From: a virus
Length of the DNA: 30,438 nt
IMG/VR virus record: IMGVR_UViG_3300033153_007431
Span: 1-30,438 of that record
Strand: one strand, 5' to 3'
Shown in pieces: positions 1 through 30,438 of this stretch; position 1 is the first letter of the stretch, and each line of letters opens with the position of its first letter. The position numbers and the translations under genes are program-made. The notes under the pieces were generated by a model. It was not told where the DNA came from. It made no database searches and worked only from the letters and a program-made list of their open reading frames with translations.

Positions 1-7
1 GAAAAAA

Positions 8-301
8 ATGACAGAAGACAAGACTTTTTGGGAATGGATGACAAAAAAAGGATATTGTAATGATGAATGTGCGTTCAAAAATATTGATATAAAAACAACA
101 GTGATATTGAGGGCCGATTGTATGCCAAAGAAATTGTTTGTTTGTTTTTATATAGAATATTTAGCAGAGCGTGGGGTTCCGCACTATGTGTTGCCGATGT
201 GCACTAAAAAAATTAGCATTATAAATGATTCCTATGTCTATAAATATGAAACAATAGACCGATATGCAGAAAGACTTGAAAAAGAAATAGATAGGCTATG
301 A
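8..301 (+). CDS. Hypothetical protein, 97 aa
   Basis: I do not recognise this protein. It starts at an ATG seven bases into the window, so its upstream ribosome site lies outside. It contains several cysteines, including a C-x3-C pair near residues 17-21 (CNDEC), and a patch of aromatic and beta-prone residues in the middle. The C-terminus is rich in charged residues and probably helical. It is the first visible gene of the accessory operon that continues into the DUF5131/RNA-ligase pair, separated from it by about 50 bases that hold a UUCG hairpin. No membrane segment is visible. It could be a small regulatory or host-interaction protein, but nothing in the sequence decides this. Confidence 0.6.
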   Translation: MTEDKTFWEWMTKKGYCNDECAFKNIDIKTTVILRADCMPKKLFVCFYIEYLAERGVPHYVLPMCTKKISIINDSYVYKYETIDRYAERLEKEIDRL

Positions 302-327
302 GTTGTTGGTAGCTCGGAAAAACGGCA

Positions 328-339
328 CCCCTTCGGGGG
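328..339 (+). promoter_or_regulatory. CCCC-UUCG-GGGG hairpin just upstream of a ribosome site
   Basis: Four C residues (328-331), a UUCG tetraloop (332-335) and four G residues (336-339) form a compact hairpin of an unusually stable type. It is followed directly by the AAGGAGG ribosome site (341-347) of the DUF5131 gene at 352. There is no U-run, so it is not an intrinsic terminator. It may act as an mRNA-stability or processing element, or limit ribosome access. Confidence 0.4.
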
Positions 340-351
340 GAAGGAGGAAAA

Positions 352-1083
352 ATGACAGAAAAAGTTGAATGGACTGATATAACATGGAATCCTGTTTGGG
401 GCTGTAGAAATAATTGTCTTTACTGTTATGCCCGAAAAATGACAAAACGGTTTTCAAGACGGATGGCAGTTAAAGAAGGTAATTTCCGTTATATCGGACA
501 TGAAATACACAAAAATATGTATCCGGATAATTACAATCAATTCCTCGATGTTTTCAAGATAGGGTTTGAAGATTTTGTGCCTCGATTTTTAAAATCGAAT
601 TTTCATAAAACTTTTCCTAAAAAGCCGAAACGAATATTTGTAAACAGTATGTCGGATATTGCTTTTTGGGATTCGGATTGGATGAATAGAATACTTGAAA
701 AAATTAAAGAATACCCACAACATACCTTTCATTTTTTAACAAAACTTCCCGGCATTTATAACGATTACAATTTTCCTAAAAATTGTTGGCTTGGTACAAG
801 TGTTAGTACAGAGGAAGAGGCAATAATGAGAGGGCATTCATTGGCAGGGAAAAGAAATACATTTTTTTCCATAGAGCCAATACAAGAAAAAATACAAAAA
901 GCAGTTATTCCAATCGGTTTAAACTGGCTGATAATTGGCGCAGAAACCGGAAGCTGTAAAAATGAAATAATTCCACAACTTGAATGGATAGAGGAGTTGA
1001 TTGATATAGATCTTCCGGTTTATCTTAAAGACAATTTGAAGCCCTATTATTTAGGAGAATTTAGACAGGAATTTCCAGCATGA
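352..1083 (+). CDS. DUF5131 (phage Gp37/Gp68) family protein with three-Cys motif
   Basis: The N-terminus carries W-x-P-V-W-G-C with C18-x3-C22-x2-C25, the three-cysteine motif of the DUF5131/phage Gp37-Gp68 family, which has the same spacing as radical-SAM iron-sulfur motifs. Further family-like patches are FVNSMSDIAFWD (about residues 102-113), HTFHFLTKLP (about 125-134) and WLGTSVST (about 147-154). The length of 243 aa is usual. The biochemical role of the family is not established; radical-SAM-type [4Fe-4S] chemistry is an inference from the Cys spacing. The ribosome site is a strong AAGGAGG. The stop overlaps the next start (ATGA), so the protein is translationally coupled to an RNA-ligase-fold protein, suggesting that the two act together. 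In other genomes such three-Cys proteins often pair with TcmP-type partners; here the partner differs. Confidence 0.85.
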   Translation: MTEKVEWTDITWNPVWGCRNNCLYCYARKMTKRFSRRMAVKEGNFRYIGHEIHKNMYPDNYNQFLDVFKIGFEDFVPRFLKSNFHKTFPKKPKRIFVNSMSDIAFWDSDWMNRILEKIKEYPQHTFHFLTKLPGIYNDYNFPKNCWLGTSVSTEEEAIMRGHSLAGKRNTFFSIEPIQEKIQKAVIPIGLNWLIIGAETGSCKNEIIPQLEWIEELIDIDLPVYLKDNLKPYYLGEFRQEFPA

Positions 1084-1796
1084 AAGAAAAAATAACCGGT
1101 ATGAAAAATAACAAACCTTTAAAACAAAAAGCATACGGTTCTATCCCGCATTTATCAAACTCAAAAATAGATCAGCAGGCCGATAAAAAAATATCAATAG
1201 GTCAAGAAGAAATTTTGACAAAGAAAGTTAGGGACTGGAAAGACTTGATAATAGTTCAAGAGAAAGTTGATGGTTCTTGTGTTTGTATTGCGAAAATCAA
1301 AAATAAAATATATGCTTTAACTAAGGCGGGATATGAAGCAAAAACAAGTCCGTTTGAATTTTTGCATAAATTTGGGGAATGGGTTGATAAAAACATAAAT
1401 GTATTTGATGATATGCTTGAAAATAATGAAAGGCTTTGCGGGGAATGGATGTTAAAAGTTCATTCTTTAAAATATAATTTGCCACATGACTATTTTGTGG
1501 CGTTTGATATTATTAGAGATAAAAAAAGAATATTGTACTTGGATTTTATCAAACGTATTTCAAAATATGGTATATGTTCAACTTATTTAATTCATATCGG
1601 TCAACCCATTACGGTGAAAAATGCAATGGAGAAAATGGGACCGGGCGGTCATGGATGTTTGGAAATACCGGAAGGGCTTGTATATCGGGCAGAAAGGGAA
1701 GGGAATGTTGATTTTCTTGCAAAGTATGTCAGGTTTGGGAAAGTTGACGGAAAATATCTTGATGAAAATATCGAAAATTTAATTATGGGGCAATAA
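1080..1796 (+). CDS. RNA ligase family protein (nucleotidyltransferase fold)
   Basis: The protein shows the ordered motifs of the covalent nucleotidyltransferase superfamily (DNA/RNA ligases, PF09414-like). An N-terminal HLSNSK patch (residues 24-29) is typical of this subgroup. Motif I is EKVDGS with probable adenylated lysine K62, motif III is near GEWM (121-124), motif IIIa near VAFDII (140-145), motif IV is EGLVYR (198-203), and KYVR (215-218) is a candidate motif V. Known relatives join RNA ends through a ligase-AMP intermediate; the substrate here is unknown. It starts inside the stop of the DUF5131 gene (ATGA), so coupling is likely. M8 is a possible alternative start. A second, more distant RNA-ligase-like gene lies at the right end of the window (30094). 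Confidence 0.85.
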   Translation: MKEKITGMKNNKPLKQKAYGSIPHLSNSKIDQQADKKISIGQEEILTKKVRDWKDLIIVQEKVDGSCVCIAKIKNKIYALTKAGYEAKTSPFEFLHKFGEWVDKNINVFDDMLENNERLCGEWMLKVHSLKYNLPHDYFVAFDIIRDKKRILYLDFIKRISKYGICSTYLIHIGQPITVKNAMEKMGPGGHGCLEIPEGLVYRAEREGNVDFLAKYVRFGKVDGKYLDENIENLIMGQ

Positions 1797-1798
1797 TT

Positions 1799-2011
1799 AT
1801 GAAATGTAAAAGTTTTGAAAGTGGTTATCAGGCATTCAAAAGAGCATATGAAAAAGTCAATATAAGTACGCTCAGTTATTTTTTCGGAGTTATTGATGAT
1901 GCTGATGAACGAAGTGTTTTGATGCAGCGAATTAGGGAGGCTTGTGGTGATGTGAGATTAAAAAAATATATTAAAGAGATAGGGGGTAAAGATGAAAAAA
2001 ATAATAATTAG
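1799..2011 (+). CDS. Hypothetical protein, 70 aa
   Basis: This small charged protein is not one I recognise. It is predicted mostly helical, with an aromatic N-terminal half and a lysine- and asparagine-rich tail. It follows the RNA-ligase gene with a two-base gap, and its last 20 bases overlap the start of the MORN-repeat gene in another frame. Tight packing supports a genuine gene in this operon, but no motif indicates a role. Confidence 0.6.
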   Translation: MKCKSFESGYQAFKRAYEKVNISTLSYFFGVIDDADERSVLMQRIREACGDVRLKKYIKEIGGKDEKNNN

Positions 2012-2294
2012 TTTGCTTTTAGTCTTTAGTTTCAGTACTTTTATTTATGCGGATAGGTGCATAAGGGGTAATTGCCGAAATGGGCAGGGTGTTATTGAAT
2101 ATGATAGCGGTGCTGTTTACGAAGGGCAGTGTACAAACGGTCTTGCTCATGGGAAAGGAGTATTGTATGATCATGGCAATATTTTTAAAGGGACGTTTTA
2201 TAAGGGTTTTGCTCATGGCCGGTTTAAAGTATTTTACCCTGAATATGGCTGGTGTACAGAGGTGTTCAGATACGGGTATGCGGTGAGGAAATGA
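1992..2294 (+). CDS. Secreted MORN-repeat protein
   Basis: The first 20 residues form a Sec signal peptide: MKK, then a hydrophobic core, with likely cleavage after IYA at residue 20. The mature part holds consecutive MORN-type repeats with the YEGQ..NGLAHGKGVLYD, FKGTFYKGFAHGRF pattern, spaced about 22-23 residues, over residues 34-82. MORN repeats form beta-hairpin sheets and are linked to membrane or protein contacts. The protein is short, about three repeats. There is no lipobox cysteine, so it is probably periplasmic or secreted rather than a lipoprotein. The start is set by a GGGGG-rich ribosome site. The stop overlaps the next start (ATGA). Phage-borne MORN proteins are uncommon; a role at the host envelope, such as superinfection exclusion, is a guess. 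Confidence 0.75.
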   Translation: MKKIIISLLLVFSFSTFIYADRCIRGNCRNGQGVIEYDSGAVYEGQCTNGLAHGKGVLYDHGNIFKGTFYKGFAHGRFKVFYPEYGWCTEVFRYGYAVRK

Positions 2295-2473
2295 TTTTAC
2301 AAACAAGTGAGCAATGGTATAAAGAGTTTAGGAAAAACAGCCGCCAGGTTATCTGGGATCCCGATGGATGGGATAGAAAAAACTTTAATTTTGCTTGGAA
2401 TGATGAGCTTATTACTTGGCAGGAGTTTAAGCGTAGGTTAAAGCTATCAACTTTGTATAAAGTGGATGCTTAA
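2291..2473 (+). CDS. Hypothetical protein, 60 aa
   Basis: The start is taken at the ATG overlapping the MORN gene stop (ATGA); an upstream in-frame ATG at 2252 would run deep inside that gene and is less likely. The product is rich in aromatic and charged residues (four tryptophans in 60 residues, including WDPDGWDR near residues 24-31) and ends in a basic helix-like stretch. I do not recognise the family. Its coupling to the MORN gene suggests co-expression in the left operon. Confidence 0.6.
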   Translation: MILQTSEQWYKEFRKNSRQVIWDPDGWDRKNFNFAWNDELITWQEFKRRLKLSTLYKVDA

Positions 2474-2500
2474 GAAAAAAGAGATATAAAAGGTGACAGG

Positions 2501-2665
2501 ATGAATAGATTAAAAGATTTTATTGATCGTTCTCGGATGTATGATGATGATTTTAGGGGATGCGGGCACGATGAAGAAGGGACGTACCTTCTTTATAATG
2601 ATAATGGGAGAAAATCAAAGCATTATAGGCATGATTTGCAAGAAAAAAAAGATTATATAGATTAA
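2501..2665 (+). CDS. Small hypothetical protein, 54 aa
   Basis: An open frame of 54 codons starts at an ATG preceded by AGGTGACAGG, a moderate ribosome site. The protein is very charged (many Asp, Lys, Arg and Tyr) with one CGH near residues 21-23 and no membrane segment. It is the last plus-strand gene before the bidirectional terminator at 2687. Function unknown; the call rests on position and ribosome site only. Confidence 0.5.
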   Translation: MNRLKDFIDRSRMYDDDFRGCGHDEEGTYLLYNDNGRKSKHYRHDLQEKKDYID

Positions 2666-2677
2666 TAGATTTTTTGT

Positions 2678-2706
2678 TTGACAAATAAAAAAGACCGTTC
2701 CATAAT
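2678..2706 (+). promoter_or_regulatory. Candidate promoter overlapping the terminator hairpin
   Basis: TTGACA (2678-2683), a 17-base spacer and CATAAT (2701-2706) match a sigma-70 promoter at ideal spacing. The -10 hexamer lies mainly in the loop of the terminator hairpin. A transcript starting near 2713 would run antisense through the two minus-strand genes. It may be a chance match in AT-rich DNA, but the -35 is a perfect consensus and resembles the other promoters in the window. Confidence 0.4.
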
Positions 2707-2722
2707 GGAACGGTCTTTTTTT
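2687..2722. terminator. Bidirectional intrinsic terminator
   Basis: An A-run leads into AGACCGTTCC, a five-base loop (ATAAT) and GGAACGGTCT, ending in a T-run. The stem is perfect over at least 10 bp. Both strands have a U-run after the stem, so it can stop the left plus-strand operon and also the minus-strand cassette at 3183-2768. A second short perfect hairpin (CCCCC-GATTT-GGGGG, 2739-2753) lies between this and the minus-strand stop codon. Confidence 0.9.
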
Positions 2723-2767
2723 AATTTTTACGCTCAATCCCCCGATTTGGGGGAAAGAGTCTAAAAA

Positions 2768-2935
2768 CTAAACTGCACATGATAGAAGAAATTGATAATG
2801 ATCGCATTCTCTGCATGTTTCAAGCTCGTAGAACGCCCGATCACTCTCATCTTTTGCTTGTGCAAATTGTTGGGCCAGCCAATCCGCACGGAGCTCTGAT
2901 TCCTTGAGCAGTATTCCTATTTGTTTTTTTATCAT
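2768..2935 (-). CDS. Small minus-strand protein, 55 aa
   Basis: On the minus strand an ATG at 2935 follows a GGGAGGTAGTACAA ribosome site, and the frame runs 55 codons to TAG. The N-terminal 40 residues are charged and look helical (LLKESELRADWLAQQF, AKDESDRAFYELE). The C-terminus has TCRECDHY and a last SCAV, giving cysteines spaced C-x2-C then a third near the end, possibly metal-binding. It lies 50 bases downstream of another minus-strand gene and ends close to the shared terminator. I recognise no family. Strand isolation, good ribosome site and own promoter suggest an independently expressed accessory gene. Confidence 0.65.
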   Translation of the reverse strand: MIKKQIGILLKESELRADWLAQQFAQAKDESDRAFYELETCRECDHYQFLLSCAV

Positions 2936-2985
2936 TTGTACTACCTCCCTTTTTTTTTCTTGTCTATGTCATCGATTTGCTTGAT

Positions 2986-3183
2986 TTATTTTTGCAGATA
3001 GTACACAATGTCTTTATCAAAAAATTTTATCATCATATTTTCGTTGTTGCCAATGATAGAGCAAGATTGACAATTATTGCGCAATTGTCGATTTATTATT
3101 GTTTTTGCCATTTCGTTTATGCTATCACTTTTTTCTTTATACCTTATTATTTTATTTTCTATATGTTTTTCGATATATATCAT
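2986..3183 (-). CDS. Small minus-strand protein, 65 aa
   Basis: The start is the ATG at 3183 on the minus strand, which has an AGGAGG site six bases upstream; the frame is open further upstream but those starts lack such a site. The protein is basic and mostly helical, with a C-x2-C pair (NNCQSCS, about residues 37-43) and a hydrophobic-aromatic C-terminus. It is the first gene of the two-gene minus-strand cassette, about 90 bases below a consensus-like promoter (3280-3309). Function unknown. A regulator of the divergent structural promoter or a host-directed protein are both possible; neither is shown by sequence. Confidence 0.65.
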   Translation of the reverse strand: MIYIEKHIENKIIRYKEKSDSINEMAKTIINRQLRNNCQSCSIIGNNENMMIKFFDKDIVYYLQK

Positions 3184-3279
3184 TTGCTGCCTCCTATATT
3201 TTTTTCGATGACATAAAGAAGAAAAAAAATATGAAAACAAAAAAGGCTTGACGTCCGAGTGCAGATATGACACTCTCTG

Positions 3280-3309
3280 ATTATACATCTCTGAGTAGTA
3301 GAGTATCAA
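3280..3309 (-). promoter_or_regulatory. Minus-strand promoter for the two-gene cassette
   Basis: Read on the minus strand: TTGATA (3309-3304), an 18-base spacer, then a perfect TATAAT (3285-3280). The transcript would start near 3273 and give a leader of about 90 bases before the gene at 3183. An imperfect inverted repeat (TGACACTCT at 3268-3276 and AGAGTATCA at 3300-3308, eight of nine pairs) brackets the -10 and may be an operator. Confidence 0.65.
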
Positions 3310-3465
3310 GTTTTTTTGTTTTCGATGTTTTCAAAGAACTCAAAGTAACTAAATACAATATAACTATTTTTATACATAGTGTTAAGTCAAATGAGACATA
3401 ATTTAAAAAAAAATGCAGAAAAAAGAAAAAAAATTACAAAAAAGCGGGTAAATGGTCAATCAGCA

Positions 3466-3624
3466 TACTAAACATTGGGGGTTAATAAATGACCATGCTA
3501 AAAAAAATAACAGATGTTTACTACACAAAACTACTAAACAAGCTGAAGAAGTACTACACAAACATACTAAACATCAACTCAATTTTCAAGCCAGCCGGAC
3601 TAATTCTAAAAAAAGTACTAAACA
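3466..3624. repeat. Short direct-repeat array (TACTAAACA / TACTACACA)
   Basis: TACTAAACA occurs at 3466, 3532, 3565 and 3616, and TACTACACA at 3519 and 3552. The two types form composite 22-bp units at 3519-3540 and 3552-3573 that match in 20 of 22 positions and are spaced 33 bp, about three helical turns. The array ends about 25 bp before the -35 of the structural promoter. It sits in a control region (3184-3726) with A-rich DNA on its left. The best reading is binding sites for an activator or repressor of the virion operon; iterons of a replication origin are the alternative. Confidence 0.6.
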
Positions 3625-3647
3625 GAGAGGAATTGTAGAGAAAATGC

Positions 3648-3676
3648 TTGACAAAACCTTTCTATAACTGTATATT
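3648..3676 (+). promoter_or_regulatory. Promoter of the virion operon
   Basis: TTGACA (3648-3653), a 17-base spacer and TATATT (3671-3676) give a near-consensus sigma-70 promoter. The expected start is about 3683, roughly 44 bases before the first gene (3727). It is the only good plus-strand promoter seen before the terminase genes, and the tightly packed genes to 26422 could be one long transcript from it. Confidence 0.75.
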
Positions 3677-3687
3677 ATCTACACTAC

Positions 3688-3704
3688 TGTGTAATATTTA
3701 CACA
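3688..3704. promoter_or_regulatory. Operator-like palindrome at the transcript start
   Basis: TGTGTAA, TAT, TTACACA is a perfect 7-3-7 inverted repeat at about +6 to +22 of the predicted transcript. An overlapping alternative pairing (TACAC-TACT-GTGTA, 3680-3693) shares bases with it. The position fits a repressor operator or a leader-RNA switch. The cognate protein is unknown. Confidence 0.5.
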
Positions 3705-3726
3705 CTTCTGAGAATAATAAAAAATA

Positions 3727-4296
3727 ATGGCGAGACAAAAAGACAATATTAGATTAGATAGACTGTTATATATTGTAGATTTAATCGTAAATTCTGAAAA
3801 TAACAGGGATATTGTAGAAAAAACCGTTGAAAAATTCGGGATAGGTTTGCCCACTGCCGGAAAAGATTTAGAGAAAGCAAGGAAATTGCTTCAGGGGAAA
3901 ACAAATAGAAACGAGGAATATAATTACAACATTATCATAGCAAGATACGACAGTCTATATCGGGACTGTGAGCAGATAGAGAATGTACAGTCACGTATAC
4001 AAGAGAAGAGGCGGATTACTGAAGCGAGAGCAAAAGTTACGGGTGTAGAGGCTCACAAAAACATACAAGCGCAAACGGTTAATATTCTGAATTATTTCCC
4101 CGACCAAGAGATACTGAAGAAATATTCAGCTCCAGAAGTGGTTGAAATACAGCCTCAGACTGCTCAGGAGTCACGCAGGAAGGCTTTACCGCGAGGCAAG
4201 GGGTTTAGGGCGGGGAATATGAATCACAAGCTATACAGTCCTATGTGCAGGGAGAGTCATCAAAGGTTTTCAGCTCAAGATTGCAGATTAACATGA
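3727..4296 (+). CDS. Probable terminase small subunit
   Basis: Terminase small subunits bind the packaging site and recruit the large subunit. This 189-aa protein is the first gene of the virion operon and precedes the large terminase. Residues about 10-55 look like a helix-turn-helix DNA-binding domain (LLYIVDLIVNS, IVEKTVEKFGIGLPTAGKDLEKARKL across short helices). A long charged helical stretch at about 65-110 would be the oligomerisation part. The C-terminal 50 residues are basic and low in predicted structure. The ribosome site is weak. Assignment rests on fold pattern, size and gene order rather than a recognised signature. A 274-base gap separates it from the large subunit, which is unusual. 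Confidence 0.6.
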   Translation: MARQKDNIRLDRLLYIVDLIVNSENNRDIVEKTVEKFGIGLPTAGKDLEKARKLLQGKTNRNEEYNYNIIIARYDSLYRDCEQIENVQSRIQEKRRITEARAKVTGVEAHKNIQAQTVNILNYFPDQEILKKYSAPEVVEIQPQTAQESRRKALPRGKGFRAGNMNHKLYSPMCRESHQRFSAQDCRLT

Positions 4297-4570
4297 ACTC
4301 ACAGTTCATAGTTATCCCGGCGGTGGGGAAAGTAGACTTAAAACGAATATCCCCTTTTTTTCAGATGTTATAAAACAAGGGAACTGATAGTACATAGTAG
4401 AGTAGAAGAGATAGCTTAGCATAGTGTAGACTTGGTATGAGTCATAATCTGAACTTGACATACCCCCCCCCACCTTCTTTTGTGGGCAGGGAAATATTAC
4501 AGTCTTACATCCGGTTACGGCATTAATTTTTGAGATTATATAATTATTTTTTAACGATTATGGTATTATA
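4297..4570. other. Non-coding gap between terminase genes
   Basis: No convincing gene on either strand. It holds a run of nine C residues (4463-4471) running into a small hairpin (CCCAC, 8-base loop, GTGGG at 4469-4486), and an AT-rich stretch before the large terminase start. A TTGACA at 4455 lacks a -10 at proper spacing. Packaging recognition sites often lie close to terminase genes, so this gap is one candidate, without direct proof. Confidence 0.4.
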
Positions 4571-6184
4571 ATGTATATATTTGAGCCCAGAGAGGGAGCG
4601 AATTACAGGCATGATTACGAGAAGATTGCGGGTGATTTGAATGCTGCTGCTGAGCACAGGCGTCATGGAGAGGTTTTAAAGATATTCAGGGCATTTTGCA
4701 GGAGTGATTTATTTTTTCTTATTTATTTTGTTTTAAATATTGTAAATATTAACCATCCTTGGTTGGTTGATAGGTGTAATGAGGTACAGGATAATCATAA
4801 CAGGACTTTGGATTTATGGGCGAGGTATCATTACAAGAGTACGATAATTACGTGTGCGTTACCTATACAGAATATATTGATAAATCCTGAGAGCAGGTTA
4901 TGTATTATTAGTCATACGAAGGACATTGCCAAAGGGTTTTTAAGGCGGATAAAGTCTATATTTGAGACAAATGAGATTTTAAAAATTGCTTTTGGTGATA
5001 CAAGTGAGCCTCAGTATAATATATTATTTAACAAGCCTAAGACTCAATCTCCGAAATGGAGTGAAGATGATGGGCTTATAATTAAGAGAAGTGGTAGTTA
5101 TGATGAAAGTACAATTGAGGCTTATGGTCTTGTAGATTCCGATCCGACTAGTAAGCATTTTACCGATATAGATTTAGATGATATAGTTGTAAGGCTGGGA
5201 GTTTCTACTGCGGCACAAAGGCATAAAGTAGACAGAGCTTTTAGTATGGTTTTTGGATTACTTGATAGGCATGGAAGCATAAGAGCCACAGGTACAAGAT
5301 ATCATCATGGCGATCAGCATAGTAAGATGATAAAATCGGGTGAGTGGATGGTCAGAGAATATCCGGCAACATTCAAGGGAGAATTTCCGGTAAAGCCTGA
5401 AGGCGCAAAGGATAGGGTTATAGCGCTTGGAGAAGACAAGCCTGTGATGTTGACGGATAGAGAGATTTGGCAATCTTTTAAAGATTTTGGACGATCTTCA
5501 TTTGCCTGTCAAATGTTGTTACGACCTGAAAAAGCGGATGTCAAGGGTTTTGATATTGAGTGGTTTAGATATTTTAAAAAGAAGCCGTTTACCAGAAATT
5601 ATATATTTGCAGACTCCGCTAATTCAAAGAAGTCATCAGCCGATTTTACGGTTATGTGGGTTATAGGCATAGATGTTAGAGGTTACTATTTCGTATGTGC
5701 GGGAGTTAGAGATAGATTGGGATTAAAAGAAAGAGCCTCTAAGTTATTTGCTCTGGTAGAGGAGTGGAGACCGTTAAAGGTATACTATGAGGCTTACGGT
5801 TTACAGGCGGACATTGAGTATATTGAGGAAAAACAGAGAGAAGAAGGTATTATATTTAGGGTGCAGCCGACTGCCGGTAAGATGGCTAAAAGCGAGAGAA
5901 TAGGACAATTACAACCCTTGTTTCAGGATGGAAAGATATTGTTCCCCGAAGTTATGAGTTATAGAGGTGTAGATAAAAAAATGTACAATTTGACTGAGGT
6001 ATTTATAGATGAGGAGTATATAGATTATCCGGCTTGTGAATATTTTGATATGCTTGATTGTCTGGCTCGGATAAAAGACCCAAAGGTCAAAATGGCACGT
6101 CCGGCTTTTACAGAACCTGAAACCGAGAGAAAACATGATTGGATATTTGATACGGAAGAAGAAGGCGACTGGATGACAGTATGA
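4571..6184 (+). CDS. terL: Terminase large subunit
   Basis: This is the ATP-driven DNA-packaging motor and nuclease. The ATPase half has a variant Walker A (ARYHYKST, residues 84-91), a strand RLCIISHT (109-116), and an acidic Walker-B-like patch ending DLDDIV (201-206). The nuclease half has the RNase-H-like acidic residues expected of the family: IFADSA with D348, VYYEAY with E407 and YFDMLDCLAR with D493/D496. Length 537 aa is normal. There is no clear ribosome site before the ATG at 4571, so translation may be weak or initiate in an unusual way. The stop overlaps the portal start (ATGA at 6181), typical of terminase-portal coupling. Confidence 0.92.
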   Translation: MYIFEPREGANYRHDYEKIAGDLNAAAEHRRHGEVLKIFRAFCRSDLFFLIYFVLNIVNINHPWLVDRCNEVQDNHNRTLDLWARYHYKSTIITCALPIQNILINPESRLCIISHTKDIAKGFLRRIKSIFETNEILKIAFGDTSEPQYNILFNKPKTQSPKWSEDDGLIIKRSGSYDESTIEAYGLVDSDPTSKHFTDIDLDDIVVRLGVSTAAQRHKVDRAFSMVFGLLDRHGSIRATGTRYHHGDQHSKMIKSGEWMVREYPATFKGEFPVKPEGAKDRVIALGEDKPVMLTDREIWQSFKDFGRSSFACQMLLRPEKADVKGFDIEWFRYFKKKPFTRNYIFADSANSKKSSADFTVMWVIGIDVRGYYFVCAGVRDRLGLKERASKLFALVEEWRPLKVYYEAYGLQADIEYIEEKQREEGIIFRVQPTAGKMAKSERIGQLQPLFQDGKILFPEVMSYRGVDKKMYNLTEVFIDEEYIDYPACEYFDMLDCLARIKDPKVKMARPAFTEPETERKHDWIFDTEEEGDWMTV

Positions 6185-8040
6185 AGAAGAAGAAGAAAGA
6201 TATAATTGAAGAATATAATGAATGTTTACATGTACTTACTCCTTGGCGAGAGAAAGCCAAAACTTGTTTTAGAATGTATTTAGGCGATCAATGGTATGGG
6301 ATTAAATTAGAGGGTAGTCCAAAAAGACCTAAAACAGTTACAAATAAAATTAAAAAGGCTGTCGATACAATAGGAGGTCATCAAAGACAAAATAGGCGAG
6401 ATATTAAGGCTTTTCCGATAGAAGGCGCTGATGATAAGAAAGCTGAAATTTATACGCAATTATTTAAGTGGACATTAAAAAACAGGGGGTATGATAGGAA
6501 TTTTAGTACTGCCTCAAAGGATTCTTTAATATCGGGTTTAGGTTGGGTCCATCCTTATATGGATTTTTCCACGGATATTTATAACGGTGATTTGAAAGTA
6601 ATGCATATTAATTTATTTGATATGGTTTGGGATCCGTATTTAAAAGAGGCAGATTTGTCCGATTGTTCCAAATTATTCAGAGTTTCTTATTTAACTAAAG
6701 CCGAGTTAGCGTCTAAACATCCTAAACTCAAAAAAGAAATCAATGAGTTGGAAGAACCCCGTCTTGCCTTGGGGCTTTTCAGGGTTAAGAATGTCAGAAT
6801 TAAAGATAGGGTTAGAGTAATTGAAAAGTGGTATAGAGATTATGAGGAAAAGAGCTTTGTTATAGATATGAATACAGGTGAGACTCAGCAATTTAAAGGG
6901 AGTGAGAGGGACGCTATCGCAAGATTTAGCGAACTTGGTATTGAAAATATTGTAATACAGAAACGTAGCATACCTGTAATGAAGTTTGAAGCTATTGCCG
7001 GAGATACTTTGGAGTTAACTAAAGGCGAAAGCCCTTATTCTCTTACTCAATATCCGTTTATACCAATTTTTGCTTATTATGATCCGTCTTTTGATGAATG
7101 GGAATGGAAGGTGCAAGGTATTCCTGCGGTCTTAATCGATCCGCAAAGAGAAGAAAATAAACGGAGATCGGAACTTATGGAATACACTTTGAGTATGATA
7201 AATGCGGGTTATACAAAAATAAGGGGTTCTAATATTGATGTAAATCAACTAAAAGCTCCGGGTATGAAAATTATAGACGTTGACGATCATGATGATTTGA
7301 GACCTATTGTAAATTCCGATTTACATCAGCCGATAGTACAGCTGATACAAATTTCCTCAAAAGATATGAAGGATGCGGGTCCTAATGCCGATGCTTTGGG
7401 TATAATAGGACAGGGGAGTAGTCCTGATGCAAGCGGCAGGGTTGTAAGAACGAGAATAAATCAGAGTTTAATGTCTATGCAAGAGCCTTTTGATAATGAG
7501 TCAGCGGCACAACGGCTTTTAGGTAATTGTATGATAGAGATGATAAATGAAAACTATAGTAAAACTAAGATAGAGCGTATTATAGGAGAAGTAGAAGAAA
7601 TTAAGGAGTTACGAGAAAATTTAAAGAATGTTCCGCAACCTCAAAACGAACAAGAAGCTCAGGCAATACAGCAACAACAGGCCGAATTAAAAAGGTTGAC
7701 AGATGAAAATGAGCAGTTTTGGATGGATTTTGAAAAGTCAAAAGATGATGCTATTTATGATTGTAAAGTTGACGAAGTTCAAAGTACTCCGACTTACAGA
7801 ATTGCAATCTCAGCTCAATTAATGGAGTTAGCTCATCAAGGTCATCAAGTACCGGAGGAAATAATGGTTGAGTATCTTGATTTGCCTCATGAGGATAAAA
7901 AGAAGTATTTGCAATCAATACAGGCAAGAAGGGAGGCCGAGGCAAGAGAGAAGCAAGAAGAACGCGCATTTAAGATGGAACTGGAAAAAATGAAACTGGA
8001 GTATAATTTAAAGCAAGCAACAGTTAGTAAAATGGCTTAA
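6181..8040 (+). CDS. P22-like portal protein
   Basis: The portal forms the dodecameric ring at the capsid vertex through which DNA is packaged. The 619-aa protein has N-terminal features of the P22-type portal family: YLGDQWYG (about residues 33-40), VTNKIKKAVDTIGGHQRQNR (about 54-73) and a conserved GLGWVHPYMDFS patch (about 118-129). A C-terminal helical segment rich in Gln and Glu (about 465-520) and a charged tail (about 580-619) match the helical barrel of P22-type portals. It is coupled to the large terminase by overlap and followed by the scaffold gene. A perfect 7-bp inverted repeat (CTTAATT-TTAT-AATTAAG, 8036-8053) spans its stop and the next ribosome site. Confidence 0.88.
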   Translation: MKKKKKDIIEEYNECLHVLTPWREKAKTCFRMYLGDQWYGIKLEGSPKRPKTVTNKIKKAVDTIGGHQRQNRRDIKAFPIEGADDKKAEIYTQLFKWTLKNRGYDRNFSTASKDSLISGLGWVHPYMDFSTDIYNGDLKVMHINLFDMVWDPYLKEADLSDCSKLFRVSYLTKAELASKHPKLKKEINELEEPRLALGLFRVKNVRIKDRVRVIEKWYRDYEEKSFVIDMNTGETQQFKGSERDAIARFSELGIENIVIQKRSIPVMKFEAIAGDTLELTKGESPYSLTQYPFIPIFAYYDPSFDEWEWKVQGIPAVLIDPQREENKRRSELMEYTLSMINAGYTKIRGSNIDVNQLKAPGMKIIDVDDHDDLRPIVNSDLHQPIVQLIQISSKDMKDAGPNADALGIIGQGSSPDASGRVVRTRINQSLMSMQEPFDNESAAQRLLGNCMIEMINENYSKTKIERIIGEVEEIKELRENLKNVPQPQNEQEAQAIQQQQAELKRLTDENEQFWMDFEKSKDDAIYDCKVDEVQSTPTYRIAISAQLMELAHQGHQVPEEIMVEYLDLPHEDKKKYLQSIQARREAEAREKQEERAFKMELEKMKLEYNLKQATVSKMA

Positions 8041-8063
8041 TTTTATAATTAAGGAGTAAAATT

Positions 8064-8756
8064 ATGGCAGATGAAAATACGGGAGTAGAGACTCCCGAAG
8101 CGGGCGTAGAGACTCTCGAAACAGACGTAGAACAAGAGGATTCGTCTACCTCCGGTGAGTTGGCTGATGACGCCGGTCAGCAAGAAGAGTTTGCTAAGGA
8201 AAAGCAGGGGCTTATTGAGGCAAGACAGGCTGAGGCGAGAAAGCGTCAAGAGATAGAGATCGAAAGAGATTTTCTCAGGAATGAGTTTCAGAGATTGCAG
8301 CAATCCCCTGCGGAGGAAATTGCACCTGATGAGTTACTTACAAAAGAGCAGATTGATCAGCAATTCGGAAGTTTTAAAAATTATGTAGATACCCAACAAA
8401 GGCATTTAGCGAATCAAAATTCGGTACTTGCAGCAGGGAGAAAGCATGAGGATTTTGATAAGGTTTACGAGTTAGCCGATAAACTCTGCAAGGAAAAGCC
8501 GTATATGGTGAACGTATTGTTATCAAGTGATAACGTAGGTGAGGCAATTTATGAATACGGCAAGACTCATAAGGATTACTCAAAAGATGTAATTGAGAAA
8601 ACAGTAGAAAAAATTAAAAAAAATCTTAATAGAGCCCCGACTTTATCGGATTCTACGGGACGCTCTGTTGCCGATCTGGATAAGGCTAATTATTATATGA
8701 CAAGATCGAAAGAAGAGCATGATGCAGATGTTAGAAAAAGGCTGGGGCTTGATTAA
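8064..8756 (+). CDS. Probable capsid scaffolding protein
   Basis: Position between portal and major capsid, length of 230 aa and composition point to the internal scaffold that guides procapsid assembly. The first 50 residues are very acidic, with a small internal repeat (GVETPEAGVETLETDVE). Residues about 55-90 form a long charged helix (IEARQAEARKRQEIEIERDF). A GRKHEDFDKVYELADKL segment near 125-141 resembles the RHPDFD-type motif common in such proteins. The C-terminus is basic (VRKRLGLD), as expected for coat-binding. The start follows AAGGAGTAAAATT. Confidence 0.75.
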   Translation: MADENTGVETPEAGVETLETDVEQEDSSTSGELADDAGQQEEFAKEKQGLIEARQAEARKRQEIEIERDFLRNEFQRLQQSPAEEIAPDELLTKEQIDQQFGSFKNYVDTQQRHLANQNSVLAAGRKHEDFDKVYELADKLCKEKPYMVNVLLSSDNVGEAIYEYGKTHKDYSKDVIEKTVEKIKKNLNRAPTLSDSTGRSVADLDKANYYMTRSKEEHDADVRKRLGLD

Positions 8757-8771
8757 GTAAGGAGTTAAATT

Positions 8772-9770
8772 ATGTCAACAAATGTGTACAGTGATAATAT
8801 AGATCCGGGCAACGAATATTTATATATTCGAGAAATGCTTGAGGTCGGAAGGCCGTATTGTATTCACGATATGGCAGGTGAAAAAGTGTCCTTTAAAAAA
8901 AGGAGTGGCATGAAAATTAAGTTTAGGAGACATAATCTTCTTGATGAAATGACTACTCCCGGCAAAGAGGGCGTAACTGGCGCTCCTGCTCCTGTATCAA
9001 AGGACGATATTACTGCTGATTTAAAGTGGTATAAGAATTATGTAAAACTTTCTGATGTTGCAGTAGATACTAATGTTGAAGATGTAAGGATGATATATTC
9101 TCAGCGATTAGGTGAGAATATGGAAGATTCAAGAGATTTGATATATCGAGATGCTTTACTCGGCGGTACTTCGGTGTATTACGGCAATAACGTGGCAAAC
9201 AGGGGTAGTGTTATTACCAAAATTGAGGAAAACGATCTCGAAGCAATTGATAGATTGCTGTTCGACAATAAAGCCAAGTATTTTACCTCAATGACAAAAG
9301 GAGATACTAAATTCGGTACTTCATCCATATTGCCGTCTTATCTTGTTTTTGCACATGGACATACCAAAAAAGATTGGCTGGCTTTAACCGGATGGGTGCC
9401 TGTATCGGACTATGCGGGACAGATACATGTTTACCCAAGTGAGATTGGTAATTGGAATAACTATAGAGTTATTCTTACTCAACACGGTAAAATAGAGAAG
9501 GATTCGGGTGCTGCCGTTGGGGGATCCGGATTAAAGAGTACAAGCGGTGCAAATATAGATGTCTATCAGACTTTAATTTTTGCCAAAGGGGCATATCATT
9601 TCTGCCCTCTCGACGGAAGTAATGTAAGGAATATTGTACATGACTTTGGTTCTGCAGGCTCGGAAGACCCTACAAATGATAGAATGACTATCGGTTATAA
9701 GTATGCTACCTGTCTGGCAATTACTCAAGACTTAAATATGTGTAGACTGGAAACAGGAGCATCGGAATAA
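8772..9770 (+). CDS. Major capsid protein, N4-gp56 family type
   Basis: The 332-aa protein follows the scaffold gene and has the pattern of the N4-gp56 type HK97-fold coat proteins: KRSGMKIKFRRHNLL (about 43-57) before TPGKEGVTGAPAP (about 62-74), then WYKNYVKLSDVAVDTN (about 87-102), RDLIYRDALLGGTSVYYGN (about 121-139) and a later segment with SYLVFAHGHTKKDW (about 189-202) and VYPSEIGNW (about 222-230). The start has an AAGGAG site with the same spacer as the scaffold gene. It would be the most abundant virion protein. No maturation cleavage site is obvious. Confidence 0.82.
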   Translation: MSTNVYSDNIDPGNEYLYIREMLEVGRPYCIHDMAGEKVSFKKRSGMKIKFRRHNLLDEMTTPGKEGVTGAPAPVSKDDITADLKWYKNYVKLSDVAVDTNVEDVRMIYSQRLGENMEDSRDLIYRDALLGGTSVYYGNNVANRGSVITKIEENDLEAIDRLLFDNKAKYFTSMTKGDTKFGTSSILPSYLVFAHGHTKKDWLALTGWVPVSDYAGQIHVYPSEIGNWNNYRVILTQHGKIEKDSGAAVGGSGLKSTSGANIDVYQTLIFAKGAYHFCPLDGSNVRNIVHDFGSAGSEDPTNDRMTIGYKYATCLAITQDLNMCRLETGASE

Positions 9771-9808
9771 ACTTTTTGGAGAAAAATTTGTAAAGAAGGA
9801 GAAAAATT

Positions 9809-10534
9809 ATGGATAGTGTAGTAAGTGGTAAAGTAATAGGTACCGGGGCCGAATTGGATGTAGTAGTAGGCTTTAAACCGGCAAGAGTAGAATTGATGAT
9901 CTCCGAAAGTTCCATCAAAGGTTTTTGGGATAATTCGATGCGAGATGCAGTTTTTCTTATTGAGTATTGTGCAGAGTTAAGAACCGGTGAGATACTCTTA
10001 GGTTCTCACTTGCCTTTAATCGGTACTACCGATACTCAGATCGCAAATACTCGGTGTGTTACTCAACATGATGCCGCCGGTGATGTAAGAGTTGAGGTGG
10101 CCGCTGTAGCGGCAGGTACAGCTTTTGCAGGTGCTGCCGATGATATTACGGCTGACAAATGGGGATGCTATAAGGTATGTGCTGCCTCCGGCGGTGCTAT
10201 CTCTATTACGCCTGATACAAGTCTTGCAAATGATACTGAGGCTGAGGCAATTGCTAATATGGGTGCCACACCTGCCAATGAAGCTGTTCTTGGTTATGTA
10301 ACTGTTAAAGCTACTGCGGGTGCGGTATTTGATGCGACTACAGATGCTTTGGCCGGTGGAACTTCGGGTACTCCTGCTGAGAAAACCAATTATTATGCCG
10401 GTTATGGCGTAATGTCAAACGGTATAACCGTCTATGGCGGTGGAACGGATACTTTCAGAGGTTTTCGTATTGGAACCAATGCAGGATTGAATATACTTGG
10501 AAGTGAGATATTCTATAAAGCGTATAGGAGTTAA
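9809..10534 (+). CDS. Virion protein with repeated module (copy A)
   Basis: Lying directly after the coat gene, this 241-aa protein is probably a capsid-associated decoration or minor head protein. Residues 1-80 form a compact N-terminal part rich in beta-prone residues. Residues about 96-197 are a module (FAGAADDITADKWGCY ... LGYVTVKATAGAVFDATTDAL) that recurs in the next protein and inside the adaptor at 12104. The last 40 residues (TFRGFRIGTNAGLNILG...) form a short C-terminal part. The composition is Ala, Gly and Thr-rich, like surface-exposed phage beta-domains. The ribosome site GAAGGAG is good. Function is inferred from place and composition only. Confidence 0.6.
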   Translation: MDSVVSGKVIGTGAELDVVVGFKPARVELMISESSIKGFWDNSMRDAVFLIEYCAELRTGEILLGSHLPLIGTTDTQIANTRCVTQHDAAGDVRVEVAAVAAGTAFAGAADDITADKWGCYKVCAASGGAISITPDTSLANDTEAEAIANMGATPANEAVLGYVTVKATAGAVFDATTDALAGGTSGTPAEKTNYYAGYGVMSNGITVYGGGTDTFRGFRIGTNAGLNILGSEIFYKAYRS

Positions 10535-10537
10535 ATT

Positions 10538-11734
10538 ATGGCCAGAATATCAAGTAAAGGAATGAAAAGTTGGCGAGACCTTGAGAAGATTGTCAGGAGT
10601 ATATCTACCGATCTTGACGCTCTTGCTGTTCTTGTTAATGAGCTAAGAACTGACCATGGTACGGCTTTGATATGGGATACAGAATCGGAAGCTGATCAAG
10701 ATGCAATTGCCAACTATAATCATTTTATGAATGAGGCTGATGGTGTTATAGGTGGCGACTATGCCTTTTCAGCTACTGCAGCCCCAACGCTTACGGGTGC
10801 GGGCTATGTTAAGTTCCGGTTAGACGGTCAGATATACCATTTTCCGCTTGATACGACTATTACCCTTGAGGATAATGCTGGTGCTGCCGATATAGCAGAT
10901 GGAAAAAAGGGATCGTGGCGTATTTTGATGGATAAATTGGGCGCTGTAACTACTCAAAAAGCTGCGGATAATCAGCAGTTTACGGCTGCTGAAGATTCTA
11001 TGCTTAACCTGAGTAATGTTGCTCAGACTGCCGATACTGTTTGTATAGGCTATTTGACAATAGCAACAGCCGGCGCTGTTTTTAATATCGGTACAACTGA
11101 TCTGAACGCCGGTACTGCTACGTGTACGATGTATTATGAGCGTGGGAATAGAAAGCAGATTACCGGTCTTCATGCTGCTCTTGGTTCTGAGACAGTGGCT
11201 ACCCCAGGAGCTAATACGGTAAACATAGGAACTATTGACGCTAAAATTCAAGGTGTTAATGTTGCTCAGATAGCTGCTAATGCGACAGACGCTATTGATG
11301 ATGCGGATATAATCTCTACTCTGAAGTGGGGCGCTTGGGTGTTTGTAACAGACCTTGCAGGTACGGCTACTTTTGCGCTGGCTGCTGATGGTGTTGCAGG
11401 CACTGCGTCAACGATGGCCTATGCGTCGGAGACAGCGCTGGATGCGGCCCTTGTAACCTTGTTTGACAACTTGCCTTCTGTATTTTGTCCAATCTGCGTG
11501 GTTAAAGTATATAATAAATCGGCAGGTGATTTTACAGGAGCTACTACTAATTGGGATGCGGCTGATATGGTAACTACCGTAGTTGATTGTACGGTCGGTA
11601 AGTGGGATAGGACTAATTTATCAGGTGTTGATACTCACAGGATTAATCCACCTACATTGCCGGAAAATATAGTTGCGCCTTTGGTTACTGCAATAACAGC
11701 GCCTGAAATTTCGTTACAGACTTCACAGACATAA
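10538..11734 (+). CDS. Virion protein with two copies of the repeated module
   Basis: The 398-aa protein begins with a helical stretch (about residues 10-40), then two copies of the same module seen in the preceding gene. Copy B1 covers about 91-201, with FTAAEDSM, CIGYLTIATAGAVFNIGTTDL and a final MYYERG. The more divergent copy B2 covers about 236-343, with DAIDDADIISTLKWGAW and PICVVKVYNKSAGDFTGAT. A short C-terminal tail contains two ITAPE/TSQT-like elements. It is probably a head decoration or fibre-like protein, with the helices serving for trimerisation; this is inference. The start follows AGGAG inside the end of the preceding gene. The stop lies in an 18-bp tandem duplication. Confidence 0.6.
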   Translation: MARISSKGMKSWRDLEKIVRSISTDLDALAVLVNELRTDHGTALIWDTESEADQDAIANYNHFMNEADGVIGGDYAFSATAAPTLTGAGYVKFRLDGQIYHFPLDTTITLEDNAGAADIADGKKGSWRILMDKLGAVTTQKAADNQQFTAAEDSMLNLSNVAQTADTVCIGYLTIATAGAVFNIGTTDLNAGTATCTMYYERGNRKQITGLHAALGSETVATPGANTVNIGTIDAKIQGVNVAQIAANATDAIDDADIISTLKWGAWVFVTDLAGTATFALAADGVAGTASTMAYASETALDAALVTLFDNLPSVFCPICVVKVYNKSAGDFTGATTNWDAADMVTTVVDCTVGKWDRTNLSGVDTHRINPPTLPENIVAPLVTAITAPEISLQTSQT

Positions 11735-11751
11735 CAGACTTCACAGACATA
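11716..11751 (+). repeat. 18-bp exact tandem duplication across a stop codon
   Basis: The unit ACAGACTTCACAGACATA occurs twice, back to back. The first copy contains the last codons of the gene ending at 11734, so the second copy repeats the same six-codon end after the stop. Probably a slippage event. Confidence 0.8.
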
Positions 11752-11758
11752 AAAATTA

Positions 11759-11780
11759 AGGCGGGTGTAAAAGCCCGCCT
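11759..11780 (+). promoter_or_regulatory. Intercistronic GC-rich hairpin
   Basis: AGGCGGG and CCCGCCT pair perfectly over 7 bp around an 8-base loop. No U-run follows, so it is more likely an mRNA processing or stability element, or a weak terminator, than a full stop within the virion operon. It lies 18 bases before the start at 11799. Confidence 0.5.
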
Positions 11781-11798
11781 GAAATTTAGGAGATACCA

Positions 11799-12107
11799 AT
11801 GGGGAAAATAGTAAAAGTAATAGTAACAAATACTGATTTATGGGGAGACAGAGAGGATACTGGTCATAAAGTTATGACAGGTGACGGAGTAGAGAATATT
11901 CTTTATGACAAGGAAATATGGATTTCAGAGAAATGTTACTGGAATTTAAAGAACGCTATACCTATTGAACACTTTATGAAAGAAGACTCTCAGAGAGAAA
12001 GAACATATAAACCTGCCCCAAGATTTAGAATTGAGAAATTAAGCGATTTTATTGATGAGAAAGACAAACCGAAAGAGACGAAAAAAAAGGAAAAGGTTAA
12101 TGCATGA
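11799..12107 (+). CDS. Hypothetical virion-region protein, 102 aa
   Basis: A good AGGAG site precedes the ATG, and the stop overlaps the adaptor start (ATGA). The first 65 residues look like a small mixed alpha/beta domain (KIVKVIVTNTDLWGDRED, KEIWISEKCYW); the last 20 residues are lysine- and glutamate-rich and probably disordered. Position between coat-associated proteins and the adaptor suggests a small head or connector protein. I do not recognise a family. Confidence 0.6.
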   Translation: MGKIVKVIVTNTDLWGDREDTGHKVMTGDGVENILYDKEIWISEKCYWNLKNAIPIEHFMKEDSQRERTYKPAPRFRIEKLSDFIDEKDKPKETKKKEKVNA

Positions 12108-13144
12108 CTCTTTTGGAAATATACAATAGGGCTGTGTTTTATATTTATGGCGATCAGAACGTACCTTCTCATATCACAACCCAATTACAAGGCGGAATTA
12201 TTCCGGGTATTCATAGACGAATACAGGAAGAATTTAACTACTGGTTTATGGAATCCGATGATGGCATAAATACTATTATAGATGAGCGTGAATATGTTTT
12301 GCCTACTCATTTTAAGAGTGAGGTAGTATTTGCATTTTTAGATGACAATAATGTTAGACACGATCCTCTGAAAAAATTGAGGCGTGGTCAAGACACTACT
12401 GAATTTCCGAATATAGATGATAGCGTTGAATGGCCTACTCATTACGAAATATGGAAAAACAAGATTATTCTCTATCCTAAACCAAGTCATGTCCATTTAT
12501 TGACTTCTAAATTTTATGAGTATATTCCTAAACCTCTTACAGGACTTGATAATGCCGTTGTTTTATCAGTTGGCACAGCCGATGATACGAAAATAAAGAG
12601 CACTGCTATTAACTATCGGATAGGCGGAATCTCTTATACAAAAGTTCTTGCCGAGACTGCTTTTACTGCAGGTGAAGATGTAACGGCTGATTGCTGGGGT
12701 ACTTATTTATTATCTATTGATACTGCCGGCGATTTGACATTAACACAGGGTTCGATAATGAATGGGGCAACCGAGGCAGATGCTATTGCCGGACTTGCAG
12801 ATACACCTACCGGTGAGTGTAGAGTTGGATATTTGACAATGACCACTGCTGCGGGAGTTATATTCGATGCCGGAACAGACTCCCCCGAAGGCGGGGTAAG
12901 CGGTAATGTGTCTTTAGCAACTAATTACTACCCCGATGATATATATACAGATGATTTACTTGATGAAGCAAGTGAACTTATTGTTTTTATGACGTGTCTT
13001 GAAATTGAACAAATGTTAGAGCATGACCCAAAGAATATTCAATTGTTTATGCAGAGAATAGGACAGGAATTGAAGGTTTTGAGAGGCAAACATGAAGACA
13101 AGGCTTATGCAAATTTTAGAGAATTAGAGTATAGAGATGCCTAA
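12104..13144 (+). CDS. Head-tail adaptor protein with inserted module
   Basis: Adaptors sit under the portal and connect it to the tail. The first 145 residues have the pattern of podovirus adaptors of the SU10/P22-gp4-like group: helical start (TLLEIYNRAVFYIYG), EREYVLPTHFKSEV (about 61-74), a WPTHYEIWKNKIILYPKPS core (about 110-128) and a strand KFYEYIPKPL (about 136-145). The last 70 residues are helical (DDLLDEASELIVFMTCLEIEQM onward). Between them, residues about 159-277 are a copy of the module found in the proteins at 9809 and 10538 (FTAGEDVTADCWGTY ... VGYLTMTTAAGVIFDAGTD). A typical adaptor lacks such an insert, so this looks like domain insertion into a surface loop. The gene overlaps its upstream neighbour (ATGA). 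Confidence 0.72.
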   Translation: MTLLEIYNRAVFYIYGDQNVPSHITTQLQGGIIPGIHRRIQEEFNYWFMESDDGINTIIDEREYVLPTHFKSEVVFAFLDDNNVRHDPLKKLRRGQDTTEFPNIDDSVEWPTHYEIWKNKIILYPKPSHVHLLTSKFYEYIPKPLTGLDNAVVLSVGTADDTKIKSTAINYRIGGISYTKVLAETAFTAGEDVTADCWGTYLLSIDTAGDLTLTQGSIMNGATEADAIAGLADTPTGECRVGYLTMTTAAGVIFDAGTDSPEGGVSGNVSLATNYYPDDIYTDDLLDEASELIVFMTCLEIEQMLEHDPKNIQLFMQRIGQELKVLRGKHEDKAYANFRELEYRDA

Positions 13145-13277
13145 AGGTATAAACGAAAAACTCTGGAATAAAGCCAAAAAGCTTGCCGAGAAACAAGGTC
13201 GTAAAGACGATTATAAATACATTATGGGTATTTATAAAAAAATGGGCGGCTTTGGACTAAAGGAGGTCTTAAAATAA
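13137..13277 (+). CDS. Small basic protein, 46 aa
   Basis: The frame begins at an ATG overlapping the adaptor end and runs 46 codons. The sequence INEKLWNKAKKLAEKQGRKD followed by DYKYIMGIYKKMGG is a short lysine-rich two-helix motif that I associate with small proteins or protein ends in phage structural operons. Its role is unknown. The stop TAA overlaps the ATG of the following tiny membrane peptide. Confidence 0.6.
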   Translation: MPKGINEKLWNKAKKLAEKQGRKDDYKYIMGIYKKMGGFGLKEVLK

Positions 13278-13366
13278 TGAATATTACAGAATTTATATTT
13301 TTTGTTGTTTTAGCAATTTTTGCTATATTTTCAATCATAATAACAGACAAACAATCATTTCCTTAA
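13277..13366 (+). CDS. Tiny membrane peptide, 29 aa
   Basis: An AAAGGAGG site (13259-13266) lies 10 bases before the ATG, stronger than that of most genes here. The peptide is one continuous hydrophobic segment (residues about 5-22, FIFFVVLAIFAIFSIII) with a short polar tail. It overlaps the upstream stop by one base. A role in the membrane during infection or DNA entry is possible. A protein this small could also be a translational coupling device for the tail gene at 13381. Confidence 0.5.
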   Translation: MNITEFIFFVVLAIFAIFSIIITDKQSFP

Positions 13367-13380
13367 TAAAGTGGTTAAAA

Positions 13381-14307
13381 ATGCACTTCAAGAATATACC
13401 CCTATTTAAAGGATTAATTACTAACTACCATGACCGAATAGTACCGGACGATCATCTTATCGAATGTCAGAACGTGGTTTTTGATAAAGGAAGGGTCAAG
13501 ACAAGGTGCGGGCTGATAGAGTATGGCAATAATGTACCTATTGGCGATGCCTCTAATAACGATGATGTAATTGAAGTTATTGATTTTAGACACATAAAAG
13601 AGAATAAAGAGAGGAGAGTTGCAATCACAAGGCTTGACTCATGGTGTTATTGGGATAATAACTGGATATGTATAACAAAGAAATACGTTGACGGACAGGC
13701 TGCCTGTGCCGGAGTTACAGCCGTAACCGGAGCAGGTACTAATTGGGCTGAAACTTGGGTATTTAAAGGACAAGCATATATAAAATTCGGTAATACGGAT
13801 GTAGACGCTGCCGGAGATTGGTACGAAATAGTTAGCGTGGACTCTACAACCGGCTTGACTCTGGCCTCTGCGGGGCCGAATACAGGCGGTAATGTTGAAT
13901 ATGTAATTAAGTTTTGCTGGGATAGCGCAGAGAGAGTTGATTATACGTTTGGATTAGACTCCGATGCCGAGAAGGTTTTGATTGTAACGAACAAAGACGA
14001 TTTTATTCAGAAATGGGAGATGAATGGATGCTTTGAGGAGCTTGGTAAAGACGGAGTAGCAGAGCTTGTAATACCTGATATGTTTTCAACTGACTTTGAA
14101 GGTGACGCAAGATATCATGCCGTAGCTGCTGCTTATAACGGCAAGGTATATGTAGGCACAGGGTGGACAGGTACGCCCTTAACAAGAGACTGGTGGGAAT
14201 ATGATATAGCAACTTCAACTTGGACACAATTAACCGATTTTGGAGGTGTTGCAAGACGAAGTGCCGTAGCTGCTGCTTATAACGGCAAAGTTTATGAAGT
14301 GCCGTAG
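13381..14307 (+). CDS. Nozzle-like tail protein, N-terminal fragment (frame broken)
   Basis: This is the N-terminal part of one tail gene that continues at 14334 and 14627. The start (MHFKNIPLFKGLITNYHDRI, then VPDDHLIECQNVVFDKGRVKTRCGL) is typical of podovirus proteins encoded after the adaptor, which build the tail nozzle or stopper (P22 gp10-like position). A beta-rich middle holds a T-A-V-T-G-A-G-T-N-W patch. From about residue 240 it enters kelch-type repeats (AVAAAYNGKVYVGTG, DWWEYD). The frame ends early because a 38-bp exact duplication (14258-14333) shifts it. With this and an 8-bp duplication at 14611-14626 removed, the frame is open from 13381 to 16363 for 978 residues. Confidence 0.75.
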   Translation: MHFKNIPLFKGLITNYHDRIVPDDHLIECQNVVFDKGRVKTRCGLIEYGNNVPIGDASNNDDVIEVIDFRHIKENKERRVAITRLDSWCYWDNNWICITKKYVDGQAACAGVTAVTGAGTNWAETWVFKGQAYIKFGNTDVDAAGDWYEIVSVDSTTGLTLASAGPNTGGNVEYVIKFCWDSAERVDYTFGLDSDAEKVLIVTNKDDFIQKWEMNGCFEELGKDGVAELVIPDMFSTDFEGDARYHAVAAAYNGKVYVGTGWTGTPLTRDWWEYDIATSTWTQLTDFGGVARRSAVAAAYNGKVYEVP

Positions 14308-14333
14308 CTGCTGCTTATAACGGCAAAGTTTAT
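14258..14333 (+). repeat. 38-bp exact tandem duplication causing a frameshift
   Basis: Positions 14258-14295 and 14296-14333 are identical. The 38-bp addition shifts the frame and creates the early stop at 14307. The duplication junction coincides with the end of the 114-bp exact repeat. Confidence 0.9.
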
Positions 14334-14726
14334 GTGGGTACGGGTGGTTGTGAAGGAGGACTTACAAGAGACTGGTGGGAGTATGATGTTGAAAATGATG
14401 GGTGGGCGCAATTAACGGACTTTGGCGGTACTGCGAGGCAGGATGCCGTAGCTGCTGCTTATAACGGCAAGGTATATGTAGGCACAGGGTGGGAGGGAGG
14501 ACTTACAAGAGACTGGTGGGAATATGATATAGCAACTTCAACTTGGACACAATTAACCGATTTTGGAGGTGTTGCAAGACGAAGTGCCGTAGCTGCTGCT
14601 TATAACGGCAAAGTTTATAAGTTTATGTGGGTACGGGATATAACGGAGCATACTTACAGGATTGGTGGGAATATGACATTGCCGGTGACGCTTGGGCTGC
14701 AATGGCTAACTTTGGCGGCGGTATAA
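14334..14726 (+). CDS. Nozzle-like tail protein, middle fragment (kelch repeats)
   Basis: This is the second reading-frame segment of the broken tail gene. It opens with a GTG right after the 38-bp duplication and codes for two complete kelch units (DWWEYDVENDGW and DWWEYDIATSTW). After 14618 the 8-bp duplication moves the true frame away, so the residues beyond that point (KFMWVRDITEHTY onward) are out-of-frame noise. It is not expected to be an independent gene: there is no suitable ribosome site, and the start falls within a repeat. Confidence 0.55.
   Translation: MGTGGCEGGLTRDWWEYDVENDGWAQLTDFGGTARQDAVAAAYNGKVYVGTGWEGGLTRDWWEYDIATSTWTQLTDFGGVARRSAVAAAYNGKVYKFMWVRDITEHTYRIGGNMTLPVTLGLQWLTLAAV
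14611..14626 (+). repeat. 8-bp exact tandem duplication causing a frameshift
   Basis: AAGTTTAT occurs twice, at 14611-14618 and 14619-14626, just before GTGGGTACGGG, exactly as at the 38-bp duplication. It shifts the frame a second time and marks the end of the second copy of the 114-bp repeat. Confidence 0.9.
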
Positions 14727-16363
14727 GGGCGAGTGCCGTAGCTGCTGCTTATAACGGCAAGGTATATGTAGGCACGGGGGGTAATCCGGCATTACAACAG
14801 GATTGGTGGGAATATGACATTGCCGGTGACGCTTGGGCTGCAATGGCTAACTTTGGCGGTACTGCAAGATACGAGGCCATAGCCGTTGTTTGTGATGGCA
14901 TGGTGTATTTGGGTACGGGAAACGATGGGGCAAATACAGACGATTGGTGGGAATACGATATAGCTGGTGACGCATGGACAGGTGATGACCACACTATGGT
15001 AATGCTACCTAACCTATTCGTAAGGCTTGACGGGCTTTGCTATGGGAAGAAAAAGCACGCTGTAGATATTTCAGCCATAAATGTAACCGATAGCAAGTGG
15101 GGATTGTTTGGGTTTGAAATGGATCCTACTGACCAGATAGTAGATAACCTTGATTCTCCCGGTTCTCCTCAAGCCTATGATACGCCGGAGGATGCCATAA
15201 ATGCTTGGCCTGACGCTACTGCGGATCATTATCGGCTTTGTTATGTAGTAGTAAGAAAAATAGGAGCTGATTTTATTGGGCAGACAACTTGTTTTGATGG
15301 GGTTGGAGTAACTTCTACATTCTGGTCTGCTTATTCGCTGAATATAGTAAATAGAGCAAAATACGTTCATTACTACAATGATAAACTATTTCTTGGAAAT
15401 GTTGTTGATACAGGAGAAGAGTTCAAACAAACTATTCAATGTTCAGTTACACAGGATTTTGAAGACTTTTCGGGCTATGGATCGGCTTTGCAAGACCTTA
15501 TCCAGAGTAAAGGTGAGGTTATGGGCTTTAAGCAATTACGGAATAAACTATTTCCCTATAAGTCCGATTCAATATGTTTGGTAGAAACTACCGGTAACTA
15601 CCTTGAACCGATTAGAGTAACGGAAGGAATTGTAAGAAATATCGGATTAGTGTCTATTCGGACGGTTATCGATATAGAGAATTACCATATATTTCTTACA
15701 AGAGACAACATTTATATATTTGATGGAATTAACTTGCAGAGTATAGGAGATAACATTAAGAATGATTTATTTTCTTATATGAACATGGATTTCATAAATA
15801 CATCGTTTGCTTTTAATATTAAGGAAGCGAATATCTATGTATTAAACACAGCTACTGTTCAGCGGTATTGTGATAAAGCTTGGATTTTTGATTATAAAAA
15901 GAAAGAATGGTCTCACTGGAAATGGGGGAAGCAAATTAGTAGTGGAGAACTATATTACGAAAACAACAATTCTATTCTTTTACTCGGCGGTACAGACGGA
16001 TATGTTTATAAAATGGATAAAGCTGCAACTGATGATAGCGGTACAAATATAAGCTCGTATATTATGACGAAGGATTACACATTAAATGAACCTGAAAAGT
16101 TATTTAAACTATTAAAATTAATAATAAATATAGACCCTGAAGCAGACGGACAAGACATAAGAATTACGGCAAGTACTGATTATGGAGCAACATGGAGCAA
16201 CAATATAGATATAACAACAGATGCCTTTACTACTCATATTGTTAATTTCTTTAGAAGGGGTAGAACTGTAAGATTAAAGATAGAAAATATATCAAGTTCA
16301 GTTCTTGATATTGAGTCTTTAAACATAGGCTTTTCGGCATCGGGATTTGAAAAAGAAAAATGA
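14627..16363 (+). CDS. Nozzle-like tail protein, C-terminal part
   Basis: The third frame of the broken tail gene begins at a GTG immediately after the 8-bp duplication. Residues about 1-118 of this part hold the last three kelch units (QDWWEYDIAGDAW twice, then DDWWEYDIAGDAW). Residues about 133-237 resemble the module repeated in the head genes, though more divergent (INVTDSKWGLFGFEM, HYRLCYVVVRKIGADFIG). The rest is a second propeller-like region (YVHYYNDKLFLGN, HIFLTRDNIYIFDG, DKAWIFDYKKKEWSHW, LLGGTDGYVYKMD) and a C-terminal beta-sandwich (DIRITASTDYGATW ... RGRTVRLKIENISSS). These match the general architecture of P22 gp10-like/nozzle proteins. The stop overlaps the start at 16360. Confidence 0.75.
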   Translation: MGTGYNGAYLQDWWEYDIAGDAWAAMANFGGGIRASAVAAAYNGKVYVGTGGNPALQQDWWEYDIAGDAWAAMANFGGTARYEAIAVVCDGMVYLGTGNDGANTDDWWEYDIAGDAWTGDDHTMVMLPNLFVRLDGLCYGKKKHAVDISAINVTDSKWGLFGFEMDPTDQIVDNLDSPGSPQAYDTPEDAINAWPDATADHYRLCYVVVRKIGADFIGQTTCFDGVGVTSTFWSAYSLNIVNRAKYVHYYNDKLFLGNVVDTGEEFKQTIQCSVTQDFEDFSGYGSALQDLIQSKGEVMGFKQLRNKLFPYKSDSICLVETTGNYLEPIRVTEGIVRNIGLVSIRTVIDIENYHIFLTRDNIYIFDGINLQSIGDNIKNDLFSYMNMDFINTSFAFNIKEANIYVLNTATVQRYCDKAWIFDYKKKEWSHWKWGKQISSGELYYENNNSILLLGGTDGYVYKMDKAATDDSGTNISSYIMTKDYTLNEPEKLFKLLKLIINIDPEADGQDIRITASTDYGATWSNNIDITTDAFTTHIVNFFRRGRTVRLKIENISSSVLDIESLNIGFSASGFEKEK

Positions 16364-17187
16364 AACTTACAAGAGATACTGTTTTACCTAAATTACCTGA
16401 GAGCGAAGAAGACGTTACTCGTTTTCGACAAGAGAGTATTCAAGAGGCAGAAGATGTTAGAAAATCTACTACCGATGACATCGATCATCTTTATATTTAT
16501 ACTAAACCATCTTATGTAAATTTAAAGGTCAAACGGGCAAGTGCCAGCACGGTAACAGTTGAATGGAGCGCTTTACTAATCGGAGACACTTATCACGAAG
16601 ACCCTAACGGATTTACAAAGACTTTAGATATAATTACCGATCTTGATACAGGCGGTAAAGCCGCAAGTACTTGGTATTATATATGGGCAATTGCGACAGA
16701 AGACGGAAGGGCAAGTTGTATATTTTCTGTAAGTTCAGACGATCCGGTCTATCCTGCTAATTATGTTCATAGACGGCTTGTCAGTATGGTATATAATAGC
16801 GCAGGTGGTAATTTTGTGGACTTTACGCAAGAAAATGAAATGTATATGTATAGTACATGGCTGTTGGCTTTGAATAACGGTGGTGCAGGTGCGCCAGCCG
16901 TAGTGCCTTTAACAGTATTTGTTCCTGAAGCTGTATATTGGGTTAATATATCTATGTATTGCGATAGGAATATTGCTGGGACACAAACATTACAGGCGTA
17001 TGTTCTTGGTTATGTTAATGATACTTACATACGGCAATTAAGAATAAATTTACTCAGCTATTCACAAAACTGGCATACGCTTGTTGAGGAAAAGTTTATC
17101 TTTACATCAAATAGGAATATTCAATATTATCAGGATCCCGCAGATGGAGTATATATATATGTAGGCGGCTTTAAGGTAGAACTATGA
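16360..17187 (+). CDS. Tail protein, possible fibre or receptor-binding protein
   Basis: The 275-aa protein starts within the stop of the nozzle-like gene. A charged helical N-terminus (about 10-45) would attach or trimerise. Residues about 50-150 are beta-rich with STWYYIWAIATEDG and VHRRLVSMVYNSAGG, resembling domains in phage fibre proteins and loosely the module of the head genes. Residues about 165-275 are a beta-rich C-terminal domain (VPLTVFVPEAVYWVNISMYC ... DGVYIYVGGFKVEL). Position after the nozzle fits a short tail fibre or tip. Receptor binding is inference. Confidence 0.55.
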   Translation: MKLTRDTVLPKLPESEEDVTRFRQESIQEAEDVRKSTTDDIDHLYIYTKPSYVNLKVKRASASTVTVEWSALLIGDTYHEDPNGFTKTLDIITDLDTGGKAASTWYYIWAIATEDGRASCIFSVSSDDPVYPANYVHRRLVSMVYNSAGGNFVDFTQENEMYMYSTWLLALNNGGAGAPAVVPLTVFVPEAVYWVNISMYCDRNIAGTQTLQAYVLGYVNDTYIRQLRINLLSYSQNWHTLVEEKFIFTSNRNIQYYQDPADGVYIYVGGFKVEL

Positions 17188-17459
17188 TGCCGAATATGTT
17201 AATAAATAAAACAACAGGACATATCAAGTCATGGGGATACTGCGAATTTGAGGAAAAGGAAGGCTTTGTTGTAGTTGAAAGTCCGACCGATACCTTGCCT
17301 GAGAAAGAAATGATAAGTGAGGAATACTTTTATATAAACGGCAAGATTGTAGTTAAGAAAGTTGAAGTACCTATTGTTATTTCAATAGATGAAAAGCTGG
17401 AATTACTAACTCAGAGAGTAATAAAGTTAGAAAAAAACCTTGACAAAATAAAGTATTAG
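17184..17459 (+). CDS. Small tail-region protein with C-terminal coiled coil, 91 aa
   Basis: It overlaps the previous stop (ATGA). The first 60 residues look like beta strands (HIKSWGYCEFEEKEGFVVVE, YFYINGKIVVKK), and the last 25 are a heptad-like helix (IDEKLELLTQRVIKLEKNLDKI). This layout is seen in small proteins that follow fibre genes, either as chaperones or as minor tip parts. No family is recognised with certainty. Confidence 0.55.
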   Translation: MMPNMLINKTTGHIKSWGYCEFEEKEGFVVVESPTDTLPEKEMISEEYFYINGKIVVKKVEVPIVISIDEKLELLTQRVIKLEKNLDKIKY

Positions 17460-17477
17460 TATTAAATTAGAAGTACT

Positions 17478-17948
17478 ATGAATCCTTTTGATTACAAAAC
17501 ACAGGGCAGTGGTTATGGCAGTCTTGGTGATATTTGGGGCGGTTTTGGAGATTACCAACAGGCAATGAAACGGAACGAACAGCAACAACAATTATATGAT
17601 CAACAGTTGTTAGAAGGTGAAGCTTGGGCTGACCGTATGGAAAGAGAAAGACATCAGTATGAACAGTCTATTTCTCCCAAGAATTTTTTAATGAAAGGCT
17701 TTAAACCTTTGGGAGATTGGCGAATGGATTGGATGAAAAACAATCCTATACCGACTATAGGTGATGCCCCTGTAAAACCACCTGACTTCTATTACCAAAA
17801 AAACGTAGAAAACCCTCTATATCAGGAACTATCCGGCTATCACCATGCTTACGGACTACCTTTTGCAAAGAGAATGGCGCAAAGAACTAAATATACAGGA
17901 GGACTAGGAGGTCAGGCTCCTAAACCTTTTAGTGCAACTAATTACTGA
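17478..17948 (+). CDS. Probable internal virion (ejection) protein, 156 aa
   Basis: The N-terminus is Gly/Gln-rich (SGYGSLGDIWGGFGDYQQAM), followed by a Gln/Glu-rich helix (RNEQQQQLYDQQLLEGEAWADRMERERHQY split over two helices) and a proline-rich C-terminal half. No catalytic motif is seen. It begins a run of five low-complexity proteins placed between the tail-tip genes and a 1213-aa protein, an order in which podoviruses keep their ejected internal proteins. The family is not recognised. Confidence 0.5.
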   Translation: MNPFDYKTQGSGYGSLGDIWGGFGDYQQAMKRNEQQQQLYDQQLLEGEAWADRMERERHQYEQSISPKNFLMKGFKPLGDWRMDWMKNNPIPTIGDAPVKPPDFYYQKNVENPLYQELSGYHHAYGLPFAKRMAQRTKYTGGLGGQAPKPFSATNY

Positions 17949-18118
17949 TGAAAAAATATATGAGGATTGTAAAAAATCCTAATTATAAAAAAATAAAAGA
18001 ACTTAACGGCCACAAGTGTCATCATACTTATGGTATGGAAAATGCAGATAAGACGATCGAATATAAAGAATTTGAAAAACCGCCTAAAGGCTGGAAAAAG
18101 GTAAAGAGGCAATTATGA
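17948..18118 (+). CDS. Small basic protein, 56 aa
   Basis: An open frame of 56 codons starts in the TGATG overlap with the preceding stop and ends in an ATGA overlap with the next gene, which argues for a true coupled gene. The product is strongly basic (KKYMRIVKNPNYKKIKEL at the start, PPKGWKKVKRQL at the end) with one HKCHH cluster near residues 22-26. A nucleic-acid-binding or virion DNA-associated role is plausible but unproven. Confidence 0.55.
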   Translation: MKKYMRIVKNPNYKKIKELNGHKCHHTYGMENADKTIEYKEFEKPPKGWKKVKRQL

Positions 18119-18636
18119 GTTCAGGTATACCAATAGGGGGTGGACACGGTTTACTTCCTTTTTTGGGGGGTAGTACAGGAGGAGGATCTCATACATATTC
18201 GGGATGGACTCCTGAACAGTTAGCCTTTTTCGAACAACAAACAGAACAATTCCCAGACTATTTAGATCTTACAAGACGAATACAAGAAACGCCAAATCTC
18301 TATACAGAGGAAGCTTTTAGAAATTTTTTTGAAAGAGGATTAAAACCTCAAATGCGTGAATCCTTAAAAGAGCGATTAGCAGGGATAACGGAAAAGGGCC
18401 CACGTTGGGGTTCTTTCCAAGCGCAACAAAGAGGAAAGGCTTTTGGGGATTACGGAAAGGGATTAAGCCAGATGAAAGAAAAACTTTTCTTTGATCGATT
18501 GCAAAAATTCTCATCTGAGCGGGCAAGGCGGCAACAATTGGAGTTAGCGGCAAGAAAGGCCATGTTGCCTCAAATGGGTACTAAACCTATGGACACAGTG
18601 GTTACACCCGGACAAACAGGATTATTGTGGAGTTAA
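18115..18636 (+). CDS. Probable internal virion protein, 173 aa
   Basis: The first 30 residues are Gly/Ser-rich (IPIGGGHGLLPFLGGSTGGG). The centre is helical and charged (WTPEQLAFFEQQTEQFPDYL; FRNFFERGLKPQMRESLKERL), and a second basic helix follows (FDRLQKFSSERARRQQLELA). This make-up, a glycine-rich head with amphipathic helices, is common in ejected proteins of short-tailed phages. There is no recognised family or enzyme motif. Confidence 0.5.
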   Translation: MSSGIPIGGGHGLLPFLGGSTGGGSHTYSGWTPEQLAFFEQQTEQFPDYLDLTRRIQETPNLYTEEAFRNFFERGLKPQMRESLKERLAGITEKGPRWGSFQAQQRGKAFGDYGKGLSQMKEKLFFDRLQKFSSERARRQQLELAARKAMLPQMGTKPMDTVVTPGQTGLLWS

Positions 18637-18639
18637 ACT

Positions 18640-19002
18640 ATGGACCCATTAACAATAGCGATGATATCAATGCAAGCCGGGCGCAAGTTAAACCTTCCGG
18701 GTTTTGGCCAACAAAGACTGCCACAAACAACTGGAGACAATATAAGAGTGTCTCCACAAGGAAGTGATTCGATGGGATCTTTAAGCCAAGCGTTGGGGTT
18801 GTATAACCTTGGTTCAAGTATGTTTGGTGATAATTATGCTATACCGGAAGGCTATACACCTGAGACGGATGTTTTTAGCGGGGTAAGTCAAGCAGCGCCG
18901 GATGTATACAGTCCTTATGCTAATTTCAGCGGACCCACCCTCCAACAGGCATTAGATTTTCGATTTAGCAGAAATCCGTATATGGGATTCCCTAATGGCT
19001 GA
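18640..19002 (+). CDS. Hypothetical virion-region protein, 120 aa
   Basis: This low-complexity protein is rich in Gly, Pro, Gln and Tyr (DVYSPYANFSGPTLQQAL near the end) with a short hydrophobic start (PLTIAMISMQAG). It sits three bases after its neighbour, and its end overlaps the next start. Structural or ejection role by position; nothing further can be read from the sequence. Confidence 0.5.
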   Translation: MDPLTIAMISMQAGRKLNLPGFGQQRLPQTTGDNIRVSPQGSDSMGSLSQALGLYNLGSSMFGDNYAIPEGYTPETDVFSGVSQAAPDVYSPYANFSGPTLQQALDFRFSRNPYMGFPNG

Positions 19003-19510
19003 TCCTTTACAAAATCCTTTATTTAGAGCTTTATTTTTAGGTGAAGCCTTACCGCAGCAAGCACAAAGAAGGCAACCGACAGGAATATATACAATACCTC
19101 AGTCTTTAACCGAGGCAGTAGAAAAAAGAAAAGGTACGATAAGAAATCAAGACGAATATTTACAAAATTTACTTGAGAGAATGGGGGAGAGTATAGGTCG
19201 GACTAGACAAACGTTAGGTTTGAATAAACCATGGGATACTAAATATAAGAAAAAACCTCCTACAAAACGAACAAGTTTTAAGGAAAGTATAGACGCTATT
19301 GTCGGATCGGCAGGAAAACCGCCAGCCGAAGTTTCAAGGGCAGCTAAAAAACATCAAGATTTTTTGGCTTTAACAGGATATTTCGGGAAAAAATGGGAAG
19401 ATATGACACTTAAAGAAAGAGCCTATAGAAAAGCTAGGCAATTAGGGGATTGGTTAGATGAAACAGGTTTTAATGCTTGGTTGCGAAGGCAAGGATATTT
19501 AGATAACTAA
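18995..19510 (+). CDS. Hypothetical virion-region protein, 171 aa
   Basis: It starts eight bases inside the preceding gene. The N-terminal part (ADPLQNPLFRALFLGEALPQ) is amphipathic; the rest is basic and helical, with a lysine-rich patch (KYKKKPPTKRTSFKES) and tryptophan-containing C-terminal helices (KKWEDMTLKERAYRKARQLG). Its neighbours suggest an internal virion protein. The family is not recognised. Confidence 0.5.
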   Translation: MADPLQNPLFRALFLGEALPQQAQRRQPTGIYTIPQSLTEAVEKRKGTIRNQDEYLQNLLERMGESIGRTRQTLGLNKPWDTKYKKKPPTKRTSFKESIDAIVGSAGKPPAEVSRAAKKHQDFLALTGYFGKKWEDMTLKERAYRKARQLGDWLDETGFNAWLRRQGYLDN

Positions 19511-19521
19511 GGAGATGGTAA

Positions 19522-20763
19522 ATGAGTATAGTAGTAGCACCACAAAGACAATCAACCGGACTTAGAGACATTATTTCTGCTCTCTCTCTTTATAATGACT
19601 GGAAGCGCAGACAAGCAAGTGAGAAAATTGCGGAATATAATACAGGTCTTGCAGAAATGGAAGACTCTACACCCGGTTTATTGGAAAGATTAGGAAAATT
19701 TTTAACTGCCCCGCCCACAGAGGAATCTGTAACTATCCCTGAACTTTCAGGTTTTATGCCTTCCGCTCAAAGAGAAGTTGACCCTACAGCTCCTTTGCCG
19801 AGATTAGAAAAAGGGAAAGCCTATCCGGGCATGGGGCCGGTAGGCTATGAAAAATTACGTCCCAAACTTTCAGAAAGAGCAAAAGCACAACGTGACCTTG
19901 AAATGAGAAGGGCTATGACAATACCGCCCTCTGACGAAAGAAAAGCTGCAATAAAAAAGGCGAAAACACCTATAAGCGAAAGGGAAATGCTTAAATACAT
20001 GACAGATAAGGAGTATCGGGATTATGCACGTCCAAGGGGGCTTGGGAAAAGAGAAGACGTAATAAGGGGGATTAAAAAGAAACCTGCACCCAAAATCGAG
20101 TCTATACCCACTCACCGAAAAAATATAAGGGGAAAAAACTCGAATGCAAAAAGTGCAGAATTATACAGACTTTTTCGTAGAACACAAAGAGATCCTAATA
20201 GAACCCCTCGCCAAAAATTTGAAGAGCGTTTAACTGCTTGGAATATGCAAGAAAATTTGAATGAATTTAGAGACTGTAAAAAAAATAGGTACAGTATTGG
20301 AGGGAAAAAACCAGTATGGAGAGAACCGAGAAGGTCGGGAAGAAGAGGTAAGCAAAATCGATATGAAATAACATTGGCTAATGGAAAAACTCATCAAGTT
20401 ACATCTGGACTTGCCGAACAGCAAATATATGGTAGGTCAGGAAAAATATTTGGCAAATATTATTCTCAATCTCCTATTGTGCGAGTAAGAAATATAGGAA
20501 AAGTTACTCCAAGAAGTATACAAAGAGAGAAGGCCGAGAGAGAAAAAGCAGAAAGATTAGCCAGAAAAGAAGCACAGGATTTTATAGTTAGATATAATAA
20601 TTCAGATAGAGACGAGAAAAAAAGAATAGCAGGGTTAAAGCCTCCCGGTGTAGTGTTAGGAGTAGATAAAGGTTGGTTTTCTGATACTTATTTTGCTGAA
20701 AGTTATGGAGCCGGGAAGAGAAAGACGGAAAATGTAGCAGGTACTAATATAAGTTTTGACTGA
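19522..20763 (+). CDS. Probable internal virion protein, 413 aa
   Basis: The start follows AAGGAGATGGTAA. The protein is strongly basic and mostly charged helix or disorder, with proline-rich stretches at about 75-110 and dense Arg/Lys runs at about 195-300 and 330-360 (REKAEREKAERLARKEAQDF). There is no membrane segment or catalytic signature. It is coupled by TGATG to the 1213-aa protein, so the two are probably made and packaged together. Candidate ejection or DNA-associated protein. Confidence 0.5.
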   Translation: MSIVVAPQRQSTGLRDIISALSLYNDWKRRQASEKIAEYNTGLAEMEDSTPGLLERLGKFLTAPPTEESVTIPELSGFMPSAQREVDPTAPLPRLEKGKAYPGMGPVGYEKLRPKLSERAKAQRDLEMRRAMTIPPSDERKAAIKKAKTPISEREMLKYMTDKEYRDYARPRGLGKREDVIRGIKKKPAPKIESIPTHRKNIRGKNSNAKSAELYRLFRRTQRDPNRTPRQKFEERLTAWNMQENLNEFRDCKKNRYSIGGKKPVWREPRRSGRRGKQNRYEITLANGKTHQVTSGLAEQQIYGRSGKIFGKYYSQSPIVRVRNIGKVTPRSIQREKAEREKAERLARKEAQDFIVRYNNSDRDEKKRIAGLKPPGVVLGVDKGWFSDTYFAESYGAGKRKTENVAGTNISFD

Positions 20764-23700
20764 TGAAAAAATGGAAAGACATAGTAAAGGAAAACGAATA
20801 TACAATACTCGATCCTCTTAAAAAGCAAGAGCTTAGGGAAGCCTATGTAAATAGGCTAATAGAAGAACAAGACCCTAATATTAGTGAAGAAAAGAAAAAA
20901 GAAGTAAGGGAAGAATTTTATACTTATGCTGAACAAATAGAAGCACCACAAACAGAGTTTGGATATGAAGATCCCGAACTTGAAATGCTTCGCAGAAGGA
21001 CGCAACCTCCTCCAAAACCGGAATTAACGGGAGAAGAAAAACTACAGAGAGATTTATCCCGGATGGGTAGCAGGTATATAGAGGCTCTTGATAGAGGATT
21101 GGGAGAATCTGTAGTTGGATTATACTCACAAGAACCGGGTCAAGAAATGCTTCCTTTTCAACCTTACGGAACACTTGAAAAACTATTGCATGGAGTAGGT
21201 GCTATTGCAGGTGATATGCCTACATTTACGTTAGGTTCTCTTGCGGGTTTGATTACCGGCCCCGCTGCGCCTATTGTCTCCCCTACGCTGGCTTTTGGAC
21301 TTACCGAAGCTTTAAGGCATACCGGCAGAGAGAGACTGCAAAATACAGATACGTGGGAAGCGATTAAAGGTGCTGCTCTTCCAACATTAAAAGGTATGGT
21401 TACTGGTGCTGTTTTAGGTACAACCGGTAAGGTTCTGGGCATAGCAGAAAAGGCTGCAATGGCGAGAGGCAGACCTATTTTAAGCAGGGCTATAAGATAC
21501 GCAAGAACACCTGCTGAAATAGCTACACTCACAACCGTACCGGCTGCAATGGAAGGACATTTGCCAAAAAGGGAGGACTTTTTTGATGCTGCGATTTTAC
21601 TGGTAGGGCTAAAAGGAGCGCATAAAATATCCGGTAAGTTACAGGCTGCTGCTTTAAAGTTAAAGAAAAGTCCTTTAGATGTAGCAACGGACATAAGAGA
21701 GAGGCTTAAAGTTGAGGATGTAGATGTTCCGGTCGAGATTGCGAATAAATCTCTGGATCAAATTATATCCGAGACAGGAGTACCTTCTAAAGTTAAGACA
21801 AAAAATTATGAGTTTTTACAACAAATGCAAAGAGGTAAAAAAATAATAGGCGAAAGAGAATACAGAGAGAACGTAGAGAGGTATGATTATAGAAAGTCTA
21901 ATGAAATATTGAGCAGTTTGGATCAAGAGTTGGTTTTATCAGATACAATTGAATCGGTAAGGACTAAAAAGACAAAGCCAATGGTGACAAAAGAGGCTAT
22001 ACAAGGGAGTATAGCCGAAATTCCCTATGCTGAAATCAAAGCAAGACTTTTAACCGGAGACCAATTTCAAGTAAAGAAGAAGATAGGTGATCCTACTAAA
22101 AGCTACCTTAAGGTTTACTCAAATAGGTCGTTCAGTCCTTTAATTGAAGTATCTGAGAGCTTTAAAGGAAAACACAGCAGGAGAGTAAAATTTAGTGAAC
22201 TATACCCGACAGACAAGCCTCACAGATTTATTTACGTTCCTGAAAGAGCAGGGATGCTGAATGTCGAGAGGGGCGTACCTATTGAGAATTTTGTAAGGAA
22301 TCAACCTTACTCAAGAATAGAGCCTACAAACAGAGTTATGGAAAATATCAGAATAAATATTGAAAAAGCATTAGACATTCATGCCGATAATTACTTTACC
22401 AAAGACATTGTGAGAATGATACTCGGCGGAGACGAGACTTTATCGGGTTATGGGAGTTCCCATAAAATGATTGATCCGAGAACCAATAAACATGGTTCGC
22501 AGATGCCTCTTTGGGAAACTGAGTTTAATATATTAAAAGGTGATGCTCGCAATCTTCCGGATCGTAAATTAACTGCATGGTTTAGAAATCCGTATAGAAC
22601 TTTTGATATTATTGGTCAACCTGTAAAAAAACTGATATTTTGGAATACAAAAAATGCTGAGACATTAGGACGTATTGAAGTGTTGAAATTAGGTAAATCC
22701 GTAAGAGAGGTAAAAAAGTCTTTAGGGTGGTCGCCACTTAAAGGATGGATAGGTACAAAGATAGATGGGCGTACACCTTCGCAGAGAATAGGTATATATG
22801 CAATAGCACAACAGGAACATGGAATAAAGATATTAGATAAAATGGGTATAAGAAAAATTCCAGTGCTTGAACCTGCCGAGATTAAGGCTTATGAATTTAT
22901 GCGAACAAAATATAAAGATTTTTATGAAAGAATAAACGCCATGAGAATATTGGCGGGGAAGGAGCCTTTTGGAAAAGTAGAGAACTATTTTACTTTTGTA
23001 AGAAACGTAAACGAAGCTATAAACGTACTTGGCCTTGATATTGTTCAAATAAAAAAATCGGGATATACTGAGGGATTAGGAAAAAAAGCCTCCGTCTCTT
23101 TTGAAGATTATCATCCTCGAATGACAAAGTTTAAATATGCTAAAAGGCGTGTTGAGAATATGATTAAACTCGAAATTGAATCCTTTGATATATTTGAAAG
23201 GTACTCTCATAGTGCCATAGACCATATCCACATCAGTCCGGTAGTTGCTAAAATAAGAAAGATGTGTAATGTAATTAATGATGGTAAAAAAAGATTTTCT
23301 TTAAAAGAAGAAGCTCCGGGAATGTATGATTTTCTGCAAAGATATGCTGATACAATAGCAGGCAAAAAAGACCCGCAGGCAGATTTAAAAATGACACATA
23401 ATTTAAGTAGAATAAGAGATGGACTTGATAAATTAAGAAATAATATAACAGTGGCTTACCTTTCAGGGGCTTTACGAACTGCTGCTATTCAGCCTGTTGC
23501 CATTGTTCAAGCTATGGTAGAGACAGGCAAAAGTAATACTGTATGGGCTTTAGGAAAAATGTTTGACCCTCGTAAAAATATGCAAGGCATGAGGGCAAGG
23601 GAGTATGCTATAAAAAATAGTTCTGTTCTGCTCACCCGAATTTTTGACGAAAGTGTGAGAAAGTATACAGGTATAGGTAAAGTAGTAGGTTTAAGAGATA

Positions 23701-24404
23701 AAGTTGCAAGGGGAGGGCTGTATCCTCTTTTGGTTCTTGACAAAGAAACTGCGATTACGACATGGTTGTCAGGATTCAAACAGGGTAAGTTGGATATGAA
23801 GCTAACCAATAGAGAGGCACATAGACACGCCGATGATGTTGTTCTAAAGACACAGGCATCAGGAATGAAAAGCGATATTGCTCCTGTTCAGAGAAATGCT
23901 ATTGGTAAATTTTTAGGAATATTTCAAACATTCGTAATAAACAATTGGGGATTTTTGACAAGTGACGTATTGGGGATAAAAAATGCAAGAATAACAAATA
24001 AAAAAGCTCTTGGGAAGACTCTAAGTTATGTTGCCTTATCAACATTGGCAAATGTCTTATATGAGGATGTATTTCATATGCACTCGCCTTTACCCGATCC
24101 CGTTCGAGAATTTGTAAAACAAAGAGAGAAGGACAAGAATGTACCTGAATCGTTACTTATGGCTGGTGTTGAAGCTGGATCAGTTTTACCTTATGTTGGG
24201 GGAGGAATAAGATTCGGGTCAAGCCCTCTTGGTGCCGGTGTTCAATTAATTCGCGATATAGGAACAAAGATGTTAATGCCGAGTAGGGGAAGGCCAATTG
24301 GCGAATTGATAGGTACGATTGCGGGGATACCCGGAACCAGACAAATTTACAAAGTTATGAGAAAGAAAAAGAAAAAGAAAACATTCGGAGTTAGAAAATT
24401 TTAA
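20763..24404 (+). CDS. Giant ejection protein (large polyvalent-protein-like), 1213 aa
   Basis: This is the largest gene here and sits last in the virion block, the usual place of the large internal protein that is injected with the DNA. Residues about 140-260 are Gly/Ala-rich and hydrophobic (GAIAGDMPTFTLGSLAGLI, GMVTGAVLGTTGKVLGIA), able to insert in or cross a membrane. The middle (300-800) is charged and mixed, with no peptidoglycan hydrolase motif I can see. The C-terminal third (NITVAYLSGALRTAAIQPVA; NREAHRHADDVVLKTQASG; IGKFLGIFQTFVINNWGFL) resembles the large polyvalent-protein-associated domains found in giant phage and mobile-element proteins. It ends in a polylysine tail. Confidence 0.65.
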   Translation: MKKWKDIVKENEYTILDPLKKQELREAYVNRLIEEQDPNISEEKKKEVREEFYTYAEQIEAPQTEFGYEDPELEMLRRRTQPPPKPELTGEEKLQRDLSRMGSRYIEALDRGLGESVVGLYSQEPGQEMLPFQPYGTLEKLLHGVGAIAGDMPTFTLGSLAGLITGPAAPIVSPTLAFGLTEALRHTGRERLQNTDTWEAIKGAALPTLKGMVTGAVLGTTGKVLGIAEKAAMARGRPILSRAIRYARTPAEIATLTTVPAAMEGHLPKREDFFDAAILLVGLKGAHKISGKLQAAALKLKKSPLDVATDIRERLKVEDVDVPVEIANKSLDQIISETGVPSKVKTKNYEFLQQMQRGKKIIGEREYRENVERYDYRKSNEILSSLDQELVLSDTIESVRTKKTKPMVTKEAIQGSIAEIPYAEIKARLLTGDQFQVKKKIGDPTKSYLKVYSNRSFSPLIEVSESFKGKHSRRVKFSELYPTDKPHRFIYVPERAGMLNVERGVPIENFVRNQPYSRIEPTNRVMENIRINIEKALDIHADNYFTKDIVRMILGGDETLSGYGSSHKMIDPRTNKHGSQMPLWETEFNILKGDARNLPDRKLTAWFRNPYRTFDIIGQPVKKLIFWNTKNAETLGRIEVLKLGKSVREVKKSLGWSPLKGWIGTKIDGRTPSQRIGIYAIAQQEHGIKILDKMGIRKIPVLEPAEIKAYEFMRTKYKDFYERINAMRILAGKEPFGKVENYFTFVRNVNEAINVLGLDIVQIKKSGYTEGLGKKASVSFEDYHPRMTKFKYAKRRVENMIKLEIESFDIFERYSHSAIDHIHISPVVAKIRKMCNVINDGKKRFSLKEEAPGMYDFLQRYADTIAGKKDPQADLKMTHNLSRIRDGLDKLRNNITVAYLSGALRTAAIQPVAIVQAMVETGKSNTVWALGKMFDPRKNMQGMRAREYAIKNSSVLLTRIFDESVRKYTGIGKVVGLRDKVARGGLYPLLVLDKETAITTWLSGFKQGKLDMKLTNREAHRHADDVVLKTQASGMKSDIAPVQRNAIGKFLGIFQTFVINNWGFLTSDVLGIKNARITNKKALGKTLSYVALSTLANVLYEDVFHMHSPLPDPVREFVKQREKDKNVPESLLMAGVEAGSVLPYVGGGIRFGSSPLGAGVQLIRDIGTKMLMPSRGRPIGELIGTIAGIPGTRQIYKVMRKKKKKKTFGVRKF

Positions 24405-24417
24405 GAGGTAAATAGAT

Positions 24418-24615
24418 GTGCAAAGCAATGAATATTTTAAATCTTTTGTCTATATTGTTAGCAGTCTCATTTTTATTATCAATTCTCTTATTTTTATAAT
24501 TTGGAATACGCAGAAAAAAAAGATTGATAATATTGATAAGAAAGTTGACAAGATGGATAGGCAATTAAGCCATCTAAATGGTGAGTGGGATATGTTTAAG
24601 GAAACTCAAAAATGA
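24418..24615 (+). CDS. Holin-like membrane protein with coiled coil, 65 aa
   Basis: One hydrophobic segment (about residues 10-29, FVYIVSSLIFIINSLIFIIW) is followed by a charged heptad-like helix (KKKIDNIDKKVDKMDRQLSHL). This layout fits small XhlA/holin-like or accessory lysis proteins. The frame starts at a GTG that overlaps an ATG two bases upstream; that ATG reads another frame giving a 27-residue hydrophobic peptide (24416-24499). A GAGG site serves either. It precedes a C39-like peptidase gene, consistent with a lysis cassette, but holin function is not shown. Confidence 0.5.
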   Translation: MQSNEYFKSFVYIVSSLIFIINSLIFIIWNTQKKKIDNIDKKVDKMDRQLSHLNGEWDMFKETQK

Positions 24616-24797
24616 GAAACACAACTATTAAATATTATATTGACATTCTTAATAATCTTTGCGAGAATTGTAAACAGCCGGATGGCAGCGGTGATTTTAA
24701 AACTTGTAAAAGTAGGGAAAAGATTAAATGTTGTTCATACGCATTAATCGAGGCAAGCATACAATCCGATTTAAATGGAGAACATAATGTTGATTGA
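24612..24797 (+). CDS. Small cysteine-rich protein, 61 aa
   Basis: It starts at an ATG overlapping the previous stop (ATGA). Five cysteines in C-x2-C (LCENCK, residues 17-20), one TCK and a CC pair suggest metal binding. No transmembrane segment is seen. It lies between the membrane protein and the peptidase. Its end overlaps the start of the peptidase by a few bases. Function unknown. Confidence 0.5.
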   Translation: MRNTTIKYYIDILNNLCENCKQPDGSGDFKTCKSREKIKCCSYALIEASIQSDLNGEHNVD

Positions 24798-25389
24798 AAA
24801 TGTACCTTATTTAACTCAGCGTGATAATTCCCTATTCAAAAGCTCATCTTGTTATCCAACTTCTGTTGCTATGGTTATTAAATATATAATGGATATTGAT
24901 CATCTTTCCTCTGAAGACGTAGGATTGTCTGATAATATGCAGATAGAAGATTTTTTGACAAAGTTATCAATGAGTAAAGAAATTAAGTCATGGGCAAAGC
25001 AGAATTGGGGCAGTTGGGTTAATTCAAGGCTGAAAGGGTTGCGGACATTTGCACTCGTCGAGGATCACATCTTTAACCGATTAATGAACCCGTTTGGATA
25101 CAAGTCTACATTCAGAAAAGATTTGACATTTGAAAAATTCTGTGATATTATGGAAAAACATAGATTGCCAATGCCAGTACGAGGAAAGTTTCCTATCATT
25201 TTAGGCGGCGGGCATATATGTTGTGCGATAGGGTTTAATTATACTGATGGCATAATTGTAATGAATGATCCGTTCGGTAATGCTCATTTTAAATATAAAG
25301 ATCATGACGGTGAGGGTGTTCGTTATCAGGTAGATAAATGGTTCTTGAAAAATAGTAAAATGTTTTGCAACATAATTGAGAGAAAATGA
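24787..25389 (+). CDS. C39-like cysteine peptidase, probable endolysin
   Basis: A papain-like C39 peptidase pattern is visible: QRDN near residues 11-14 with SSCYPTS giving catalytic C22, GGGHICCAIGF with H143, and MNDPFGN with D161. Peptidases of the C39-like (C39_2) group cut peptides, and in phages they may act as peptidoglycan-cleaving endolysins. Position after a holin-like membrane gene supports a lysis role. The chosen start has GGAG six bases upstream; an in-frame ATG at 24775 lacks such a site. No signal peptide is seen, so export would need a holin. The stop overlaps the next ATG. Confidence 0.7.
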   Translation: MLIENVPYLTQRDNSLFKSSSCYPTSVAMVIKYIMDIDHLSSEDVGLSDNMQIEDFLTKLSMSKEIKSWAKQNWGSWVNSRLKGLRTFALVEDHIFNRLMNPFGYKSTFRKDLTFEKFCDIMEKHRLPMPVRGKFPIILGGGHICCAIGFNYTDGIIVMNDPFGNAHFKYKDHDGEGVRYQVDKWFLKNSKMFCNIIERK

Positions 25390-25460
25390 TTGATAGAATA
25401 ATAACAGCACTATTTTTTTTAATTGCTTTTATACTTTGTATAGTATTTTTAGGAGGCTAA
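25386..25460 (+). CDS. Tiny membrane peptide, 24 aa
   Basis: The ATG overlaps the peptidase stop (ATGA). The product is MIDRI plus a single hydrophobic helix (ALFFLIAFILCIVFLGG). The AGGAGG at its end serves as the ribosome site of the next gene. Possible small holin or lysis regulator; the call relies on coupling and hydrophobicity. Confidence 0.4.
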   Translation: MIDRIITALFFLIAFILCIVFLGG

Positions 25461-25462
25461 AT

Positions 25463-25633
25463 ATGGCAACAAAAAATCCAAGAGGACAAAACAGACCTCG
25501 TGACGGCAGAGGCGCAGGAAAGGGTACCGGTAGAGGCAGAGGGCTTGGCCGGAATACCGGAGGCTGCAAGAAAGGAGGGTTGGGTAAAGGAACAGGATTA
25601 GGTCGTGGTAAGGGCTTGGGCCGTAAAGGATAG
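25463..25633 (+). CDS. Gly/Arg-rich small basic protein, 56 aa
   Basis: The start follows AGGAGGCTAAAT; an in-frame ATG at 25436 has no good site. Nearly all of the protein is Gly, Arg, Lys and a few Leu/Asn, in GxGxGRGxG-type units (GAGKGTGRGRGLGRNTGG and later GLGKGTGLGRGKGLGRKG). There is one Cys near residue 34. Net charge is strongly positive. The pattern recalls small Gly-rich DUF5320-like proteins, but it is only reminiscent. It might bind nucleic acids or membranes; the lysis-region position makes a cell-envelope target conceivable. Confidence 0.6.
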   Translation: MATKNPRGQNRPRDGRGAGKGTGRGRGLGRNTGGCKKGGLGKGTGLGRGKGLGRKG

Positions 25634-25642
25634 GAGAAAAAC

Positions 25643-25816
25643 ATGGTAACTTGGAAAGAAAAACTTATAAGTAAATTGCCGAAATTTACAAGAAAGCAGA
25701 TATTTTATATAATTGCAATAATCAGCTTGCTTGCAATAATTATATTTGTTCCTATGAGTATTAAGTGGAATGGATTTAGTTGTGATAAACAAGGTGTAGA
25801 AATTAGGAAGAAATGA
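25643..25816 (+). CDS. Small membrane protein, 57 aa
   Basis: TAGGAGAAAAAC gives a ribosome site before the ATG. A basic N-terminus (TWKEKLISKLPKFTRKQ) precedes one membrane helix (IFYIIAIISLLAIIIFVPM), then a short polar tail with one Cys. The charge pattern favours a cytoplasmic N-terminus. The stop overlaps the start of the next gene (ATGA). Probably part of the lysis set; function unknown. Confidence 0.55.
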   Translation: MVTWKEKLISKLPKFTRKQIFYIIAIISLLAIIIFVPMSIKWNGFSCDKQGVEIRKK

Positions 25817-26220
25817 GATATATAGGAATATTATTGCTGATAGGAATCGCTTTTGTTAGCGGATATTTTACATCTTCTTATATTACACACGAAGGAGTTG
25901 ATATTACTGTGTCTCCTGTCGGCACTGCTACTCATACACTTTTACAGCCGGAAATTTTAAGTCTTTCACCAAAAGACCCCGAACGACATTACAAATTAGA
26001 ACAATGTTTTATAAACAACATAGAAATAGAAATTGAAAAAGTAGACGTAAGCATAACTCAAAGCAATCCTTTTGTATACCGCATAACTGCAAGCGATAAG
26101 TGTAAACAAACTACACAAGATTTTCGTGTTGAAGTTGGCCAAAAAGGTAATTGGAACTTTTATATAGGAATGGCTATCGGTGCCGGCATGATTGCAACCG
26201 CAGTAATTTTATTACGATAA
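25813..26220 (+). CDS. Membrane protein with periplasmic domain, 135 aa (spanin-like candidate)
   Basis: A hydrophobic N-terminus (IGILLLIGIAFVSGYF, about 4-19) and a C-terminal hydrophobic segment (YIGMAIGAGMIATAVILL, about 117-134) flank a polar, beta-prone 95-residue region with two Cys. Many phages have an envelope protein of similar size close to the endolysin, some acting as spanins. I see no lipobox. The coupled small membrane gene could be a partner. The spanin role is an inference from place only. Confidence 0.5.
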   Translation: MRYIGILLLIGIAFVSGYFTSSYITHEGVDITVSPVGTATHTLLQPEILSLSPKDPERHYKLEQCFINNIEIEIEKVDVSITQSNPFVYRITASDKCKQTTQDFRVEVGQKGNWNFYIGMAIGAGMIATAVILLR

Positions 26221-26221
26221 A

Positions 26222-26422
26222 ATGGGCGAAATAAAATACATAAAAGAAGAAGGCGTAAAGAAGGTAATTGACAGTTTTGAACCGGATAAATATAGAGATA
26301 TTATTATCATGGGAATTAGAAAAGACTACAAACCTGATTTTGGCTGGACATCACTTATGAATATAGAAGTCATAGGCTATTTACAAATTTTTATTCAGGA
26401 ATTATTAGACGAAATGAAGTGA
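26222..26422 (+). CDS. Hypothetical protein, 66 aa
   Basis: This short, charged, probably helical protein (GEIKYIKEEGVKKVIDSFEP) starts one base after the preceding stop, without a strong ribosome site. It is the last gene before the operon terminator at 26457. No motif is recognised. Confidence 0.5.
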   Translation: MGEIKYIKEEGVKKVIDSFEPDKYRDIIIMGIRKDYKPDFGWTSLMNIEVIGYLQIFIQELLDEMK

Positions 26423-26456
26423 TATTATTCAATTCTTTTTATTAGAATCCTCCCAA

Positions 26457-26485
26457 AACCCCTGTTAGAAGCAGGGGTTCTTTTT
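26457..26485 (+). terminator. Terminator of the virion and lysis operon
   Basis: AACCCCTG, a 7-base loop and CAGGGGTT form a perfect 8-bp stem followed by a T-run (TTTTT, 26481-26485). It comes 35 bases after the last gene of the operon and before the next promoter. Confidence 0.9.
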
Positions 26486-26516
26486 GCACTTTTTTTAAAA
26501 AAAATGTAAATAAAAC

Positions 26517-26545
26517 TTGACGAATTATATATTTATATATATATT
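26517..26545 (+). promoter_or_regulatory. Promoter of the right-hand operon
   Basis: TTGACG (26517-26522), a 17-base spacer and TATATT (26540-26545) form a good sigma-70 promoter, with the same -10 as the virion promoter. Expected start about 26552, only 20 bases before the first gene. The surrounding TA-rich tract could be an operator of the ribbon-helix-helix protein encoded just after it. Confidence 0.75.
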
Positions 26546-26573
26546 GGTTTATAGAAATATAAGGAGTTGAAAA

Positions 26574-26711
26574 ATGAAAGTAAATGTGAGTTTTTGGTTA
26601 TCGGAAAAATTAAAGCAATCTATCAAGATTAAGTGTATTAAAGAAGGAACGAACATGTCTGAAGTTATTCGTAAAAAATTAAAAGAATATCTAAATGAAA
26701 AAACCAAATAA
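26574..26711 (+). CDS. Ribbon-helix-helix DNA-binding protein, 45 aa
   Basis: KVNVSFWLSEKLKQSIKIKC gives the short strand and first helix, and GTNMSEVIRKKLKEYL the turn and second helix of a CopG/Arc-like ribbon-helix-helix fold. Such dimers bind operators. As the first gene of the operon, right after its promoter and with an AAGGAG site, it is likely an autoregulator of this operon. Length is at the small end of the family, with no effector domain. Confidence 0.7.
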   Translation: MKVNVSFWLSEKLKQSIKIKCIKEGTNMSEVIRKKLKEYLNEKTK

Positions 26712-26868
26712 AATAATTTTTGTTTGTTCCTGTGGGTTTAAAAGGGAAATACATACGGACATGAAAAAGGTGAAATATAGCCGTAAATGTCCGGCATGTA
26801 GAAAACCATTGGGAAGTACTATAAAAGCCCTTGTAGACGCTCCTGAGCAGTCTGAGGGCAAATTATAA
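26695..26868 (+). CDS. Small zinc-ribbon protein, 57 aa
   Basis: The ATG lies inside the end of the ribbon-helix-helix gene. C11-x-C13 and C32-x2-C35 (VCSCGF and KCPACRK) form a plausible zinc ribbon with about 18 residues between the pairs. The rest is basic with a short acidic tail. Zinc ribbons of this size in phages are usually nucleic-acid- or polymerase-binding, but the partner is unknown. Confidence 0.6.
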   Translation: MKKPNKIIFVCSCGFKREIHTDMKKVKYSRKCPACRKPLGSTIKALVDAPEQSEGKL

Positions 26869-26877
26869 GGGGTTGCT

Positions 26878-27060
26878 ATGGAAGGAATAGAAAAAATAAA
26901 TACTGAGGAGATAAGTAATGAGATGAAAATTTCAAGAGAAAATGAAGTTCAAGTAATTTCAAAATTGCGAAAGTATTATAAAAAGAATTTTCGGAATGGG
27001 GATTCGGATGAAAGTTTTTTGATGTGGATTGAAAATATCCTTTTTGCACGCAAAAGATGA
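26878..27060 (+). CDS. Hypothetical protein, 60 aa
   Basis: A charged, probably helical protein (EEISNEMKISRENEVQVISKLRK in two stretches), with a C-terminal SFLMWIENILFARKR segment. An AAGGGG-type site precedes the ATG. It is in the small-gene part of the right operon. No family recognised. Confidence 0.5.
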   Translation: MEGIEKINTEEISNEMKISRENEVQVISKLRKYYKKNFRNGDSDESFLMWIENILFARKR

Positions 27061-27148
27061 TTTAGATTTTATCGAGTTCTGCCGGCGTAAAATGAAAACT
27101 TTGCGCAAAGCAAAAAAACAAAAAAATTTAAAAGGGAGAAGCGAATGA
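27044..27148 (+). CDS. Possible tiny basic protein, 34 aa
   Basis: A frame from a TTG at 27044 (or the ATG at 27092) ends in TGA overlapping the next start in the ATGA manner. It reads DDLDFIEFCRRK and then a lysine-rich tail, which looks protein-like. It has no convincing ribosome site and overlaps the preceding gene. A 12-bp perfect palindrome (CTTTGCGCAAAG, 27099-27110) lies within it. It may instead be leader sequence. Confidence 0.25.
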   Translation: MHAKDDLDFIEFCRRKMKTLRKAKKQKNLKGRSE

Positions 27149-27411
27149 AAAAAATAATTAATGCACAGTACAAAGAGGAAAATATTTCAGGGTTTGCATA
27201 TCAAAAAGAAAATGAAACGCTTATTGAGTTAATTAGACGTTTCATTGAACGTAAAATAGGCAAAGAAATTTATTCCTTAAAATTGGATCATCAAAATTTT
27301 GATGGGAGCGCACAGTTTTCCGGAGCAGTAGTAAAATATAACAAACATACCGGATGTTGTGATTTAGGAACGGTCACGATTTATGTATATGAGGAGGCGA
27401 GCAATGAGTGA
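27145..27411 (+). CDS. Hypothetical protein, 88 aa
   Basis: AAAAGGGAGAAGCGA gives a strong ribosome site. The protein has a helical N-terminal half (ETLIELIRRFIERKIGKEIY) and a beta-prone second half with a CC pair (HTGCCDLGTVTIYVYEE). It overlaps the start of the Rad52-like gene by eight bases, suggesting co-translation with the annealing protein. No family recognised. Confidence 0.55.
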   Translation: MKKIINAQYKEENISGFAYQKENETLIELIRRFIERKIGKEIYSLKLDHQNFDGSAQFSGAVVKYNKHTGCCDLGTVTIYVYEEASNE

Positions 27412-28219
27412 AGATATAAAGAAACTTTCGGCACCTATGCCGGAGGAGGCAATTCAGCGCACTGATAAGACTGTTACAAAAAAAGGATACGACACCACCG
27501 GATATGGTTATCAATATTGCGTTGATCGTCTTAATGATGTATGCGGGGAAAAGTGGGGTTTTGAGTGGAAAATTATTAAAGAGTCTGAGGGTGTTTATCA
27601 AAAGTCAGGAATAGATTTTTTTTCAATTACGGTGCGACTATCAATATGGATTAATGATATTGGAAACAATCGGGCATGTGTAGGCGGTCATATCGGCATA
27701 GATTATGCCGACACCTTAAAAGGTGCAATTACAAACGCCTTTAAAAAGACGGCTGCTTTTTGGGGAATAGGCGGGGATGCTTTTCGGGGAACTATTGACG
27801 ATGATGCGAATCTGCCTGACAAACATGAAAATATCAAAAGCAGAAAGTCAAGCATGAAAGTCTGCCCGATATGCGGGGTTGAGGCGATTATCACAAATAA
27901 GTATGAGGGTAACTATTCTTTTTTATGCTGGGGCAAAAAAGGCGGATGCAATAGAAAATTCGATAGCGATATGGTTGAGGTCATTCCTGAAAAGAAAATA
28001 AATGGTATGACGAAAGAGGAAGCCTTAAAGAAATTTGAGACTTTGCCGGAAAAGGTTAAAGAAGTTTTTAAGGGTGAAGACTATACGAACGAAATGAAAT
28101 GGCAATTTTGTAATAGGCATAATTGGAATCATGAAAAGATGATTTCAGAAATAGAATATAGAGAGCACTCTCATGCTGAAAATGAAAGGGCTTTCGTGGA
28201 TGATAATATATCCCCTTAA
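27404..28219 (+). CDS. Rad52/Rad22-like single-strand annealing protein with zinc ribbon
   Basis: Residues about 30-135 show the Rad52_Rad22 (PF04098) pattern: GYGYQYCVDRLNDVCGEKWG (33-52), a beta region SITVRLSIWI (74-83), and DTLKGAITNAFKKTAAFWGIG (103-123), the helix that lines the DNA groove in this fold. A fused zinc ribbon follows (C154-x2-C157 ... C175-x6-C182), then a helical charged C-terminus. Rad52-like phage annealases pair complementary single strands for recombination or genome-end joining. The start at 27404 has GAGGAGG eight bases upstream; an in-frame ATG at 27383 is poorer. A Cas4-like nuclease 400 bases downstream is a likely exonuclease partner, as in Red/RecET systems. 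Overlaps the previous gene. Confidence 0.82.
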   Translation: MSEDIKKLSAPMPEEAIQRTDKTVTKKGYDTTGYGYQYCVDRLNDVCGEKWGFEWKIIKESEGVYQKSGIDFFSITVRLSIWINDIGNNRACVGGHIGIDYADTLKGAITNAFKKTAAFWGIGGDAFRGTIDDDANLPDKHENIKSRKSSMKVCPICGVEAIITNKYEGNYSFLCWGKKGGCNRKFDSDMVEVIPEKKINGMTKEEALKKFETLPEKVKEVFKGEDYTNEMKWQFCNRHNWNHEKMISEIEYREHSHAENERAFVDDNISP

Positions 28220-28226
28220 TAAGGGG
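28212..28226 (+). promoter_or_regulatory. Hairpin spanning the Rad52-like stop and the next ribosome site
   Basis: CCCCTT, loop AAT, AAGGGG is a perfect 6-bp stem. It contains the TAA stop at 28217 and half of the G-rich ribosome site for the gene at 28236. Translation of the upstream gene would open it, so translational coupling is likely. Confidence 0.5.
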
Positions 28227-28235
28227 GGGTTAACG

Positions 28236-28409
28236 ATGACTGACGTTGAATATATTGAAACTATAAAGAAAATGAGTAAAGATGAGTTATTCTCTGAGAT
28301 ATTAGATCATCCATCGTATCTTACAGATAGATATTACCATGATTTCTGTATAGCTATTTATGATAGATATAATCAACTTACGGAGGAAAAAACTGATGAA
28401 CATAGATGA
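28236..28409 (+). CDS. Hypothetical protein, 57 aa
   Basis: The start is chosen at 28236, after the G-run ribosome site; an upstream in-frame ATG (28173) lies inside the annealase gene. The product is acidic and mostly helical (DVEYIETIKKMSKDELFSE; HDFCIAIYDRYNQL). Expression would be coupled to the annealase gene by the hairpin at 28212. Function unknown. Confidence 0.55.
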   Translation: MTDVEYIETIKKMSKDELFSEILDHPSYLTDRYYHDFCIAIYDRYNQLTEEKTDEHR

Positions 28410-28436
28410 AAAGCAAATTAAGAAGGGAGGTTTGAT

Positions 28437-28607
28437 ATGGGAGAAATAACAGATATGTTCTTGGACGGTACGTTGTGCGAAGAGTGTGGCGCTTTGATAG
28501 AAGACATGACTGAAGGGGCTATTGAATTACCAAATGGCAAATGGAAGATGGTAAAAAAGCCTCCGGGTTACCCCCGAAAATGTAAAGACTGTGAAGAAGG
28601 AATATGA
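28437..28607 (+). CDS. Small zinc-ribbon protein, 56 aa
   Basis: AAGGGAGG precedes the ATG. Two pairs, C14-x2-C17 (LCEECG) and C49-x2-C52 (RKCKDCE), separated by about 31 residues, form a zinc-ribbon-like layout with GYPRKCKDC near the end, a pattern seen in small phage proteins. The stop overlaps the nuclease start (ATGA), suggesting cooperation or at least co-expression with the nuclease. Confidence 0.6.
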   Translation: MGEITDMFLDGTLCEECGALIEDMTEGAIELPNGKWKMVKKPPGYPRKCKDCEEGI

Positions 28608-29386
28608 ACTTAATTACTAAAATTGATAACTATTTAGTTACAAAAGAAAACAGGGAGCGTACAAGTTATTATCCTTCCGAAGTTTCAAAATGTATTCGGC
28701 AGATGTATTATAAATGGGAAAAGATAGAAGTTAGTAATCCCATATCTGCTGGTGGATATTGGAAGATGAATATGGGAAATAAACTCCATGAGCTTGTTAG
28801 CGAATTTCTTGTAGGTGCAAATCTTGAAATAGTAGACGAAGTTTCTTTTAAGTACGATGCCGGATTGAACTATCCTATTTCCGGACGCATTGATAATTTG
28901 TTTATGGAAGGTGAAAGGCTTTGTGGAATTGAAATTAAAACGACATACGGTGCAGGAATAAGGGCTATCCGCAATAAAGGCTATCCTAAAGATAATGATA
29001 TTGAACAGGTGCTTGTCTATATGGGATGTACGGATATTGAAAAATTCTATATACTATATATCGGACGTGATGACGGATACCGGACACAATTTAAAATTGA
29101 GAAACGAAACGGACAGATATTCTGTGACAATAAGCCTGTTCATATCACGTTTGAAAAATTGTTAGATAAATTTAGAGACCTTGAAGATTATAGGTTAGAA
29201 AACAGATTGCCGGATCGTCAGTTTAAAGTTGCTATTAAAAACGGTGCAATTAAAGATAAATTTCAAAAAAACAAAGTTGTTTATAAATCTATGTGGTGTT
29301 GTATGTATTGTCAATATGCAAACAAATGTTGGGAAGATATATTAAATAAAGAAGGAATGTTTTATGGAGAAGATAAAATTACATAA
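28604..29386 (+). CDS. Cas4-like PD-(D/E)XK exonuclease with Fe-S cysteines
   Basis: The nuclease motifs appear in order: GNKLHEL with H62, ISGRIDNLF with D97, GIEIKTT with E110-x-K112, and EQVLVYM with Q135 and Y139. The cysteine set of Cas4/AddB-type [4Fe-4S] nucleases is also present: C30 in SKCIRQMYY near the start, and C232/C233, C236 and C242 in the C-terminal WCCMYC..KCW. Known relatives are exonucleases that resect DNA ends. Here there is no Cas1/Cas2, so a role as the exonuclease partner of the Rad52-like annealase is more likely than CRISPR adaptation. Length 260 aa is normal. Coupled by ATGA to the zinc-ribbon gene. Confidence 0.85.
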   Translation: MNLITKIDNYLVTKENRERTSYYPSEVSKCIRQMYYKWEKIEVSNPISAGGYWKMNMGNKLHELVSEFLVGANLEIVDEVSFKYDAGLNYPISGRIDNLFMEGERLCGIEIKTTYGAGIRAIRNKGYPKDNDIEQVLVYMGCTDIEKFYILYIGRDDGYRTQFKIEKRNGQIFCDNKPVHITFEKLLDKFRDLEDYRLENRLPDRQFKVAIKNGAIKDKFQKNKVVYKSMWCCMYCQYANKCWEDILNKEGMFYGEDKIT

Positions 29387-29433
29387 AGGGTTTAAATGGA
29401 TTAAAAATTATAAAGGATTATAAAGGAGGTAAA

Positions 29434-29652
29434 ATGATACAATGTGATTTATGCGGACGCCTGAAGGATGAGGAATTAGAGATGTATCCTGATACGATTG
29501 TATTGCCATATCGGGTCCAAGGTAAAATATATGTACAAGTATATAATGTATGTGATGAATGTATTGAGGCAATTACAGATGCAGTTGAGAAAGAAATTCC
29601 GGGAAAGATAGGGAGAGTGACTAATGAAATTAACAAGCGAAATAGAAATTGA
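29434..29652 (+). CDS. Small zinc-finger-like protein, 72 aa
   Basis: AAAGGAGGTAAA is a near-perfect ribosome site. C4-x2-C7 (QCDLCGR) and C40-x2-C43 (NVCDECIEA) give a treble-clef or ribbon-type metal site with a beta-rich middle (IVLPYRVQGKIYVQVYN). A helical C-terminus follows. The last 29 bases overlap the next gene. The role is unknown. Confidence 0.6.
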   Translation: MIQCDLCGRLKDEELEMYPDTIVLPYRVQGKIYVQVYNVCDECIEAITDAVEKEIPGKIGRVTNEINKRNRN

Positions 29653-29872
29653 AGTTGTAGTAACAAGATATATTCCTTATCGTTCTGCACCTACTTGCAG
29701 TAATCCAAGTGATATTCGATATTCTGATACGGGAGATAATGAGGAACTTGAATTTGACGCATATTTGATATTGAAAGATTTTAATAATAAAGCACAGAAA
29801 ATACTTATCACAAACGAAAAGAAGCTTACGGAAATTGAGCTTGATGTGTTAAGAATGATGAGGGCAATATGA
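29624..29872 (+). CDS. Hypothetical protein, 82 aa
   Basis: The frame starts inside the preceding gene and ends in an ATGA overlap. It has beta-prone strands (EIEIEVVVTRYIPY; FDAYLILKDFNNKAQKILIT) and a C-terminal helix (TEIELDVLRMMRAI). No signature is recognised. Dense overlap with both neighbours supports a real gene. Confidence 0.5.
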   Translation: MKLTSEIEIEVVVTRYIPYRSAPTCSNPSDIRYSDTGDNEELEFDAYLILKDFNNKAQKILITNEKKLTEIELDVLRMMRAI

Positions 29873-30081
29873 AAGAACTAACCGACATACAAACAAAAAC
29901 ACTTGAGACTGTTAAACAGTTTATTAGTGATAATGGCTATTCTCCAACTATACGGGAGCTTGCCGATATATTCGGCATAAAAGAGAAAGCCTGCTATGAT
30001 AGATTATTTTATATTCGCAAAAAAGGCCGTCTTGACTGGCAGGATGGCAAAGCAAGGACTTTGAGAATCATAAAGGATTAG
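29869..30081 (+). CDS. LexA-type DNA-binding domain protein, 70 aa
   Basis: The whole protein matches the N-terminal winged helix-turn-helix of LexA: LTDIQTKTLETVKQFISDNG, then YSPTIRELADIFGI with the recognition helix, and LFYIRKKGRLDW leading to a wing and ARTLRIIKD. The LexA autopeptidase half (Ala-Gly cleavage site, Ser/Lys pair) is absent and not found downstream. So it is a stand-alone DNA binder that cannot be inactivated by RecA-driven self-cleavage. It could act as a phage regulator or compete for LexA-like sites. Coupled to its neighbour (ATGA). Confidence 0.75.
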   Translation: MKELTDIQTKTLETVKQFISDNGYSPTIRELADIFGIKEKACYDRLFYIRKKGRLDWQDGKARTLRIIKD

Positions 30082-30093
30082 GGGGATAATATA

Positions 30094-30438
30094 TTGAAAA
30101 AATATCACAAGATACAATCAATTTTTAAGCGAGATGAAAAAACACATAAATTTATTGAGGGAGAATATTCAAGAGTTGAGTTTGAATATCTTAAAAATAA
30201 TACATGGGTATTTACCGAAAAAGTAGACGGTATGAATATTCGTATTGGATGGGACCTGGAGAAAGTAAAAATAGGGGGCAGGACTGATAATGCACAAATT
30301 CATATTGAACTTATAGAAGAACTTAATATGCTTTTTCCTGCTAAAAAGTTTAAGGAGCTATATCCTGAAACTCCCATGACACTTTATGGCGAAGGTTACG
30401 GGGCAGGTATTCATAAAGGTGGGAGATATTCAGAAAAA
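30094..30438 (+). CDS. RNA ligase family protein, N-terminal part (cut by window end)
   Basis: A TTG start at 30094, 8 bases after a GGGGGAT ribosome site, opens a frame that runs off the window after 115 codons. KYHKIQSIFKRDEKTHKF is a characteristic start of phage RNA ligases of the T4 Rnl2-like group. Motif I is TEKVDGMNIRI with probable nucleotidyl-lysine K43, and TLYGEGYGAGIHKGG (97-110) matches motif III and its surroundings. It differs clearly from the ligase at 1080, so it is not a copy. It would seal RNA ends, for instance in tRNA repair; the substrate is unknown. Confidence 0.8.
   Translation, partial: MKKYHKIQSIFKRDEKTHKFIEGEYSRVEFEYLKNNTWVFTEKVDGMNIRIGWDLEKVKIGGRTDNAQIHIELIEELNMLFPAKKFKELYPETPMTLYGEGYGAGIHKGGRYSEK

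What the first reader, a model, noticed from the sequence alone, without database searches (positions are those of the whole stretch)
10094..15337. One domain repeated across neighbouring head and tail proteins
A roughly 110-residue module recurs with a shared signature: an FTA.(D/E)D.TAD.WG start, then GY(V/L)T(V/I/M).T.AG.(V/I)F.(A/I)(G/T)T. Copies lie in the proteins at 9809 (residues 96-197), 10538 (91-201, and more divergent 236-343), 12104 (159-277) and, weakest, the nozzle-like gene (nt 15023-15337). Spread across unrelated backbones suggests a mobile surface domain, perhaps binding glycans or decorating the virion.
Basis: seen in the sequence. Interest (0 to 1): 0.72.

Follow-up and report, generated by a model that had tools for sequence, protein, structure and literature searches.

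The report
Mobile domain spreading through phage virions
A compact protein module of about 130 residues, unknown to Pfam and PHROGs, occurs at least four and probably five times in this phage's head, connector and tail proteins and has been inserted into many unrelated virion proteins of uncultivated phages, including a close relative of the Bordetella tropism-switching protein.

Summary
A profile built only from sequences of other viruses finds the module in exactly four window proteins: A in 9809-10534, B in 10538-11734, D in 12104-13144 and E in 14627-16363 (112, 30, 95 and 23 bits; no shuffle reaches them). C, the second copy in 10538-11734, is probable. It occurs in 35 non-redundant viral contigs, window included, in at least seven backbones: SU10-type adaptor, nozzle (Hc3), head-decoration protein (phrog_766), a gene beside the major capsid gene, coiled-coil proteins, a pectin-lyase-type protein and Mtd orthologs. 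In two homologous adaptors it sits at different sites, and a third adaptor is empty. An ortholog of BPP-1 Mtd (about 40% identity on both sides) carries it between the second and lectin domains. DNA similarity between copies in different backbones ends at the domain edges. AlphaFold2 gives a confident mostly beta fold (pLDDT 92.7) with no clear solved match. Pfam, PHROGs, 50,697 phage records and two genome scans gave nothing. Mobility is shown. Surface exposure is inferred, and glycan or surface binding is only the likeliest guess, by analogy with promiscuous Ig-like domains.

The parts
10016..10399 (+). Domain copy A, in the protein encoded directly after the major capsid gene (gene 9809-10534)
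   Evidence: Foreign-only profile E=9e-36; segment 111.7 bits, 0 of 3000 shuffles; AF2 model with the same strand order as D
10754..11140 (+). Domain copy B, in gene 10538-11734 (N-terminal coil-like part plus two domains)
   Evidence: Foreign-only profile 25.8-29.8 bits, 0 of 3000 shuffles
11177..11593 (+). Domain copy C (probable, most divergent), same protein as B
   Evidence: 9.9 bits by foreign-only profile (2 of 3000 shuffles reach it), 20.9 bits with window copies in the profile (0 of 3000); hhalign probability 75%, P=2.6e-5
12548..12934 (+). Domain copy D, inserted in the head-tail adaptor protein (gene 12104-13144)
   Evidence: 95 bits, 0 shuffles; AF2 pLDDT 92.7; adaptor homologs L023 and L003 have no insert at this site
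15023..15331 (+). Domain copy E, inserted in the nozzle/Hc3 protein after a kelch array (gene 14627-16363)
   Evidence: 23.1 bits, 0 shuffles; hhalign 91%; similar insertion point to the L009 nozzle copy, empty in the L003 nozzle
12104..13144 (+). Adaptor backbone carrying D
   Evidence: BLASTP to L003 adaptor E=1.8e-24 with domains cut out; the L003 protein matches PF24175 SU10_adaptor
9809..10534 (+). Backbone carrying A, next to the major capsid gene in four phages
   Evidence: backbone related to L056/L069 proteins, hhalign 98%
13381..16363 (+). Nozzle/Hc3 gene region, read in three frames (13381-14307, 14334-14726, 14627-16363), with kelch repeats and copy E
   Evidence: phrog_3287 and phrog_578 matches; kelch Pfam hits; frames
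8772..9770 (+). Major capsid protein (context)
   Evidence: phrog_1357 E=5e-36
6181..8040 (+). P22-like portal protein (context)
   Evidence: PF16510 E=3e-70

Best explanation
The repeated segment is one homologous, independently folding, mostly beta module of about 130 residues that spreads as a mobile insertion domain among virion proteins of uncultivated tailed phages. Shown by sequence: homology, insertion into unrelated backbones, two different insertion sites in the adaptor family (so at least two gains or one gain and a move), and the same site occupied or empty in related nozzle proteins and Mtd orthologs. Inferred: the copies project from the outside of head, connector and tail, and act as accessory low-affinity adhesion modules for polysaccharides of the host or its surroundings. 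Being present many times per virion (12 adaptors and 6 nozzle proteins if SU10 stoichiometry holds), they would give avidity while the dedicated receptor-binding protein keeps specificity. How the DNA moves is not shown; illegitimate recombination at permissive loops, followed by selection, is assumed.
For: Homology beyond chance. Foreign relatives in many backbones: SU10 adaptor, phrog_766 head decoration, nozzle (window phrog_3287/phrog_578; L009), Mtd/phrog_11262 (L024, L044, L045 by sequence similarity to L044), pectin-lyase-type protein. Cutting the domain out of L003's adaptor turns a two-piece PF24175 match of 46.1 bits into one piece of 54.1 bits, and phrog_2941 rises from 19.5 to 29.4; for L007, phrog_766 rises from 44.4 to 49.5. 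Window and L003 adaptors carry it at different sites; the L023 adaptor is empty. The L003 adaptor copy falls in a 100/99-supported clade that excludes D, and its closest relative is the L009 nozzle copy (64% identity). DNA similarity stops at the domain edges, e.g. L006 vs L007 at 266-643 where the domain is 251-649. SU10 nozzle proteins carry Ig-like domains between propeller blades and its adaptor has radially protruding fibre-dock loops (PMC9509320). Ig-like domains of phage surface proteins bind mucin or epithelial surfaces (PMC13370021).
Against: No binding residue, pocket or ligand was identified. The model has no significant solved match (best E 0.08), so function cannot be borrowed from a fold. 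Surface exposure rests on analogy. Forcing the two adaptor copies into one clade is only borderline rejected (AU p=0.05-0.06), so independent gain rests mainly on the different sites. In Mtd the domain is not in the variable lectin tip.
Confidence: 0.6

Rival explanations
1. Structural module: the domain braces or spaces neighbouring subunits (as the Ig-like nozzle domains of SU10 do) or docks fibres, and binds nothing outside the virion.
For: SU10 nozzle domains contact each other and the short fibres and stabilise the tail (PMC9509320); the module is found in the adaptor and nozzle, the same two protein classes; the domain is often linked to coiled-coil-like segments.
Against: The same module sits on proteins with entirely different neighbours (decoration protein, Mtd, pectin-lyase-type protein), so a specific brace is hard to share; related adaptors and nozzles lack it.
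Confidence: 0.25
2. Tolerated hitchhiker: a domain whose ends meet, so that it inserts harmlessly, spreading without function.
For: Variable presence, many sites, divergent copies B, C and E; apparent circular permutation in L044.
Against: Conserved motifs across the family, open frames at every copy found, repeated retention in virion proteins.
Confidence: 0.12
3. Chance or composition: Ala/Thr/Gly-rich beta proteins resembling each other.
For: The segments are rich in A, T and G; C is weak.
Against: A, B, D and E exceed all composition-matched shuffles; DNA-level similarity ends at domain edges; confident fold.
Confidence: 0.01
4. It is a divergent version of a known phage fibre domain such as the Mtd second domain, spread as described (this rival concerns ancestry and is compatible with the mobility and with any of the functions above).
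For: Foldseek lists Mtd 1yu1 (prob 0.63, TMq 0.43), phi812 baseplate and A-1(L) tail fibre, and tail-fibre or receptor-binding proteins in BFVD.
Against: No PDB match at E<=0.001; PF21916 does not match the copies, and hhalign of the L024 Mtd second-domain region against the module gives 0.2%. In L024 both domains occur side by side.
Confidence: 0.2

Closest known systems
Promiscuous Ig-like domains of tailed phages (Fraser et al. 2006, known here only from citations; T4 Hoc and gut-phage adhesins in PMC13370021)
   Same: Accessory beta domains found on diverse virion proteins
   Different: No Ig-like Pfam match and no Ig-like top fold match; sequence family not in Pfam or PHROGs; inserted inside adaptor, decoration and Mtd proteins
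BACON domains of crAss-like phages (PMC6949934)
   Same: Compact beta domains, often repeated in phage proteins, ligand uncertain
   Different: No BACON match appeared in the Pfam scans; copies are dispersed over several genes rather than one tandem array
SU10 nozzle Ig-like domains and adaptor fibre-dock loops (PMC9509320)
   Same: Insertions or extensions in the same two classes of tail protein (nozzle and adaptor)
   Different: Sequence relation not tested directly; the module here also occurs outside the tail
Mtd of Bordetella phage BPP-1 (NC_005357)
   Same: L024 protein is an ortholog, about 40% identical on both sides of the insert
   Different: BPP-1 Mtd lacks the module, which lies between the second domain and the C-type lectin domain in L024
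Domain mosaicism in phage proteins (PMC10684548)
   Same: Shuffling of protein fragments among receptor-binding and tail proteins
   Different: That survey stresses tail fibres, spikes, endolysins and polymerases; this case adds adaptor, nozzle and head decoration proteins

Membership tests
Phage Ig-like domain | Match to an Ig-like profile in Pfam | tested here: not met
   No such match over the module in the domain-bearing proteins scanned
Phage Ig-like domain | Immunoglobulin beta-sandwich fold | tested here: inconclusive
   Confident beta model, but no PDB match at E<=0.001; antibody domains appear only with TM about 0.2
Phage Ig-like domain | Occurs on several unrelated virion proteins | tested here: met
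   At least seven backbones
Phage Ig-like domain | Binds polysaccharide or mucin | not testable with these tools
   Needs bench work
Mtd second domain (PF21916) | Profile match | tested here: not met
   PF21916 matches the neighbouring Mtd part in L024 (35-117), not the module (127-259); hhalign 0.2%
SU10-type adaptor (backbone of D) | PF24175 match above cut-off | tested here: inconclusive
   Window protein gives no direct match even with D cut out; its L003 homolog does (46.1 bits, 54.1 excised; cut-off 27), homology E=1.8e-24
Nozzle/head closure Hc3 (backbone of E) | PHROG match | tested here: met
   phrog_3287 E=3e-22, phrog_578 E=7e-11
Major tropism determinant (backbone of L024) | Homology on both sides of the insert | tested here: met
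   blastp 39% over 104 and 41% over 268 residues
DGR cassette (L044) | RT, template/variable repeat with adenine-specific changes | tested here: met
   RT 3.9e-21; 119-nt VR/TR pair; 11 of 12 mismatches at template adenines

The most novel reading that the evidence does not exclude
A protein-level mobile element: a domain that repeatedly copies into new sites within and between virion genes, so that one phage carries the same binding module on head, connector and tail, and in at least one lineage rides on a receptor-binding protein diversified by a retroelement, adding a constant adhesion function next to the hypervariable one.
Probability: 0.3. Interest if true: 0.8.

Novelty: new member of a known kind. 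Interest (0 to 1): 0.62.

Why it matters
It adds an unannotated domain family to the few known promiscuous virion domains, and shows such domains entering connector, nozzle and decoration proteins as well as fibres. Clean insertions with empty homologs, including a relative of the well-studied Mtd, give direct with/without pairs for asking what accessory virion domains do. The insertions also mark sites in adaptors, nozzles and decoration proteins that appear to tolerate a 130-residue insert. A Pfam/PHROG family built from it would annotate proteins in dozens of viral contigs.

Tried and rejected
Chance/composition: rejected for A, B, D, E by shuffles and foreign-only profile. Identification by Pfam, PHROGs or PDB sequence search: nothing significant for the module. 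tblastn of three window proteins and four single-domain queries in 50,697 phage records: no acceptable match; five Streptomyces hits at E=7 were ignored. Two pattern-based scans of bacterial/archaeal genomes: none; low sensitivity, so not proof of absence. Full-length adaptor model abandoned because its alignments misaligned adaptor rows to the domain; the second structure job went to the A protein (pLDDT 77). Excised A and D backbones gave no significant Pfam/PHROG match; an A-type backbone without insert was not found in named phages. A first idea that D was copied from A in the same genome is only weakly supported (88/68, lost when long rows are dropped). Relatives of the window nozzle N-part: none found.

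Full report
Setting. The window is a whole virus record of 30,438 bases. It encodes a terminase, a P22-like portal (PF16510, E=3e-70), a major capsid protein (phrog_1357) and a nozzle/head-closure protein (phrog_3287 and phrog_578), in an order that suggests a short-tailed phage. The finding concerns four proteins between the capsid gene and the end of the nozzle gene.

Observation. The segments lie where stated. A and D are 41% identical with E=1e-19 in a search of this genome. To avoid circularity I built a profile from other viruses only; among 75 window ORFs it hits exactly the four named proteins (E=9e-36, 2e-28, 4e-8 and 2.5e-6). In about 3000 composition-preserving shuffles per segment none reaches A, B, D or E. 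C is reached by 2 of 3000 with the foreign profile, by none with a profile that includes the other window copies, and hhalign gives C 75% and E 91%. A, B, D and E are therefore confirmed and C is probable.

Fold. AlphaFold2 on copy D with 23 domain sequences gives pLDDT 92.7 and pTM 0.85: beta strands with one short helix. The full A protein (pLDDT 77; the central domain part mostly 82-96) shows the same order of strands and helix, and both models retrieve shared BFVD neighbours such as A0A6J5NJH9, Bacillus phage G Gp255 and R4THG1. In the PDB there is no match at E<=0.001; the weak leaders include phage fibre or baseplate proteins, among them Mtd.

Relatives. Degenerate-pattern scans of IMG/VR found the module in 34 further non-redundant contigs by my count of the loci returned (ORFs; whole contigs). 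L003 is syntenic with the window: capsid gene, A-like, B-like, small gene, adaptor, nozzle, with three copies; contig G005 has four. Nothing acceptable was found in 50,697 phage records or by two pattern scans of GTDB genomes, and no Pfam or PHROG family covers the module in the proteins scanned.

Insertion into unrelated backbones. Adaptor: L003's protein matches SU10_adaptor in two pieces (46.1 bits); with the domain cut out the match becomes one piece of 54.1 bits. Window and L003 adaptors are homologous (E=1.8e-24 without the inserts) but carry the module at different places, after ...YEYIPKPLTGLD in the window and after ...YEMPNLYGDYI in L003. The L023 adaptor has neither insert. Decoration: L007 carries it inside a phrog_766 head-decoration protein, and excision raises the score from 44.4 to 49.5. 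Nozzle: L009 has it between ...YVTNNVDRIKRW and ...CKFLIFYKERI; the window has kelch repeats plus copy E at the corresponding place and L003 is empty there. Mtd: the L024 protein is 39-41% identical to BPP-1 Mtd on both sides of the module, which lies between the second domain and the C-type lectin domain. L044 (phrog_11262) and L045 (similar to L044) are two more such Mtd proteins. Others include a pectin-lyase-type protein (L050), coiled-coil-like proteins and the A-type protein beside the capsid gene.

Independent spread. At the DNA level copies in different backbones align up to the domain borders and not beyond, for example L006 vs L007 (positions 266-643, domain 251-649, 72% identity) and L006 vs L017. 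On the domain tree the L003 adaptor copy sits in a 100/99 clade of eleven that excludes the window adaptor copy, and its nearest relative is the nozzle copy of L009 at 64% identity; the fewest backbone changes on the tree is seven. Forcing the two adaptor copies together is borderline rejected (p about 0.05), so the different sites are the stronger argument.

How it may work. SU10 shows that adaptors carry radially protruding fibre-dock loops and that nozzle proteins hold Ig-like domains between propeller blades (PMC9509320). Modules inserted in such proteins, in head decoration proteins and in Mtd would plausibly face outward. By analogy with Ig-like domains of T4 Hoc and gut phages, which bind mucin or epithelial surfaces (PMC13370021), low-affinity multivalent adhesion is my leading guess. 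It is inference; a structural role is the main rival.

Extra observations. In L044 the Mtd-like protein carrying the module belongs to what looks like a complete DGR cassette: reverse transcriptase, a 119-nt template/variable repeat pair, and 11 of 12 differences at template adenines. In L044 (and by similarity L045) the N-terminal strand segment of the module is missing at its start and present after its end (12.8 bits, 0 of 868 shuffles), which looks like circular permutation and would fit a domain whose ends lie close together.

Verdict. A real, unannotated, mobile virion domain family; a new member of the known kind 'promiscuous accessory domain of phage virions'. Function is open.

Noticed in passing
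window 14258-14334 and about 14590-14630: The nozzle gene is read in three frames within a near-identical kelch-repeat array; the first break coincides with an exact 38-nt tandem duplication, the second with a short duplication. Could be phase variation, strain heterogeneity or assembly error.
   Followed up: partly
L044 4976-6590: Apparently complete DGR cassette targeting an Mtd ortholog that carries the domain: VR, a small ORF in the avd position, TR, RT; 11 of 12 VR/TR mismatches at template adenines.
   Followed up: yes
L044 protein residues 208-380, L045 residues 85-262: The module appears circularly permuted: its N-terminal segment lies after its C-terminus.
   Followed up: partly
L013 3563-4597, L027 3554-4270, L064 1832-2929: Domain-bearing coiled-coil-like proteins with a signal-peptide-like stretch at or near the N-terminus, unusual for virion proteins.
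   Followed up: no
L003 11134-13893: The L003 nozzle-like protein (919 aa) holds a long repetitive propeller-like insert elsewhere in the chain, so nozzle proteins of this group vary by different inserts.
   Followed up: no
window 16360-17187: Protein with a weak Mtd second-domain match (E=0.0015), but no reverse transcriptase in the record.
   Followed up: partly
window 352-1796: Adjacent DUF5131 (radical-SAM-like) and RNA ligase genes.
   Followed up: no
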